Part shown: positions 1 through 61,497 of the stretch, one piece after another
Numbering within the stretch: the stretch's first letter is position 1
How the letters are laid out: every line of letters starts with the position of its first letter
Source of the DNA: Candidatus Kuenenia stuttgartensis
GTDB taxonomy: Bacteria > Planctomycetota > Planctomycetia > Pirellulales > UBA1268
Length of the DNA stretch: 61,497 bases
Assembly (NCBI GenBank): GCA_945891385.1
Contig: CAMDDJ010000017.1
Coordinates: 1 to 61,497 of the forward strand
Reading direction: 5' to 3'
The notes under the pieces: model-generated
The model's database searches: none
The model's input: the letters and a program-made list of their open reading frames with translations, nothing else
Told to the model about the DNA's origin: nothing
Program-made: the position numbers and the translations under genes

Positions 1-29
1 CGGCCGGCCGGACCGACGGGATCGACGCC

Positions 30-1604
30 TCACCTCACCCAGGCCCGATCGACATACCGCCAGGGGCTTCCCGCCGGCGGCGCGTCGCGAACGATCTCGG
101 GCAGCCGTTGCTCCGTCCAGCCATCGAAGCAGATCCGCCGGGCGAACCGCAGGATCGACCAGGGCAGACCCACGGCCGAGAAAAAGGGCGGGCCTGCCGA
201 GGGCCAGGGGCCGCCATGCTGCATCGGGGGCGTCACCGTCAGGCCGGTCGGCATCCGGTTTTCCACGACCCGGCCGGCCCGCGCGAGCAACAGCGGCAGG
301 ACTGCCGCGACGGCGGCGGCGTCGACGTTCGAACGGCTGGCGTAGAAGCTCGCCCCGAGTGAACCCTTGGCCAGCCTGACCGCCTGCATGAGTTCGGCGA
401 GGGATGCGCACCGCACGACGAGCGTGGCGTTGCCGAAGGCTTCCACGATGAGCTCATCGGGCCGGGCGATCAAATCGGCTGCCGAAACCTCGACCAGCGT
501 CGGCACATGCGCGGCCGGCCCGGTGGCGGCCGCCTCTCCCGTCACGAGCCGCCCGCCGGCGGCCAGCAGCCGCTCGATCCCCGCACAGAGCCGCTGGCAG
601 CCCCCTTCGCCGAGGAGCACCTGTGAACCGACAGCCATGAACCGGCTGGCCACCTCCTGCACGAAGGCCTCACCCGCCACGTCGCCGACAAAAAACACGA
701 GCCCAGGCTTCGTGCAGAACTGACCGGCCGAACTCGTCACGCTCGTCGTCAGGTCGGCGGCGATCTCCGCGGCCCGCTCGGCGAGGGCTCCCGGCAGGAG
801 CACGACGGGATTGATGCTGCCCATCTCGACCCAGATCACCTTGCCGGCGGCGCTCGCCGCCGTGAACAGCGTGCGGCCGGCGGCCTCGCTGCCGGTGAAC
901 CCGGTGGCTCCAATTCGCGGATCGGCGACGAGCCGTTCACCGTCGTGATTCTCGATCCCGTGCAGCAGCTGGACGGTGGCCGCCGGCAGGCCAATCTCAG
1001 CGACCGCTGCCATCGCTTCTTCGGCCGCGAGCTTCGAGACCGTGGGATGGCCCGGATGGGCCTTGGCGATCACCGGATTGCCGGCCGCGATCGCGGCCAC
1101 GAAGTCGCCACCAGTCAGGCAGCCATAGGCGAGGGGAAAGTTCGCTGGCGGAAAGATCGCCACCGGCCCCAGGCCGAAGCAGGCCGCGCGGATGTTGGTG
1201 GCGCTGTCGATCATCGCCATCCGCCAGGTCTGTTCGCGGGCGGCCGCCGCGGCCTGGCGGAGCGTATCGAGCATCCGCGGCAGCTCCGAATCGCGAAGCC
1301 GCGGCGTGACGGCGAGCCCCGTTTCGGCGTGGGCTGCCGCCACAAGGTCGTGGGCTCGCGCCTCGAGCCGTTCGGCATACCGCTCGAGAAAGGCAGCCAG
1401 CTCTGCCACCGGCCGACGGGCGAGATCTGCGTAGGCCTGCACCGCGGCCTCTAGCGCCGCGTCCACGTCGGCCCAGCCGCTGACCGGCCAGACGGCCTCC
1501 CGCTGCCGGGCTGCCGTAGGATCAAAAGCCCGGTAAGTGCCCACCAGCGTCGCCGGCCGCCAGCGGCCGTCCACGAGGATCGGCTCGACCTTCGACTCGT
1601 TCAT
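30..1604 (-). CDS. Aldehyde dehydrogenase, ketoglutarate-semialdehyde type
   Basis: A 524-residue NAD(P)-dependent aldehyde dehydrogenase. The sequence resembles the 2,5-dioxovalerate (alpha-ketoglutaric semialdehyde) dehydrogenase branch, which oxidises the semialdehyde to 2-oxoglutarate at the end of non-phosphorylating sugar-acid or hydroxyproline breakdown. The catalytic cysteine is visible as Cys297 in SSAGQFCTKPG and the general-base glutamate as Glu260 in VEMGSINP. The Rossmann region carries FTGSEAAGR. There is no signal peptide, so it is cytoplasmic. It lies 37 bases downstream of the MFS transporter gene on the same strand and probably shares its transcript, so the transporter may import the precursor. 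The substrate is inferred from family resemblance; another aldehyde is possible. Confidence 0.88.
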   Translation of the reverse strand: MNESKVEPILVDGRWRPATLVGTYRAFDPTAARQREAVWPVSGWADVDAALEAAVQAYADLARRPVAELAAFLERYAERLEARAHDLVAAAHAETGLAVTPRLRDSELPRMLDTLRQAAAAAREQTWRMAMIDSATNIRAACFGLGPVAIFPPANFPLAYGCLTGGDFVAAIAAGNPVIAKAHPGHPTVSKLAAEEAMAAVAEIGLPAATVQLLHGIENHDGERLVADPRIGATGFTGSEAAGRTLFTAASAAGKVIWVEMGSINPVVLLPGALAERAAEIAADLTTSVTSSAGQFCTKPGLVFFVGDVAGEAFVQEVASRFMAVGSQVLLGEGGCQRLCAGIERLLAAGGRLVTGEAAATGPAAHVPTLVEVSAADLIARPDELIVEAFGNATLVVRCASLAELMQAVRLAKGSLGASFYASRSNVDAAAVAAVLPLLLARAGRVVENRMPTGLTVTPPMQHGGPWPSAGPPFFSAVGLPWSILRFARRICFDGWTEQRLPEIVRDAPPAGSPWRYVDRAWVR

Positions 1605-1641
1605 GGATCCCGCTCCCAGCGGGCAGTCCCCGCGCGACGGC

Positions 1642-2982
1642 TCACGCCACCTCGTCTTTCCCGAGTTTGACCGGATCCCGGAAGGCGACCGCGAATCCGA
1701 TCATCACGGCCGCGGCCGCGATCGCGAAGGCTATCCAGAACGGCTTCCAAGGATAGACGTCGGCCTCGGTCGCCAGCTGGCCGGCCACCGCGGGAAACAC
1801 GAGATTGCCGACGTACATCCCGGCGCCGTAGGTCAGAAGCGCGATCAAGCCCTGGGCACTGGCCCGCAGGCTCTTGGGCGCCACGTGATCGGTGTAGAGC
1901 TGGCCCGTCACGAAGAAGAAGTCGTAGCAAATGCCGTGGAGCACGACGGCCGCCACGAGCATCCAGGCGCTGCCCGCCCCGTAGGCGAAGAGCAGATAGC
2001 GAAGCACCCAGGCGAGCATGCCGCCCAGGAGCATCGTCTTGACGCCGTAGCGGGCCAGAAACAGCGGCATCAGGAGCATGAAGCCGATTTCGCTCATCTG
2101 GCCGAAGGTCATCACCGTCTCGCTGCCGAGGCCGAGCATCTCCTGGATGTTCATGGCGCTGATGTATTCATTGGCCTTCGAGTAGTAGACGGCCAGCGGG
2201 ATGCAGATCAGGAAGCTGGCCGCGGCGAAGGTGGCGAAGGCGGGCGCCTTGAGCAGGCCGATGGCGTCGAGGCCGAGGAGTTTGGCGACGCTGACCGGCT
2301 CTCCCTTGCCCTTGGGCGGGCTCGAGGGCAGCGTGAAGGCATAGAGCCCGAGCAGGGCCGACACGGCCGCGGCCACGAGGAAGGGAAGGTTTGTCTTGCC
2401 GGCGTCGTGGCTGGCGGCGTCGCCCAAGAGGAGCGACTCAACGCCCCCGGGCAGCCCGCCGGCGGCCAAGAGCCGCGGCAAGAGTGAGCCCACCGTGATC
2501 CCGGCCGCGATCCAGCCGATCGTGCCCCAGACGCGGACCAGGGGAAACTGCTTCTGCGGCGCATCGAGGTGGTCGAAGCTGACCGAATTCACGAGGGCCA
2601 GGGTCGGCATGTAGCAGAGGCCGGAGGCGAGCAGGAGCCAATAAAAGCTCCCGGGATCGGTCGCCCGCGCTACGGCGAACAACAGGCCTGCATTGAGCAG
2701 GTGCAGCCCGCCGAGCACCACCTGCCCGGGGAGGAATCGATCGGCCACGAGCCCCACGAAGAGCGGCGCGATGATCGCGGCGATGGCGCTCGTGGAGTAG
2801 GCCTGGCCGATGATCGTGTCGACGGCGGCCTTGCTCCGGTCTGGGGTGGAAAAGAGCGTGGCCAGATACTTCCCCATCGGCACCGCCCAGGCGCCCCAGA
2901 CGAAGAATTCCAGAAACATCATGACGCCCAGCCGGCTCATCACTCCGGAAGCCCGCTCACCCGACCGTTCGCTGGAAGCCAT
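1642..2982 (-). CDS. MFS transporter, nucleoside:H+ symporter-like
   Basis: A 446-residue integral membrane protein with about twelve hydrophobic segments, starting with a first helix in LGVMMFLEFFVWGAW. The pattern around FPLVRVWGTIGWIAAG fits the NupG-like nucleoside/sugar branch of the major facilitator superfamily. The reading frame stays open far upstream, to 3855, but that part is antisense to the peptidase gene. The ATG at 2982 is preferred because AGGAG and GAGGG lie just upstream of it and because it precedes the first helix. The next in-frame ATG, at 2940, is possible. It is the promoter-proximal gene of a pair with the aldehyde dehydrogenase and is divergent from the peptidase gene, with 138 bases between. 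The substrate is not determinable from sequence. Confidence 0.82.
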   Translation of the reverse strand: MASSERSGERASGVMSRLGVMMFLEFFVWGAWAVPMGKYLATLFSTPDRSKAAVDTIIGQAYSTSAIAAIIAPLFVGLVADRFLPGQVVLGGLHLLNAGLLFAVARATDPGSFYWLLLASGLCYMPTLALVNSVSFDHLDAPQKQFPLVRVWGTIGWIAAGITVGSLLPRLLAAGGLPGGVESLLLGDAASHDAGKTNLPFLVAAAVSALLGLYAFTLPSSPPKGKGEPVSVAKLLGLDAIGLLKAPAFATFAAASFLICIPLAVYYSKANEYISAMNIQEMLGLGSETVMTFGQMSEIGFMLLMPLFLARYGVKTMLLGGMLAWVLRYLLFAYGAGSAWMLVAAVVLHGICYDFFFVTGQLYTDHVAPKSLRASAQGLIALLTYGAGMYVGNLVFPAVAGQLATEADVYPWKPFWIAFAIAAAAVMIGFAVAFRDPVKLGKDEVA

Positions 2983-3120
2983 GCGTATCCCTCTGCTCCT
3001 GATTGAGTTCCGGTCCCCGCGACCCTTGAAGAGCCGTATGATAGCCTCGCGATCCGCAGGCGGCAGGGGCGTTCCTCGGCCGCATGCGGCTCTCCGTTCC
3101 CTTCCTCTCGCCAGCCCTCC

Positions 3121-4413
3121 ATGCGCCATACCCCCATCGACCCGGAACTCTTCGCCGCCAACCGCCGTCGGCTCGTCCAATTGCTCCCGCCAAAGTCCTT
3201 GGCGGTCGTCCACGCCGCCGACATCCTGCCCACATCGGGGGATGGCACGCTCAAGATCCAGCCGGCCAGCGACCTGTTCTGGCTCTCGGGTGTCGAGCAG
3301 GAGGAGAGCGTGCTCGTGCTCTGCCCCGACTCGGTCGATCCAGCGAATCGTGAGATTCTCTTTGTACGCCAGCCCAACGAGCACCTGGCGACCTGGGAGG
3401 GCCACAAGCTCACCAAGGAGCGGGCTCAGGCGATCTCCGGCGTCAAGCGGATCCGCTGGCTCGCCGATCTCCCGGCGGTGATCCATGCCCTGATGTGCGA
3501 GAGCGAGCGGGTCTATCTCAACGCCAACGAACACGAGCGAGCGGCCTACGAGGTCGAGGATCGCGACCTCCGACACGCGCGGAGCCTCATCCGTCGCTAT
3601 CCACTCCATCGCTACGAGCGGCTCGCGCCGCTCCTGCGCCGACTGCGGGCCGTGAAAAGCCCGGCCGAGGTGGCCCTTCTGCGTCGGGCGGTGGACATCA
3701 CCGACGCCGGTCTCAGGCGGCTGGCCGCCGCCCTCAAGCCCGGCGTGATGGAATATGAACTCGAAGCCGAACTGGCCGCAGAGTTCATTCGCCGCCGCGG
3801 CCGCATGGCCTACGAGCCGATCATCGGCGCTGGTGCGAACGCCTGCGTGCTCCACTACCTCGACAACGATCAGGAGTGCCGCGACGGCGACCTCGTGCTG
3901 GTCGACGTCGGGGCGTCGTATGCCAATTACTGTGCCGACCTGACCCGCACCTATCCCGTGAACGGCCGATTCACGCCGCGGCAGCGGGCGGTCTACGAGG
4001 CGGTGCTCCGGGTGCTGCGGTCATCGATCGCACGGACGACGCCGGGGATGTCGCTGCGGGCCTGGAAGCGGGCAGCCCAGGAGGAAATGGCGGCTGAACT
4101 GGTCGGCCTCGGACTGATCACGGCCGAAGAGGCGGCGCAGGACACGCCGGAAGAGCCCGCCTGTCGGAAGTTCTTCATGCATGGGCTGGGCCACTCGCTC
4201 GGTCTCGGCGTCCACGACATCGCTCCGACGGACGGCCCGCTCGAGCCGGGCTGGGTGATCACGGTCGAGCCGGGGATCTACATCCCGGCCGAGGGCCTGG
4301 CCGTCCGCCTGGAAAACGACGTGCTCGTGACCGAAAACGGCCCGGTCGATCTCTGTGCGAATGTGCCGATCGAGCCGGATGCGATCGAGGCTCTGCTCGC
4401 ACGATCGGGCTGA
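3121..4413 (+). CDS. pepP: Xaa-Pro aminopeptidase (M24B)
   Basis: A 430-residue metallopeptidase that removes the N-terminal residue ahead of proline. The N-terminal creatinase-like domain (about 1-170) carries the QPASDLFWLSG pattern typical of PepP. The C-terminal pita-bread domain shows all five metal ligands: Asp in VDVGASY, Asp in ADLTRTYP, His in HGLGHSLGLGVHD, Glu in TVEPGIY and Glu in RLENDVLV. Length matches the family (about 440). No signal peptide is visible, so it is probably cytoplasmic. It is divergently transcribed from the MFS gene and followed 49 bases later by the secreted FKBP isomerase on the same strand. Both act on prolyl bonds, but co-function is only inference. Confidence 0.93.
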   Translation: MRHTPIDPELFAANRRRLVQLLPPKSLAVVHAADILPTSGDGTLKIQPASDLFWLSGVEQEESVLVLCPDSVDPANREILFVRQPNEHLATWEGHKLTKERAQAISGVKRIRWLADLPAVIHALMCESERVYLNANEHERAAYEVEDRDLRHARSLIRRYPLHRYERLAPLLRRLRAVKSPAEVALLRRAVDITDAGLRRLAAALKPGVMEYELEAELAAEFIRRRGRMAYEPIIGAGANACVLHYLDNDQECRDGDLVLVDVGASYANYCADLTRTYPVNGRFTPRQRAVYEAVLRVLRSSIARTTPGMSLRAWKRAAQEEMAAELVGLGLITAEEAAQDTPEEPACRKFFMHGLGHSLGLGVHDIAPTDGPLEPGWVITVEPGIYIPAEGLAVRLENDVLVTENGPVDLCANVPIEPDAIEALLARSG

Positions 4414-4462
4414 TTCAGGGTAGATTCCCCGATCTCTGCCCCATGTCCTCGGAGCTTCCGCC

Positions 4463-4945
4463 ATGCGGTTTCAGGCCTTCCCGCTCGTTCAAGCCCTGTT
4501 TCTCATCGCTTCCTTCGCCCCGTTCACCCTGGAGTCTGCCATGGCCGCCGATGCCCCCCATCCCCAGCTTCCCCCCGGTGCCGGCGCGATCGATGCCGAC
4601 GCGGCTGTCGAGTTCGCCACCACCCCGTCGGGGCTTCGCTACCGCGTGCTCCGCAAGGGCGCCGGCGGCATGGCACGGGCCAGCGACACCGTGAAGGTGA
4701 ACTACCACGGCTGGCTCGACGGCGGGAAGGTGTTTGACAGTTCCTACCAGCGGCGGGAGCCGATCTCGTTTCCGCTCAACCAGGTGATTCCCGGCTGGAC
4801 CGAGGGCATGCAGCTGGTGGGCGAAGGCGGCATGATCGAGCTCGAAATACCCGGCTCCTTGGGCTACGGCAGCCGCGGCATCCCCGGCACGATCCCGCCA
4901 AACGCTACGCTCCACTTCCTCGTCGAACTCATCGACGTGCAGTAG
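4463..4945 (+). CDS. Secreted FKBP-type peptidyl-prolyl isomerase
   Basis: A 160-residue protein with a hydrophobic signal peptide (about residues 1-30, ending near SAMAADAP) followed by a single FKBP domain (about 50-160). Characteristic FKBP segments are VKVNYHGWLDGGKVFDSSY, VIPGWTEGMQLVGEGG and IPGTIPPNATLHFLVELID. It would catalyse cis-trans isomerisation of prolyl bonds during folding outside the cytoplasm. The FkpA/Mip N-terminal dimerisation domain is absent, so it is a minimal enzyme. The ATG at 4463 is chosen because it opens the signal sequence. It follows the Xaa-Pro peptidase on the same strand and a strong hairpin follows its stop. Confidence 0.9.
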   Translation: MRFQAFPLVQALFLIASFAPFTLESAMAADAPHPQLPPGAGAIDADAAVEFATTPSGLRYRVLRKGAGGMARASDTVKVNYHGWLDGGKVFDSSYQRREPISFPLNQVIPGWTEGMQLVGEGGMIELEIPGSLGYGSRGIPGTIPPNATLHFLVELIDVQ

Positions 4946-4986
4946 GAACCCGGCAGGCGGCCTGACGGGCCGCAAAAGTTCAAGCC

Positions 4987-5026
4987 GCCCCGAGAAAAGC
5001 CCGTGGACGCCGCGGGTTTTCGGGGC
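4987..5026 (+). terminator. Long hairpin after FKBP gene
   Basis: Two nested arm pairs fold together: GCCCCGA (4987-4993) with TCGGGGC (5020-5026), and AAAAGCCCG with CGGGTTTT inside it. The hairpin lies 41 bases after the FKBP stop codon and about 110 bases before the next start. There is no distal T-run, so it may be an mRNA 3-prime end stabiliser or an atypical terminator. Confidence 0.55.
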
Positions 5027-5135
5027 GAGACTATGGAATCTACGGAAGGTCTTAGCGGCCTGCCCCGTAGTTGGCCGCGGTCTGCGGCGGTAGAGCCGGC
5101 TGCTCTGCCTGACCCGTATCGTCTTGGGAGGATCC

Positions 5136-6263
5136 ATGAGCAGGAAGGTTCGCACCGCCATCGTCGGCCTCGGCTTCGGGGCCGAGTTCATCCCCATCCA
5201 CCAGCGGCATCCGCATGCCGAGTTGATCGCCATCTGCCAGCGGTCGAAGGACAAGCTCGACCAGGTCGGCGGGGCCTACGGGGTCGAGCGACGGTACACG
5301 AGCTACGCCGACGTCCTCGCCGACCGAGAGATCGACGCGGTCCACATCAATTCTCCGATCCCCGACCACGCCGCAATGTCGCTGGCTGCCCTCGAAGCCG
5401 GAAAGCACGTGATGTGCACCGTGCCGATGGCCACGAGCGTGGACGACTGCCGCAAGATCGTGGAACTCTGCGACAAGACCGGACTCAAGTACATGATGGC
5501 CGAGACGGTCGTCTACGCCCGCGAGTTCCTCTTTATCAAGCAGATGGCCGATGCCGGCGAACTCGGTCGGATCCAGTTCGTCCAGGCCAGCCATCAGCAG
5601 GACATGGACGGCTGGCCGAATTACTGGCCGGGCCTGCCGCCGATGCACTACGCCACCCACTGCGTCGGCCCCTGCCTCGCCCTCGAGCGGAAGGACGCCG
5701 ACGAGGTCAGCTGCTTCGGCTCGGGCCGGATCCGCGAGGAACTCATCGGGATCTACGGCTCGCCGTTCGCGATCGAGACCGCCCATGTGAGGCTCCGGGA
5801 CAGCGACGTGGTGGCCCGCGTGATCCGCTCCCTGTTCGACACGGCCCGGCAATACCGGGAGAGCTTCGACGTCTACGGCTCGAAGAAGAGCTTCGAGTGG
5901 CAGCTCTGCGAGAACGAGGAGCCGGTGATCCACACCGCCAAGGTTCCGGAGCCCGAGATCCCGAAGCGGGTGCCGGTGCCCGACTTCGCCCACCTCCTGC
6001 CGGAGCCGATCCGCCGGTTCACCACCGGGGGCGTGTACGACGCCGACGACCACCAGCACCTTTCCTTTACGCAGGGTGGCGGTCACGGCGGCAGCCATCC
6101 CCACCTGGTGCATGAGTTCGTGACGGCGCTGGTTGAGGGCCGCGACCCGTACCCCAACGCCCGCCAGAGCGCGAACTGGACCTGCACGGGCCTGATGGCC
6201 CACGAGTCGGCGCTGAAGGGGGGCGCGATCTTGAAGCTCCCCGAGTGGTCGTTTTCGAGTTGA
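5136..6263 (+). CDS. Gfo/Idh/MocA family oxidoreductase
   Basis: A 375-residue NAD(P)-dependent oxidoreductase. The N-terminal Rossmann fold is clear in TAIVGLGFGAEF, followed by the family C-terminal alpha/beta domain. It would act on a sugar or cyclitol. An upstream TTG at 5124 is in frame, but GGAGG at 5127-5131 is a well-placed ribosome binding site for the ATG at 5136, which is therefore chosen. Most family members have an EKP motif whose lysine is catalytic. Here the equivalent position reads HVMCTVPMATS, so the lysine appears to be missing. No signal peptide is present, in contrast to the Tat-exported relative at 45483-46946. The substrate is unknown. Confidence 0.88.
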   Translation: MSRKVRTAIVGLGFGAEFIPIHQRHPHAELIAICQRSKDKLDQVGGAYGVERRYTSYADVLADREIDAVHINSPIPDHAAMSLAALEAGKHVMCTVPMATSVDDCRKIVELCDKTGLKYMMAETVVYAREFLFIKQMADAGELGRIQFVQASHQQDMDGWPNYWPGLPPMHYATHCVGPCLALERKDADEVSCFGSGRIREELIGIYGSPFAIETAHVRLRDSDVVARVIRSLFDTARQYRESFDVYGSKKSFEWQLCENEEPVIHTAKVPEPEIPKRVPVPDFAHLLPEPIRRFTTGGVYDADDHQHLSFTQGGGHGGSHPHLVHEFVTALVEGRDPYPNARQSANWTCTGLMAHESALKGGAILKLPEWSFSS

Positions 6264-6333
6264 ACGATCGCTGCGGACGCCTAGAAATCCCTCTGTCACC
6301 CACCCGGCGAACTGGCGGAACGAACGACGAAGC

Positions 6334-6356
6334 ACAGGCCGCATGACTGCGGCTGT
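6334..6356 (+). promoter_or_regulatory. Leader hairpin before the large ThuA/haem gene
   Basis: GCCGCA and TGCGGC pair around a TGAC loop, extended by ACA and TGT with a one-base bulge. The hairpin ends 14 bases before the AAGGAG ribosome binding site (6371-6376) of the next gene. It could be a leader structure or the end of the upstream transcript; the sequence does not decide. Confidence 0.35.
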
Positions 6357-6382
6357 AAAGGACCGGGCACAAGGAGATTCAC

Positions 6383-9300
6383 GTGATTCGGCTCATGGGC
6401 TTCCTCACACTCGCGATCACACTGGCAACCTCGGCGGTCTCCGCCGCCGATGCCCCGATCAAGGTGCTGTTTCTCGGCGACAGCGGTCACCATCAGCCGG
6501 CGGCGCGGTTCGCCCAGCTCGAGCCCGTGCTTGCCGGCCGGGGCATCGAACTGGTCTACACGGAGAATCTCGCCGACCTCGACCCGGCGGTGCTGGCCGA
6601 CTACGACGCCCTGGCCGTGTTCGCCAACATCGAGTCGATTTCACCCGAGCATGAAGCGGCGATTGCCGAATATGTCCGGGGCGGCAAAGGGCTCGTGCCC
6701 TTGCACTGTGCGAGTTTCTGCTTTCAGAACTCGCCGCTCTGGATCGACATGGTCGGGGCCCAGTTCCAGAAGCACGGCGCGGGCGAGTTTTCGACCGAGA
6801 TCGTGGCGGCCGAGCATCCCGTGATGAAGGGCTTCGGTGGGTTTTCCAGCTGGGACGAAACCTACGTCCATACCAAGCACAATCCCCGCGGCAGGACCGT
6901 GCTCGAGGAGCGGGTCGAAGGGGAGCATCGGGAGCCCTGGACCTGGGTCCGGACCGAGGGCAAGGGGCGGGTCTTCTACACCGCCTGGGGCCACGACCAG
7001 CGCACCTGGGGCAATCCCGGCTTCCACAACCTCGTCGAGCGGGGCATCCGCTACGCCGCCGGCCGCGATCCTGCCGCCGCGGGGCCCTATGTCGGCCATC
7101 CCGAGATGACGACGACCCCCGCAGGACTCACGGCCTTTGAATATCAGCCGGCCAAGGTGCCGTTCTACATCCCCAAAGCGGAGTGGGGAAAGATGGGTGA
7201 GCCGATCACCGAAATGCAAACGCCACTCGAGCCTGAGGAATCACGCAGGCACGCGCTCACGCCCCGCGGCTTCACGATCGACCTGGTGGCGGCCGAGCCG
7301 CTCTTCCAGGCCAAGCCCCTGGCCTTCGCCTTCGATCACGACGGCGGGCTGTATGTGTCCGAGAGCGTCGATTACCCCAACGGGATCGTGCTCCCGGGCG
7401 AGGGCGAGGGGCACGACCGGATCATCCGGCTGGATGACACCGACGGCGACGGCACCTACGACACACGGACGGTGTTCTGCGAACCGCTCTCGATCTGCAC
7501 GAGCATGCTGGCCCACGACGGCGGCCTGATCGTCACCCAGGCTCCGCACACGCTCTATCTTAAGGACACCGACGGCGACGGCCGGGCCGACGTGAGACGG
7601 CAGCTGTTCACGGGCTGGGGCACCTACGACACCCATGCCGGCCCCAGCAACCTCACCTGGGGCCTCGACGGGCAGGTCTACGGCATCGTCGGCTACTCGG
7701 GCTTCAAAGGACGGGTCGGCGACGAGGACCTCGAGTTCAAGCAGGGATTCTTTCGCTTCAAGCCTGACGGCTCGAAGTTCGAGTTTCTCCGGAGTACCAA
7801 CAACAACTCCTGGGGCTTCGGCTTCAGCGAGGAGGGTGTGCTCTTCGGCTCGACTGCCAACGGCAACCCCAGCGAGCACATGCCGCTGGCAAACCGGGTC
7901 TACGAGCGGGTCCGAGGCTGGAACGCCTCCACGCTCGGCGGCATCTCGGGTAGCCCCGAGATGGAGGTCGCCCCGCGGAAGGGAACGCCCGACGGCAAGG
8001 CGCCCGTGCGACAGGTCGATCACCACGGCCGCTTCACCGCCGCCGCCGGCCACCGGCTCTATACGGCGCGGGCCTATCCGCCGGAATACTGGAACCGCAC
8101 GGCCTTCGTCTGCGAGCCGACCGGCCATGTCGTGGCGACGTTCGAGATTGCGCCGAGCGGCGCAGCCTTCCGCAGCCGGATGGCCTGGAGCCTCGTGGCC
8201 AGTGACGACGAATGGACCGCGCCGATCCAGGCCGACGTCGGCCCCGACGGCCAGGTCTGGGTGATCGACTGGTACAACTTCATCGTCCAGCACAATCCCA
8301 CGCCTGCCGGCTTCGAAAACGGCAAGGGCAACGCCTACGTCACGCCGCTGCGGGACAAGGTGCACGGCCGGCTGTGGCGGGTGGTGCACGACGCCACAGC
8401 AGCCACGGCCCACCGCACCACGCTGGCGGGAGCTTCGCCCGCCGAACTCGTCGCCGCCCTGGGCGATGCCAACATGTTTTGGCGGGAACGCGCCCAACGA
8501 AAGCTCGTCGATCGGGCCGCGGCTCGTCCCGACGGTGGCCGTGACGTCGTGCCGGCCCTCGTGCAGCTCGTCGCCGACACCGCGGTCGATGCGATCGGAC
8601 TCAATCCGGCCGCGATCCATGCCCTCTGGACGCTGCGGCAGCTCGGGGCCGTCGACGGGCCGGCGGCCGATCCGGCCGTGGTCGCGGTGGTCGAGCAGGC
8701 CCTCCGGCATCCGTCGGCCGGGGTGCGCATGAACGCCATCCGGGTGCTGCCACGGACAGCCGGGACCCTCAAGGCCTTTGAGGATGCGGGCCTGGCCGCC
8801 GACGCCGCCCCGCTCGTCCGGCTCTGGCTGCTCGAGTCGCTGGGTGAGTTTCCTCCGTCGGAGCAGGCGTCCGCGATCGCACTAGCCATGCTCGCGGATC
8901 CCCGAACCCTCGCCGATCCCGTGCTCGCCGACGCCGCGACGAGCGCCGCCGCCGTTCAGGCCGCCGGTGTGTTGCCCACTTTGATCTCGGGCGTGCTCTT
9001 GCAGGCCGAAGCGGAGCCGGCACCGCCCGCCAACCCAGCCTCCCCCCAGCGGCTCGCCCTGGTCGAGCGGGTGGCCGAGCATGTGGCCCGCGGCGGGGAT
9101 GGCCAGGCGGTCGCCGCGGTCGTCGCCCAGCTGCCGAAGAAAAACCCAAACACCGCCGCCGCGGCCCTCACCGGCCTGGCTCGCGGCTGGCCCAACGGCA
9201 AAGCGATCGCATTCGACGCCGAGGCGAAGGCTGCGCTCGGCACACTTGTGGCATCCCTTCCGGTGGCCGCCCAGGGGCAGTTGATCACGCTCGTGCAGCG

Positions 9301-10804
9301 GGCCGGCAGTGACGCCCTCGACGCCCAGATCGAGACGGTCACCGAGTCACTCCTGGCGGCGGTCGACGACACCGCGGCCTCCGACAAGGAGCGACTCGAG
9401 GCCGCTCGCCGGCTGATCCTGCTGCGGCCCGCCGACGCCGCCGTGGCCGACCGGCTCCTCGAGCGAATCGACGCCCGGACCGACCCCGAGTTCGCAACCG
9501 GGATCCTGTCGGCCGTGGCCCAGTCCACCGCTCCCGAGACCGCCGCGGCCGTGCTCGAAAAGGCGGTCCTGCTGCCGCCGACCGTCCGCGAGGCCGCCTA
9601 CCGCGAGGCCGTGAACAATCGCACCTGGGCTCGGGTGCTCGTCGAGCGGCTCGAGCAGGGAGCTATCCGGCTCACCGACCTCGCGCTCGTGGAGCGAAAC
9701 CGCCTCGCCGAGCACCGGGATCGCGGCCTCCGCGACCGGGCCCGCAAGCTGATCGCCGCCGGCGGGGGCCTGCCCGACGCCGACCGCCAAAAGGTGATCG
9801 ACGAGGTGCTGCCGGTGGTGCTGGCCGGAGGCGATGCCGTGCACGGCAAGGCGGTCTTCAAGGAACATTGCGGCAAGTGCCACATGCACTCCGGCGACGG
9901 CGGCAAGGTGGGCCCCGAACTCACCGGCATGTCGGTGCACCCCGCCGAGGAACTCCTGATCCACATCCTCGACCCCAACCGGTCGGTCGAGGGCAACTAC
10001 CGGGCCTACACCGTGGCCACCGACGCCGGCCACGTGGTCAACGGCCTGCTTGCCGGCGAGAGCAAAACGGCGATCGAATTGGTCGATGCCGAGGGCAAGC
10101 AGCACGTGATCCAGCGGGACGAGATCGACGAATTCGTGCCCTCGACGAATTCCCTGATGCCCGTCGGGTTCGAGAAGCAGATTCCACCCACTGGGCTGGC
10201 CGATCTGCTCGCCTTCCTCACAGCCCGCGGGAAATTCGTGCCGCTGCCGCTCGACAAGGTCGTCACCGCCTCGAGCACCAGGGGCATGTTCTACGAATCG
10301 AAGAGTGAGACCGAGCGGCTCGTGTTTCCCGACTGGGGTCCGAAGATCGTCGGCGGGATTCCCTTCGTGCTGGTCGATCCCCGGGGCGATACCGTGCCCA
10401 ACGTGATCATGCTCTACGGGCCCCACGGCTACTTGCCGCCCAAGATGCCGCGCAAGGTGTCTGTGCCGGTCGGCTCCCCGGTCAAGGCGCTCCACATCCT
10501 CGGCGGCGTGTCGGGCTGGGGCTGGCCCCACTCGGCCAAGGGCAGCGAGTCGATGCTCGTGCGGATCACCTACGACGACGAGACCCAGGAGGTCCACCCG
10601 CTCGTCAACGGCGAGCACCTCTCCGACTACATCGCCCGCAATGACGTGCCCGGCAGTGAGTTCGCCTTCGACCTCGGCGGCCGGCAACTCCGCCACGTGG
10701 TCGTGGTGCCGCACCAGGCCAAGAGCATCAAGACGCTTGAACTCGCCAAGGGCAGCGACGACACGGCGCCGATCGTGATGGCGATCACAGCTGAAATGCC
10801 GTAG
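6383..10804 (+). CDS. ThuA / PVC-type dehydrogenase / HEAT / cytochrome c fusion
   Basis: A 1473-residue secreted protein starting at GTG 6383 with AAGGAG six bases upstream. Order of parts: signal peptide (1-22, ending SAVSAADA); ThuA domain (about 26-230, with VLFLGDSGHHQ and GRVFYTAWGHD); PVC-type membrane-bound dehydrogenase propeller (about 289-670); HEAT-like alpha-helical region (about 680-1130); class I haem-binding domain (about 1148-1285) with Cys1163-Gly-Lys-Cys1166-His1167 and probable axial Met1183; and a C-terminal beta-rich domain (about 1290-1473) I cannot name. This architecture is typical of planctomycete and verrucomicrobial proteins thought to oxidise carbohydrates outside the cytoplasm and pass electrons to c-type cytochromes. 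The substrate is unknown. Its 3-prime end overlaps ackA by 20 bases, tail to tail. Confidence 0.9.
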   Translation: MIRLMGFLTLAITLATSAVSAADAPIKVLFLGDSGHHQPAARFAQLEPVLAGRGIELVYTENLADLDPAVLADYDALAVFANIESISPEHEAAIAEYVRGGKGLVPLHCASFCFQNSPLWIDMVGAQFQKHGAGEFSTEIVAAEHPVMKGFGGFSSWDETYVHTKHNPRGRTVLEERVEGEHREPWTWVRTEGKGRVFYTAWGHDQRTWGNPGFHNLVERGIRYAAGRDPAAAGPYVGHPEMTTTPAGLTAFEYQPAKVPFYIPKAEWGKMGEPITEMQTPLEPEESRRHALTPRGFTIDLVAAEPLFQAKPLAFAFDHDGGLYVSESVDYPNGIVLPGEGEGHDRIIRLDDTDGDGTYDTRTVFCEPLSICTSMLAHDGGLIVTQAPHTLYLKDTDGDGRADVRRQLFTGWGTYDTHAGPSNLTWGLDGQVYGIVGYSGFKGRVGDEDLEFKQGFFRFKPDGSKFEFLRSTNNNSWGFGFSEEGVLFGSTANGNPSEHMPLANRVYERVRGWNASTLGGISGSPEMEVAPRKGTPDGKAPVRQVDHHGRFTAAAGHRLYTARAYPPEYWNRTAFVCEPTGHVVATFEIAPSGAAFRSRMAWSLVASDDEWTAPIQADVGPDGQVWVIDWYNFIVQHNPTPAGFENGKGNAYVTPLRDKVHGRLWRVVHDATAATAHRTTLAGASPAELVAALGDANMFWRERAQRKLVDRAAARPDGGRDVVPALVQLVADTAVDAIGLNPAAIHALWTLRQLGAVDGPAADPAVVAVVEQALRHPSAGVRMNAIRVLPRTAGTLKAFEDAGLAADAAPLVRLWLLESLGEFPPSEQASAIALAMLADPRTLADPVLADAATSAAAVQAAGVLPTLISGVLLQAEAEPAPPANPASPQRLALVERVAEHVARGGDGQAVAAVVAQLPKKNPNTAAAALTGLARGWPNGKAIAFDAEAKAALGTLVASLPVAAQGQLITLVQRAGSDALDAQIETVTESLLAAVDDTAASDKERLEAARRLILLRPADAAVADRLLERIDARTDPEFATGILSAVAQSTAPETAAAVLEKAVLLPPTVREAAYREAVNNRTWARVLVERLEQGAIRLTDLALVERNRLAEHRDRGLRDRARKLIAAGGGLPDADRQKVIDEVLPVVLAGGDAVHGKAVFKEHCGKCHMHSGDGGKVGPELTGMSVHPAEELLIHILDPNRSVEGNYRAYTVATDAGHVVNGLLAGESKTAIELVDAEGKQHVIQRDEIDEFVPSTNSLMPVGFEKQIPPTGLADLLAFLTARGKFVPLPLDKVVTASSTRGMFYESKSETERLVFPDWGPKIVGGIPFVLVDPRGDTVPNVIMLYGPHGYLPPKMPRKVSVPVGSPVKALHILGGVSGWGWPHSAKGSESMLVRITYDDETQEVHPLVNGEHLSDYIARNDVPGSEFAFDLGGRQLRHVVVVPHQAKSIKTLELAKGSDDTAPIVMAITAEMP

Positions 10805-11972
10805 CGACCCGCCGCACGTGGGCGGCGATCACGGCTTCTTCGTCGGTCGGGACCACCCAGGCCGCAACCCGGCTCTCCGACGAACTGATCCGCGGTCCGT
10901 GGCCTGCATTGGCGGCCGGATCGAGTTCCAGGCCGAGCCACTCGAGCCCGGCGACGATCCGGCCGCGGATCGCGGGCGCATGCTCGCCGATCCCAGCGGT
11001 GAACACGACCGCATCGAGGCCGCCCAGGGCGGCCACCAGGGAGCCGATCTCCCGCACGGCCCGATAGCAGAAGAGTTCCACGGCCTCCGCCGCCCGCGGA
11101 TCGTCGGAGCGGAGCAAGCGCCGCATGTCGCCGCTGGAGCCCGAGACGCCAAGCAGGCCCGATTCCCGCGTCAGCATCCGTTCGACCTCCTCAGCCGAGA
11201 GGCCCTCCCGACGGATCAGGTGGAGCACCGCCCCGGGGTCGAGCCCGCCGCAGCGGGTGGCCATCACCAGGCCGTCGAGCGGCGTGAAGCCCATCGTGGT
11301 CGCCAGACTGCGGCCGGACCGGATGGCCGCCAGGCTGGCCCCAGCCCCGAGGTGGGCCACGATCAGGCGGTCTGGCAGGCCCCCGGTCACCGTCGGCAGC
11401 CGGCCGACGATCGACTCGTAGGAGAGCCCATGAAACCCATACCGCCGCACGCCCGCGTCGTGCCAACGACGGGGCAGGGCGAACCGCATCGACTCCGGCG
11501 GGCAGGAGTGGTGAAAGGCCGTGTCGAAGCAGGCCACCTGAAGGGCGTCCGGTGCCTGCCGGCCGGCCTCGTGGATGCCGGCCACGCCCTGCGGTTGGTG
11601 CAGCGGCGCGAGCGGCGCGAGGGCCTCGATCCGGGAGAGGACATCGGAGTTCACGACGACCGGCGCGGCAAACTCGAGCCCGCCGTGCACGATCCGGTGA
11701 CCGACCGCCACGACCGGCCCGCCGCTGCGCTCGACCGCCCGTTCAATGGCGAGCCGCAGCGCCGCCTCCCAGAGCGGCTCGGCAGCGGAGGCCGCCGGCA
11801 GGTGTTCCCGGATCGGCTCCTCCACAGCGCCGGTGATCACGAGGTCACAGCCGTCGGTTCCGACGTCGCAGTGGACCCCCACCCGGCGACGACTCTCGTC
11901 GGCGGGATAGACACCGCACTTGATGCTGCTCGACCCGGCATTGACGACGAGGATCGCCCGCCCGCCCGTCAT
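10785..11972 (-). CDS. ackA: Acetate kinase
   Basis: A 395-residue ASKHA-fold kinase interconverting acetate plus ATP and acetyl phosphate. Visible family motifs are VNAGSSSIKCGVYP at the N-terminus, VGHRIVHGG, FDTAFHHS, RRYGFHGLSYE, HLGAGAS, ATRCGGLDPGAV and FTAGIGEHAP. Length matches the family (about 400). The start overlaps the stop of the phosphate acyltransferase gene by four bases, so the two are translationally coupled and form an acyl-CoA to acyl-phosphate to acid pathway yielding ATP. The 3-prime end overlaps the convergent ThuA/haem gene by 20 bases. Propionate or butyrate kinase activity cannot be excluded. Confidence 0.93.
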   Translation of the reverse strand: MTGGRAILVVNAGSSSIKCGVYPADESRRRVGVHCDVGTDGCDLVITGAVEEPIREHLPAASAAEPLWEAALRLAIERAVERSGGPVVAVGHRIVHGGLEFAAPVVVNSDVLSRIEALAPLAPLHQPQGVAGIHEAGRQAPDALQVACFDTAFHHSCPPESMRFALPRRWHDAGVRRYGFHGLSYESIVGRLPTVTGGLPDRLIVAHLGAGASLAAIRSGRSLATTMGFTPLDGLVMATRCGGLDPGAVLHLIRREGLSAEEVERMLTRESGLLGVSGSSGDMRRLLRSDDPRAAEAVELFCYRAVREIGSLVAALGGLDAVVFTAGIGEHAPAIRGRIVAGLEWLGLELDPAANAGHGPRISSSESRVAAWVVPTDEEAVIAAHVRRVATAFQL

Positions 11973-12904
11973 GCGTCAGCACCCCGGCGGGAATGGGCGA
12001 AGAGCACGGCCACCGCACAGGACAGCACCCGCGACTCGAGCGGATCGGACCGGCTCGAGAGGATCACCGGCACCCGCGCCCCGAGCACCACGCCGCCGGC
12101 GAGCGCCCCGGCGAAATATTCGAGCTGCTTCGCCAGGATGTTCCCGGCTTCCAAATCGGGCGCCACGAGGATGTCGGCCCGGCCGGCCACCTCCGAGGCG
12201 ATGCCCTTGGTGCGGGCGGCGGCGAGCGACACCGCGTTGTCGAAGGCCAGCGGTCCGTCGAGGATGCCGCCCGCGATCTGACCGCGTTCGGCCATCTTGC
12301 AGAGGGCCGCGGCGTCGAGGGTCGACCGCAGCTTCGAGGTGACGGTCTCCACCGCCGACAGGATCGCGACCCGCGGCTCCCTGATCCCAAGGGCCCGGGC
12401 CAGGTCGATCGCGTTGCGAACGATGTCGGCCTTCACCTCGAGCGACGGATCGATATTGACCGCCCCGTCGGTCACCAACAGCAGCCGCTCGAGCGCCGGC
12501 ACCTGCATCACGAACACGTGGCTGATCCGCCGGGCGGTCCGCAGGCCCGACTCCGCCTTGACGATCTCGGCCATCAACTCGTCGGTGTGGAGGCTGCCCT
12601 TCATGATGGCCTCGGCCTCGGCCCGCCGGACAAGTTGCACGCCGCGGGCGGCCGCGGCATGGCTGTAAGGCACCGGGTCGATGACACAGCCTGACAGGTC
12701 GAGGCCCCCGGCCTGGGCTGCCGCCCGAATCCGCTCCTCCGGGCCGATCAGGATCGGGGCGATCAGGCCCCGCTCGCGGGCGACGATCGCCGCCTCGAGC
12801 GACGGCACGTCGCAGGGATGGACGACCGCCGTCACGAGTCCCGGCAGCCCCCGCGCCCGGGCGACGATGTCGGGCGGACCTGCCGATCCAGCTGGAGGCG
12901 TCAT
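11969..12904 (-). CDS. Phosphate acetyl/butyryltransferase
   Basis: A 311-residue enzyme of the Pta/Ptb family, which swaps CoA for phosphate on an acyl group. The C-terminal signature is clear: ADILVAPDLEAGNILAKQLE and VVLGARVPVILSSRSD. It lacks the extra N-terminal domains of long Pta proteins and is closest in size to phosphate butyryltransferases and the short phosphotransacetylases, so the chain length of its acyl substrate is uncertain. Its stop overlaps the ackA start by four bases, which strongly suggests an acyl phosphate handed directly to the kinase. It lies 19 bases downstream of gyrB on the same strand. Confidence 0.88.
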   Translation of the reverse strand: MTPPAGSAGPPDIVARARGLPGLVTAVVHPCDVPSLEAAIVARERGLIAPILIGPEERIRAAAQAGGLDLSGCVIDPVPYSHAAAARGVQLVRRAEAEAIMKGSLHTDELMAEIVKAESGLRTARRISHVFVMQVPALERLLLVTDGAVNIDPSLEVKADIVRNAIDLARALGIREPRVAILSAVETVTSKLRSTLDAAALCKMAERGQIAGGILDGPLAFDNAVSLAAARTKGIASEVAGRADILVAPDLEAGNILAKQLEYFAGALAGGVVLGARVPVILSSRSDPLESRVLSCAVAVLFAHSRRGADA

Positions 12905-12923
12905 GAGTCAGCCCGGCGAGGAA

Positions 12924-15792
<2,869 letters not shown>

Positions 15793-15816
15793 GCGATCGC
15801 CTCGCTTGGCCTTCCA

Positions 15817-16935
15817 TCAGTCGGCCGCCAAGGGCATGATCACATAGCCGTAGCCGTCGTCGGTCAGACAGACACAGGCGCTCTGCGGATCGGTGATCTC
15901 GATCGTCACCGTCGTGCCACCGTCGAGCACCCGGAGCACGTCGGCCATGAACCGAGGATCGAGTTTGATCCGTACCGTCTCCCCGGCATGATCGATCGGC
16001 AATTCGACGCGGCTGTCACCGCTCTCGGCAGACCTGCCCGAGAGCACGAGACACCCGGGTTCGAACGAAAAATCGACCCCTTTGGACTGTTCGCTCGTCA
16101 CGATCGCAGCCTGCCGCACCGCCGCCAACAGCGGACCTGCCACGAGCTGCACACGCCGCGCCTCCGGTCGCTCGGGAAAGACATCTCGCCAGCGGGGAAA
16201 CCTGCCTTCAACCAGACGGGCCGAGATCGTCGTTCCCGCGGTGCGGACCAGAATCTCGCTGGCATCGGCCCGCATGGCCAGCTGAACGGGGACATCGGCA
16301 GCACCAAGACAGCGTTCCACCAGTTGCATCGCCCGGGCGGGAACGATCGGCGTCACGGCGGCCGCCTCGCCACCCTGGATCTGGCACGGGCCCTCCATCT
16401 TCGCCAGCCGCCGCCCGTCCGTGCCTACGGCAATCACACGGTCGCCCGCGAGTTCCACCAGCACACCTCCCAAGGCATACCGACTCGACTCGTTGTCCGT
16501 TGCGAACACGGTTCGGCGAATCAACTCCCGCATCAGCGGTGTCGAGATCTCGAAGCAGGGACCGGAGGGAAAACCCGCCACTGAAGGGAATTCGAGGGGA
16601 TCCTCCACGGGCAGCCGAAACTCGCTCCTGGGCGCCTTGACCACGGCCGCGGTGCCGTCGCTGTGGATTTCGAACACCGTCCCAGCCGCCGACTCCCGCA
16701 GAATGGCCAAGAGCCGTCCACTCGGGAGGAGGACCGAACCCGGTGCCTGGACCTCGACTCCGGCGAGATCGGCCCGGATTCCGACTTCCAGATCAGTCGC
16801 CGAAATCACCACCCCGTTGTCACCAGCTTCGAACTTGATGTTCGAGAGAACTGGCTTGGGAGAGCGAGCGGGAACGACGGCTCCGGCAGTCTGCACGGCG
16901 GCCAGAAGCGGTTCCTTCGGACAGCGGATTTTCAT
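15817..16935 (-). CDS. dnaN: DNA polymerase III beta sliding clamp
   Basis: A 372-residue three-domain ring clamp that tethers DNA polymerase III. It starts MKIRCPKEPLLAAVQTA, carries SNIKFEA and ATDLEVGIRADL in domain 1, AVGTDGRRLA in domain 2, and ends YVIMPLAAD, the typical clamp C-terminus. A TTG at 16947 is also in frame, but the ATG at 16935 gives the usual MKI start and is chosen. No strong ribosome binding site is visible. It is separated from the upstream dnaA-like gene by a 351-base gap and precedes the DUF721 gene. Confidence 0.95.
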   Translation of the reverse strand: MKIRCPKEPLLAAVQTAGAVVPARSPKPVLSNIKFEAGDNGVVISATDLEVGIRADLAGVEVQAPGSVLLPSGRLLAILRESAAGTVFEIHSDGTAAVVKAPRSEFRLPVEDPLEFPSVAGFPSGPCFEISTPLMRELIRRTVFATDNESSRYALGGVLVELAGDRVIAVGTDGRRLAKMEGPCQIQGGEAAAVTPIVPARAMQLVERCLGAADVPVQLAMRADASEILVRTAGTTISARLVEGRFPRWRDVFPERPEARRVQLVAGPLLAAVRQAAIVTSEQSKGVDFSFEPGCLVLSGRSAESGDSRVELPIDHAGETVRIKLDPRFMADVLRVLDGGTTVTIEITDPQSACVCLTDDGYGYVIMPLAAD

Positions 16936-17286
16936 GCGGGTGGTCAAATCCAGACGGACTGCTGATCGAGCCCGAAAACGAGAGGCCTCGAGAATGGAAA
17001 ATGTACCTGAAAAACGGGTTGTCTGAAACGCCCTCCATGCCTGCTGCTTCTCTTATTTTTTTGGAAATTGATAGGAAGAAGATAGAAGAAAGAAGGGGTT
17101 GAACGAGCCCTAGGAGGAGAGCCCGCTCGCCGGGTGCGACAATTGAGGCCCGGGACCTGGGCAGCCATCCGATCGAAGCGAAAATCCAGCGGCAGGTATG
17201 TCTCGCCCAGCGGGATTCGGGCTGGGGACAACCTGACGACTTCCTGTTGGCAAACACGTTGAACGACGATGGAACTCAGGGATGTG
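16936..17286. other. dnaA-dnaN gap, candidate origin/unwinding region
   Basis: A 351-base gap without a credible gene between the dnaA-like stop and the dnaN start, the position that often carries an origin. The tract 17051-17095 is 33 of 45 A or T, very unusual here, and is split into pyrimidine-rich (TCTTATTTTTTT) and purine-rich (GAAGAAGATAGAAGAAAG) halves. The purine half resembles a DnaA-trio array. No perfect DnaA box (TTATCCACA type) is visible. The nearest matches are AATGGAAAA at 16993-17001 and TGGGGACAA at 17223-17231, each two mismatches from a box. It may equally be the dnaN promoter region. Confidence 0.4.
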
Positions 17287-18348
17287 TCAGTCGTCCGCGG
17301 GCCGATCGTCCTGTTGGCGGCATGGTCTGGCTGCGCCGGCAACGGGTCGGGTGGCGGTGGGTGACGATGTCGGTTCGCTCGCTCGCCGCTCGCCGACGAT
17401 TCGTCGACGTTCCGTTGACAGGGTTGCAGCCGGGATGGAACGGAGCTGCTTCCGAGGCGGGTGCCGTTGAAGGGTCTGACAGATGGCCTCCGCATCGGCA
17501 GCTATCACAGGGTCGGTGCCGATGCGAGCGAACGTGGTCCGCGTGCCATGGAGGGCCGTGGTGTGATCCCTGTTGCCACAGGCCTGACCGATGCTCGAAA
17601 AACTCCGGTCGGTCAACTGACGCGCGAGATACATCGCCAGCCCTCTCGCATGGCAAACAGTCCGGCTCCGAGAGGGCCCGATCAGGATCTCAATGGCGAT
17701 TCCGTAGTGCCGAGCCGTGGCAGCGAAGATTTGCTCCAAACTCGGTTGACGGCCCAAACTCGACCGAAGAGCCGCGGCGGTTCCCGTGGCTGGTTGGGCG
17801 GCTGCGTGGCCCGCAGGAACCGAGCGGTGCTCCTTCTGGGAGAGCGGGATGACGAGTCCACCGGTGAGCCGCCCGGCGAGGTCGGCGGAAAGCTGGCCGG
17901 TCGCGGGATGCTTGTCCAGGGTGAGGCAGAATCGGGTTCCGTGGGTCGTGGCGGCATCAAAAAGGTGACGAAAACTCGATTGCAGCAGAGGGCCGCCGAT
18001 CGCTTCCACGTGCTCGATCACCACCATGTCCGCGGCGATCATTCGCTCCCGCAGCCGTGCCCAACGGTTCGCCGCGATGGCCTGCTGAAGTTCCGCACCG
18101 AAGTGGCTGCCATCTCGCAGAAAGACCGTCAATCCGCAGGCAGTGGCCCAGGCTGAGAGTTCGTGGACCAGTTGCGAACGGCCACCGGATGTGACCAGAC
18201 ACAGGGGGCTCGAGGATGCCGACGATGCGGGATCGAGCAGGGCCTGGAAGGCCGGCCGAATGGGCGCGACCCGGTTCTCGTTCGGGTCGACAAGCCCGGA
18301 ACCAAGGGAGCCGGAGGCACGATGGGCTGATTTGGAGGGAGCCGCCAT
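17287..18348 (-). CDS. dnaA: Degenerate DnaA homologue lacking ATPase motifs
   Basis: A 353-residue DnaA-like protein, about 100 shorter than usual. Domain I is absent. Residues about 19-172 align with the AAA+ core (LVDPNENRVAP like the usual VVGPSNRLA box), but the P-loop reads LVTSGGRSQLV with no GKT, and Walker B reads VVIEHVEAI instead of IDD. Sensor I reads TLD and an arginine of the box VII type remains at 160. The lid, with its sensor II arginine, is largely missing and replaced by about 30 Ala/Gly/Pro-rich residues. Domain IV (about 202-298) is well kept, including SRSRTVCHARGLAMYLAR and the signature GNRDHTTALHGTR. It should bind DNA but probably not ATP. Start ATG 18348; GTG 18360 is possible. 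The 40-residue tail is unmatched. Confidence 0.8.
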   Translation of the reverse strand: MAAPSKSAHRASGSLGSGLVDPNENRVAPIRPAFQALLDPASSASSSPLCLVTSGGRSQLVHELSAWATACGLTVFLRDGSHFGAELQQAIAANRWARLRERMIAADMVVIEHVEAIGGPLLQSSFRHLFDAATTHGTRFCLTLDKHPATGQLSADLAGRLTGGLVIPLSQKEHRSVPAGHAAAQPATGTAAALRSSLGRQPSLEQIFAATARHYGIAIEILIGPSRSRTVCHARGLAMYLARQLTDRSFSSIGQACGNRDHTTALHGTRTTFARIGTDPVIAADAEAICQTLQRHPPRKQLRSIPAATLSTERRRIVGERRASEPTSSPTATRPVAGAARPCRQQDDRPADD

Positions 18349-18481
18349 GTCGTGGTCCACGGATTCGGGGACAGGCCGTCGAGTGATTCGGCTTGTCCGT
18401 GGGGCATCCGTGCCCGATCGTCATCGTCCACCCGCCGCTTCTCGCCGCAGCCTACCAGCGGTGCCCAGGGCCGAGAAGCGT

Positions 18482-19666
18482 TCAACGACGCAGCCGGGAA
18501 ATCACCGCGGCAAGGCGTTCAATCGCGATGGCTACATCGTCGGAGGTGGTGGTGCGGCCGAAACTAGCCCTCACGACGGCGGTCCGCATCGCGGGATCGA
18601 CCCCGAGGGCAACCAGGACGGCCGGTGGCTCCCCCGAACCGCTGGAACAGGCGGTGCCGGTCGAGAGACAGACGCCCGCGAGATCGGCGGCGAGTACGAG
18701 CATTTGCCGATCCACGCCGAGGATTCCAAGCGCCGACACCTGCGGGGCTCGGGAAGCCGTGGCCCCGATCACCCGCGTTTCATATCCCGCGGCTCCGGCG
18801 GCTGCGACCATGCCCGCCTCGAAGCGGGATCGCAGGGTCGCCACTCGCACCGCCTCGGCGGCTTGATCCATGACGGCCAATTCGAACGCCCTGGCAAACC
18901 CTGCAGCCAGTGCGACCGCCTCGGTGCCGCCCCGCAGCCCGAGTTCCTGTGGCCCGGGGATCAGGGGACTGATTCGGGTGGTTCCGCGGATGATCAGCCC
19001 GCCGATCCCGCGTGGCCCGCCAAACTTGTGGGCCGCCAGCGTGAGCGTCGCGAAAGGCGACTCGGCGAACGACAGGGGCAGCCAGGCAGCGGCCTGTGTG
19101 GCGTCGGCATGGATCAGAAGGGCCGGCTCGGCCTGGGCGAGCCGGCCGATCGCCGCCTGGTCTTCGAGCAGGCCGGTCTGTCCGCAGACGGTCGTGACGG
19201 TGACGAGTCTGGGTTCGGAAGGGTCGCCCAACAGTGGCCCGATCGCCGGCGTCTTCAGGCACCCGCTCGGGGTGAGGGGAATCTCGGCGATCCTCCAGCC
19301 ACGGCAGGCCAGTTCTTGAGCGGCCAGCCGGAGGCCGGGATGGTCGCGGGCGGAGGTGGCGACGATTCCCGATCGCTCACCAGCCATACCGAGAACCGCC
19401 ATCCGGTTGGCTTCCGTGGCTCCGCTCGTGAATACGAGCCGATCGCGGTCTGAAGCCGTCGATCGACTCCCTGCGGCCGCGAGGATTCGTTCCCGCGATT
19501 CCTCGAGCACCTGCTTCGCCAGGCGGCCTGCCGCATGCGAGCTGGACGGGTTTGCGAAGGCCGCAGTCGTCGCCTCCGCCATCGCCTCCACCACCTCAGG
19601 CCGTACCGGCGTGGCCGCGGCATGGTCGAGGTAGATGGAGTCCGCGACGAAGGGAGGCCGAGACAT
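18482..19666 (-). CDS. Cysteine desulfurase (NifS/IscS family)
   Basis: A 394-residue PLP enzyme removing sulfur from cysteine for Fe-S clusters or tRNA thiolation. Motifs: YLDHAAATPV at the N-terminus, TSGATEANRMAVLG, the PLP lysine in TLAAHKFGGPRGIG, LGLRGGTEAVALAAGFA, and the persulfide cysteine in STGTACSSGSGEPP. The normal substrate-pocket histidine motif is altered (SARDHPGLR rather than EHxAV), common in group II-like members. It lies 19 bases upstream-strand of the aminotransferase stop, and both are read toward the dnaA-like gene. The tRNA thiolase MnmA encoded at 55388 needs such a sulfur donor, but no specific link is shown. Confidence 0.87.
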   Translation of the reverse strand: MSRPPFVADSIYLDHAAATPVRPEVVEAMAEATTAAFANPSSSHAAGRLAKQVLEESRERILAAAGSRSTASDRDRLVFTSGATEANRMAVLGMAGERSGIVATSARDHPGLRLAAQELACRGWRIAEIPLTPSGCLKTPAIGPLLGDPSEPRLVTVTTVCGQTGLLEDQAAIGRLAQAEPALLIHADATQAAAWLPLSFAESPFATLTLAAHKFGGPRGIGGLIIRGTTRISPLIPGPQELGLRGGTEAVALAAGFARAFELAVMDQAAEAVRVATLRSRFEAGMVAAAGAAGYETRVIGATASRAPQVSALGILGVDRQMLVLAADLAGVCLSTGTACSSGSGEPPAVLVALGVDPAMRTAVVRASFGRTTTSDDVAIAIERLAAVISRLRR

Positions 19667-19684
19667 CGATGGCTCGAGACGGAG

Positions 19685-20902
19685 TCAGCCCCGCCGGGCG
19701 GTCGGGTCGGCCAGGAAGGCGGCGATCCGATCGAGCCCCGCGTGGAGTTGGGCCTCGCTCGCCGCAAACGACATCCGCACGTGGCCCTCGGCCCCGAAGG
19801 CACTGCCGGCCACGAGCGCCACCTGCTGCTGCTCGAGCAGGGCTTCGCACCATGCGAGGCTCGAGGAGATTCCAGCGTGTCCGGCGGCCGCCAGCGGTTC
19901 TCGGATGTCGAAGAAGGCATAAAAGGCGCCGCCGATCTCCGGCAGCCGGATGCCCGGCAAGGCCCGAAGCCGATGGGAAACGACGTCGCGTCGCACCTGA
20001 AACGCATCCCGCATCGCCGTGACGCACGCCTGCGGTCCGGTGAGCGCCGCCACGGCGGCATGCTGCCCAATACTCGACGGGTTGCTCGTCTCCTGGCTCT
20101 GGAGATTGGCGATCGCCTTGGAGAGCGGTTCCGGGGCGATCGTCCAGCCGATTCGCCAGCCGGTCATCGAGTAGGTCTTGCTGACCCCGGCCACCACCAC
20201 CGTTCGGTGTTCCAGCCCGGGACGCAGCGTGGGGAACGAGGGGCTCGTACGACCGTCGAAGACCAGTTGGTCGTAGATCTCATCAGCCACGATCGCCAGG
20301 TCGGCCTCGATGGCCACGTCGGCCAAGGCAGCGAGTTCCTCCGGAGCGTAGACGACCCCGGTCGGATTGCTCGGAGAACAGATCAGGAGCAGCCGGGTGC
20401 GGGGCGTGATGGCCTGCCGCAGGGCCTCGGGGCGAAGCTTGAAGTTGTCTTCGATCGCCGTCTCGATGAGAACGGGCTTGCCGCCGGAGAGTTTGACGAG
20501 TTCGGCATAGCTGACCCAGAACGGGGCCGGCACGATCACCTCGTCACCCTCGTCGAGCAGGGCGGTAAAGACGTTGTGGAGCGCATGCTTGGCCCCGTTG
20601 GAGATCACGACCTGGGCGGGGGTCACTGCCAGGCCTGTCCGGCGGGTGTAATCCTCGGCCACGGCCTTGCGGAGCGCGGGGATGCCGGCCGCGGGGGTGT
20701 ATTTCGTGAAGCCGGCGGCGATCGCTTCGGCCCCGGCGCGGCAGATGTGTTCGGGTGTGGGGAAATCGGGCTCACCGACGGAGAGATCGATGACATCGAT
20801 TCCGGCCGCCCGCATGCTGCCAGCTCGGGCAGCCATGGCCAGCGTGGCCGAGGGTTCGAGGGCCGCCATCCGGCGGGCGAGATGGAGAGGCGACGACGCC
20901 AT
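19685..20902 (-). CDS. Aspartate aminotransferase, class I/II fold
   Basis: A 405-residue PLP-dependent aminotransferase. It shows IDLSVGEPDFPTPEHI, KYTPAAGIPALRKAVA, the SNGAKHAL cofactor loop, ICSPSNPTGVVY, VADEIYDQLVF, the PLP lysine in VSKTYSMTGWRIGW and the C-terminal arginine in HVRMSFAAS. These match subgroup I-beta aspartate aminotransferases, some of which also use prephenate. The ATG at 20902 is chosen over the upstream in-frame start at 20977 because it aligns with the family N-terminus. It is followed by the cysteine desulfurase 18 bases downstream, and is divergent from the inositol-phosphate-synthase-like gene across 162 bases. Confidence 0.9.
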   Translation of the reverse strand: MASSPLHLARRMAALEPSATLAMAARAGSMRAAGIDVIDLSVGEPDFPTPEHICRAGAEAIAAGFTKYTPAAGIPALRKAVAEDYTRRTGLAVTPAQVVISNGAKHALHNVFTALLDEGDEVIVPAPFWVSYAELVKLSGGKPVLIETAIEDNFKLRPEALRQAITPRTRLLLICSPSNPTGVVYAPEELAALADVAIEADLAIVADEIYDQLVFDGRTSPSFPTLRPGLEHRTVVVAGVSKTYSMTGWRIGWTIAPEPLSKAIANLQSQETSNPSSIGQHAAVAALTGPQACVTAMRDAFQVRRDVVSHRLRALPGIRLPEIGGAFYAFFDIREPLAAAGHAGISSSLAWCEALLEQQQVALVAGSAFGAEGHVRMSFAASEAQLHAGLDRIAAFLADPTARRG

Positions 20903-21064
20903 GGTGCAGATCCGCGAGGCAGGGAGGAGAAAAACGAGGCCTGGCACACCGCAGGTTGACGCTCGCGGTGACCACATTGAATGATACCACCCGTATTCCG
21001 CCCCCGCGGCTGCCCGACCGACTCGGCCAGAGCCTGCCGCCGCCAGCCAGAATTGGACCCGCCC

Positions 21065-22273
21065 ATGCCCTCACGTCGGATCGGTGCCTGGCTGATAGGA
21101 GCCAAAGGGGGCGTCGCCACCACGATGATGACCGGCCTGGCGGCGCTTCAGCGGCGGGTCATCGATCCGATCGGGCTCGTGACCGCGACCGAGCCGTTTC
21201 ATGGTCTCGACCTGGTCGACTTTCCGGAGATCGTGGTTGGTGGTCACGACATCCGCTCCGGCCCGCTCGACGCCGAAGCTCGGCGGATGTGGACCCAGAG
21301 CCGAGCCATCCCACCTGAACTGCTCGACCATGCCGCCGAGTTCTTCGCCACCACCGAGCCGCGCATCTGTCCTGGCATCCTGGTCGGTTCGGGCGAGCGG
21401 ATTCGTTCCTTGGCCGAGCCTCGGGCCGTCGCCGCGGCCAACTCGCCTCGGGAGGCGGTCGAGCGGATCCGGGCCGACCTCGAAGCTTTCGCGGCCACCG
21501 AGCGGCTCGACCACGTGGTGGTGGTGAATCTCGCTTCGACCGAACCTCCTCCCGACCGACCGATCCCGCGGGACTTCGCCGAACTCGAGCCGCTGCTGGA
21601 TGCGGCCGAGTCATGCCCGCTGCCGTCGAGCAGCCTCTACTTTCTGGCCGCTGCCGAGGCAGGCTGCTCGTACGTGAACTTCACCCCATCGGCCGGCTCC
21701 ACGCCGGCCTGCCTCCAGCAGGTGGCCCTCGACCGCGGCATCGTTCATGCCGGGAGTGACGGCAAGACGGGCGAGACGCTCCTGAAGAGCGTCCTGGCTC
21801 CGCTGTTCGCCGGACGGAACCTCGAGGTGATGAGTTGGGTTGGGCACAACATTTTCGGCAACCTGGACGGCAAGGTGCTCGATGATCCGCGGAACAAGGC
21901 CGCGAAGGTCAAGAGCAAGGACCATCTGCTGGCGGCGATCCTTGGCTACCCGCCCCAGACTCACGTCTCGATCGAATACATCGCCAGCCTCGGCGATTGG
22001 AAGACGGCCTGGGACCACGTCCACTTTCGCGGGTTCCTCGGCACGCCGATGACGCTCCAGTTCACCTGGCAGGGCTGCGACTCGATCCTCGCGGCACCGC
22101 TCGTGCTCGATCTGATCAGGCTGGTCGAGCGGGCCCATCGGGCCGGCGAGCGGGGCGTGCTCCCGTGGCTCGCGTGCTTCTTCAAGAGCCCGTTGGGCGC
22201 GAGCGAGCAGGCGTTCGCGCCGCAGTTCGTCTGGCTCCAAGAATGGGTCGAGCGACACCGACGCGCTGCGTGA
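21065..22273 (+). CDS. Inositol-3-phosphate synthase-like protein
   Basis: A 402-residue member of the myo-inositol-1-phosphate synthase family, which makes inositol phosphate from glucose 6-phosphate using NAD internally. The Rossmann start is IGAWLIGAKGGVATTMMTG. The family core is clear: YVNFTPSAGSTP, HAGSDGKTGETLLKSVLAP with probable catalytic lysines, and VGHNIFGNLDGKVLDDP followed by KAAKVKSKDH. It is about 100 residues shorter than eukaryotic enzymes, like many bacterial forms. The ATG at 21065 is chosen because it begins directly before the nucleotide-binding fold; the frame is open from 20981. It is divergent from the aminotransferase. The product may be inositol for lipids or a related polyol. 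Confidence 0.82.
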   Translation: MPSRRIGAWLIGAKGGVATTMMTGLAALQRRVIDPIGLVTATEPFHGLDLVDFPEIVVGGHDIRSGPLDAEARRMWTQSRAIPPELLDHAAEFFATTEPRICPGILVGSGERIRSLAEPRAVAAANSPREAVERIRADLEAFAATERLDHVVVVNLASTEPPPDRPIPRDFAELEPLLDAAESCPLPSSSLYFLAAAEAGCSYVNFTPSAGSTPACLQQVALDRGIVHAGSDGKTGETLLKSVLAPLFAGRNLEVMSWVGHNIFGNLDGKVLDDPRNKAAKVKSKDHLLAAILGYPPQTHVSIEYIASLGDWKTAWDHVHFRGFLGTPMTLQFTWQGCDSILAAPLVLDLIRLVERAHRAGERGVLPWLACFFKSPLGASEQAFAPQFVWLQEWVERHRRAA

Positions 22274-22591
22274 GTCGCAGGACGGGTGTGGGATCGGCGA
22301 GGCGGCGCATCGCTGCGCGGCATGACCTCATCACCTGCTGCGCGATCTCGAGAATGAAGACGATCGACGAAGCGACCATCGAATTCGTCAGCCGCGCGAC
22401 GATGGAAATCCTGGTTTCTTCCCTTGACAATTCTCCTGGTCATCCACCACAACTCTGATCATCGGTGATCACTGCGGGTGATTCGTCATCTATCAGCGGC
22501 CACCGAAACGTCGTCGACTCCCTTCCCAAGAGCATCCGGGGGAGTGGATGTGAGATGCGTAACGGGGTGCTCGTGGCAAGGAGCCATTTCC
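22274..22591. other. Gap without a recognised gene
   Basis: A 318-base stretch between the inositol synthase-like gene and the lysine-rich mini-gene. A TTGACA hexamer at 22424-22429 could be a -35 element, but I see no convincing -10 at a normal distance. AAGGAG at 22578-22583 serves the mini-gene. Open frames here lack homology features. Confidence 0.4.
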
Positions 22592-22666
22592 ATGGCCAAG
22601 AAGAAGAAGAAGGCTGCCAAGAAGGTCGCCAAGAAGAAGACGACCAAGAAGAAGGGCCATGGCTGA
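22592..22666 (+). CDS. 24-residue lysine-rich mini-protein
   Basis: A very short gene starting ATG at 22592, with AAGGAG at 22578-22583 giving near-ideal spacing. The product begins MAKKKKKAAKKVAKKK, has 13 lysines in 24 residues and ends in GHG. The composition resembles the lysine/alanine tails of histone H1-like bacterial proteins, so binding to DNA, RNA or another polyanion is a reasonable guess, but no function is established. It is isolated, with 318 bases upstream and a structured, terminator-ended trailer downstream, so it looks like its own transcription unit. It could instead be the reading frame of a leader or a small RNA. Confidence 0.55.
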   Translation: MAKKKKKAAKKVAKKKTTKKKGHG

Positions 22667-22671
22667 GCCTT

Positions 22672-22764
22672 CCGTGCCGGGCCGCCCGCGAGGGTGAATC
22701 CGGCACGGACGCTCGTGCCCCGGGATTCCATTCGTGGCATCCCGGTGGGCCGGTGAAACGGCCC
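22672..22764 (+). other. Structured trailer downstream of the lysine-rich gene
   Basis: Two hairpins follow the mini-gene stop. CCGTGCCGG (22672-22680) pairs perfectly with CCGGCACGG (22700-22708). GGGCCG (22747-22752) pairs with CGGCCC (22759-22764) around a GTGAAA loop. Together with the terminator at 22850-22892 they suggest a folded 3-prime untranslated region or an independent small RNA. It does not match RNase P, tmRNA or SRP RNA as far as I can read. Confidence 0.4.
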
Positions 22765-22849
22765 GACCCTTCGCCCTGGCCGCCCGTCTGCCGCGTCCCC
22801 TCGGGGGCACGGCTTCGACGCAGCCGGGGCGTTCACGCTCAGACGAGAA

Positions 22850-22892
22850 AGGCCGGCCCGGGCCCTTGGGCGCCCGGGCCGGCCTGATTTTT
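22850..22892 (+). terminator. Strong Rho-independent terminator
   Basis: AGGCCGGCCCGGGC (22850-22863) is perfectly complementary to GCCCGGGCCGGCCT (22872-22885), a 14-base stem with an 8-base loop, followed by GATTTTT. This is the clearest intrinsic terminator in the window. It closes the lysine-rich mini-gene unit 17 bases before the next gene. Confidence 0.85.
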
Positions 22893-22909
22893 GAAGGTAG
22901 GCTTCCAGG

Positions 22910-24073
22910 ATGACTCCTGCTGAAAGCCTTTCCCCACGCGTTGCTGAACCGCCCCGATCGGGGCGATTTCTATTGTGCAGCTGCCAGGCAGGGGCTGAAG
23001 GGGCGTTGCGGCAGCGGGCGGCCGAGGTCTTCCCCGACTCCCGGCCGGGAGCCTGGCGGCGTGGTGCGGTCAGCTTCCGAATTCCCGGCGAGCCGGTGCC
23101 GGAGGATGGAGGGGTCGATATCGGCTTCGCCCTTGTCTTTGCCCGCGCGACCATGCATTCACTCGGGCAGGTGGCCGGAGACGATGACGGAGGTCGCATC
23201 ACCGAGGCCTGTCGTCTCGCGGGCGGTCGACGCTACGACAACGTGCATGTCTGGCAGCGAGATCCCCGGGCCGAACTCCCCGGGTCGGCGATCCGGTCGG
23301 CGCTTGTGGCCGCCCAAGGGCTCGCCCCAACGCTCGGTGAGGTGGCCGAACCGGGAACGGTCGTGCTGGATTGCCTGATCGACTCCGCCGAGCGGTGGTG
23401 GATCGGTTGGCATCGGGCCGAGGACCTGCCGAGTCGCTGGCCGGGTGGCGTCTGTCCCGGTCTGGCTCAGCCGCTGCCGGACGGGACGGTGTCTCGTGCC
23501 TGGCTCAAGCTTGACGAAGCGATCGCCGTGTTCGGGATTCCCTTTCGACCTGGCCAGCGGGCGATGGAGTTGGGTGCTTCGCCGGGCGGTGCCTGCCAAC
23601 GGTTGCTCGAGGCTGGCCTCGAGGTTGTGGGCGTCGATCCAGCGGTGGTCGATCCACGGGTGGCGACGGCTCCGAGGTTCGAACAGTGGAGGATGCGGGC
23701 CCGCGATGTTCCGCTGCGGCGGTGTGCGGGAATCGATTGGCTCGTGGCCGACATGAACATCGACCCGAAGAGCACCATGGCAGCCCTCGGCCGGATCGCC
23801 CTCGCGCCCGCCGTTCGACTCCAGGGCATCGTGGCGACGCTCAAACTCCCCGACTGGTCGCGGGCCGCCGAGCTTCCTGGCTGGCTCGACATGTTTCGCT
23901 CCTTCGGGCTCGAGCCGCGGGCCCGGCAGTTGTCGAGCGGAGGCCGGGAGATATGCGTGGTGGCGACGCGGCCAGCGGTCGAACTCCAGCCCGGTTCCGC
24001 GGCTCGCAGCCGTCGCGTGTCCGCGGCACGGCCGGTCACCCCTCGCCGCGCCAGACGTCGGCCGGGTCGGTGA
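22910..24073 (+). CDS. FtsJ/RlmM-like rRNA methyltransferase
   Basis: A 387-residue protein with a C-terminal FtsJ-type SAM methyltransferase domain (about 195-350). The sequence shows SRAWLKLDEAIAVFG, the SAM loop MELGASPGGACQRLLEAG, VVGVDPA, LVADMNIDPK and a later lysine in VATLKLPDW, which together fit the K-D-K layout of 2-prime-O-ribose methyltransferases. The N-terminal 190 residues are less conserved and may be a THUMP-like RNA-binding part, as in RlmM. It is therefore probably a 23S rRNA ribose methylase, though the exact nucleotide cannot be read from the sequence. The C-terminus is Arg/Ala-rich. Its last 38 bases overlap the convergent biotin ligase gene. Confidence 0.75.
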   Translation: MTPAESLSPRVAEPPRSGRFLLCSCQAGAEGALRQRAAEVFPDSRPGAWRRGAVSFRIPGEPVPEDGGVDIGFALVFARATMHSLGQVAGDDDGGRITEACRLAGGRRYDNVHVWQRDPRAELPGSAIRSALVAAQGLAPTLGEVAEPGTVVLDCLIDSAERWWIGWHRAEDLPSRWPGGVCPGLAQPLPDGTVSRAWLKLDEAIAVFGIPFRPGQRAMELGASPGGACQRLLEAGLEVVGVDPAVVDPRVATAPRFEQWRMRARDVPLRRCAGIDWLVADMNIDPKSTMAALGRIALAPAVRLQGIVATLKLPDWSRAAELPGWLDMFRSFGLEPRARQLSSGGREICVVATRPAVELQPGSAARSRRVSAARPVTPRRARRRPGR

Positions 24074-24857
24074 GGCTGCCTGATACGAAGGCCGTCGGTT
24101 CGCCTTCGCTCTCGAGGAGCAGTCGCCCGTCGGCCGCGATCCCCAGGCAGCGGCCCCGATGCTGGCCGCCGGAGGTGTGGATGCAGATGTCGTGCCCGGT
24201 GAGACTGCACCGTGGCCGGTAACGGTCGAGCAACCCAGCGGGGTCGCCGGCGACGTCGGCCACGAGGTCGAAGAGCGTGGTCAGGAAGACACCCAGGAGA
24301 CGCTGCCGCGGCAGTGGCCGGCCCGTGAGGTCGGGCAGCGTGCCGACGCGGGGTCTCACGGCCGCCGGTGCTTCGGCCGCCGTGCCGGTGGAATTCACCC
24401 CGACCCCGAAGATGACTCGGCCGGTGCCGGCCGCTTCGACCAGGATCCCGGCCAGCTTCCGGCCGTCGACCTCGACGTCGTTGGGCCAGCGGACCTGCGG
24501 TCGCACGCTCGGCTCGCAGGCCTCGATCGACTCGGCCAATGCCACGGCACAGGCCAGCGACCAGATCGGCAGCGGTCGCCTCGAACCGCCGAACCGCTCG
24601 GCATCGACCACGAGGCTCATCGCCAGGCTACCGGCGGCCTGCCACCAACGGGCTCCCCGCTGGCCTCGGCCTTTGGTCTGCCGGTCGGCCAGAACGAGGG
24701 CGGGCAGGTCGGCTGACGGCGCCAGGGCGAGTTCCCGGGCCCGATCCATCGTGGAATCCGTCTCGGCCAGGTGTTCGACCGTCACAAGGCCCGTGGCGGC
24801 GCGAAGCCAACGAGGATCGATGGTGTCGGCGAAGGCCGCCGGATCATTCGAGCGCAT
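24036..24857 (-). CDS. birA: Biotin-[acetyl-CoA carboxylase] ligase
   Basis: A 273-residue biotin protein ligase that activates biotin with ATP and attaches it to carboxylase carrier proteins. Motifs include AETDSTMDRAREL, the biotinyl-AMP loop TKGRGQRGARWW, VRWPNDVEVDGRKLAGILVEA and FGVGVNST. The DNA-binding HTH of bifunctional BirA is absent, so it is probably not a repressor. The ATG at 24857 is preferred to GTG 24875, which would begin inside the repeat element that abuts the gene at 24873. The 3-prime end overlaps the methyltransferase gene by 38 bases, tail to tail. Confidence 0.88.
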   Translation of the reverse strand: MRSNDPAAFADTIDPRWLRAATGLVTVEHLAETDSTMDRARELALAPSADLPALVLADRQTKGRGQRGARWWQAAGSLAMSLVVDAERFGGSRRPLPIWSLACAVALAESIEACEPSVRPQVRWPNDVEVDGRKLAGILVEAAGTGRVIFGVGVNSTGTAAEAPAAVRPRVGTLPDLTGRPLPRQRLLGVFLTTLFDLVADVAGDPAGLLDRYRPRCSLTGHDICIHTSGGQHRGRCLGIAADGRLLLESEGEPTAFVSGSLTDPADVWRGEG

Positions 24858-24872
24858 TCGATTTACGTGTAG

Positions 24873-24981
24873 CACCGGCTCGGGGGCGGCAAAAGTCGGT
24901 CGGAGGACCGACTCCTTCGGATTGTCGCGGGCGAGGATACGCCCCTATGCTCCTCGAGCGTCTGCCGACCCCCTCGCCTCC
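24873..24981 (+). repeat. Dispersed intergenic repeat, copy 1 (long form)
   Basis: A 109-base element beginning CACCGGCTCGGGGGCGGC, containing AAAAGTCGGTCGGAGGACCG, GGGCGAGGATACGCCC and a closing CCGACCCCCTCGCCTCC. The ends form an imperfect inverted repeat (about 14 base pairs with two mismatches and a bulge). Related copies lie at 45258-45340, 45357-45438, 51550-51635 and 53609-53716. This long form carries about 25 extra bases with the palindrome GTCGGTCGGAGGACCGAC. It lies in the divergent gap before birA. Confidence 0.75.
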
Positions 24982-25085
24982 ACTGCTCAGTTTGCCAAAT
25001 CATCGTTACAGCTATCTCAGATGCGGCTTTGCTGGCAAGTTGGGAAAACTCCGAAGCCGAGGCGACGTGGGCGCACAAGATGTAC

Positions 25086-25110
25086 CACCGGCTCTAGGGC
25101 GGCAATAGTC
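25086..25110 (+). repeat. Degraded head fragment of the dispersed repeat
   Basis: CACCGGCTCTAGGGCGGCAA and the following TAGTC closely match the first 25 bases of the repeat family. The remainder does not continue recognisably, so this looks like a truncated or decayed copy about 100 bases from copy 1. The rest of the 24982-25255 gap holds only a small hairpin (CTGCGGC/GCCGCAG, 25223-25239) before the next gene. Confidence 0.45.
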
Positions 25111-25255
25111 ACGCCGGGGCCTCGCCGGAGTCCCGAGGGCTTGATTCGGGCCCCGCACGCGCGGTACTCCCCGCAGGCTTCGGCGATTCCGTCCGGAGCA
25201 GGTTTCACTCCCGGCCCCGTGTCTGCGGCTCGGCCGCAGGCGGATCGTGCGCGGC

Positions 25256-26461
25256 ATGCGTCCACTTTTCTCGGTCATCGTCGCGGTCGTGACGGGCCTG
25301 GCGATCCAGCCGGCTCGGGGCCAGACCGCGTCGCTTCCGCCGCCGGCCGCCTCGTCGCTCGATCGGCTCGCCCAGGCGCCGGCCCTCACCGCTCCGCCGA
25401 CGACCTGGGACCCATACGCCCCGCAGGCGACGCAGTTCGTGCCGCAGACGAACCCCGGCACCTCGACCTGGGCGCCGTCGGCGATCGGCGGCCAGCCCGG
25501 CTACCCCGGCTACTCCACCGCCGCCCCGTCGCTCGTGCAGCCCGTGCCGCAGCAGCCGGCCACGCTCACGCCTGCGGGCTATCCGGCCCCGAGTTCGACC
25601 TTCGACCAGCAGCTGCAGCAGACCTACGCCCAGACGATGCACGTCTTCCAAGGCGTCCGCGGCAGCTGGGCCTATCTGCTCGGTGACGGTCAGGGCACGA
25701 ACGTCGGCGTCAACGAACTCGACACGACGGCCACCTTCGCGCTGCCCTTCTTCCACAATTCGCCGGTCAACGTGAACCATGCCCCGCTCCTGATCACTCC
25801 CGGCTTCGGCCTGCAGCTCTGGGACGGCCCTCAGACCTCGTCGACGCTGCTGGCCGATCTGCCACCCAACACCTACGACGTCTTCATCGACACCGCGTGG
25901 AACCCCAAGTTCACGCCACTGTTTGGCGCCGAGCTGGGTATTCGGGTCGGGATCTACACCAACTGGGACGTGCTCGTCTGGGAGAGCTGGCGGCTCATGG
26001 GCCGGGCGATCGGCACGCTCCAGATGACGCCGACGATGCAGGCCAAGGCCGGCCTCGTGTACCTCGACCGCACCCAGGTGAAGCTGCTGCCGGCCTTGGG
26101 CATGACCTGGACCCCGAACGCCGACTCCCGCTACGACATTTCTTTCCCGTCGCCCCGCGCGGCCAAGCGATTCGGGGCGACCGGTCGGCACGATTGGTGG
26201 GGCTACATCTCCGGCGAGTATGGCGGCGGCGCGTGGACGTTCCGCCGCAGCACGTCGCTCTACAACATGATCACCGGCTTTGACTACAACGACATCCGCA
26301 TCGCGTTGGGTACCGAATGGGTGCCCAAGGGGCCGACCGGTCTGGCCGGCAACTTCGAGGTGGGCTACGTCTTCTACCGGCAGCTCTTCTATGTGGAAGG
26401 GCCGCCACAGATCCAGGATCTCCCCGACACAATCATGTTCCGCCTGGGCTTGGCGTATTGA
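25256..26461 (+). CDS. Secreted barrel-like protein, paralogue 1
   Basis: A 401-residue protein with a signal peptide (about 1-23, ending QPARGQ), a Pro/Ala/Gln/Thr-rich low-complexity stretch to about residue 115, and then a beta-rich domain of about 280 residues with alternating aromatic strands such as DVLVWESWRLMGRAIG and the terminal DTIMFRLGLAY. A terminal aromatic residue and this pattern suggest an outer-membrane barrel. It is paralogous to the next gene: both share TPGFG, VYLDR/IYLDR, LLPALGMTWTP/LLPAGGLLWTP and GGGAWTFRR/GGNQWAVRR. I do not recognise a characterised family. GTG 25247 is an alternative start. Confidence 0.7.
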   Translation: MRPLFSVIVAVVTGLAIQPARGQTASLPPPAASSLDRLAQAPALTAPPTTWDPYAPQATQFVPQTNPGTSTWAPSAIGGQPGYPGYSTAAPSLVQPVPQQPATLTPAGYPAPSSTFDQQLQQTYAQTMHVFQGVRGSWAYLLGDGQGTNVGVNELDTTATFALPFFHNSPVNVNHAPLLITPGFGLQLWDGPQTSSTLLADLPPNTYDVFIDTAWNPKFTPLFGAELGIRVGIYTNWDVLVWESWRLMGRAIGTLQMTPTMQAKAGLVYLDRTQVKLLPALGMTWTPNADSRYDISFPSPRAAKRFGATGRHDWWGYISGEYGGGAWTFRRSTSLYNMITGFDYNDIRIALGTEWVPKGPTGLAGNFEVGYVFYRQLFYVEGPPQIQDLPDTIMFRLGLAY

Positions 26462-26466
26462 CTGTG

Positions 26467-26527
26467 CACGGCTGCCGGGCCATCCCTGGCCCCGGCAGCC
26501 GTGGCGGCCCTCCGGCCTCCGGCCGCC
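26467..26527 (+). terminator. Tandem hairpins between the two barrel-like genes
   Basis: CACGGCTGCCGGG and CCCGGCAGCCGTG, extended by CCA/TGG around TCCC, form a long hairpin (26467-26503) five bases after the stop codon. A second stem, GGCGGCC (26503-26509) with GGCCGCC (26521-26527), follows at once. No T-run is present. They may attenuate read-through into the second paralogue. Confidence 0.5.
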
Positions 26528-26574
26528 CTCCCGGCGGCCGTGGTCGTGCGGCCCTTGCGAAATGGTGGCCTCCA

Positions 26575-27687
26575 ATGCGCGAATTCCTGTCGAGGTGGGG
26601 GGCGGCCCGGATGGCACGCAGCGCCCGCTGCGTGCTGCGAGGCGGCGCCGACGCGGCCAGGTCGCTGCGAGTTGCTCTGATTGCCATCGTGATCGCCGGC
26701 ACCGCCACGCTGCGGGCTGACGAGGCCGTCGTGCCGCTGCCGCCAGTCGAGGAGTCTTTCTTTGAGCGGATCCGACTGGCGGCTTTGGGGGATCCGCAGG
26801 ATCTCACTGAGCCGCTCCTCCCTGACGACGTCGCCCCGCCGGGGCAGCCGCGTCAGGAGTTTGAGCCGCCAGCGGGCCGAAAGCTGCCCCCGGGGGCCAA
26901 GCCTGGGCCGCTCCAGCAGGCGATCTTTACGGTCACCGAGCTGCCGCGACTCGGCGGCGACGGCCTCGGGCTCACGACGCTCGACACGAGTCTCACGATC
27001 GGGCTTCCCGCGCCGACGGTAAATTCTCCGCTGCTGCTCACGCCAGGCTTCGGCACGACCTTCGTGGACGAGGTACCGGGGCCGATGGATCCCGGACTGC
27101 CCGCGCAACTCTACGACGCCTGGGTGCAGGCTCGGTGGCTCTCGAAGATCGGGAAGCGGTTCGGCGTCGACCTGGCAGTCGCCCCCGGCTGGTACTCGGA
27201 TTTCGTCAATGACACGCCGCAGGCCTTCCGAATCACCGGCCACGGCTTCGGCGCCTGGGAGGCGACGGAGAATCTTCGCGTCGTGGCGGGGGTGATCTAT
27301 CTCGACCGCTACGACGTCAATCTTCTACCGGCCGGCGGCCTGCTCTGGACACCATCGGACAGCCAGCGGCATGAGCTCATCTTTCCCAGGCCTCGGATGG
27401 CCTGGCGGATAGCCGACCATGAGCGGGCCGCCCATTGGATCTACCTAGCTGGTGAATTCGGCGGCAACCAGTGGGCGGTTCGGCGGGACAGCGGGGCCGA
27501 CGACGTGGTCGTGTACCACGACTACCGGTTGCTGATGGGCTGGGAGCGTCGGCCAGCCGACCTGGGGGTGAACTGGCGGCTCGAAACCGGCTGGGTGACC
27601 GGCCGACTCGTCGAGTATTACCTGACGGACACCGCCGATTACCAGCCAGCCGACACGTTCCTGGTTCGCTGCGGCGTGTGGTACTGA
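26575..27687 (+). CDS. Secreted barrel-like protein, paralogue 2
   Basis: A 370-residue protein with an extended basic N-region and hydrophobic signal segment (VALIAIVIAGTATLRADE), a Pro-rich linker to about residue 110 and a beta-rich domain ending DTFLVRCGVWY. It shares the block order of the preceding gene (TPGFG, YLDR, LLPAGGLLWTP, FPRPR, GGNQWAVRR, LMGWERRP), so the pair arose by duplication, with roughly 120 bases between them. An internal ATG at 26611 would shorten the signal peptide to a more usual length. No characterised function. A surface or outer-membrane location is inferred from the terminal aromatic residue and the strand pattern. Confidence 0.68.
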   Translation: MREFLSRWGAARMARSARCVLRGGADAARSLRVALIAIVIAGTATLRADEAVVPLPPVEESFFERIRLAALGDPQDLTEPLLPDDVAPPGQPRQEFEPPAGRKLPPGAKPGPLQQAIFTVTELPRLGGDGLGLTTLDTSLTIGLPAPTVNSPLLLTPGFGTTFVDEVPGPMDPGLPAQLYDAWVQARWLSKIGKRFGVDLAVAPGWYSDFVNDTPQAFRITGHGFGAWEATENLRVVAGVIYLDRYDVNLLPAGGLLWTPSDSQRHELIFPRPRMAWRIADHERAAHWIYLAGEFGGNQWAVRRDSGADDVVVYHDYRLLMGWERRPADLGVNWRLETGWVTGRLVEYYLTDTADYQPADTFLVRCGVWY

Positions 27688-27795
27688 CGACCCTGCCGCA
27701 GGCCGGCCGAGCCCTTGCGGCTGAAGCAACGAAGTGGTGTACTAACAAAGTGCCCCGCAGAGGGTAGCCTCGTCCCGCGATCGATTTGTAGGCCC

Positions 27796-28005
27796 ATGAA
27801 CGTCGTTGCCCCACCTCCCCGTCGCCGAACCAATCCGACGAGGCCTCGGTTTGGACTCGCCGGGGCCGCGCTTCTGGCTGCGATTTGCGTCGTGGCGTTG
27901 GCCCTGACGGGGTCTGGTCCCGGCACGTCGGCGGATGCCGACGTCGATGTTGAGCCGGCAGCAGAGTGCCAACACGGCCTGGCGGGTGGACTGCCGGCCC
28001 GTTGA
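27796..28005 (+). CDS. Possible 69-residue single-pass membrane protein
   Basis: A short open frame with an Arg/Pro-rich N-terminus (APPPRRRTNPTRPR), one hydrophobic segment (GLAGAALLAAICVVALAL) and a short acidic tail. The charge pattern suits a cytoplasmic N-terminus. It ends eight bases before the stop of the convergent channel gene. The ribosome binding site is weak and there is no recognised homology, so it may not be expressed. Confidence 0.35.
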   Translation: MNVVAPPPRRRTNPTRPRFGLAGAALLAAICVVALALTGSGPGTSADADVDVEPAAECQHGLAGGLPAR

Positions 28006-28013
28006 GATTCCAG

Positions 28014-28814
28014 TCAGGCCGCCCGCCGCACGGGCCAGGCCGGTTCGGGGTGATCGTTTTCAGCCGGCGGCACGCCGTCGTCTGTGTCGCTTCCCGGCAG
28101 GCTCACCTGCAGGCCGATCAGGCGGGAGACGAAAACCGCCATGTAGAACTGACCGAAGACGGCCTCCAGCCAGACGAGCCACCGCGCCGTGGCGGAGGCC
28201 GGCACGATGTCGCCGTAGCCCACGGTGGTCAGGGTGACGAACGAATAGTAGGTGAACACCCCCGCCGCTGCGAATGGGTCTGCTTCGGCATCGACGTGGT
28301 AGCGGGTGAAGTCGATCGCGAACGAGCCTGGTGCGAGTCGCTCGAGCAACGTGAAGACGGTGGCCCAACACATGCCGAACAACACGAAGACGCACAGGGC
28401 TCCACACACGAGGTCGAACACGATCTGTTTGGCCGCCAGCACGTCGACTAGGATCAGGAGACCGACGGTGACGATCGGCAGGATGAAGCTCGTCGCCCGG
28501 GCGATGGCCCAGAGCCAATAGTGACCCTCGGGCAGTTCACCAATCATCAGCGTGACACCGAGCGTGGCCAATCCCGGGATGACCAGCGGCAGGCCGAAGA
28601 GCAGCATCCGTCGGCCGCCCAACGCCGCCGAGGCACCGACGAACACGAATTGCTCTGCCACCATCGCCAGCAGTTCCGCCCGCGGATGCCCTTCGGTCAG
28701 CACCGACAAGACCGGCAGCAGCAGGAGGTGCACAAGCAGGATCGCATAGCGGCCGAAATGGGGTCGGCGGAGGTAGGTGGCCAGTTCGGCGAACGGATTC
28801 GTGGCTGAAAGCAT
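28014..28814 (-). CDS. Potassium channel-like membrane protein
   Basis: A 266-residue membrane protein with about five hydrophobic helices, then a pore loop and a final helix. The pore contains the potassium selectivity filter in FVTLTTVGYGDIVPASATAR, followed by WLVWLEAVFGQFYMAVFVSRL. This is the two-helix-pore module of voltage-gated-like or KcsA-type potassium channels, carried here at the C-terminus of a six-helix protein. No arginine-rich voltage sensor is evident and no RCK domain is attached. It would let potassium cross the inner membrane. It is divergent from the S10 peptidase gene across 146 bases. Confidence 0.85.
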   Translation of the reverse strand: MLSATNPFAELATYLRRPHFGRYAILLVHLLLLPVLSVLTEGHPRAELLAMVAEQFVFVGASAALGGRRMLLFGLPLVIPGLATLGVTLMIGELPEGHYWLWAIARATSFILPIVTVGLLILVDVLAAKQIVFDLVCGALCVFVLFGMCWATVFTLLERLAPGSFAIDFTRYHVDAEADPFAAAGVFTYYSFVTLTTVGYGDIVPASATARWLVWLEAVFGQFYMAVFVSRLIGLQVSLPGSDTDDGVPPAENDHPEPAWPVRRAA

Positions 28815-28960
28815 GCCTGGACGGTAGCGAGCGAGCCGGCCTCAGGGGAGGGCGTTTTTCCCGGGTGCCGAGGCCAGGCCGCCCTGGGGCATGCTCCGAA
28901 GATGCGAACTATGCTGGAAGCGACTTTCGTCCATGCTCCGCTCCCCCGGTCATCCACCTC

Positions 28961-30556
28961 ATGCGCATGCTGCCTCGCTTCTCATGGGTCTCCGCCTTCC
29001 CTGTCTCTCCGGCCTTCGCCGCGGTGATCGCCTGGTGTGTGATCGCGACGGCACTTGCAGCCGCTCGGGCGGATGAGCCGACCGCGAAGCCGGCCGAGCC
29101 GCCGCCGGCCGCAGCCCAGAGCCTGGCCATGGTGCCCGACGCCAGTCGCCCACCGGTCGTCACCGAGCATGCGATCCGGGTCGGGGGGCGGGAACTGGCC
29201 TACAAGGCCGAGGCGGGCATGCTGCCGCTTCTCCGAGAGGACGGCACCCACAAAGCCAGCATCTTCTTCGTGGCCTACAACCTGCTCACGGATGCCGACG
29301 TGGCCGACCGGCCGATCGTGTTCTGCTTCAACGGTGGCCCCGGAGCCGCTGCTGTCTGGCTCCATCTCGGCGGGCTCGGTCCCCGGCGGGCCGTCGTCAA
29401 CGAGGATGGGTCGCTACCGCCCCCGCCGTTCGAACTGACGGACAACGAGCACACGATTCTGCCGGTTGCCGACCTCGTCTTCATCGATCCGGTCGCGACC
29501 GGCTACAGCCGCGCGGCCAAAGGGGAAAAACCCGAGCAGTTCTTCGGCAAGGAGCCTGACATCGAGGCGATGGCGGAGTTCATCCGCCTCTATACGACCA
29601 GACGCGGCCGCTGGAGGAGTCCGAAGTATCTCTGTGGAGAGAGTTACGGCGTGTTTCGGGCGGCAGGCCTGGCAGCCGAACTCCAGGACGGTCACGGAAT
29701 GTTCTTGAATGGCCTCGTGCTGGTCTCGGGCCTCGTGGATTTCGGCACGATCCGGGCTGGCGGCTCGAACGACCTGCCGTACGCCTTGTTCCTACCGAGC
29801 TACACGGCCGTTGCGCATTACCATGGGCGGTTGCCGGCCGACCTGCAGGCCGACCGCGCCAAGGCCTTGGCCGAAGTGGAGTCGTTCGCGGCCGGTGAGT
29901 ACGTGACCGCCCTCTATGCCGGGGCGAGTTTGCCGTCCGAGCAACGGTCTGCCGTCGCCGCGAAGCTCGCCCGGTACACCGGGCTCTCGGAGTCGGTCGT
30001 GCTCGCGCACGACCTGCGGATCGACGCCTCCCACTTTCGGGAGGAGTTGCTTTCCGATCAGCGGCTGATCCTCGGACGGTTCGATGGCCGGATCACCGGC
30101 CGAGATGGGGACCAGGCGACCGGCGTGCCTCGGTTCGATCCTTCCTATGACGCGGCGCTGGGCCCTCTCGCCGCCGCGATGAACGCCTATGTGCGGGAGG
30201 AACTCGGATTCGAGAGCGACCTCCCCTACCGCGTTCTGACGGCGGTGGGGCCCTGGCCTCAAGACCAGAATCGCTATGCCTCCACCGATTGGCAATTGGC
30301 GGAAGCGATGAACCGCAATCCCCATCTCCGCGTGCTCGTGCAGACGGGACGCTGCGACCTGGCGGTGCCGTTCTTGTCGCTCAGGCACTCGATCGACCAT
30401 CTCGGGGTCGATCCGGAGCGGCTGGCCAACGTGCACTATCGTGAATACGAGTCAGGCCACATGATGTACCTGAGCCGATCAGATCTGGAGCGGCAGGCCC
30501 AGGATCTCCGGGCGTTTCTCACCGAGGCTCCTGGCACTGGCCGCAGTGGCCCTTGA
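28961..30556 (+). CDS. Secreted serine carboxypeptidase-like protein (S10)
   Basis: A 531-residue protein with a signal peptide (about 1-36, ending LAAARADEP) and an alpha/beta-hydrolase fold of the S10 type. The oxyanion region is FCFNGGPGAAAVWLHLGGLG, the nucleophile is Ser228 in CGESYGVFRAAG, the acid is the Asp in QTGRCDLAVPF and the base is the His in YESGHMMYL. It would cleave C-terminal residues from peptides outside the cytoplasm. The ATG at 28961 opens the signal peptide; ATG 28967 is nearly equivalent. Its last 38 bases overlap the convergent Fur-family gene. Confidence 0.88.
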   Translation: MRMLPRFSWVSAFPVSPAFAAVIAWCVIATALAAARADEPTAKPAEPPPAAAQSLAMVPDASRPPVVTEHAIRVGGRELAYKAEAGMLPLLREDGTHKASIFFVAYNLLTDADVADRPIVFCFNGGPGAAAVWLHLGGLGPRRAVVNEDGSLPPPPFELTDNEHTILPVADLVFIDPVATGYSRAAKGEKPEQFFGKEPDIEAMAEFIRLYTTRRGRWRSPKYLCGESYGVFRAAGLAAELQDGHGMFLNGLVLVSGLVDFGTIRAGGSNDLPYALFLPSYTAVAHYHGRLPADLQADRAKALAEVESFAAGEYVTALYAGASLPSEQRSAVAAKLARYTGLSESVVLAHDLRIDASHFREELLSDQRLILGRFDGRITGRDGDQATGVPRFDPSYDAALGPLAAAMNAYVREELGFESDLPYRVLTAVGPWPQDQNRYASTDWQLAEAMNRNPHLRVLVQTGRCDLAVPFLSLRHSIDHLGVDPERLANVHYREYESGHMMYLSRSDLERQAQDLRAFLTEAPGTGRSGP

Positions 30557-30989
30557 GCAGGATCTCGGTGACTGATCCGATCCGGTGCCGTTCCCCGGAA
30601 CGCCCCTTCCCCTTGGCGTCGCGCGGGCGGATGGCCACCTGGACGTCATCGAGGCACGAGACTTCTCCGCAGGTCGTGCAGACGAAGTGTGGATGCTCGT
30701 CGTCGTGGTGGCCGCCACCACTTGCCGTGGCTTCGAACCGCCAGACCCGATCGCCCAGTTCGACCCGGGCGACGAGTTTTGCCTCGGTGAGCTCTGTCAG
30801 ATTTCGGTAGATCGTGGCCCGGTCGAAGCCGAGCTCGTCGAGGGACTCGCTGACCTCGGCGTGCGTCCGTGGACCGGCAGCTCCCTCGAGATGCCTGAGC
30901 ACGGCCACGCGGGCTTGGGTGCACCGCAGGCCGGCGCCGCGGATTCGCCGGCGCAGCTCATCATCGCGTTCTGAACGGCCGCGGGCCAT
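30519..30989 (-). CDS. Fur-family transcriptional regulator
   Basis: A 156-residue metalloregulator. The winged helix (about 10-80) includes GLRCTQARVAVLRHLEG, THAEVSESLDELGFDRATIY and RNLTELTEAKLV. The dimerisation half carries the histidine-rich metal site HHDDEHPHFVCTTCGE and a second CxxC in GHCGQC, so structural zinc is likely. It could be an iron (Fur), peroxide (PerR) or zinc (Zur) sensor; the sequence alone does not decide. GGAAG precedes the chosen ATG at 30989; a longer frame starts at 31034. It is divergent from nrdJ with 446 bases between, and its 3-prime end overlaps the S10 peptidase gene. Confidence 0.88.
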   Translation of the reverse strand: MARGRSERDDELRRRIRGAGLRCTQARVAVLRHLEGAAGPRTHAEVSESLDELGFDRATIYRNLTELTEAKLVARVELGDRVWRFEATASGGGHHDDEHPHFVCTTCGEVSCLDDVQVAIRPRDAKGKGRSGERHRIGSVTEILLKGHCGQCQEPR

Positions 30990-31172
30990 AACGTCTTCCG
31001 GAGCACCACTCTGCCGCATCGTACACGACGCCACCCAGGGGCGGTTGCGGCTCGGCGAGTCTCGGCCGCCGAACCCCTCTAAGGAGTTGGATACCAGGCG
31101 GGTCCCGAGCGGCCGTCCGGGCCGGTGGCAGGCCCGTTTTCCCCGCCGTTGCAGGCCCGGCGGAAAAGCCGC

Positions 31173-31200
31173 TTGACTGGTTCGAGCCTCACGCTACATT
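31173..31200 (+). promoter_or_regulatory. Candidate sigma-70 promoter P1 for nrdJ
   Basis: TTGACT (31173-31178), a 16-base spacer and TACATT (31195-31200) form a reasonable -35/-10 pair, about 235 bases before the nrdJ start, in a region of otherwise high GC. The hairpin arms GTGGTC and GACCAC lie just downstream. No cobalamin riboswitch box was recognised in the leader. Confidence 0.4.
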
Positions 31201-31354
31201 CACGCCCCGGCCCATGGGCAGTGGTCAGCGGATCGACCACCACTACATCTTGCGATAGCACGGCAGATGGACCTGCTCTTCATCGATCGCGTTTTTCGGG
31301 CCTTTCGAGAGGCCTGATCAGTTTCCACCGTTGTCCGGGCGGTAGTTCGTTGGC

Positions 31355-31382
31355 TTGCACGGTAACTATACGAAAGTATACT
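31355..31382 (+). promoter_or_regulatory. Candidate promoter P2 with overlapping palindrome
   Basis: TTGCAC (31355-31360), a 16-base spacer and TATACT (31377-31382) lie about 53 bases before the nrdJ start. The -10 element is part of a short inverted repeat, TATAC-GAAA-GTATA (31367-31380), which could be an operator or a GNRA-type hairpin in a transcript from P1. It is not a clear NrdR box. Confidence 0.45.
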
Positions 31383-31435
31383 TTTCAGCGGCTTGCGGCG
31401 GCTTGAATTCGTTTTCCCTCAGGAGGCAGCATCCC

Positions 31436-34400
31436 ATGGCAGATTTCGACTCGGCGACGCTCGCGGGCGATTCCTCGACCGATACTCCCGCCGACACTCG
31501 GCCGGCGGGCCGGACGGCGCTCGAAATCCAGCCGACATTTTGTCCGGTCGAGGCCGCGAGCCCCTTCGACACCACCGAGTGGGAGTTGCGGACGGCCGCG
31601 ATCAAGGGTGAAGACGGCAAGGTGCTGTTCGAGCAGCCGGCCTGCGAGATCCCGGCTGCCTGGAGCCAGTTGGCCACGAACGTCGTCGTGAGCAAGTACT
31701 TCTACGGCGAAATCCACACGCCCGAGCGGGAGCATTCCGTCAAGCAACTCGTCCATCGCGTCGCTCGCACGATCGCCGACTGGGGCATCGCCGACGGCTA
31801 CTTCAAGAGCAGGCAGGACGGCGAAAACTTCTACCGCGACCTGTCCTGGCTCTGCGTCCACCAGCATGGCGCCTTCAATTCGCCGGTCTGGTTCAACGTC
31901 GGCCTCTATCATCAATACGGTGTCAAGGGCGCTCCCTGCAATTGGCGGTGGGACGAGGCCAAGCGGGATGTGGCGATGCCCGACAATCCCTATGAATACC
32001 CACAGGGCAGCGCCTGTTTCATTCAGAGCGTGCGCGACAACATGGAAGACATCATGGACCTCGCTCGCAGCGAGGCGATGCTCTTCAAGTTTGGCTCGGG
32101 AACCGGCACCGACCTCTCCACGCTCCGAAGTCAGCGGGAGAAGCTCGCCGGCGGCGGCAAGCCCTCCGGTCCGCTTTCCTTCATGCGGGTGTACGACCAG
32201 GTGGCCGCGGTCGTGAAGAGCGGCGGCAAGACCCGTCGCGCCGCGAAGATGCAATCGCTCAAGGTGCATCATCCAGACATCATGGAATTCATCGAGTGCA
32301 AGGCCAAGGAGGAGAAGAAGGCCCGCGTGCTGATTGAAAAGGGCGGCTACGACTCCAACTTCAACGGCGAAGCCTACAGCTCGATCCTGTTCCAAAATGC
32401 CAACCTCTCGGTGCGACTGAGCGACGAGTTCATGGAGGCGGCCGACCGGGATGACACCTGGACGACCCGCTGGGTCACCGATCCCTCCAAGGCCGGGCCG
32501 AGCTTCAAGGCCCGGGAGGTCCTCGGGCGGATGGCGGAGTGCGCCTGGCAGTGCGGCGATCCCGGCGTGCAGTACGACACCACGATCAACCGGTGGCACA
32601 CCTGTCCGAATTCGGGGCGGATCAACGCCTCGAATCCGTGCAGCGAATACATGTTCCTCGACGACACCGCCTGCAATTTGGCGAGCATCAATCTGATGAA
32701 GTTCCGCCGCCCGGATGGCAGCTTTGACGTCGAACGGTTCGCCGCCGCCTGTCGGATTTTCTTCGTCGCGCAGGAAATCCTCGTTGACCACGCGAGCTAT
32801 CCCACCCCGCGGATCGCCCGCAATAGCCATCTCTACCGGCCCCTCGGCCTCGGCTACTCCAATCTGGGAAGCCTCCTGATGGCTGATGGCCTGGCCTACG
32901 ACAGCGATGCCGGCCGGGGGCTGTGCGGCGCGATCACCGCCATCCTGCACGGAACGGCCAACCGGACGAGCGCGGAACTGGCCGCCGCCGTCGGGCCCTT
33001 CGAGGGTTTTGCGGCGAATCGGGAGCCAATGCTCCGCGTGATGCAGATGCATCGCGACGCCGTCGATCACATCGACGCGGCCTGCCCGAGGTATTTGCAC
33101 GACGCCGCCCGGGACGTCTGGGACGAGGTTCTCGCCCGCGGGCGGCGGAGCGGCTTCCGCAATGCCCAGGCGACGGTTCTCGCGCCCACCGGCACGATTT
33201 CGTTCCTCATGGATTGCGATACGACGGGGATCGAACCCGACATCGCGCTCGTGAAATACAAGCAACTCGCCGGCGGCGGCATGCTCAAAATCGTGAACCA
33301 GACGGTGCCGCTGGCCCTGCGGACCCTGGGCTACGACGAGCCGGCCGTCGAGGGAATTCTCGCCTTCGTCGACAAGAACGACACCATCGAAGGGGCGCCC
33401 GGTCTCAAGCGGGACCATCTGGCGGTCTTCGATTGTGCCTTCAAGCCGCGGCTCGGCGAGCGCAGCATCGCCTGGGAGGCACACGTCAGGATGATGGCCG
33501 CCGCCCAGCCCTTCCTGTCGGGGGCCATCTCCAAGACGGTCAACATGCCCCGGGAGACGACGCCGGCGGACATCGCCGGCGCTTACCACGAGGGCTGGAG
33601 GCTCGGGCTTAAGGCGTTGGCGATCTACCGCGATGGTTCGAAGGAAAGCCAGCCGCTCAACACCTCGACTGAGGCCGACAAAGTCGCTTCGAAGGTGACC
33701 GCGGCCCCGAGGCGGGAGCGGCTGCCGGATACCCGCCGCAGCGTGACCCACAAGTTCAGCGTCGGAGGGCACGAGGGCTATATCACCGTCGGACTCTATG
33801 ACGACGGCCGTCCCGGTGAGTTGTTCATCACGATGGCCAAGGAAGGCAGCACGATCGGCGGATTGATGGACGCCTTTGGCACGGCCGTGTCGATGAGCCT
33901 TCAATACGGTGTGCCGCTCGAGGTGTATGTGAAGAAGTTTTCCCACACGCGATTCGAGCCGTGGGGATACACCAAGAACCCCGACATTCCGGTCGCCAAG
34001 AGTCTCGTGGACTACCTGTTTCGGTGGATGGGAACGGAATTCATTCCGGGTTACCGCGAGGCCAATCGACCAGCCGGGCATGATGCTGGTGGGGAGGCCG
34101 GTGCGGGAGACGATGCGGAAAGTGAGCGGAAGCCCGCCGCCACGATGGCGAGCGGGCTGGCTGATGGCCAAGGAAAGGCCCAGGGCAAGGGCGAGGTGAA
34201 CGGCAGTCGGGGTCGGCATCCCGCCGGGAAGGGGAGGCCGACGTCGGCGGCGAGTACGACGTGGTCGGGCGGGTCGCTCAAGGCCGGCGATGCTTCGGCA
34301 GCGTTGCTCGAGCGGGCTGGGCTGAAAATGGCCGCCCACCCCGACGCCTCACCCGACGACCGACAGAACCAGTTCGCGAAGTTCCAGATCGACGCTCCCG

Positions 34401-34486
34401 CATGTGACAATTGCGGGGCGATCACCGTGCGGAATGGAAACTGCTACCTCTGCCACAACTGCGGCAACAGCATGGGCTGCAGTTGA
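31436..34486 (+). CDS. nrdJ: Adenosylcobalamin-dependent ribonucleotide reductase
   Basis: A 1016-residue class II reductase that makes deoxyribonucleotides using B12 to create the active-site thiyl radical, so it works with or without oxygen. Family segments include SPVWFNVGLYHQYGV, YPQGSACFIQSV, FGSGTGTDLS, NPCSEYMFLDDTACNLASIN and LAPTGTISFLMDCDTTGIEPD. The C-terminus has the cysteine-rich tail CDNCGAITVRNGNCYLCHNC and GCS. Between about residues 880 and 960 lies a Gly/Ala/Lys-rich low-complexity linker. The ATG at 31436 has AGGAGG nine bases upstream (31421-31426); an in-frame start at 31355 falls in the promoter region. Two candidate promoters precede it. Confidence 0.95.
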   Translation: MADFDSATLAGDSSTDTPADTRPAGRTALEIQPTFCPVEAASPFDTTEWELRTAAIKGEDGKVLFEQPACEIPAAWSQLATNVVVSKYFYGEIHTPEREHSVKQLVHRVARTIADWGIADGYFKSRQDGENFYRDLSWLCVHQHGAFNSPVWFNVGLYHQYGVKGAPCNWRWDEAKRDVAMPDNPYEYPQGSACFIQSVRDNMEDIMDLARSEAMLFKFGSGTGTDLSTLRSQREKLAGGGKPSGPLSFMRVYDQVAAVVKSGGKTRRAAKMQSLKVHHPDIMEFIECKAKEEKKARVLIEKGGYDSNFNGEAYSSILFQNANLSVRLSDEFMEAADRDDTWTTRWVTDPSKAGPSFKAREVLGRMAECAWQCGDPGVQYDTTINRWHTCPNSGRINASNPCSEYMFLDDTACNLASINLMKFRRPDGSFDVERFAAACRIFFVAQEILVDHASYPTPRIARNSHLYRPLGLGYSNLGSLLMADGLAYDSDAGRGLCGAITAILHGTANRTSAELAAAVGPFEGFAANREPMLRVMQMHRDAVDHIDAACPRYLHDAARDVWDEVLARGRRSGFRNAQATVLAPTGTISFLMDCDTTGIEPDIALVKYKQLAGGGMLKIVNQTVPLALRTLGYDEPAVEGILAFVDKNDTIEGAPGLKRDHLAVFDCAFKPRLGERSIAWEAHVRMMAAAQPFLSGAISKTVNMPRETTPADIAGAYHEGWRLGLKALAIYRDGSKESQPLNTSTEADKVASKVTAAPRRERLPDTRRSVTHKFSVGGHEGYITVGLYDDGRPGELFITMAKEGSTIGGLMDAFGTAVSMSLQYGVPLEVYVKKFSHTRFEPWGYTKNPDIPVAKSLVDYLFRWMGTEFIPGYREANRPAGHDAGGEAGAGDDAESERKPAATMASGLADGQGKAQGKGEVNGSRGRHPAGKGRPTSAASTTWSGGSLKAGDASAALLERAGLKMAAHPDASPDDRQNQFAKFQIDAPACDNCGAITVRNGNCYLCHNCGNSMGCS

Positions 34487-34632
34487 CCTTCGGGCAGGCC
34501 GAAGGCGGGTTTTCGTGTGGGAAAGAGCGGGTTCGGTCGCCGGTTGACGGCGGTCGCGAGGCCAAGCATTCTGGTGGCTTCGGGGTGGCGGACGATCCGC
34601 CGCTCCGTCAGCCACAACCCGACAGGTGCGCC

Positions 34633-35682
34633 GTGCGCAAGAGTTTTCGCTGGTTCTTGATCGCAGTCTTCTGCGGCTCGCTCGGATCCGATGCTGCCCG
34701 AGCAGGCTGGCATCACCGGCGGGCGCGACTGGCATCACACGTGATGGTCTGGCAGCCCGTGAACCAGTCGGATTGCGGCACCTGGCCTGCGCCGCCGATG
34801 GAATTGATCGCACCGATGTGGGTGGCGTCGGGCGAGCCAGGCTGCGAGTCGGTAGCCGTCGAGCCTCTCGTGGTCGATTCAGCGATGATCGAGGCAGGGG
34901 ATGAGTGCTGCTGTCTGCCGGTCGTGGCGTGCTGCGAGTCAAACCCGGCCGACCAGACGATCGAGCCTGTCGATGGTATCGCAGGCGGCGAGTGGGATGC
35001 GGTCGCGGGCAGTGGTTCGGTGGTGTCGGAGACGATGGTCGCCGACGAGCTTCTGGGTGACGTCGTCGCGCCGGGTGACTCGGTCGACGGTCTGACGGTG
35101 ATGGGGGAAGGCGAAGTCGTCGACGCAGCGCCCGCCGAAATCCTGCCCACGCTGCGGGAAGAAGAGGTGCGGGAAATCGAGCCGCTCCGCGATCTGGCGC
35201 CTGCTGGAGAGGCTGGGTCGTCGGTGTTGGTGGAGGAGGGTGGTTCAAGGGATGCGGTCGCGGCACCCGAGCCAAGCGCGGAGCCGGTGGTGCATGAGCC
35301 GTTGCAGATGGATGCGCCGACTGTCGAACCAGTCGAACCGGAAGTCCCGACAGAGCCGGTGGTTGCCCCAGAACAGGCACCGCCTGAAACGGAGCCAGAG
35401 CCCGAGCCAGAGCCGGTCAACATCTTCGAGGCGGAGGAAGGGGACGGCGCCGCGGCTGAGCCGAACCGACGCTGGATCCATGCCCGAGGCGATCGCAGTC
35501 TGGTGGCCCGACTCGTGAGCATGCCCGACGCCGAAACATGTCTGCTCGAGACGGCGGGCCGACGGATTCGGGTGCCGCTCCAAAGTCTCAGCCAGCACGA
35601 TCGGGTCTATGCTCAACGCACGTGCGAGCGACTCGCCGCCGCCCGGGCGGCGGCCGAGTCGAGGGATACGGCTGGTCTGTAG
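34633..35682 (+). CDS. Secreted protein with acidic linker and SHD1 domain
   Basis: A 349-residue protein starting at GTG 34633, with a signal peptide (RKSFRWFLIAVFCGSLGSDAA). The middle is rich in Glu, Pro and Val (about 110-275), including a TEPEPEPEPV stretch, and looks disordered. The C-terminal 60 residues (RRWIHARGDRSLVARL to the YAQRTCERL region) match the SHD1 (SLA1 homology 1) domain, which is abundant in planctomycetes and of unclear function in bacteria. A cysteine pair/cluster (ECCCLPVVACCES) is notable. The reading frame is open further upstream, but that part overlaps nrdJ. The gene is convergent with pgk. Confidence 0.62.
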   Translation: MRKSFRWFLIAVFCGSLGSDAARAGWHHRRARLASHVMVWQPVNQSDCGTWPAPPMELIAPMWVASGEPGCESVAVEPLVVDSAMIEAGDECCCLPVVACCESNPADQTIEPVDGIAGGEWDAVAGSGSVVSETMVADELLGDVVAPGDSVDGLTVMGEGEVVDAAPAEILPTLREEEVREIEPLRDLAPAGEAGSSVLVEEGGSRDAVAAPEPSAEPVVHEPLQMDAPTVEPVEPEVPTEPVVAPEQAPPETEPEPEPEPVNIFEAEEGDGAAAEPNRRWIHARGDRSLVARLVSMPDAETCLLETAGRRIRVPLQSLSQHDRVYAQRTCERLAAARAAAESRDTAGL

Positions 35683-35721
35683 GGATCGAACGGGTGCAGG
35701 CCGCGTCGCCGGACGCAGGAC

Positions 35722-36927
35722 TCAGGCATCATCCAACAGGGCGACCGACGCGAACGACTTGCCTTCGAGCATTTCGAGCGATGCGCCGCCGCCGGTCGAG
35801 ACATGACTGACCTTTTCGGCATAGCCGAGCTGTTCGACCGCGGCGGCTGAATCCCCGCCACCGATGATCGTGACGGCACCCTGAGCGGTCGCGTCGGCCA
35901 CGGCATCGGCGACCGCCTTGGTGCCGGCATCGAACGGCGGCAGTTCGAAGACGCCCATCGGGCCGTTCCAGACCACCGTGCCGGCCGAGCGGATGATGGC
36001 TCCATACCGACTGGCTGTCTCCGGACCGATGTCGAGGCCTTCGAAGCCATCGGGAATCTGCCCGGCTGGCACGACCTGCTTGGCTGCCGTCGCCGAAAAG
36101 TCGTCGGCGCAGTGGGTGTCGACCGGCAGCACGAGCTTGCTTCCTCCCTTGGCGAGGAGCGATGCGGCGAGTTCCAGTTTGTCGGGCTCGACCAGGCTCT
36201 TGCCCGTCTTCCCCCCCTTGGCCAGGGAAAATGTGTAGGCCATCGCGCCGCCGATCAGCACGTGGTCGCAGATCGAGAGCAGGTTTTCGATCACGGCGAT
36301 CTTGTCGGAGACCTTTTTACCTCCCAGGATGGCCACGAAGGGCCGCTTCGGGTGGGCGACCGCATCGGCGAGATACCGAACCTCTTTCTCGACCAGAAAC
36401 CCGGTCACCGCGGGCTTGCCGGACTGCTTCATCGTCGCCGGCACGGCGTACATGCTCGCTTCGGTCCGGTGGCAGGTTCCAAAGGCGTCGTTGACGTAGG
36501 CGTCGGCCAGGCTCGCCAGCCCGTTCACGTAGGCCTCGTCGTCACCCTTCTTTTCCCCTTTGTTGAACCGGACGTTCTCCAGCACGAGCACGCCGCCGGT
36601 CGGCAGGGCTGCCGCCTTGGCCTGGGAATCGGGGCCGCCGGTGTCGGTTGCGAGCTGAACGGGCCTGCCCAGCAGCTCGCCCAGCCGCGCGGCGACCGGT
36701 GCGAGGGAAAAGGCCGCTTCAAAGCCGTTGCCGCCGGGCCGCCCGAGGTGCGACATCAGGATCGCCTTTCCGCCTCGTTCGATGATCGATTGGATGGTCG
36801 GCAAGGCCATGCGAATTCGCCGGTCGTCGGTGATCGCCCCGGAATCATCCTGGGGCACGTTGAAGTCCACGCGGACGAGCACGGCCTGGCCGGTAGGATC
36901 GAGGGCGGCGATGGTCTTCTTGGGCAT
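35722..36927 (-). CDS. pgk: Phosphoglycerate kinase
   Basis: A 401-residue glycolytic kinase interconverting 1,3-bisphosphoglycerate and 3-phosphoglycerate with ADP/ATP. Family motifs: [13 protein letters not shown] at the N-terminus, [59 protein letters not shown], and [14 protein letters not shown] near the C-terminus ending [16 protein letters not shown] sits ten bases before the ATG at 36927. It lies 121 bases downstream of a sulfatase gene on the same strand, an unusual neighbour; gap is not accompanied. Expression from its own promoter is likely. Confidence 0.96.
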
Positions 36928-37048
36928 TGGAGGGACTCCTGGCGGGGGTGCAATCGAGATCGGTGCCGGCACGGGCAGGGCCGGTATTCAACCGGATCGC
37001 CGCCAGGCCCGCAAATGCCGCCACTGCCCGGCTACCCAGATATCCGTC

Positions 37049-38491
37049 TCAGTCGGAGCCGTTCCACTTCGGATTGGGCACAGGCATCTGGGCCCCGGTT
37101 TCGACGAGCCAGGCATCGAGGGTCGCTCGGAGAGCCGTGCGGCGTTCAGGCTCGGCGGCGGCGAGGTCCGTGGTCTCGCCGGGGTCGGTCGCGAGGTCGT
37201 AGAGCTCGTCGCGGTCGTCCTCATAGAAGTGGACGAGCCGCCAGGTACCCGCCAGGACCGCCGAGTAGGGCGTGGCGCCCCCGGGATGGTAGTGCGGGTA
37301 GTGCCAGAACAGCGCGTCGCGGTCGAGGACGCCCCCGGCAAGAACGTCCGAGAGATCGCGGCCGTCGAGCGGCTGGTCGGGATCGGGACTGACACCGGTC
37401 AACGCCAGGATCGTGACCGGGATGTCGGGCGTGATCGCCGGCACGGCGGTGGTGCTGCCCGGTTGGGTGACGCCCGGCCAGGAGATGATCAGTGGCACCC
37501 GGACTCCCGCTTCATAGGCGGAGCCCTTGCCGGCCCGCAGGGGCCGGTTGTCGGTCACCCAGGCAAGGCCGCCGTTGTCGCTGGTGAAGACGATCGCGGT
37601 CCGCTCGCGGATGCCGTGGGCTTCGAGCGTGTCGAGGATGCGGCCGAGGGCGTCGTCGACGCTCTCCACCATCGCGGCGTAGGTCGGTTTCCAGGGAGAC
37701 TGATTCGGCGGCCGCTGCGTTTCGAAGCGGGCCGTCACGTCCGGCTTCCCCTGCAGCGGCGTGTGCACGCAGTAATGGGGGAGGTAGAGAAAGAAGGGAT
37801 CCTCGCGGTGCTCGGTGATGAACCGGACGGCCTCGGCCGCTTCCCGGTCGGTGAGGTATTCGCCCTCCGGGCCGTCGGAGAGCGTGGGAATTCCGTAGGG
37901 CGAGAAGTAGCTCGGCGGATGCCCTTTGTCGCAGCCACCGATGCTCTCGTCGAAGCCTTGATGTTCGGGAAAGAACCGCCGACTGCCCAGGTGCCACTTG
38001 CCGATGCTCGCCGTCGCGTAGCCGGCCGCCCGGAGCCGCTCGGCCAGGGTGGTCGCTTCCAGCGGCAGGTGCTTCGTCCAGTCGGGCGGCAGCAGTTTGG
38101 CGTCGGGCTTGTCGTGACCGGCGATCCAGTCGGTGAGGTGGAGCCGGGCCGGATACTGCCCGGTCATGAGTGCGGCCCGCGAGGGCGAGCAGACGGTGCA
38201 CGCGGCGTAGCCACGGGTGAACCGCATCCCCTCGGCTGCAAGCCGGTCGACGGCCGGGGTTTCGTAGGCAAGGCTGCCCTGGCAGGCCAGGTCCCGCCAG
38301 CCGAGATCGTCCACGAGCACCACGATCACATTGGGAGGGCGGCCGGTGCCCGAGGCGGCGGGCTGAGCCTCGGCCTGACAGGCAATCCCGGACCATACTG
38401 CCAGGCAGGCTGGCACGAGCCCCGTCAGTCGAATCCAACCGTTCGCCCGAAAGATCGACGGCACCGTGGCTCTCTCCGGGGACAACGCCAT
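37049..38491 (-). CDS. Secreted sulfatase (type I, formylglycine)
   Basis: A 480-residue sulfatase with a signal peptide (about 1-42, ending IACQAEAQPA). The metal site begins with NVIVVLVDDLGWRDL. The formylglycine motif is CSPSRAALMTG, in which the cysteine is oxidised by a sulfatase-modifying enzyme. Further family blocks are ASIGKWHLG, FFLYLPHYCVHTPLQ and FTSDNGGLAW. It would hydrolyse sulfate esters, probably on polysaccharides, outside the cytoplasm. The ATG at 38491 opens the signal peptide; the frame extends to 38536. It is the only minus-strand member of the sulfatase/propeller/ThuA neighbourhood and precedes pgk. Confidence 0.92.
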   Translation of the reverse strand: MALSPERATVPSIFRANGWIRLTGLVPACLAVWSGIACQAEAQPAASGTGRPPNVIVVLVDDLGWRDLACQGSLAYETPAVDRLAAEGMRFTRGYAACTVCSPSRAALMTGQYPARLHLTDWIAGHDKPDAKLLPPDWTKHLPLEATTLAERLRAAGYATASIGKWHLGSRRFFPEHQGFDESIGGCDKGHPPSYFSPYGIPTLSDGPEGEYLTDREAAEAVRFITEHREDPFFLYLPHYCVHTPLQGKPDVTARFETQRPPNQSPWKPTYAAMVESVDDALGRILDTLEAHGIRERTAIVFTSDNGGLAWVTDNRPLRAGKGSAYEAGVRVPLIISWPGVTQPGSTTAVPAITPDIPVTILALTGVSPDPDQPLDGRDLSDVLAGGVLDRDALFWHYPHYHPGGATPYSAVLAGTWRLVHFYEDDRDELYDLATDPGETTDLAAAEPERRTALRATLDAWLVETGAQMPVPNPKWNGSD

Positions 38492-38642
38492 AGTCACGCA
38501 GATCTCTATCCTCCGGCGCCCCGTCATTCTGAGCAACCAGCGAGCCGGGCCGTCGAGTGTGTGAACGACCGAATCGGTCGGTACACTTTCCTGTTCGTGT
38601 GTGTCCGGAAGGCTCGGACAACCTCAGGCCGGGAGCATAGGG

Positions 38643-39944
38643 ATGCGGTGGAATGTCGTCGTGGCCGGTGGGTGGCTGGCATTGCTCACATGGAACTCTC
38701 TCCAGGCCGACAACTGGCCGAACTGGCGGGGCCTCGGTCTGGATGGCACCGCCCAAGGGTCGGGCTACGTCGATTCCTGGGGTCCGGAGGAGCATGTTCG
38801 CTGGCGGATCCCCCTGCCGGGCCTCGGGGCCAGCACCCCTGCCGTGTGGGGTGACCGGATCGTGCTCACCTGCGGCATCGATGGCAGGGACGCGGTGATC
38901 TGTCTCGACCGGTCGGGCCAGGAGCGGTGGCGGCAGGAGTTGGGGGCAGAGCGGCCGGGCAAACACAAGAAAGCCACCGGCTGCAATCCATCGCCCATCA
39001 CCGACGGGGAGCACGTGTGGGTCTATTTCAAGAGCGGGGAGTTGGCCTGCCTGAAGCTCGCCGACGGTGGCGTCGTGTGGAAGACAAATCTCCAGGAGCA
39101 GTTCGGGGAGGACACGCTCTGGTGGGATCTCGGCACATCACCCGTGCTCACGTCCAAGGCCGTGGTCGTGGCGGTGATGCAGACCGGCCCGAGTTACCTG
39201 GTGGCCTTCGACCGTGGGACGGGCCAACTCCTCTGGAAGCACGATCGCCACCTTGACGCGCCGGAAGAAGCCGCCCAGAGCTACACGACCCCGCTGGTGC
39301 TGGCGGGCGAACCGGCCCGCGGCGAACCGACCGAAATGCTCGTGGTGCTCGGGGCCGACCACGTCACCGCCCATGACGCCGCCGACGGAACGGAACTCTG
39401 GCGGGTGGGCGGGCTCAATCCCGACGGCAACACCTTCTTCCGCTCGATCGCATCGCCCGTCGCGGCCGGCGATCTGATCATCGCCCCCTATGCCCGCGGC
39501 GGTACGATCACCGCCATCCGGCGGGGTGGCACGGGCGACGTGACCGCCAGCCATGTGGCGTGGGTTCGCAATGATCTCGGCGCCGACGTGCCGACGCCCG
39601 CTGCGCAGGCCGGCCGGGTGGTGGTCTGCACCGACAAGGGGCGGGTCGTCTGCCTCGAGGCCGCCACGGGTGAAACCCTCTGGCAAGAGGAGCTGCCGAA
39701 GAATCGCAACGCCTACAGCGCCTCGCCGGTCCTTGTGGGCGGCAAGGTGCTTGTCACCCGCGAGGACGGTCGCTCGGTGTTCCTCACGCCTCCCGAGACA
39801 GGTGGCCGGGCAACGCTGGCAGGCGCGGGCGAGGTCGGCGAGATGACCGTTGCCACGCCGGTCTGCGTCGATGGCGAGATTTTCCTTCGCACCCACGATT
39901 CACTCTGGTGCATCGGGGAACAGGCCCCCGCGTCCCGTCCCTGA
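38643..39944 (+). CDS. Secreted PQQ-like beta-propeller protein
   Basis: A 433-residue protein with a signal sequence (WNVVVAGGWLALLTWNSLQA) and repeated propeller blades of the PQQ/BamB type. Typical blade ends are ICLDRSGQERWRQEL, ACLKLADGGVVWKTNL, VAFDRGTGQLLWKHD, TAHDAADGTELWRVGG and VCLEAATGETLWQEEL. The opening NWPNWRGLGLDG is characteristic of a planctomycete subgroup. No catalytic residues of quinoprotein dehydrogenases are evident, so binding or scaffolding is as likely as catalysis. It is followed 35 bases later by a ThuA protein on the same strand, suggesting an operon with that gene and the following sulfatase. Confidence 0.87.
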   Translation: MRWNVVVAGGWLALLTWNSLQADNWPNWRGLGLDGTAQGSGYVDSWGPEEHVRWRIPLPGLGASTPAVWGDRIVLTCGIDGRDAVICLDRSGQERWRQELGAERPGKHKKATGCNPSPITDGEHVWVYFKSGELACLKLADGGVVWKTNLQEQFGEDTLWWDLGTSPVLTSKAVVVAVMQTGPSYLVAFDRGTGQLLWKHDRHLDAPEEAAQSYTTPLVLAGEPARGEPTEMLVVLGADHVTAHDAADGTELWRVGGLNPDGNTFFRSIASPVAAGDLIIAPYARGGTITAIRRGGTGDVTASHVAWVRNDLGADVPTPAAQAGRVVVCTDKGRVVCLEAATGETLWQEELPKNRNAYSASPVLVGGKVLVTREDGRSVFLTPPETGGRATLAGAGEVGEMTVATPVCVDGEIFLRTHDSLWCIGEQAPASRP

Positions 39945-39979
39945 ACGTCGGTTCCTCGCTCCCTCCGGAGGCCGTTTCG

Positions 39980-41035
39980 ATGCCGCTTCGCCTGCTGACC
40001 GGGTGCCAGAGCCTCGCGCTCCTTCTCGCCGTCCTGTCCGCAGCCCGCGGCGCGGATGAGACGTCGTCCCCCGCCCGGTTGCTGGCCGTGAGCGTGACGA
40101 CCGGTTTCCGCCACAGGTCGATCGAGTCGGCCGAAGCCGTGCTCGAGTCGCTCGGCCGGGAGAGCGGCCTGTATCACCTCGACTTTCTCCGGATGCCTCC
40201 GGGCGACAAGGAGGATCCGGCCTGGCAGGAGCGACTCGCCGATCAGTTCGCCAAGGCATTCGATCCCGAGGTGTTGGCTGACTTCGACGGCGTCATGTTC
40301 GTCAGCACGACCGGAGAATTGCCGGTGCCCGATCTGGCGGGCTTCCTCGCCTGGCTCCGTTCGGGCAAGGCGTTTGTCGGCTTCCACGCCGCCAGCGACA
40401 CCTTCAAGAGTTCGGACGCATTCACCGAAATGGTCGGCGGCCACTTCGCGGGGCATCCTTGGACGGCAGGCAAGGAGCACGGCTTCGTTGTCCACGAGCC
40501 TGACCATCCGTTGACCGCGATGTTCGCCCCGCGATTTCGCCTGCAAGATGAGATCTACCAATACGACGGCCGGTACGTTCCCGAAAACCTGCGGGTGCTC
40601 GTGAGCCTCGACATGGCCGCCAGCCAGCCGCGGGAGCCGTGGCATGTGCCCGTCTCCTGGGTGCGCGACTACGGCCAGGGCCGGGTCTTCTACACGAACT
40701 TCGGCCACAACGACGCCACCTGGAACGACCCCGCCTTCCAGAGGCACGCGACCCAGGGCATCGCCTGGGCCATCGGTCGATTCGATGCCCCCGCCGATCC
40801 GAATCCCGAGGTGCAGGCGGCAGCGTATCTCAGGAGTGTGATCGCCGCCGCGCCGGGACTCACCGACGCCGAGCGATCAGTCCTGGCAGCCGCGGCCGAG
40901 GCCAGGGTCGCCGCTGACCCCGCCTGGGCCGTGGGCCTGCGGCCGTTGCTCGAAGAACTCAGGAGCCTCGAGCCGGCCGACCGCAAGGCCGTGTACGACC
41001 GGGTCCTCGCGGCGATCCACGACGGACGGCCGTGA
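39980..41035 (+). CDS. Secreted ThuA-domain protein
   Basis: A 351-residue protein with a signal peptide (about 1-23, ending LSAARGADE) and a ThuA-like glutamine-amidotransferase fold (about 30-250). Matching segments are VSVTTGFRHRSIESAEAVLE, FDGVMFVSTTGELPVPD, GFHAASDTFKSSDAFTEMVGG and GRVFYTNFGHNDATWNDP. It shares this fold with the first part of the 6383 gene. A helical tail of about 90 residues follows. ThuA proteins of planctomycetes are thought to act on sugars such as trehalose or related 3-keto compounds. GGAGG (39967-39971) supports the ATG at 39980. It lies 35 bases after the propeller gene and 36 before a sulfatase. Confidence 0.88.
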   Translation: MPLRLLTGCQSLALLLAVLSAARGADETSSPARLLAVSVTTGFRHRSIESAEAVLESLGRESGLYHLDFLRMPPGDKEDPAWQERLADQFAKAFDPEVLADFDGVMFVSTTGELPVPDLAGFLAWLRSGKAFVGFHAASDTFKSSDAFTEMVGGHFAGHPWTAGKEHGFVVHEPDHPLTAMFAPRFRLQDEIYQYDGRYVPENLRVLVSLDMAASQPREPWHVPVSWVRDYGQGRVFYTNFGHNDATWNDPAFQRHATQGIAWAIGRFDAPADPNPEVQAAAYLRSVIAAAPGLTDAERSVLAAAAEARVAADPAWAVGLRPLLEELRSLEPADRKAVYDRVLAAIHDGRP

Positions 41036-41071
41036 TCCGCGAGCGACGGCGGCTCTGGCGAAAGGGGGAGC

Positions 41072-42601
41072 ATGAGGATGAACGGAATGCGGCTGGCCAT
41101 CGTGTCCCTGGTGGTGGTCGTGACGGGCCTCGTTGGGGCGACGACGTCGACCGCCCGGCCGCCCAACATCGTCTTGTTTCTCTGCGACGATCTCGGCACG
41201 GGCGACCTTTCGGTGCTCGGCAGCCGCGAGATTCGCACCCCGAACATCGACGCCCTGTTTGCCCAGGGCACCCGGCTGACCCGGCATTGGGCCGGTAATG
41301 CGGTGTGCGCGCCGAGCCGCTGCGTGCTGTTGACCGGCCGGCATCCAGGCCATGCCGTCGTCCGCAGCAACCGGGAATTCAAGCCCGAGGGGCAGGCTCC
41401 GATGCCGGCCGGCACGGTCACCCTCGTGGGACTCCTGCACGAGGCCGGTTATGCCACGGGTGGCTTCGGCAAGTGGGGCCTGGGCGCTCCGGGCAGCGAC
41501 TCCGATCCGGTGGCCTGCGGCTTCGATCGCTTCTTCGGCTACAACTGCCAGCGGGAGGCCCACAGCTTCTACCCGACGCACCTCTGGGACAATCGAGAGC
41601 GGGTGGAACTGGAAAACCCGGCGCTCTCGGGCGATCCACAGGTGGCCCGGGCCGGCCGAATCGCCGCCGAACCGCCGCCGGGTGACGGAGCATTCGCCCG
41701 GTTTGCCGGCACCCAGTATTCGGCCGATCTGATCGCGGAACAGCAGCTCGCCTTCGTTCGCGAACATGCCGCCGAGCCGTTTTTTCTGTATGTGCCCACC
41801 ACCGTTCCGCATCTGGCGCTCCAGGTGCCGGCCGCCGAGCCGTCGCTGGCCGACTACCGTCGCCACTTTGGCGAGGAACGACCCTATCTCGGTGGCGGCG
41901 GCTACGTGCCCTGCCAGCGGCCGCTGGCCACCTACGCGGCGATGATCACCCGCATGGATCGCGAGGTCGGGCGGCTGGTGGCCCTGCTCGATGAACTCGG
42001 ACTCTCCGACGAGACGATCTTCGTCTTCACGAGCGACAACGGGGCGACGTTTCCCGGGTGCGGCGGCCTCGACACCGCGCGGCTGAAAAGCAACGGGGAT
42101 CTGCGGCAGTGGAAAGGGTCGCCCTACGAAGGCGGCCTGCGAGTGCCCGCGGTCGTGGTCTGGCCGGGTCGGATACCAGCCGGCGGGGTGATCGATGGGA
42201 TCACCGGCTTTGAAGACTGGCTGCCGACGCTCCTGGACCTCGCCGGACTCGCCGATCGCATTCCTGCCGGGCTCGACGGCACGAGCCTTGCCGCGGCGGT
42301 GCAGGGCCTCGCACCGGCTCCTGTGGGGAGAATCCTGTATCGGGAACTGACCGAGGGGCGGTGGCAGGCCGTCACGGACGGCCGCTGGAAGGCGGTTCGA
42401 CAGGCCGTGGGGCCTAAGCAGGCCGATCGGGCCCGGCCGACGGAACTCTACGATCTGGCTGCCGACCCCGGCGAAGCGTACGACCTGGCGGCCGAGCAGC
42501 CGGACATCGTCCGAGCCCTCGAGGCCGCGATGCAGCGGGAGCATGTCCCGCATCCCGCCTGGCCGCTGCCCTTCGCCGACACCCGTCCGGCGAACGACTG
42601 A
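41072..42601 (+). CDS. Secreted arylsulfatase A-type sulfatase
   Basis: A 509-residue sulfatase with a signal peptide (about 1-29, LAIVSLVVVVTGLVGATTS). Motifs: NIVLFLCDDLGTGDLSVLG for calcium, the formylglycine site CAPSRCVLLTGR, GGFGKWGLGAPG, FFLYVPTTVPHLALQVP and FTSDNGATFPG. It is only distantly similar to the sulfatase at 37049 and closer to arylsulfatase A-type enzymes. AGGGGGAG lies immediately before the ATG at 41072; ATGs at 41078 and 41087 have better spacing and are alternatives. It is the last of three closely spaced plus-strand genes for secreted carbohydrate-active proteins. Confidence 0.92.
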   Translation: MRMNGMRLAIVSLVVVVTGLVGATTSTARPPNIVLFLCDDLGTGDLSVLGSREIRTPNIDALFAQGTRLTRHWAGNAVCAPSRCVLLTGRHPGHAVVRSNREFKPEGQAPMPAGTVTLVGLLHEAGYATGGFGKWGLGAPGSDSDPVACGFDRFFGYNCQREAHSFYPTHLWDNRERVELENPALSGDPQVARAGRIAAEPPPGDGAFARFAGTQYSADLIAEQQLAFVREHAAEPFFLYVPTTVPHLALQVPAAEPSLADYRRHFGEERPYLGGGGYVPCQRPLATYAAMITRMDREVGRLVALLDELGLSDETIFVFTSDNGATFPGCGGLDTARLKSNGDLRQWKGSPYEGGLRVPAVVVWPGRIPAGGVIDGITGFEDWLPTLLDLAGLADRIPAGLDGTSLAAAVQGLAPAPVGRILYRELTEGRWQAVTDGRWKAVRQAVGPKQADRARPTELYDLAADPGEAYDLAAEQPDIVRALEAAMQREHVPHPAWPLPFADTRPAND

Positions 42602-42669
42602 CACGGCGATCGCCGGAGCGTGTATTCTTGGCCCCCACGAAGACCAGGCGGGGCGGCATTCGGGACGGC

Positions 42670-42912
42670 ATGAGCCAAGAGAACCAACACGATCCGCACG
42701 ACCCGGCCCTCACTCCGAGCCGACTTGGCCTTGGTCTGTTCGCAGCGTACGTCGCTCTCTACGGCGGGTTCATGGTTCTCGTGCTCGTCCGTCCCGACCT
42801 GTTGGCCATGAGGCCTTTCGGTGGAGTCAACCTCGCGATTATCGCGGGGCTGGGGCTGATCGGAGCGGCCGTGGCGCTCTCGGCCGTCTACATGATCGCG
42901 CGGTCCGAATAG
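42670..42912 (+). CDS. DUF485 small membrane protein
   Basis: An 80-residue protein with two hydrophobic helices (LGLFAAYVALYGGFMVLVLV and IIAGLGLIGAAVALSAVYMI) and a polar N-terminus. Size, topology and position directly before an acetate-type symporter match the DUF485 (YjcH) family, which is regularly paired with ActP. It lies 19 bases before the symporter and probably acts with it or helps its assembly. The ATG at 42670 is chosen; an earlier in-frame start at 42628 lacks support. Confidence 0.8.
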   Translation: MSQENQHDPHDPALTPSRLGLGLFAAYVALYGGFMVLVLVRPDLLAMRPFGGVNLAIIAGLGLIGAAVALSAVYMIARSE

Positions 42913-42931
42913 GCGTCCTCTCGCCCTGCCC

Positions 42932-44671
42932 ATGCTCTACGAAACCTCACCCCTGGCGGTCGGCATCTTTGCGGCCTTCGTAGCCGGCGTGCTCTGGCTC
43001 TCGTTTCGCCTGGGCCGCAAGGGGCAGTCGGCCCAGGGCTACTACGCCGCCCACGGCCAGGTGCATTGGTTCGTCAACGGCGTCGCGTTCGCGGGTGACT
43101 ACCTTTCCGCGGCCTCGTTTCTCGGCATCTGCGGGATGATCGCCTTTTCCGGCTACGACGGCTTTCTCTACTCGATCGGCTTTCTGGCTGGATGGGTGGT
43201 GGCGCTGTTCGTGATCGCCGAACCGATCAAGTCGCTCGGAAGATTCACCTTTGCCGACGCCCTCGACGCCCGGTTCAACAGCCGCGGCATCAAACTGGCC
43301 GTCGCGATATCCACGCTGGTGGTGAGCATCTTCTACCTGATCCCGCAGATGGTCGGGGCCGGCTCGCTCGTGACGCCGCTCTTGGGTCTGCCGCACGCCG
43401 TCGGGGTGATTCTCGTGGGAGTGGCCGTCACCATGATCGTGGTCACGGCCGGCATGGTCTCGACCACGTGGGTGCAGTTCATCAAAGGCTCCCTGTTGGT
43501 GCTCTTCTGCGGCGTTCTGACCGTGCTGATTCTCCAGCGGGGCCTCGTCGTGAATGCCGGCCGACCAGGGCCGGTCGATCTGACCCCACAGGTCCACACG
43601 GTTTGCCGCGACGGAACGGTGCTCGTCGACGGTCAACCGCAGACCAGAGACCACGACCTCCGGCCCGTCGGCACGATCAGCCGGCTCCCTGAGCGGTTCG
43701 CTGATCGGGAGGCGACCGGCCCGCTTGGGCCGTTGGCCTACCTCGCGGCCCTCGAGGATTCGACGATCATCACCTGGAACAAGACGACCCGGGTGGACGA
43801 TCAGGGGACGCACGTCACCTTCACCCCCCAGGAACGGCCGGCCGCTGACCTCTTGCGACCCGGCGGGTATTTCAAGGGGTTGGCCAGCGGCACCCTGGCC
43901 GGCCGGCTCGACTTTGCCAGTCTGATGCTGGCCCTGTTCTGTGGCACCGCGTCGCTCCCCCACATCCTGATCCGCTACTACACCGTCAAGGACGCCGCCG
44001 CCGCCCGCCGCAGCACCGTGGTCGGCATCGCTGCGATCGGCTTCTTCTACGTCCTCACTCTCTACCTCGGCCTCGGAGCCATGACGAGCGGCGGCCTCGA
44101 TCCCACCGACACGAACATGGCGGCACCGCTCCTGGCGAAGTCGTTCAGTGAGATCCTGTTCGCCGTCATCTCGGCGATCGCCTTCACGACCGTGCTGGGC
44201 ACGGTCAGCGGCCTGATCATGGCCGGCAGCGGCGCCGTGGCCCACGACCTCGTGGAAAACGTCTGCGGGATCCAGATGACGGATCATGAGAAGGTGCGGG
44301 TTGGCAAGATCGCGGCGGTCGGTCTGGGAATCGTGGCGATGGCGTTGGGCATCCTGTTCAAGGGATTCAACGTCGGATTCCTGGTCGGCTGGGCCTTCAA
44401 CATCGCCGCCAGCGCGAACCTCCCGGCCCTCGTGATGCTCCTGTTCTGGCCCCGGACCACGAAGCAGGGGATCACCGCCGCCGTCACCGTCGGGATGCTC
44501 GCCTCGCTGGGCTGGATCCTGCTCTCGGCCGACACTTTCGAAAAGGTGTATGGTGTTCCGGGAGCCCTGGCGCCGATGCCGTTCAGCCAGCCCGGCCTGG
44601 TCACGATCCCGCTCGGATTCGTCGTTCTCGTCGTCGTGTCGCTCCTCACGCCCGCCCCTACCCGCCGCTGA
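42932..44671 (+). CDS. actP: Sodium:solute symporter, ActP-like
   Basis: A 579-residue integral membrane protein of the sodium:solute symporter family with about thirteen helices. It begins with SPLAVGIFAAFVAGVLWLSF and shows GQVHWFVNGVAFAGDYLSAASFLG, YDGFLYSIGFLAGW and GTASLPHILIRYYTV, all typical of the acetate permease ActP. A soluble insertion of about 120 residues (roughly 205-325), between two helices, is larger than in the E. coli protein. With the DUF485 gene just upstream it probably imports acetate or another short carboxylate, which would feed the ackA/Pta-type pair at 10785-12904 elsewhere in the window. Confidence 0.85.
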   Translation: MLYETSPLAVGIFAAFVAGVLWLSFRLGRKGQSAQGYYAAHGQVHWFVNGVAFAGDYLSAASFLGICGMIAFSGYDGFLYSIGFLAGWVVALFVIAEPIKSLGRFTFADALDARFNSRGIKLAVAISTLVVSIFYLIPQMVGAGSLVTPLLGLPHAVGVILVGVAVTMIVVTAGMVSTTWVQFIKGSLLVLFCGVLTVLILQRGLVVNAGRPGPVDLTPQVHTVCRDGTVLVDGQPQTRDHDLRPVGTISRLPERFADREATGPLGPLAYLAALEDSTIITWNKTTRVDDQGTHVTFTPQERPAADLLRPGGYFKGLASGTLAGRLDFASLMLALFCGTASLPHILIRYYTVKDAAAARRSTVVGIAAIGFFYVLTLYLGLGAMTSGGLDPTDTNMAAPLLAKSFSEILFAVISAIAFTTVLGTVSGLIMAGSGAVAHDLVENVCGIQMTDHEKVRVGKIAAVGLGIVAMALGILFKGFNVGFLVGWAFNIAASANLPALVMLLFWPRTTKQGITAAVTVGMLASLGWILLSADTFEKVYGVPGALAPMPFSQPGLVTIPLGFVVLVVVSLLTPAPTRR

Positions 44672-44687
44672 GTGCGGCGCGGCTCCC

Positions 44688-45236
44688 ATGCCCCGCAAGA
44701 AACCCGCCCCGCCTCGCCGGCCGGTGATCCGCTGCTCCGCCGCCCACCTCGAGGCGATCCGCGAGATCTACAACGACGCGATCGTCAACACGACCGCCCT
44801 CTACGAATACGCGCCGCGATCGACGGAGACGATGCGGGAGTGGCTCGCGGTCAGGGAACGGGATTCGATTCCTGTGATCGGCATCGAATGGGAGCCGGGC
44901 GTACTGGCGGGCTTCGCCACCTGGGGGCCATTCCGGCCTCGGGCGGCCTACAAGTATTCGGCCGAGCACTCGGTCTACGTGGCCGAGCGATTCCGGGGCG
45001 AAGGGATCGGCCGGCAACTGATGCAGGCGATCGTCACCGAGGCGACGCGGGCCGAACTGCACATGCTCGTGGCAGGCATCGACGCCTCGAATGTCGCGAG
45101 CATCGCCCTCCACAGTTCGCTCGGGTTTCGCTGCTGCGGCACCGTCCGCGAGGCTGGATTCAAGTTCGGTCGCTGGCTCGATCTCGAGTTCTGGCAGCTG
45201 ATCCTGCCAACCCCGGCAACACCCGTCGAAGGCTGA
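44688..45236 (+). CDS. GNAT acetyltransferase, phosphinothricin-type
   Basis: A 182-residue N-acetyltransferase of the PAT/Bar branch of GNAT enzymes. Family features are IREIYNDAIVNTTALYEYAP, the AGFATWGPFRPRAAYKYSAE strand pair, the acetyl-CoA loop VAERFRGEGIGRQLMQAIV, and IDASNVASIALHSSLGFRCC. A basic, proline-rich N-terminus of 14 residues precedes the fold. It starts 16 bases after the symporter stop and may be co-transcribed. The natural substrate is unknown; family members acetylate amino acids or analogues such as methionine sulfoximine. Two copies of the dispersed repeat follow its stop. Confidence 0.87.
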   Translation: MPRKKPAPPRRPVIRCSAAHLEAIREIYNDAIVNTTALYEYAPRSTETMREWLAVRERDSIPVIGIEWEPGVLAGFATWGPFRPRAAYKYSAEHSVYVAERFRGEGIGRQLMQAIVTEATRAELHMLVAGIDASNVASIALHSSLGFRCCGTVREAGFKFGRWLDLEFWQLILPTPATPVEG

Positions 45237-45257
45237 TCGCGGTGCCCCCTGGCGAGA

Positions 45258-45340
45258 CACCGGCTCGGGGCGGCAAAAGTCGCGTCGCGGGCGAGGATAC
45301 GCCCCGATTGCTCCGCGAGCGTTCGCCGACCCCTCGCCTC
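45258..45340 (+). repeat. Dispersed intergenic repeat, copy 2 (short form)
   Basis: An 83-base copy running from CACCGGCTCGGGGCGGCAAA, through GTCGCGTCGCGGGCGAGGAT, to CCGACCCCTCGCCTC. It lacks the GGTCGGAGGACCGAC insert of the long form. It lies between the convergent acetyltransferase and oxidoreductase genes, in tandem with copy 3, 99 bases start to start. Confidence 0.75.
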
Positions 45341-45356
45341 GGGTCAGCTCTGGGTC

Positions 45357-45438
45357 GTCGGCTCGGGGCGGCAAAAGTCGCGTCGCGGGCGAGGCACGCC
45401 CCGATTGCTCCGCGAGCGTTCGCCGACCCCTCGCCTCC
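45357..45438 (+). repeat. Dispersed intergenic repeat, copy 3 (short form)
   Basis: A tandem, same-orientation copy of the short form, nearly identical to copy 2. It has GAGGCACGCC where copy 2 has GAGGATACGCC. Both copies are followed by a GGTCAGC sequence, so the duplicated unit extended slightly beyond the element. Confidence 0.75.
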
Positions 45439-45451
45439 CGGTCAGCCGTGG

Positions 45452-45472
45452 CCGCAGGCTTGCAGCCTGCGG
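45452..45472. terminator. Hairpin between convergent genes
   Basis: CCGCAGGC and GCCTGCGG form a perfect eight-base stem around TTGCA. It lies 10 bases beyond the stop of the minus-strand oxidoreductase and 215 bases after the acetyltransferase, so it may terminate both. No T-run follows. Confidence 0.5.
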
Positions 45473-45482
45473 AATCCGGCCC

Positions 45483-46946
45483 TCACACCCGTGGGAGTTC
45501 GAAGCCCTTGCGGTAGTCGCGACTGAAGAGCCGGTTGGCTTCCGGATCGTCGGACCGTTCGGTCGACGGATCGATCGTGAGGAGCCGGCCGAGGGACAGC
45601 GGCGTGATGTCGTACGCGATGTCGTTCTCAGCCAAGTGGGCGGTGAAATTCCCGAGCGTGTCCCGCACGTGCCGTTCATCGGCGGCGAGCGGGAGGGGCG
45701 TGCCGGGCTCGACCGGCGTGCCGAGCGCCCAGGAGACGTTGCCGAGATGGGCCAGGCTGCTCGAGAAGTGGCCATCCTCGATGTCAAGGTGCAGATCTTC
45801 GTGACGGCGGCTCTTGATCGCCTTGACGAAGTTGGCGAAGTGGTGCTGGTAGCTGCCCCCGGACCAGGCGCCGAGTTGCTTGCCGTCGTAGTCGAACGCT
45901 ACGCCCGAGGTGTAGTTGGGGGCCACGACATAGCCCTCCGTGCCCCACCAGATGTTGCCGACGTGGAGCGGACCGGCCGCCAGGTCGAACGTGACCGGGG
46001 TCTTGATTTCGAGCCCGCGGACGTCCGAGATCAGCAGGCAGTCGTCCCACTCGAACACTGTCAACTGACTGTTGGCCACGTCGCCGTTGTCCACGTAGCC
46101 GAGTCGGCCTCCCAGGCTCACAACCCGCTTCGGGAGCGATTGTTGTCCCAGGCCCCAGCGGGCCTTGTCGAGTTCGTGCGGATTCTGGTTGCCGAGATCA
46201 CCGTTGCCGGTGAGATGATTCCAGTGCCAGTCGTAGTGGAGCCGTTCGCGGATCGGCCGGTCGGCCGGGGCGGGCCCCGCCCAGAGATCGAAGTCGATCC
46301 CCTCGGGCAGCGGCACAGGCGTGTCGACCCGTCCGATGCTCTTTCGCCGCTTATAGCAGACCGCGTGGGCGACCTTCACGGGTCCGACGCCTCCGCCACG
46401 TACGAACTCGATCGTCTGCCGCATCCCCGGCATACTCCGCGACTGCACTCCCATCTGGCACATCCGGCCGAGCTTCCGGGCCCATTGGGTGATCACCCGG
46501 CCCTCTTCGACGTTGTGGCTGCAGGGTTTTTCAACGTAGACGTCCTTGCCGGATTGCATGGCCCAGACGGACATCAGGGCATGCCAGTGGTTGGGAGTGG
46601 CGATCGAGACGGCATCGATATCCTGGCGGTCGAGGAGCCGCCGGACGTCCTGCTCGTACGCGGGCAACGGATAGTCTTTTTCCCGGAAGCGCTTTTCCTG
46701 CTTGGCGAAGGCATTCGGATCGCAGTCGCAGATCGCGACGACCTCGCAGTCCCGGTTGGCCATCCACTCGTTGAGGTGGCCCCCTCCTTGGCCGTTGACA
46801 CCGATCACCGCTACTCGAATCCGGTCGTTTGGACCGGGTGTGCGGGTCGAGGCATCCTCGGCTGCCCGGGCGGCGGGAACTGTGGCCAGGGCCGTGGCAG
46901 CCATGCCGAAGGCCTGTTCGAGAAAGTCGCGACGGGAGTGTGGCAC
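45483..46946 (-). CDS. Tat-exported Gfo/Idh/MocA oxidoreductase
   Basis: An oxidoreductase of about 487 residues with a twin-arginine signal (HSRRDFLEQAFGMAATALAT) and a Rossmann fold (RIRVAVIGVNGQGGGHLNEW). It keeps the EKP motif in DVYVEKPCSHNVEEG and the downstream GNQNPHELDKARWGLG region typical of planctomycete members. It folds with its nicotinamide cofactor before export and probably oxidises a sugar outside the cytoplasm. The GTG at 46946 is preferred because it puts the Arg-Arg pair at residues 5-6 and has AGGA upstream; ATGs at 46976 and 47012 give longer products. It is convergent with the acetyltransferase. Confidence 0.85.
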   Translation of the reverse strand: MPHSRRDFLEQAFGMAATALATVPAARAAEDASTRTPGPNDRIRVAVIGVNGQGGGHLNEWMANRDCEVVAICDCDPNAFAKQEKRFREKDYPLPAYEQDVRRLLDRQDIDAVSIATPNHWHALMSVWAMQSGKDVYVEKPCSHNVEEGRVITQWARKLGRMCQMGVQSRSMPGMRQTIEFVRGGGVGPVKVAHAVCYKRRKSIGRVDTPVPLPEGIDFDLWAGPAPADRPIRERLHYDWHWNHLTGNGDLGNQNPHELDKARWGLGQQSLPKRVVSLGGRLGYVDNGDVANSQLTVFEWDDCLLISDVRGLEIKTPVTFDLAAGPLHVGNIWWGTEGYVVAPNYTSGVAFDYDGKQLGAWSGGSYQHHFANFVKAIKSRRHEDLHLDIEDGHFSSSLAHLGNVSWALGTPVEPGTPLPLAADERHVRDTLGNFTAHLAENDIAYDITPLSLGRLLTIDPSTERSDDPEANRLFSRDYRKGFELPRV

Positions 46947-47053
46947 GATCGAAATTCCTACCGGGGGGCGAACCATGGGTTGGGGCGACGGAGCCATACG
47001 TGTGGCATGCACCAGACTCCAAATCTTACCCCACGCGCCAAGCCGGGGCGGTG

Positions 47054-47695
47054 TCAGGCCCGGGGTGCCGCTGACTTTGCGGGCCGGCGGCGGGCTGGGG
47101 GGGAGGCCGTCCCGCCGCCCGGGCGGTGGTTCGCGGACTCATACGTCACGCTCAGAAGTCGTGCGGAGCCGCGGGTCGCTGCGGCGATCAGATGGGGAAT
47201 CGCGGCATCCAGGTACAGGCTGTCGCCGGGGCCGAGCCGGATGGTCTCATCCCCGTAACTCACCTTCACCTCGCCCTCCAAGACGTGGAGAAACCGTTCT
47301 CCGTCGTGGCTCTCGGGGACTCGGCGGCTGCCGTTTCCCGAGAGTTCGAGGATCTCGGGCTGCATGGCCCGGCCCCGCCAGGCCTCGGCCAGGGGATTGG
47401 TATTCACCCCGGTGGTGCCGTTGCGTCCGGTCAGGATCCGACCAGCGCCCGCACGATCCACGACGAACCTCGGAGGAGTCACCAGGCCGCTGACGAGATC
47501 TTCCACCCCGCAGTCGAGTGCCTCGGCAAGACGTACCAGACCCTCGAGCGACGGAGCCAGAAGCCCATTTTCTATCTTCGAGAGCCAGCTGACTGTGAAC
47601 TCGGTCTTCGAGACCACGTCTTCGAGCGTGAGCCTACGAGAGGTCCGTGCGGCCCGAATCCGGCGACCCAGAGAACTGAGATTGAGCAGCGTCAT
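47054..47695 (-). CDS. XRE-family regulator with cupin domain
   Basis: A 213-residue DNA-binding protein. The N-terminal helix-turn-helix (about 8-63) shows LGRRIRAARTSRRLTLEDVV, SWLSKIENGLLAPSLEGLVR and LAEALDCGVEDLV. The C-terminal cupin barrel (about 110-190) shows HDGERFLHVLEGEVKVSYGD and LGPGDSLYLDAAIPHLI. Such proteins sense a small ligand such as a polyamine, amino acid or sugar in the cupin and repress or activate nearby genes. The tail is basic. The ATG at 47695 sits directly before the HTH. It lies 107 bases upstream of the Tat oxidoreductase on the same strand, which may be its target. Confidence 0.87.
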   Translation of the reverse strand: MTLLNLSSLGRRIRAARTSRRLTLEDVVSKTEFTVSWLSKIENGLLAPSLEGLVRLAEALDCGVEDLVSGLVTPPRFVVDRAGAGRILTGRNGTTGVNTNPLAEAWRGRAMQPEILELSGNGSRRVPESHDGERFLHVLEGEVKVSYGDETIRLGPGDSLYLDAAIPHLIAAATRGSARLLSVTYESANHRPGGGTASPPARRRPAKSAAPRA

Positions 47696-47778
47696 TGCGA
47701 CCGAGCGTAATCGGCCGAAGACCCTGCTGCAAGGGGGTTCGTTAGTCCCATGAGGATCGCCCTCGTGGGGGTTCTCGG

Positions 47779-48021
47779 TCAGGCGCCGGGGCGGCGGAAG
47801 TGCCTGTAGGCCTGGAGAACGTCGTAGAGATCGCTCGACACGGTGATGTCCTCGTCGGCGAAGTCCCTCAGCCAGGTGCGGTCGCTGGCCACCGCATCGG
47901 CCAGGAGCGGAAGCACCTCGCTCAAGGAGACCCGCACGCCGGACTGGGGTTCCGGCAGCGTGGCGCAGGCCACCGTTTCGATCTCGGGTTCCGTGTAAAC
48001 CCGCAGCCGTCGCATCGCCAT
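47779..48021 (-). CDS. 80-residue hypothetical protein
   Basis: A short acidic protein beginning MAMRRLRVYTEPEIETVACA and ending YDVLQAYRHFRRPGA. GGGAGA lies seven to twelve bases before the ATG at 48021, a good ribosome binding site. Predicted to be soluble, mostly helical, with no membrane segment or signal. The segment DRTWLRDFADEDITVSSDLY looks conserved-type rather than random. It is isolated, 83 bases upstream of the XRE-cupin gene start on the same strand. I do not recognise a family. Confidence 0.6.
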   Translation of the reverse strand: MAMRRLRVYTEPEIETVACATLPEPQSGVRVSLSEVLPLLADAVASDRTWLRDFADEDITVSSDLYDVLQAYRHFRRPGA

Positions 48022-48235
48022 GGCATTCTCTCCCTTGCCCTGGGGACCTGCGGGAGCCGACGGGCGGAAACCCGTTCTTGGTTCGGCCGTCATCCTGACT
48101 GTCGCCGACTCCCTCGAAAAGAGTCATCGGCATTGCCGGGGGCCCGGGTTTGGCGGAATCTCCCGACTGACCAGATTGAAAGTTCCGACACTCCCGATCA
48201 GGGGGCTCTGGCAGTCTGGGAGGAAGAGACGCCTC

Positions 48236-49177
48236 TCAGCCAGGCTGGCCGCCGCCGGTGGTCGCTGTCTCGATCCGGCCGGCCCGGTATGCGTCGCCGA
48301 TGCTCTTTGGCACGAGGGCTTCGGCCTCGAGCAAGCGGGCGCGATTCTCAGCCGTGGCCGCCTTCATCTCCTGCTCCCGAGCGATGGCCACGCTCCGCCG
48401 TTCCTCGGCCTTGGCCCGAGCCACACGCGTGTCGGCTTCGGCCTGATCGGCCTGCAGCCGTGCCCCGATGTTTTCGCCCACCTCGATGTCGGCGATGTCG
48501 ATCGACACGATCTGGAAGGCCGTTTGGGCATCGAGCCCCCGCTGGAGCACGGCCTTCGAGATCGTGTCCGGGTGCTCCATCACCTCGAAGTGGCTCTCCG
48601 CCGAGCCGATCGAGGTGATGATGCCTTCGCCCACGCGTGCGATGATCGTTTCTTCGGTCGCGCCCCCGATCAGTTGCTGGAGGTTCGTGCGAACCGTGAC
48701 CCGGGCGCGGATCTTGAGTTCGACGCCGTTGCGGGCCACGGCCGAAAGGGTCGACTTCCCGCTGGCGGTGTCGGGGCAGTCGATCACCTTCGGGTTGACG
48801 CTCGTCTGGACCGCGTCGAGCACGTCGCGGCCTGCCAGATCGATGGCGCAGGCCTTGTCGTAGTCGAGGTCGAGGTCGGCCCGCTGGGCGGCGATCAAGG
48901 CCCGGATCACGCGGGGAACGTCACCTCCCGCCAGGTAATGGGCTTCGAGTCGGCGGGAGGTGATGTCGCCGAGGCCGGCCTGGGCTGCCATGATCTTGGC
49001 CTGGACGATCGTGCGGGCGTTGACCTTCCGAAGGCTCATGCCCAGCAACTCCATGATGCCGACCGGTGCCTTCGACCAGTAGGCCTGGAACCAGAGCTGC
49101 CCGTAGTTCACGACGAGCAGGAGCATCATCAGGGCAAGGATCCCCAAGAGGATCGAAGCGGCGAACACCAGCGTCAT
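48236..49177 (-). CDS. floA: Flotillin-like protein FloA
   Basis: A 313-residue SPFH-family membrane scaffold. One N-terminal hydrophobic helix ([20 protein letters not shown]) is followed by the FloA-specific [19 protein letters not shown], the SPFH core with [19 protein letters not shown] and [19 protein letters not shown], and a coiled-coil segment rich in Ala/Glu ([20 protein letters not shown]). FloA assembles functional membrane microdomains and affects fluidity and signalling. GGAG lies seven bases before an in-frame GTG at 49186, which is an alternative start three codons upstream of the ATG used here. It is divergent from the two-component genes across 206 bases. Confidence 0.9.
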
Positions 49178-49383
49178 GTCGTCCACGGGAAGGCTCCGGA
49201 ATGGCGGCAGAGGGCCACAAGCAAGCCTAGTTCCGGATTCGGTGCGGGTGAAATCGGCGATTTCCCCCGGGCTCTTTCCCACCCTGGCTCGGGCGGCCGC
49301 TGCGGCCCCGACCGGGCCGCGGTAGGCTGGAGGCTCGCGGCCGACGGTCGCTTTCGGAGCATTCTGCGGTCGAGTCCGAGTCG

Positions 49384-50796
49384 ATGCACCCCTCGTCGTC
49401 CCGCCGAAGTCGCTCGCTCTTTCGGCTGCTCGTGCTGCCCGTGGTTGGGCTCGTGCTGGCAGCCGTGGTGGCGAACGTGGCCTTTGCCGCGTGGCTGGCG
49501 GCCCGGCGTTCGCTGGCCGCGGCCCGGAGTTCCCAGGAGCAGGTGGCGGCGGCGCTCGAACGCTCGCGGGTGGCGCTTTCGCAGCCCGTGCTCGATACCC
49601 TTCGGCAGCTGACGGGTAGCGAGTTTCTCGTCTGGAGCGAGGCTGACGGAACGGCCGGGCTGACGACGTTCGCAGCGGCCACGCTCGCCGGGCTCGATCC
49701 CGCCACGCTGGCCGCCGCGTCTGGTCATGAAGTGTTGATTGCCGGGAGCATCTACCACGTCGGCCGGGCCCGCTCGCGGGGCGTGCGGCCTGAAACGGTG
49801 CTCGTGCTCACGCCGGTCCAGAGCATGCTGCGGACCACGTTCGAGGCGGTGTGGCCCGTCCTGGCCGTGGCCGCCGCCACACTGGCCGTGCTCGTGCCGC
49901 TCGGGTTCATCGCCACCACGCGACTCGCCCGACGGCTCATCGCGGTGGAGCGGCACGTGGCCCGGATCGCCGCGGGTCACTTCGGCGAACGGCTGGCCGA
50001 CTCGCTGCACAGGGGCCACGACGATATCGGCCGGCTCGTGGCCGGCGTGAACCATCTGAGCGACACCCTGTCCACGCTCCGGGCGACGCTCGTGGCCGGC
50101 GAGCGCCAGCGACTCCTGGGCCAGCTTGCCGCTGGCTTCGCCCACGAACTGCGAAACGCCGTCACGGGAGCCCGGCTGGCGATCGACCTCCACCGGCGGC
50201 GGTGCCAGGGGCCGGCCGACGATGGCAGCCTCAGCGTCGCGGTCAAGCAGCTCGATATTCTGGCCGAGGAGGTGCAGGGTCTCTTGGCGCTCGGGCGGCC
50301 AGGCGAGGCGACGACGACGGAGATCGACCTGCCGGCGCTGGTGGCGGAGGTGGCCGAACTCACCGGTCCGAGGGCCGACCATGCCGGGACCAGGATCATG
50401 GTCGAGCCGATTCCTGCGGGTGTCCCACTCGTCGGCCGGAGGGAGTCTCTCCGCGCCGCGGTCGTCAACCTGGTGCTCAACGCGATCGATGCCGCTGGCC
50501 GCGGCGGCGTCGTGCGGCTCGCGTTCGATCATGCCGGCCCGCAGATCGCCTTCACGGTCGAGGATGATGGTCCGGGTCCGCCGGACGGGCTGGCCCCGAC
50601 GATCACCGAGCCGTTCGTGACGGCCAAGCCTGAAGGAATCGGCTTGGGGCTGGCGGTCGCGAGGGCCGTGGCCGAGGAACACGGCGGCAGCCTCTCCTGG
50701 TCGCGGGGGAAGGGCCGCACGAGGTTCACGATCGTGGTGCCGGCCGTGCCGCCCGCTCCCGCCGACGCTGCCCCAGCCGAGGAGACTGCCGCATGA
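49384..50796 (+). CDS. Sensor histidine kinase
   Basis: A 470-residue membrane kinase. Helix 1 (about 13-38), a periplasmic domain of about 120 residues, helix 2 (about 158-180) and a HAMP linker (about 181-234) precede the HisKA domain, with phospho-acceptor His254 in [18 protein letters not shown]. The ATPase shows the N box [14 protein letters not shown], the G1 box [10 protein letters not shown] and the G2 box [18 protein letters not shown]. The proline/alanine-rich C-terminus overlaps the response regulator start by four bases (ATGA), so the two are one coupled system. The stimulus is unknown. Confidence 0.92.
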
Positions 50797-51410
50797 GTCG
50801 CATTCTGGTGATCGACGACGAGCCGGCGATCGGTTGGAGTTTGAAGGAGTTTTTGGCCGACGAGGGCCATGAGGTGAACGTGGCAGCCGATCTTCCCGCG
50901 GCCATGGAGGCTGCTCGGCGACACCGCCCCGATGCGATTCTTCTCGACGTGCGGCTCGGCTCGGCCGACGGGCTGGCGGCCGTCCCCGTCCTGCGGGTGG
51001 CGGCGGGGCCGGTGCCGATCGTGGTGATGACCGCCTTCGGCGATCTCGCCACTGCCGTCCGGGCGATCCAGGCTGGCGTAGTCGACTTTCTCGTGAAGCC
51101 GTTCGACCTGGAGTGGGTCGCGAAGGTGGTCCGGAGGGTGGTCGCACCCCAGCCGGCGGGCGTTGCCGGCGAAGCGGTGGCCGCGGCGATGAAGGAGTGG
51201 GCGACAGCCGCCCGCCGGGAGTGGTCCGATCTGCCCGAGCCCGATCTTCATCACCGGGCCGTTCAACTCGTCGAGGCAACCCTGCTCCGTGAGGCCCTGG
51301 CCCATACCGGCGGCAACCGCACCGCAGCAGCCAAGCTTCTCGGACTCGACCGGGCCACGCTCCGGACGAAGCTTCGCAGCCTCGGGATTGACGACGAGCG
51401 TGATCCCTGA
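50793..51410 (+). CDS. Response regulator, REC plus Fis-type HTH
   Basis: A 205-residue regulator. The receiver domain (1-120) has the acidic pair in VIDDEPAIGW, phospho-acceptor Asp52 in ILLDVRLGSADG, the Thr in MTAFGD and the Lys in FLVKPFD. The C-terminal 45 residues form a Fis-type helix-turn-helix (LREALAHTGGNRTAAAKLLG, then DRATLRTKLRSLG). The sigma-54-interacting AAA+ domain that usually lies between is absent, so this is the RegA/ActR/PrrA layout rather than NtrC. It should bind DNA without needing sigma-54. Coupled to the kinase by a four-base overlap and followed by two hairpins. Confidence 0.9.
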   Translation: MSRILVIDDEPAIGWSLKEFLADEGHEVNVAADLPAAMEAARRHRPDAILLDVRLGSADGLAAVPVLRVAAGPVPIVVMTAFGDLATAVRAIQAGVVDFLVKPFDLEWVAKVVRRVVAPQPAGVAGEAVAAAMKEWATAARREWSDLPEPDLHHRAVQLVEATLLREALAHTGGNRTAAAKLLGLDRATLRTKLRSLGIDDERDP

Positions 51411-51448
51411 ATCGCTGGGCAAGGCGAGCCGGTGCGCCATGCTGTCCC

Positions 51449-51520
51449 GTGGACAAAGCCTTCCATGGCCTTTGTCCACTCCGGCGACCGCAGGAAACGC
51501 CAAGGGTTTCCTGGGTCGCC
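51449..51520. terminator. Two adjacent long hairpins after the response regulator
   Basis: Hairpin 1: GTGGACAAAG (51449-51458) with CTTTGTCCAC (51470-51479), a perfect ten-base stem. Hairpin 2: GGCGACC (51483-51489) and GGAAAC (51493-51498) with GTTTCC (51506-51511) and GGTCGCC (51514-51520). Only three bases separate them. No T-run follows. They may end the two-component transcript or form a REP-like element. Confidence 0.55.
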
Positions 51521-51549
51521 AGTCGCCGCTTCCTGCGGCTCATAACGCC

Positions 51550-51635
51550 GGAGGCGAGGGGGTCGGCGAACGCTCGCGGAACACGTGGGGCGTATCCTCG
51601 CCCGCGACGCGACTTTTGCCGCCCCCGAGCCGGTG
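51550..51635 (-). repeat. Dispersed intergenic repeat, copy 4 (short form, inverted)
   Basis: On the minus strand it reads CACCGGCTCGGGGGCGGCAA, then AAGTCGCGTCGCGGGCGAGG, closing with CCGACCCCCTCGCCTCC. It lies in the 349-base gap between the response regulator and the DUF1559 gene, just after the hairpin pair. Nothing else recognisable fills the gap. Confidence 0.75.
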
Positions 51636-51759
51636 CACCTGAGTTGACCGAAGCTGGTGGTCGGCGTGGTGAAAAGTTCGCCGTGGGGTGGCGGAAGATT
51701 CGCCGCGCGAAACGGGCTCGGCATCCGGTAGCCTCCCGGCGATCACGAGGACCAAGCCC

Positions 51760-52842
51760 ATGGTGCTGCCCGGCATCGTCGCATCGTCAACGGAACGGCC
51801 CGACGCTTCCCATCAGCGACGAGCGTTCACGCTCGTCGAACTGCTCGTCGTGATCGCGATCATCGCCACGCTGGTCGGGCTGCTCCTGCCGGCCGTGCAG
51901 AGTGCGCGGGAAGCGGCTCGGCGAATGAGCTGCTCCTCCAACCTGAAGCAGGTGGCGCTGGCCGTGCTCGCCTTCGAGAGCTCCAAGGCGAGGCTGCCGC
52001 CGAGCATGATTCATGTTCCGGGGACCGTCTTCGCCAACAACAATGGCTCCTGGGGTGTGCACGGGCGGATCCTGCCGTTCATCGAAGAGTCCGGCGCGGC
52101 GGTGAGGATCAACCTGGAAGAGGCGTTCGACCAAGGGAGCAATGCCGCCAGCGGCGTGCCGACCGCCAGGGTCCCGGTGTTTCTCTGTCCCAGCGAGGCG
52201 AACAGCCAGGTGCGGACCAAGAACGGCATCCCGTTCACCGCTCCCCACACCTACGGCTTCAATGCCGGCACCTGGTTCGTCTACGATCCCGCCACTGGCG
52301 CCGGCGGCGACGGTGTCTTTTTCCCCAACTCGCATCTCCGTGTGGGAAAGGTCAGGGATGGCCTGAGCAAGACCCTCTGCGCAGCAGAAGTGAAGGCGTT
52401 CACCCCGTACCTGCGGAACACGGCCGATCCCGCTGGCACGCATCCGGCCGCCACGCCGCCCGCGACACCCTCGGCCGTCGCGGCCCTGGCGGCGGGTGGC
52501 GACGCCAAACTCGGTCCCGACACAAACTCCTGCACCGGCCATACCGAGTGGCCCGACGGCCGCGTGCACCACACCGGCTTTACGGCCACCTTTCCGCCCA
52601 ACACGCGGGTACCGATCATGAGGGACGGCCGGGAGTACGACATCGACTACAACTCCCGGCAGGAAGGCAACAGCGGCACGATCAAAACCTTCGCGGCGAT
52701 CACCTCGCGGAGCTACCACCCGGGGGTGGTGAATGCCGCCCTCCTCGACGGATCGGTGCACACCTTCAGTGAGTCGATCGACCCGACGGCTTGGCGATCC
52801 CTCAGCACGCGGGATGGGGGAGATCTGGGACGGTTCGAGTGA
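51760..52842 (+). CDS. DUF1559 prepilin-like protein
   Basis: A 360-residue protein with a type IV pilin-like N-terminus: [20 protein letters not shown], preceded by a basic stretch for prepilin peptidase cleavage before the Phe, followed by [15 protein letters not shown] and [11 protein letters not shown]. The C-terminal domain carries the planctomycete DUF1559 (SBP_bac_10) pattern, closing with [21 protein letters not shown]. Planctomycetes encode many such proteins, probably pseudopilins or surface fibre subunits. The ATG at 51760 is chosen; the frame is open to 51688. A Pro/Ala-rich low-complexity stretch lies at about residues 228-250. Confidence 0.9.
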
Positions 52843-52994
52843 CCTGCCGGCCTCGCCGGCTGGGCGGCCATTGCCCCGGATCCGCTGTCGCGCACCAGCT
52901 GCGGCCATCTGGTAGCCTCCTCCCAAATGCCGGACGGTCTCGGGGCAACCGGATCGATTCGGTAGGAACGAACCCTTCCTTTCGGAGACTCGTG

Positions 52995-53402
52995 ATGGAC
53001 ATTCTCGGTGAGATTCTCAAGCAGGTGATCGCGGGCGCCAGCCAGCCGGCGCCGCAGCAACGTCCAGCCCCTCAGCAGCCCCCGTCCGGCATGCCTTCGG
53101 CTGACGACCTGACCGACATCCTCGGCCAGATCTTCGGCGGCGGCCAGGCTCAGCGGCTGCCCGACGTCGTCAAGCAGTTCGAGGAGCGGGGGATGCGGGA
53201 ACAGGTCGATTCCTGGGTCCGCACCGGTCCCAACAAGCCTGTCGAGCGGCGGCAGATCGAGGACGTCCTCGGTCAGCGGGAACTCGAGGAACTGGCCCGC
53301 AGACGGGGCGTCGATCGGGATCAGCTCGCCGAAGTCTTGGCCAAGTACATTCCGCAGATCATCGACGAACTCACCCCTGGTGGCCAACTGCCCCGGCGGT
53401 GA
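52995..53402 (+). CDS. YidB-like / DUF937 protein
   Basis: A 135-residue soluble protein of the YidB type. A Gln/Pro-rich linker (about 17-33) separates a short N-terminal helix (MDILGEILKQVIAGAS) from the conserved domain. The latter contains LPDVVKQFEERGMREQVDSW, the family-typical VRTGPNKPVERRQIEDVLG and IIDELTPGGQLPRR at the end. YidB proteins are widespread and their role is unclear. GGAG seven bases upstream supports the ATG at 52995. It is followed by a 554-base gap. Confidence 0.82.
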   Translation: MDILGEILKQVIAGASQPAPQQRPAPQQPPSGMPSADDLTDILGQIFGGGQAQRLPDVVKQFEERGMREQVDSWVRTGPNKPVERRQIEDVLGQRELEELARRRGVDRDQLAEVLAKYIPQIIDELTPGGQLPRR

Positions 53403-53956
53403 ATGGGTCGCGGATCACACGACGAATCCGGGGCTGCCGGCATCCTCTCGCTTCACGTTCGCGTTGGCCCTCCCGGCCTCCGCTCACTGCGTGTCCGCTG
53501 CGCTTCGCCATCCTGGCTGCGCTTGCTCCCACAGCACGCTCGAGGACACCGGCAGCCCCTCCAGGGTCTCGGCAGGAGAAGGCATGCGATCGTGAATCTG
53601 CCAGACTCGGAGGCTCGGGGATCGGCGAACGCTCGCGGAGCACGGGGCGTATCCTCGCCCACGACGATCCGGAGGAGTCGGTCTTCCGACCGACGTGTGC
53701 CGTCCACGGGCCGGTGTCGGCGCGTGCCTGCCAGCGCTAGTCCTGCGGCCGGGCCGCGGAGGTCGGCGCGGCACGTTCGTTAGAGTCGGCACGGCTCGAC
53801 TTTCCCGCGGGGTTTGTGCAGCCGCCGCGGGCTGCCGCCGATATCTCACCTCGGGCCGGATGACTTCGGCTCCGCGACCCTGCCGCCGGCCGTTCGTGCC
53901 CCGGGCGGAGTCGCGTCTGCCTTTCCGCAGTCACCCCCAAGCCCCGAGACCGCTCC
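53403..53956. other. Intergenic region with one repeat copy
   Basis: A 554-base gap between the YidB-like gene and the sigma factor gene. Apart from repeat copy 5 I see no gene with a good start, no RNA gene and no clear promoter. Open frames here have skewed composition and no recognisable motif. Confidence 0.5.
53609..53716 (-). repeat. Dispersed intergenic repeat, copy 5 (long form, inverted)
   Basis: A 108-base copy. On the minus strand it reads CACCGGCCCGTGGACGGCAC, then the palindromic insert GTCGGTCGGAAGACCGAC, then GGGCGAGGATACGCCCCGTG and a closing CCGATCCCCGAGCCTCC. It shares the insert with copy 1, although they are far apart, and is the most diverged at both ends. Confidence 0.7.
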
Positions 53957-54829
53957 ATGCCCACGCCGTCCCGTCGCAAGAGGCCATCGGCCGTTCAGAA
54001 CCCGCTCGAGACCTACCTTCGCGACATCAACGAGACGGCGCTCCTCTCGGCGGACGACGAGAAGCGGCTGGCTACAGCGATCCGCCGGGGTGACGCCCTG
54101 GCTCGTGACCACATGGTGCGGGCGAATCTCCGGCTGGTGGTCAACATCGCCCGCGGATACGCCAACCGCGGCCTGCCGCTGCCCGACCTGATCGAGGAGG
54201 GTAATCTCGGTCTCCTCAGGGCGGTGGAGGGTTTCGATCCCACGATGGGCACCCGGTTCAGCACCTATGCGAGCTACTGGATCAAGCAGTCGATCAAGCG
54301 GGCCCTGATCAATTCGGGCAAAACGATCCGGATTCCGGCCTACATGGTCGAGTTGCTCTCCAAGTGGCGTCGAGCCACGCTCCGGCTCACCGACGCGCTC
54401 GGCCGCGTGCCCACCCCGGAGGAGGTGGCCAGGATGCTGGGCCTGGCCCGTAAGAAGCTCTCGATCATCAAGAAGGCGATCCATGTGCATCAGGCCGGCC
54501 CGCATTCCGAGCCGACCGAGGGGGGCTGGTCCCTCGGGGAACTCGTGATGGACGAGAACACCCGCTGCCCGGCGGATGTGATGCTCGATGAGGATACGCT
54601 CCGTCATGTCCTCCGCCGGATCGACGAACTCGACGAGCGGGCCGGCAAGATCATCAAGCTTCGGTTCGGCCTCGGCGGTGGAGAACCGATGACGCTCAAG
54701 GAGATCGGCGCCATACTCGGCCTCACCCGCGAGCGGGTCAGGCAGATCGAAAGCGAGACACTTGCCAGCCTGGCGTTGGAACTCGACACGGCGCCGCGGG
54801 CGAGCCTCCGGCTGCGGCGTGGCGCCTGA
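53957..54829 (+). CDS. Sigma-70 family RNA polymerase sigma factor
   Basis: A 290-residue sigma factor of group 1/2 type. Region 1.2 begins NPLETYLRDINETALLSADD; region 2 includes NLRLVVNIARGYANRGLPLP, DLIEEGNLGLLRAVEGFDP and YASYWIKQSIKRAL; region 3 follows; region 4 has the helix-turn-helix MTLKEIGAILGLTRERVRQI. Region 1.1 and the long non-conserved insertion of housekeeping RpoD are missing, so it is more likely an alternative (RpoS- or HrdA-like) sigma factor than the main one. The N-terminal Arg/Lys-rich stretch is short. It precedes apt by 40 bases on the same strand. Confidence 0.9.
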   Translation: MPTPSRRKRPSAVQNPLETYLRDINETALLSADDEKRLATAIRRGDALARDHMVRANLRLVVNIARGYANRGLPLPDLIEEGNLGLLRAVEGFDPTMGTRFSTYASYWIKQSIKRALINSGKTIRIPAYMVELLSKWRRATLRLTDALGRVPTPEEVARMLGLARKKLSIIKKAIHVHQAGPHSEPTEGGWSLGELVMDENTRCPADVMLDEDTLRHVLRRIDELDERAGKIIKLRFGLGGGEPMTLKEIGAILGLTRERVRQIESETLASLALELDTAPRASLRLRRGA

Positions 54830-54869
54830 TCGACCGCGTGTGTCCGTTGCCCCACGAGAGACCTTGCCC

Positions 54870-55385
54870 ATGGACCTCACCCGGTTGATCAGACCGATCC
54901 CCGACTTTCCCAAGCCGGGCATCCTGTTTCGCGACATCACGCCCCTTTTGGCCGATCCGGCCGGTCTGGCCGAGTCCGTTCGGCTCCTGGCCGAGCCATG
55001 GCGGGGGGAACGAATCGACGGCATTGCTGCCGTGGAGGCCCGTGGCTTTCTGTTCGCAGCGCCTTTGGCGCTCGAATTGGGGGTGGGCGTGATCCCGGTT
55101 CGCAAGCCGGGCAAACTGCCGGCGGAGACGATCGCGCACGACTACGACCTCGAATACGGCCGCGACCGGCTGGAGATGCACGCCGGCGTTTTGGCCGGCG
55201 GCGCAAGGGTGCTCGTGGTGGACGACGTGCTCGCCACAGGCGGCACCGCCGTGGCCTGCATGCGGCTGGTGGAAGCCGCCGGTGGAGTGGTGGCGGGGGC
55301 GGCGTTCCTCGTGGAGATCGAGCCGCTCGGGGGCCGAGAGCGGCTCGCCCCGCACCGGGTGGAGAGCGTGCTCGTATACTCGTGA
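54870..55385 (+). CDS. apt: Adenine phosphoribosyltransferase
   Basis: A 171-residue purine-salvage enzyme making AMP from adenine and PRPP. It shows LIRPIPDFPKPGILFRDITP at the start, AAVEARGFLFAAPLALELG, VRKPGKLPAET, YDLEYGRDRLEMH and the PRPP loop VLVVDDVLATGGTAVAC. Length matches the family. The ATG at 54870 is chosen; an earlier in-frame start at 54762 lies inside the sigma factor gene. It lies 40 bases after the sigma factor and two bases before mnmA, so at least apt and mnmA are co-transcribed. Confidence 0.95.
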   Translation: MDLTRLIRPIPDFPKPGILFRDITPLLADPAGLAESVRLLAEPWRGERIDGIAAVEARGFLFAAPLALELGVGVIPVRKPGKLPAETIAHDYDLEYGRDRLEMHAGVLAGGARVLVVDDVLATGGTAVACMRLVEAAGGVVAGAAFLVEIEPLGGRERLAPHRVESVLVYS

Positions 55386-55387
55386 GC

Positions 55388-56497
55388 ATGTCCTCACGCA
55401 GCCGCGTCGTCGTCGCCATGTCGGGGGGCGTCGACTCGAGCGTCGCCGCGTCCCTCCTCGTTGAGGCCGGGCACGAGTGCGTCGGCGTGTTCATGCGGCA
55501 CGCGCGGCCGGCGGTCGAGCCGCAGGGGCAGCTGGCGATCGTGGAGCCGCGGGCGGGGCATCAGGGCTGCTGCAGCGCAGCCGACGCGCTCGATGCCCGG
55601 CGGGTGGCCGACCGGCTGGGGATTCCCCTCTATCCGCTCGATCTCACGGATGACTTCGAGCGGATCATCGACGACTTCGCCGCAGAGTATGGCCGCGGCC
55701 GCACTCCGAACCCGTGCGTGCGGTGCAACGCCTGGCTCAAGTTCGGCAAGCTGTTCGACTACGCCGACGCGATCGGGGCCAGCCACGTGGCGACCGGCCA
55801 CTATGCCCGGCTTGAAGCGACGGCGACCGAGGTGCCGGTGCTGCGGCGGGGTCTCGATCCCGCCCGCGACCAGTCTTACGTGTTGTTCGCGATTCCTCCC
55901 GACCGACTTCGGCGGATGCTCTTGCCCGTCGGTGGGTTGCCCAAGGCGGATGTGCGAGCGCGGGCTCGTGACCTCGGCTTGGCGGTGGCCGACAAGCCCG
56001 ACAGCCAGGAGATCTGCTTCGTCGCCCCGGGAGCGCATGCCGGCCTGGTGGCGGCGAGACTCGGTGGATCTCGGGCCGGTGACATCGTCGATCTCTCGGG
56101 CAACGTGCTCGGCCAGCATCCCGGCATCGAGCACTACACCGTCGGCCAACGGCAGGGCCTGGGCATCGCCACGGGCCAGCGACTTCATGTCATTCGGATC
56201 GAGGCGGCGTCGAGACGGGTGGTTGTCGGACCCCGCACGGCGGTGCCCGAGCAGTTTCTGGAGGCGGCCGACGCCACCTGGCTCGTGCCGGTGCCAACAG
56301 CGCCGTTTGCTTGCGAAGTGCAGTGTCGGGCCCAGCGGACCGCGGCCCCGGCGATCGTCACGCCCCTGGCAGCGGACCGCTTCGAGGCCCGGTTCACTGG
56401 CGGGGCCGAGGCCACGCCCGGGCCGATTTCGCCGGGCCAGCCGGCCGTGATCTATGCCGGAGATCGCCTGCTGGGCGGTGGCTGGATCGAGCGGTGA
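55388..56497 (+). CDS. mnmA: tRNA-specific 2-thiouridylase
   Basis: A 369-residue enzyme that adds sulfur to the wobble uridine of Glu, Gln and Lys tRNAs. The ATP PP-loop is VVVAMSGGVDSSVAASLLVE. The catalytic cysteines are those of GRTPNPCVRCNAWLKFG and DSQEICFVAPG. The C-terminal barrel includes HPGIEHYTVGQRQGLGIA. Compared with E. coli MnmA, the segment after the PP-loop (VFMRHARPAVEPQGQLAIVE) is slightly expanded, as in other planctomycetes. It starts two bases after apt. The sulfur probably comes from a cysteine desulfurase such as the one at 18482-19666. Confidence 0.94.
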   Translation: MSSRSRVVVAMSGGVDSSVAASLLVEAGHECVGVFMRHARPAVEPQGQLAIVEPRAGHQGCCSAADALDARRVADRLGIPLYPLDLTDDFERIIDDFAAEYGRGRTPNPCVRCNAWLKFGKLFDYADAIGASHVATGHYARLEATATEVPVLRRGLDPARDQSYVLFAIPPDRLRRMLLPVGGLPKADVRARARDLGLAVADKPDSQEICFVAPGAHAGLVAARLGGSRAGDIVDLSGNVLGQHPGIEHYTVGQRQGLGIATGQRLHVIRIEAASRRVVVGPRTAVPEQFLEAADATWLVPVPTAPFACEVQCRAQRTAAPAIVTPLAADRFEARFTGGAEATPGPISPGQPAVIYAGDRLLGGGWIER

Positions 56498-56646
56498 GGC
56501 TCACCCGTTTGGTTGTGCCGATCAGGCGGCGTCCCGACCAGCCCCAGCCGAATCCGAGCCGCGTCCGCCGGAGCGCGGTAGAGTCGCAGGAGCGGTGTCC
56601 AGCCAACGCCAGCAAGGATCACCGGTGGTTCCGCGGGAGAGACTCC

Positions 56647-57105
56647 ATGTCTTCTGTGCGCATGCGAGTGGCCATCACGGCCCTGCTGATCGGATTTTTC
56701 AGCCCGCTGACCCGCGGTGAATCCGGCTTCGGTCAGGGCAATTGGGGCGGGAGCAGTGTTTCGGTAGGACGGTCTACCTTTTACGCCAACGGCCTGGTCT
56801 CGAATCAGATCGGACGGACGTCGTTTTTCAACAACGGTCTCGTCGGCCGGCAGTATGGCAACCTCACGCTCTACAACAACGGTCTCGTCGCCGGCCGGTC
56901 GGGAACCGCCACCTACTATTCCAACCTCGCCGTCGGGATTCCGGCGCGGAGCGGCGGTGCGACCGGCGTGATGGTCTACGGCGGCGGGTTCCCCTATCCA
57001 CAGGGCCCAGGCCCGTATCCCTTCGGGGTGCCGCAGCCACCCCCGGGCGGGGCCACGCCCTGGTCCACAAAACCTTGGTCGCAGACGCCCTGGGGGCGGC
57101 GCTAA
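56647..57105 (+). CDS. Small secreted protein with four 15-residue repeats
   Basis: A 152-residue protein with a signal peptide (about 1-24, ITALLIGFFSPLTRGESG). Residues 43-102 are four 15-residue repeats: STFYANGLVSNQIGR, TSFFNNGLVGRQYGN, LTLYNNGLVAGRSGT and ATYYSNLAVGIPARS. Each has two aromatic positions, then NGLV and a Gly, which suggests stacked beta-hairpins or a small solenoid. A Gly/Pro/Tyr-rich tail (GGGFPYPQGPGPYPFGVPQP) and a Trp/Pro ending follow. I do not recognise a characterised family; planctomycete-specific surface or matrix protein is a guess. The ATG at 56647 opens the signal peptide. It lies between mnmA and the kinase, all on the same strand. Confidence 0.65.
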   Translation: MSSVRMRVAITALLIGFFSPLTRGESGFGQGNWGGSSVSVGRSTFYANGLVSNQIGRTSFFNNGLVGRQYGNLTLYNNGLVAGRSGTATYYSNLAVGIPARSGGATGVMVYGGGFPYPQGPGPYPFGVPQPPPGGATPWSTKPWSQTPWGRR

Positions 57106-57255
57106 ACCGCGAGCACGTAGCGAGCCAGGCTGTGGCGGGCCGTGCGTCCGCAGACGGGCGTTCATCCCGACGCCAGAGTATGCTCGCCAAGCGGGGCAGT
57201 CGCAGGGGTCTGTGACTCGGGAGAAGACGGCTGACCCGCGTGGATCGAGGGACGC

Positions 57256-60200
57256 ATGGACGAAGGCAGCTCACCCCCCGGATCGGTCGCCGGCGACCTA
57301 TCGGTGTCCGCTGCTGCGTCGGTCGGGCCGCTCTCCTTTTCCGGCCTGACCGATTTCATGGGTCGCGGGGCCGGGAGCGACGCGGCCAGCAGCGACGAAC
57401 TGCCTCCCGGCACGCTGGTGGGAGACGCCCGGATCGTGACATTGCTCGGGGCCGGGGGAATGGGTCGGGTCTACGAGGCCGTTCAGGAGTCGACCCAACG
57501 GACGGTCGCGGTCAAGGTGATCCGGCCGGGCGTCGTGTCGGCTGTGGCTGCGCGGCGGCTGGCCCACGAAGCCCAGATTCTCGGTCGCCTCTCCCATCCC
57601 GGCATCGCCCGGATCTATTCCGCCGGCGTGGCCCGGATCGGCGGGAGTGACCTCCCCTTCTTCGTGATGGAGTATGTGGACGAACCCCGGTCGCTGACGG
57701 CCTTCGCCGCCGCGGGAAACCTATCCCGCCGGGAACGGGTGGAACTCTTCCGCCAGGTCTGCCTGGCGGTGGCCCACGGGCATGAGCGGGGCGTGGTGCA
57801 CCGCGACTTGAAGCCCGGCAACATCCTCGTCGATCGGGCCGGCCAGCCGAAGGTCATCGACTTCGGCGTGGCGCGGTGCACGGCGGAGGAAGGCCAACTG
57901 ACGACGATGCACACGGGCATGGGCGAACTCCTGGGTACGGCCCAGTACATGGCCCCTGAGCAGCTGTTTGGCACCGCCGACGACATCGACGCCAGGGCCG
58001 ACGTGTATGCCCTGGGACTCGTGCTCTACGAACTCCTCACCGGAGATTTTCCCTACGAGGTCCGCGGCCGCCCCATTTACGAGGTGGCCCGGGTCGTGCG
58101 GGAGGTCGAGCCGCGGTCGCTCTCGACGCTGGATCGCGATCTGCGGGGCGACCTGACGGCCATCGTCGCCACCTGCCTCGATAAGGAACGAGGCCGCCGC
58201 TATCCCTCGGCTGCCGCGGTCGCCGCCGACCTCGGCCGGCACCTGCGCGGCGAGGCGATCGTGGCCCGTCCGCCGGGACTTCTCGAATCGTTGGCTCGCC
58301 TCGCGAGCCGACACAAGGCTGCCACCCTGGGGCTGGCGGCCGTGCTGACCACGCTCGTGGTGGCGGCGGTGGGCATGTCGCTGCTCGCGGTGCGGGCCGA
58401 GCGGCAGCGGGCGCTGGCGACGGCCTCGGCCGAACTCGCTTCGCGGCAGCTCTACCGGGCCAACGTTCGCTCGCTCCAGTCGTTCATCGAGTCGGACAAT
58501 CCCCGGGCCGCCCGGGCGATTCTCCGCGAAACGAGGGCTCTGGCGGGCGACTCGCTGCCGCTCGAACTCCGCTGCTTGGCGGCCGATCTCGACGAGGCGC
58601 TGGTGGTGCTCGAGCCGACGGGCGACCCGGTGGTGGAGGTGGCGTTTTCGGCCGACGGCCGCCGGCTCGAGACGACGTCGGCCGAACCTCTTTCTTGGCG
58701 ACCGTCCACCGAAGCTGCCGAACTGCTCTCCTGGCGGGCCGAGTTCTTCCGGCGAATTCCGAGCCGGAGGCGGGTCTCCTATGCAGTGACCGCCGGTGAG
58801 GGTCTTCGGCGGCTTGGGCCGGCGACAGGCGATCCGCTCGACGCTGCCGGCTCATCAGGGCGGGTGCTCGATCGGGCGGTGGACGGTAGTCGGCTGGAAC
58901 TCGACGCCGATGGCTACGTGATCCTGCAGCGGGCCGACGAGACCGCCCCGACTCGTCTGGGAGAGCCCCGGGGCAGGCTCGCGGGAGCGGCTTTTTCGCC
59001 CGAGGCCGCGCGAGTAGCGGTACTCGGCGTGGACGGCCGGCTCGATCTCTGGGATGCCGACGGCGGCCGGTTGATCGGAAGTCTGGATTATCCTGAGCCT
59101 TGCACGGATTTCACGTTCAGCCCCGACGGTTCCCGTGTGGCAACCCTGAGGCTCATCGCGGGAGCACGGATTCAGATCCGACTTTTTGAGTCGGAAAAAG
59201 GGCGGCGGCTCTCGGAGCTTTTCGTTCCGCGGGAGCGGAGTGTCGACACATTCATCCTGGCGTTCAGCCATGATGGTGGCCAGTTGGCAACTGCGGCTTG
59301 GACCGGCGGGATCACCATCTGGTCGAGCGACACCGGAGAGCCTGCACAGACGCTCGCAGGACACTCCACCCTGGTTACCGCACTGGCCTGGTCGGCCGAC
59401 GGTCGCCGGCTCGCCAGCGGGGATCAGAGTGGTCGGATCTGCATCTGGAATCTCGCCACCGGCAGGCTGGAGCGGCAGTGTATCGGCCATTCCAGCGACA
59501 TCCTCTCGCTGGCCTTCTCCCCGGAAGGCAGCCGCCTCGTCAGTGGCGGCGTCGATCATTCGGTCCGGATGTGGGAGACCACAGCGTCACGTCCTCTCGC
59601 CGCGGTGCCGCTCGCGGGGGATCCGCTCGTCGTGACGTTTGATCCAGCCGGTCAGGAACTGGCTGTTGCGTCCCCGGATGGCATCATCGAAGTCTGGAGC
59701 ACCACGCTGGTTGAGCGGAGGCACTGCCTGACGGTGCCAGGCACCGTGAACGACCTCGCCTATGCACCGGATGGCGGACTCTTGGCTGCCGCGACCTACC
59801 GTTCCGATGGGACAGGGGAGGTCGTGGTCTGGGATGCGGCGACCGGCGCGGAGCGAGGCCGGCTCTCCGGGATCATGGGCGGCTCCAGCGTCGCTGGCGC
59901 CGTGGCCGCCCGATTCAACGACGACGCTTCGCTGCTTGTGACGACCTCTGGCGATGGTTCGGTGACGGTCTGGTCACTGGATGGGTCGAGTCGGCTTTGG
60001 GAGGCGAAGGTCGAGCAGTTTCAATCGCTGGCCAAGCCAAAGGCCCTGTTCTGCCTGGGTGGCGAGCTGGTCGCCCATAAGCAGCCCTATCTGTTCGATG
60101 CTCGCACTGGGAAGAAGCGGCAGGAGTTGGTGCGGGGACAGATCTGGAGCCAGGCCGTGAGCTTCGATGGCCGGCTCTTGGCCCGCGGCATGGCCGCAGG

Positions 60201-60756
60201 AAGGACATATCTCATCAAATGTACCGGCGAGCGTTCCGACGGACGCCGCGAGGGGTACGACGTTTCGGAGCGCACGCCGTATCTGCTGGGGCACACCGAG
60301 CCGGTGCTGGCGATCGACTTCGATGCGACAGGCACGTGGCTGGCCACCGCCTCGGCCGACGGCACGGCCCGGATCTGGAACGTGGCCGATCGGACCGAAG
60401 TCGCAGTGCTTTCTGGACACGAAGGCCCCGTTGCACGGGTCGCGTTCACGCCCGGAGGCCGCCGCGTCGTGACGAGTTCCGTTGACGGGACGGCACGCAT
60501 TTGGGACGCGGCGTTCGGGTTCGAACTCTGCCAGTTTTCCAGCCCGGGCGATCGCCCGGCAACGACGGTCCTCAGTCCGGACGGAAGGGTGCTCGTGATT
60601 CCCTCCCGGGATGCCCAGGGGCCGTTTCTCCGGCTGCTCGGGCTTACGAACGCGGACGTCACTTCCGCCCGGCAGATTCAGCTTCAGCGAGATGCTGCGG
60701 CCGCCCCCGCGGCAGGCACTGCGACTGCCGCGCGGACGATCGTGCGCCCCGAGTAG
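57256..60756 (+). CDS. Serine/threonine protein kinase with WD40 repeats
   Basis: A 1166-residue transmembrane kinase. The kinase domain (about 58-330) has the glycine loop LLGAGGMGRVYEAVQ, ATP-binding Lys87 in VAVKVIRP, catalytic Asp184 in HRDLKPGNIL, DFG in VIDFGVARC and YMAPEQLFG. One membrane helix (about 356-378, LGLAAVLTTLVVAAVGMSLL) follows, then a coiled-coil-like linker. From about residue 450 there are WD40 repeats, with blades such as LVTALAWSADGRRLASGDQS and VLAIDFDATGTWLATASADG. This kinase-helix-propeller layout is common in planctomycetes. The propeller lies outside the cytoplasm and may bind a ligand or partner. GAGGGAC precedes the ATG. Confidence 0.93.
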   Translation: MDEGSSPPGSVAGDLSVSAAASVGPLSFSGLTDFMGRGAGSDAASSDELPPGTLVGDARIVTLLGAGGMGRVYEAVQESTQRTVAVKVIRPGVVSAVAARRLAHEAQILGRLSHPGIARIYSAGVARIGGSDLPFFVMEYVDEPRSLTAFAAAGNLSRRERVELFRQVCLAVAHGHERGVVHRDLKPGNILVDRAGQPKVIDFGVARCTAEEGQLTTMHTGMGELLGTAQYMAPEQLFGTADDIDARADVYALGLVLYELLTGDFPYEVRGRPIYEVARVVREVEPRSLSTLDRDLRGDLTAIVATCLDKERGRRYPSAAAVAADLGRHLRGEAIVARPPGLLESLARLASRHKAATLGLAAVLTTLVVAAVGMSLLAVRAERQRALATASAELASRQLYRANVRSLQSFIESDNPRAARAILRETRALAGDSLPLELRCLAADLDEALVVLEPTGDPVVEVAFSADGRRLETTSAEPLSWRPSTEAAELLSWRAEFFRRIPSRRRVSYAVTAGEGLRRLGPATGDPLDAAGSSGRVLDRAVDGSRLELDADGYVILQRADETAPTRLGEPRGRLAGAAFSPEAARVAVLGVDGRLDLWDADGGRLIGSLDYPEPCTDFTFSPDGSRVATLRLIAGARIQIRLFESEKGRRLSELFVPRERSVDTFILAFSHDGGQLATAAWTGGITIWSSDTGEPAQTLAGHSTLVTALAWSADGRRLASGDQSGRICIWNLATGRLERQCIGHSSDILSLAFSPEGSRLVSGGVDHSVRMWETTASRPLAAVPLAGDPLVVTFDPAGQELAVASPDGIIEVWSTTLVERRHCLTVPGTVNDLAYAPDGGLLAAATYRSDGTGEVVVWDAATGAERGRLSGIMGGSSVAGAVAARFNDDASLLVTTSGDGSVTVWSLDGSSRLWEAKVEQFQSLAKPKALFCLGGELVAHKQPYLFDARTGKKRQELVRGQIWSQAVSFDGRLLARGMAAGRTYLIKCTGERSDGRREGYDVSERTPYLLGHTEPVLAIDFDATGTWLATASADGTARIWNVADRTEVAVLSGHEGPVARVAFTPGGRRVVTSSVDGTARIWDAAFGFELCQFSSPGDRPATTVLSPDGRVLVIPSRDAQGPFLRLLGLTNADVTSARQIQLQRDAAAAPAAGTATAARTIVRPE

Positions 60757-60810
60757 TGTGGCCAAGCCTCGTTGTCCGGATGAAAAACGAGCCACCGCGA
60801 CGGGCCCGAT

Positions 60811-61497
60811 TCAGCCGGGAAAACAGCGGCCAAAGGCCCGAAATTGGCTGAGGCCTCCACGGACCCGGATGCGGCCTGTCAGGAGCGCCCAGACGATGCT
60901 CCGCTCCTTCCGCAGAAATCCCAGCCAGGCTCGGGAGTCTGCTGTGACCGTGCAGTCGGGCGTGCCGATCAGGCCCCGCTGCACAGCCAGGGTCTGCTGT
61001 CTGATCGTCACGGTGGCTGCGGCCGGCTCATGGCCCGTGAAGATCAGGTGATACACCGCATCGATGCCCTTCGCTTGTCCCCGCTGGAAGACGACGTGCA
61101 TGGTGTCCAAGAAGCCGGCGATGGTGGATGGGCGGACGCCGTTGACATGCCGCTTCGTCTTGTGGGGAAAAGCCTGGGTCACATAGTCGTCGGCATCTGA
61201 CCCCGGCACGACGTAAATGGTCTCCTGCTTCTGTTGCAGGGGCTTCACGATGCCGGCCAGAAACGCCGGGCGGTCGTCGAGGAACGGAGCGAGCACGTCT
61301 TCTCCGGCCGGGCACACGGAAAGACAGTACGCGGCCTTGTAGTTGGCCCCGAAGCTCAGGCTCTGCCACATCGAGACCGACTCCTGATCGGTGACCCGCT
61401 TCCGATAGTCCTGGGCGTCGCGGCTGTCGGCGACGTGTTCGACCCAATCCGTGAAGCCGTGGAGAAACTCCCGGTAGTTGTGGGTCATGCAGGCGCT
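60811..61497 (-). CDS. SCP2-domain iron-sulfur-like protein, C-terminal part
   Basis: The 3-prime end of a gene that runs off the right edge. The frame is open through the last base, so the ATG at 61488 is probably internal (the residues before it, SAC, continue in frame). About 228 residues are visible. Near the start the segment SLSFGANYKAAYCLSVCPAG has a CxxxC motif like ferredoxin-type cluster sites. The C-terminal 110 residues resemble an SCP2 sterol-binding domain (VYHLIFTGHEPAAATVTIRQ and GTPDCTVTADSRAWLGFLRK). This suggests an Fe-S protein fused to a lipid-binding domain. The function is unknown. It is convergent with the kinase gene across 54 bases. Confidence 0.65.
   Translation of the reverse strand, partial: SACMTHNYREFLHGFTDWVEHVADSRDAQDYRKRVTDQESVSMWQSLSFGANYKAAYCLSVCPAGEDVLAPFLDDRPAFLAGIVKPLQQKQETIYVVPGSDADDYVTQAFPHKTKRHVNGVRPSTIAGFLDTMHVVFQRGQAKGIDAVYHLIFTGHEPAAATVTIRQQTLAVQRGLIGTPDCTVTADSRAWLGFLRKERSIVWALLTGRIRVRGGLSQFRAFGRCFPG

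Follow-up and report, generated by a model that had tools for sequence, protein, structure and literature searches.

The dnaA gene next to dnaN in the stretch of DNA analysed here (61,497 nucleotides, hereafter the window) encodes a protein, DnaA1, which, to judge from its sequence, is without what ATP binding or hydrolysis of its own needs and without domain I, and in which domain IV is retained together with the arginine finger. dnaA1 is a working gene under relaxed but real purifying selection, and the same genome carries a second, complete DnaA, DnaA2, which evolves like a housekeeping initiator. The reading preferred here, which we regard as plausible though a little short of probable, is that DnaA1 is an origin-linked DnaA that has ceded the role of initiator ATPase to DnaA2 and persists as an accessory or edge subunit blind to ATP. 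The coordinates of the relevant features are collected in Table 1; the rank names from genus to phylum are used throughout as the kinship labels of the genome set.

Table 1. Features of the dnaA1 region and, in the last row, the second dnaA of the same genome. Positions are those of the window except in the last row.
Feature	Position	Strand	Basis or remark
gyrB	12924..15404	minus	profile match
dciA (helicase operator)	15454..15792	minus	profile match
dnaN	15817..16947	minus	profile match
dnaA1-dnaN intergenic region, putative oriC	16948..17286		skew, AT-rich element, array
AT-rich element, candidate unwinding element	17048..17087		75% A+T over 40 bp; window 32% A+T
Degenerate 11-bp-period array, CAACA-N6-CGTCA-N6-CCCCA	17223..17249	minus	weak in this genome; period significant in relatives
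dnaA1, origin-linked DnaA paralogue, predicted to be ATP-blind	17287-18360	minus	GTG start, 357 aa
dnaA1, alternative start	17287-18348	minus	ATG at 18348, 353 aa
Domain IV, residues 205-276, DnaA-box-binding helix-turn-helix with GNRDHTTALHGTR	17533..17748	minus	Pfam, selection, predicted structure
AAA+ remnant, residues 45-180	17821..18228	minus	profile match, alignment, predicted structure
Arg164, arginine finger (E. coli Arg285)	17869..17871	minus	invariant in 25/25 family DnaA1 sequences
Degenerate Walker B, residues 113-121, VVIEHVEAI	17998..18024	minus	alignment
Degenerate Walker A, residues 55-65, LVTSGGRSQLV, lysine gone	18166..18198	minus	alignment
Class-V aminotransferase	18482..19666	minus	directly upstream of dnaA1
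DnaA2, 515 aa, unlinked to dnaA1	G000:C1:109155-110699		all ATPase motifs

The identification of the gene as a dnaA homologue upstream of dnaN and gyrB, made in an initial annotation of this DNA, holds: the open reading frame is real, and profile matches place dnaN, dciA (which had gone unmentioned) and gyrB after it, in that order, on the minus strand. Domain IV, which had been called intact, matches the Pfam model Bac_DnaA_C (PF08299) with 76.3 bits against a cut-off of 31.5 and contains the RDHTT signature. The Pfam Bac_DnaA ATPase model yields only 23.8 bits, from a match to its second half, and NCBIfam TIGR00362 (DnaA) yields 98.5 bits, which does not reach its cut-off of 343.9. The Hda model is absent among the four families listed for DnaA1 at E <= 10 in the NCBIfam profile search, and the presence of domain IV sets the protein apart from Hda, which would be an AAA+ domain without it. 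The aminotransferase on the other side of dnaA1 is presumably cysteine-desulfurase-like. Elsewhere in the window, all on the plus strand, lie a single 1166-residue frame in which a protein kinase domain is followed by WD40 repeats (57256-60756), a 1469-residue protein combining ThuA with DUF7133 (6395-10804) and a class II B12-dependent ribonucleotide reductase (31436-34486).

The losses that the initial annotation described can be read from the alignment of DnaA1 with DnaA2 of the same genome, and those of the lysine and of sensor II recur throughout the genus. At Walker A, LVIHGPSGVGKTHLL in DnaA2 stands against LCLVTSGG--RSQLV in DnaA1, and the P-loop lysine (Lys178; E. coli numbering is used for this and the residues below) occurs in none of the 14 readable genus sequences, one row of the 15 being masked by N. 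At Walker B, LLVIDD stands against MVVIEH, in which a single acid of the pair remains, and the sensor II stretch of the lid is a gap, as it is in 15/15 genus sequences, with Arg334 accordingly in 0/15. Since the losses of the lysine and of sensor II are common to the genus, an assembly or sequencing error is ruled out. The N-terminal domain is absent as well, only about 44 residues preceding the AAA remnant and no model matching there; the DnaA_N model has zero matches in the whole genome, which is weak evidence alone because it misses DnaA2 too. What had been overlooked is the arginine finger, Arg164, which is intact and corresponds to an Arg285 found in 15/15 genus sequences. Arg399, Arg432, His434, Thr435 and Thr436 are likewise each present in 15/15, and Asp433 in 12/15.

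The proposal that the role of this gene had moved to a second dnaA called for a canonical copy elsewhere in the genome; it is supported, in that an intact DnaA is there. The genome (3.77 Mb in 150 contigs, 93.9% complete) contains exactly one other DnaA domain IV, that of DnaA2, whose ATPase is complete (P-loop GPSGVGKT, VIDD, sensor II RELLGAV) and whose alignment to TIGR00362, at 297.5 bits and thus under the curated cut-off of 343.9, starts from model position 4 and therefore includes domain I. Across the class (55 DnaA2 rows, four identical pairs included) Lys178 and Arg334 are found in all 55 and Arg285 in 54. Asp433, a base-reading residue of the DnaA recognition helix, is found in 0/55, with Ser, Asn or Thr in its place in 50, and Thr435 has become Ser in 49. 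The residue pattern of DnaA2, with the ATPase kept and Asp433 gone, is thus complementary to that of DnaA1; not every family of the class fits this scheme, because the DnaA1 of family f22 lacks Asp433 too (0/5). The loss of Arg245 does not discriminate between the paralogues, since this residue is Ala in 47 of the 55 DnaA2 rows. A separate feature of DnaA2 is a charge reversal at the protomer interface, where the Box VII residue Arg281 has given way to Glu or Asp in 53/55.

The decay of DnaA1 is graded across 65 DnaA1 rows, from order to family to genus. In the other families of the order Lys178 is present in 23/23 sequences, Arg285 in 20/23 and Arg334 in only 7/23. In the family (25 rows) the Arg334 position is gapped in 24 and the lid is gone or nearly so; Arg285, Arg432, His434 and Thr436 are retained in all 25, Thr435 in 23, Asp433 in 22 and Arg399 in 21. 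Within the AAA remnant of these 25 rows 5 of the 134 columns are conserved at 90% or more, and three of the five belong to the R-L-x-x-G motif of the finger (Arg285, Leu at 286 and Gly289); Val211 and Arg245, which bind single-stranded DNA, are mostly not kept. In class family f21 (L102, L104, L106, L108, L110 and L112) the DnaA1 decays in the opposite direction, the ATPase being kept (Lys178 6/6, Arg334 5/6) and the DNA-reading residues lost (His434 and Thr435 both 0/6), a pattern that may resemble an Hda in the making.

Selection on the two domains of DnaA1 was estimated separately (NG86 with a codon bootstrap) for six chosen close pairs of DnaA1 and five pairs of DnaA2, frames of the latter being recovered at 15 of 17 loci. 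For domain IV of DnaA1 the ratio dN/dS is 0.17, 0.14, 0.04, 0.24, 0.10 and 0.31, with upper bounds of 0.18-0.62, and for the AAA remnant it is 0.44, 0.40, 0.11, 0.36, 0.33 and 0.43, with an upper bound below 0.7 in five of the six pairs and of 1.01 in the sixth. The corresponding values for DnaA2 are 0.03-0.11 (AAA) and 0.01-0.12 (domain IV). The two parts of DnaA1 share one open frame in 15/15 genus members, one of these frames crossing an N. The degenerate form is thus shared by the DnaA1 sequences of the genus and under purifying selection, and it is very likely that DnaA1 is functional wherever it is present.

The distribution of constraint within DnaA1 bears on what that function might be. 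Domain IV is the most constrained part, and it is also the best-defined part of an AlphaFold2 model built from 21 sequences (mean pLDDT 73, pTM 0.45), with pLDDT above 90 there, block means of 81-93 over residues 51-170, and uncertainty in the linker and at both ends. The best Foldseek match of the model in the PDB is the origin-unwinding complex of B. subtilis DnaA (E 1e-8); the arrangement of the two domains is unreliable, since the whole-chain TM-score is low (0.3) and the rmsd high (14 A), and domain IV alone matches solved DnaA-DNA complexes at 0.8 A. These observations, together with the loss of nearly all functional residues from the AAA remnant and the ease with which lineages lose dnaA1, would suit a DNA-bound regulator (a roadblock, titrator or autorepressor at the origin and the dnaA1-dnaN promoters) in which domain IV does the work, the AAA remnant is passive or a dimerising scaffold, and DnaA2 is not contacted. 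Such a regulator is the strongest rival and still, in our judgement, doubtful: it leaves unexplained why the finger motif, invariant in 25/25 family sequences, should be the best-kept part of the AAA remnant, and why that remnant should be under purifying selection at all.

A gene in terminal decay, with no function that matters and persisting either fortuitously or because of its promoter or of DNA close to the origin, would account for the absence of dnaA1 from 12 of the 37 family genomes, for its extreme motif loss and for an evolution much faster than that of dnaN or gyrB (a comparison made on stop-to-stop frames that include untranslated leaders). This explanation is improbable, being largely contradicted by the dN/dS of domain IV, whose upper bounds stay well under 1 in 6/6 pairs, by the unbroken frame and by the invariance of the finger and the recognition helix. 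A pseudogene in the strict sense is ruled out by the same frame and the same purifying selection. The description of dnaA1 as a decaying gene therefore stands in part: it is decaying, and dispensable in several lineages from which it is missing, and it is not a pseudogene where it survives.

Which of the two paralogues acts as the initiator can be approached through their distribution. At least one DnaA domain IV is found in 59 of 60 genomes, the source genome counted. In the family (37 drafts, 51-97% complete) DnaA1 is present in 24 genomes, 15/22 in the genus and 9/15 outside it, and each of the 12 genomes without it has a recognisable dnaN locus, at which, in 7 of the 12, the class-V aminotransferase known from upstream of dnaA1 in the window directly precedes dnaN; G019 (85% complete) yields no dnaA and no dnaN. 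An absent dnaA1 could in principle sit on a missing contig, since the genomes are drafts. DnaA2 is present in 20/22 genus genomes (partially in G004; not in G010, which is 51% complete, or G019), including all six that lack DnaA1; in the six non-genus family genomes without DnaA1 the remaining DnaA was read in G029, where the ATPase is intact, and judged by frame length alone in the other five. Mapped on the DnaA2 tree of 22 labelled genomes, the presence and absence of DnaA1 requires four changes (3-5 in bootstraps), of which at least two are forced. Since DnaA1 is thus missing from 12/37 family genomes while DnaA2 stays, it is highly probable that DnaA2 is the main initiator.

Beyond the family, the remaining genomes of the order have two DnaA copies in 23/23 cases, one by a weak partial match, and the short copy precedes dnaN in 21 of the 23. 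A class sample of 60 genomes has two copies in 50 and one in 10, and a phylum sample of 49 has two copies in 32, one in 14, four in 1 and none in 2; in other classes the DnaA adjoining dnaN is canonical in 9/9 loci. In the tree the 52 DnaA1 rows are split off by a branch with support 99 and the 55 DnaA2 rows by another with support 91. Because the DnaA1 branches are long, the tree is silent on which paralogue is ancestral, and the argument for ancestry from the position of dnaA1 next to dnaN is only suggestive. An alignment of 20 general DnaA sequences (A2) was drawn from 23 picked among 80 loci of many phyla in a scan of contigs for DnaA matches. Two loci have unusual layouts: in G028 (L061) dnaA1 is inverted relative to dnaN, and the draft G033 (L070, L071), possibly a mixed bin, contains dnaA1 twice, with a separate dnaN-dciA-gyrB next to either copy.

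Two further explanations can be weighed against this distribution. An Hda-like inactivator, whose finger would stimulate ATP hydrolysis by DnaA2, fits the retained finger, the weak matches of the DnaA1 model to Hda structures and the presence in 55/55 DnaA2 rows of the sensor II Arg334, a residue important for hydrolysis according to PMC5742627; it is quite unlikely, given that DnaA1, unlike Hda, has retained and constrained domain IV, and that the repeated loss of dnaA1 would remove the off-switch. Initiation by DnaA1 alone without ATP, with DnaA2 serving something else, has the location at the likely origin and the activity of DnaA-ADP on a modified E. coli oriC (PMC6727663, available part) on its side, and is the least credible explanation, the non-ATP initiator suggested earlier being disfavoured by the 12/37 family genomes without DnaA1, by the strongly constrained DnaA2 found in all six genus genomes of that kind, and by the missing domain I for helicase recruitment.

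The gap between dnaA1 and dnaN looks like an origin. The cumulative GC-skew minimum of the window lies at 16830, just inside dnaN, and the local skew minimum is no more than 500 bp from the middle of the gap in 16/22 family loci versus 8/28 loci of other families; in the one-contig relative G041, sampled at 20 places, the GC skew is too weak to place the origin. In 43/50 loci the 40-mer richest in A+T begins 202-463 bp beyond dnaA1. Classical DnaA boxes with at most one mismatch number 5 in the window against 5.5 expected, none of them near dnaA1. The first position of a contig is no evidence for an origin, because a planctomycete chromosome has been rotated to start at dnaA (PMC13190842, available part). 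That DnaA1 binds origin DNA is probable.

The region also contains a periodic array. The shuffles used for the AT-rich, period, PWM and phased-box tests keep base content only. A relaxed NRACA-like unit recurs with an 11-bp period in 20 pairs versus 0.8 in shuffled sequence over 20 regions (the genus plus G029), and in 18 pairs versus 0.8 over 34 other regions. At loci with DnaA1, the array often ends on its dnaN side in a canonical DnaA box that keeps the phase, as in L038 (CAACA-N6-CGACA-N6-CAACA-N6-GAACA-CG-TTATCCACA). The in-phase box is found in 22/34 regions outside the genus (shuffle 1.7) and in 9/13 DnaA1-bearing regions within it (0.8), versus 2/7 DnaA1-less regions (0.5). The array and box of the window itself are poor, and the canonical box lies about 100 bp or more away from the AT-rich element. 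The 13 are those of the 15 genus DnaA1 regions that remain without L059 (N run) and L057 (dnaN on another contig), and the 7 are those of the 12 DnaA1-less loci with the aminotransferase beside dnaN. Not in the set of 34 are L052, whose frames overlap, L061, whose copy is inverted, L067 and L131, whose gaps are very long, and L127, through an oversight; L045, L072, L113, L115, L123 and the six f21 loci, whose stretches contain no dnaN, are likewise outside it.

The link between DnaA1 and the canonical box is statistically weak. The contrast of 9/13 with 2/7 is not significant (one-sided Fisher p = 0.10), a test of best-box mismatches between DnaA1-bearing and DnaA1-less regions gives p = 0.054, and a PWM covering the unit together with the terminal box, for which the 34 non-genus loci served as training set, converged on a mixture of the two and does not separate the groups (p = 0.76). 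Terminal units counted by eye, post hoc, give 12/13 versus 1/7 (p = 0.001); the phased-box pattern was written down after the regions had been seen, so that the contrasts are post hoc, and they rest on few independent losses. A strict NRACA pair is present in 7/7 DnaA1-less and only 2/13 DnaA1-bearing genus regions. A genome-wide search for NRACA triples in 12 genomes gave no origin triple in 9, and dnaN-proximal arrays in G003, G011 and G018 besides simple repeats and scattered sites; its reversed control also matched in G009, G015 and G018. The phased box and the NRACA pair also occur on the opposite strand, in 15 and 11 of the 34 non-genus regions respectively (for example L036, L038 and L039), suggesting what may be a two-sided origin.

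The terminal box of these arrays points toward the AT-rich side, as does the box of E. coli oriC known as R1. According to a review of E. coli DnaA (PMC5742627), a protomer touches its neighbour's ATP through Arg285; Arg334 matters for hydrolysis, and initiation complexes can do without it; and unwinding is fully sustained when the DnaA at the R1 box carries ADP, since the nucleotide of that protomer lies at the outer edge. An edge-only protomer would need domain IV, the finger and little else, which is what DnaA1 keeps, and the edge-subunit model is built on this match. DnaA2 would bind the NRACA units of the array, and DnaA1 would bind the single canonical box at the unwinding-element end, as an end protomer whose own nucleotide is irrelevant and whose finger would engage the ATP of the adjacent DnaA2; DnaA1 would be lost in lineages where DnaA2 itself can occupy the last site. 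A contact with DnaA2 through the finger is possible and is put forward tentatively. In three Gram-negative species, according to PMC8287927, DnaA achieves strand separation with ADP, for which the finger is still required; the same paper gives the finger a stabilising part in the AAA+ fold in cis, so that its conservation may be structural. Taken as a whole, the most detailed version of this model is rather unlikely: a split initiator in this bacterial class, in which DnaA2 would supply ATP, helicase recruitment and a filament on a new NRACA code, DnaA1, ATP-blind in some lineages, would read the old canonical box and close the filament by its finger, the two codes would share one 11-bp register, and the last site would be recoded as DnaA1 is lost.

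Textbook accounts assign bacterial initiation to one ATP-switched protein. If the paralogue pair is as proposed, it would be a natural dissection of the initiator, with DnaA2 as the ATPase without Asp433 and the DnaA1 of the window's family as the classic DNA reader with the finger, and it would allow direct tests of the need of the orisome for ATP and of how an origin changes its recognition code. A warning for annotation also follows, in that the dnaA adjoining dnaN is here probably not the main initiator. No description of the pair was found in the open literature on dnaA in planctomycetes, Pirellulales and Rhodopirellula or on dnaA paralogues.

Several known systems share part of this arrangement. 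The delta-prime subunit of the clamp loader is an AAA+ subunit whose own ATP site does not work and which lends an arginine finger in trans; unlike DnaA1, it binds no DNA box and belongs to a different complex. Hda (HdaA) is, like DnaA1, a DnaA-derived AAA+ paralogue with an arginine finger, but it has no domain IV and binds nucleotide, whereas in DnaA1 domain IV is present and a nucleotide site cannot be recognised. Bacterial DnaA, as in E. coli and B. subtilis, shares with DnaA1 the fold of domain IV, the DNA-reading residues, the place before dnaN and the finger, and differs in having the Walker motifs, sensor II, lid and domain I that DnaA1 lacks and in having no second complete DnaA beside it in the genome. 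Chlamydiae provide another case of PVC genomes with multiple dnaA genes, where, in the available part of PMC4989314, a DnaA1 is conserved across the PVC group, a DnaA3 is confined to Chlamydiae, and neither paralogue is described as having lost its ATPase, unlike the DnaA1 considered here. A further likeness is to DnaA-ADP at R1 of E. coli (PMC5742627), which resembles the proposed end protomer in that its nucleotide is irrelevant and its box is directed toward the unwinding element; in E. coli a different state of the one DnaA plays this part, whereas here the position would be filled by the product of a separate, dedicated gene.
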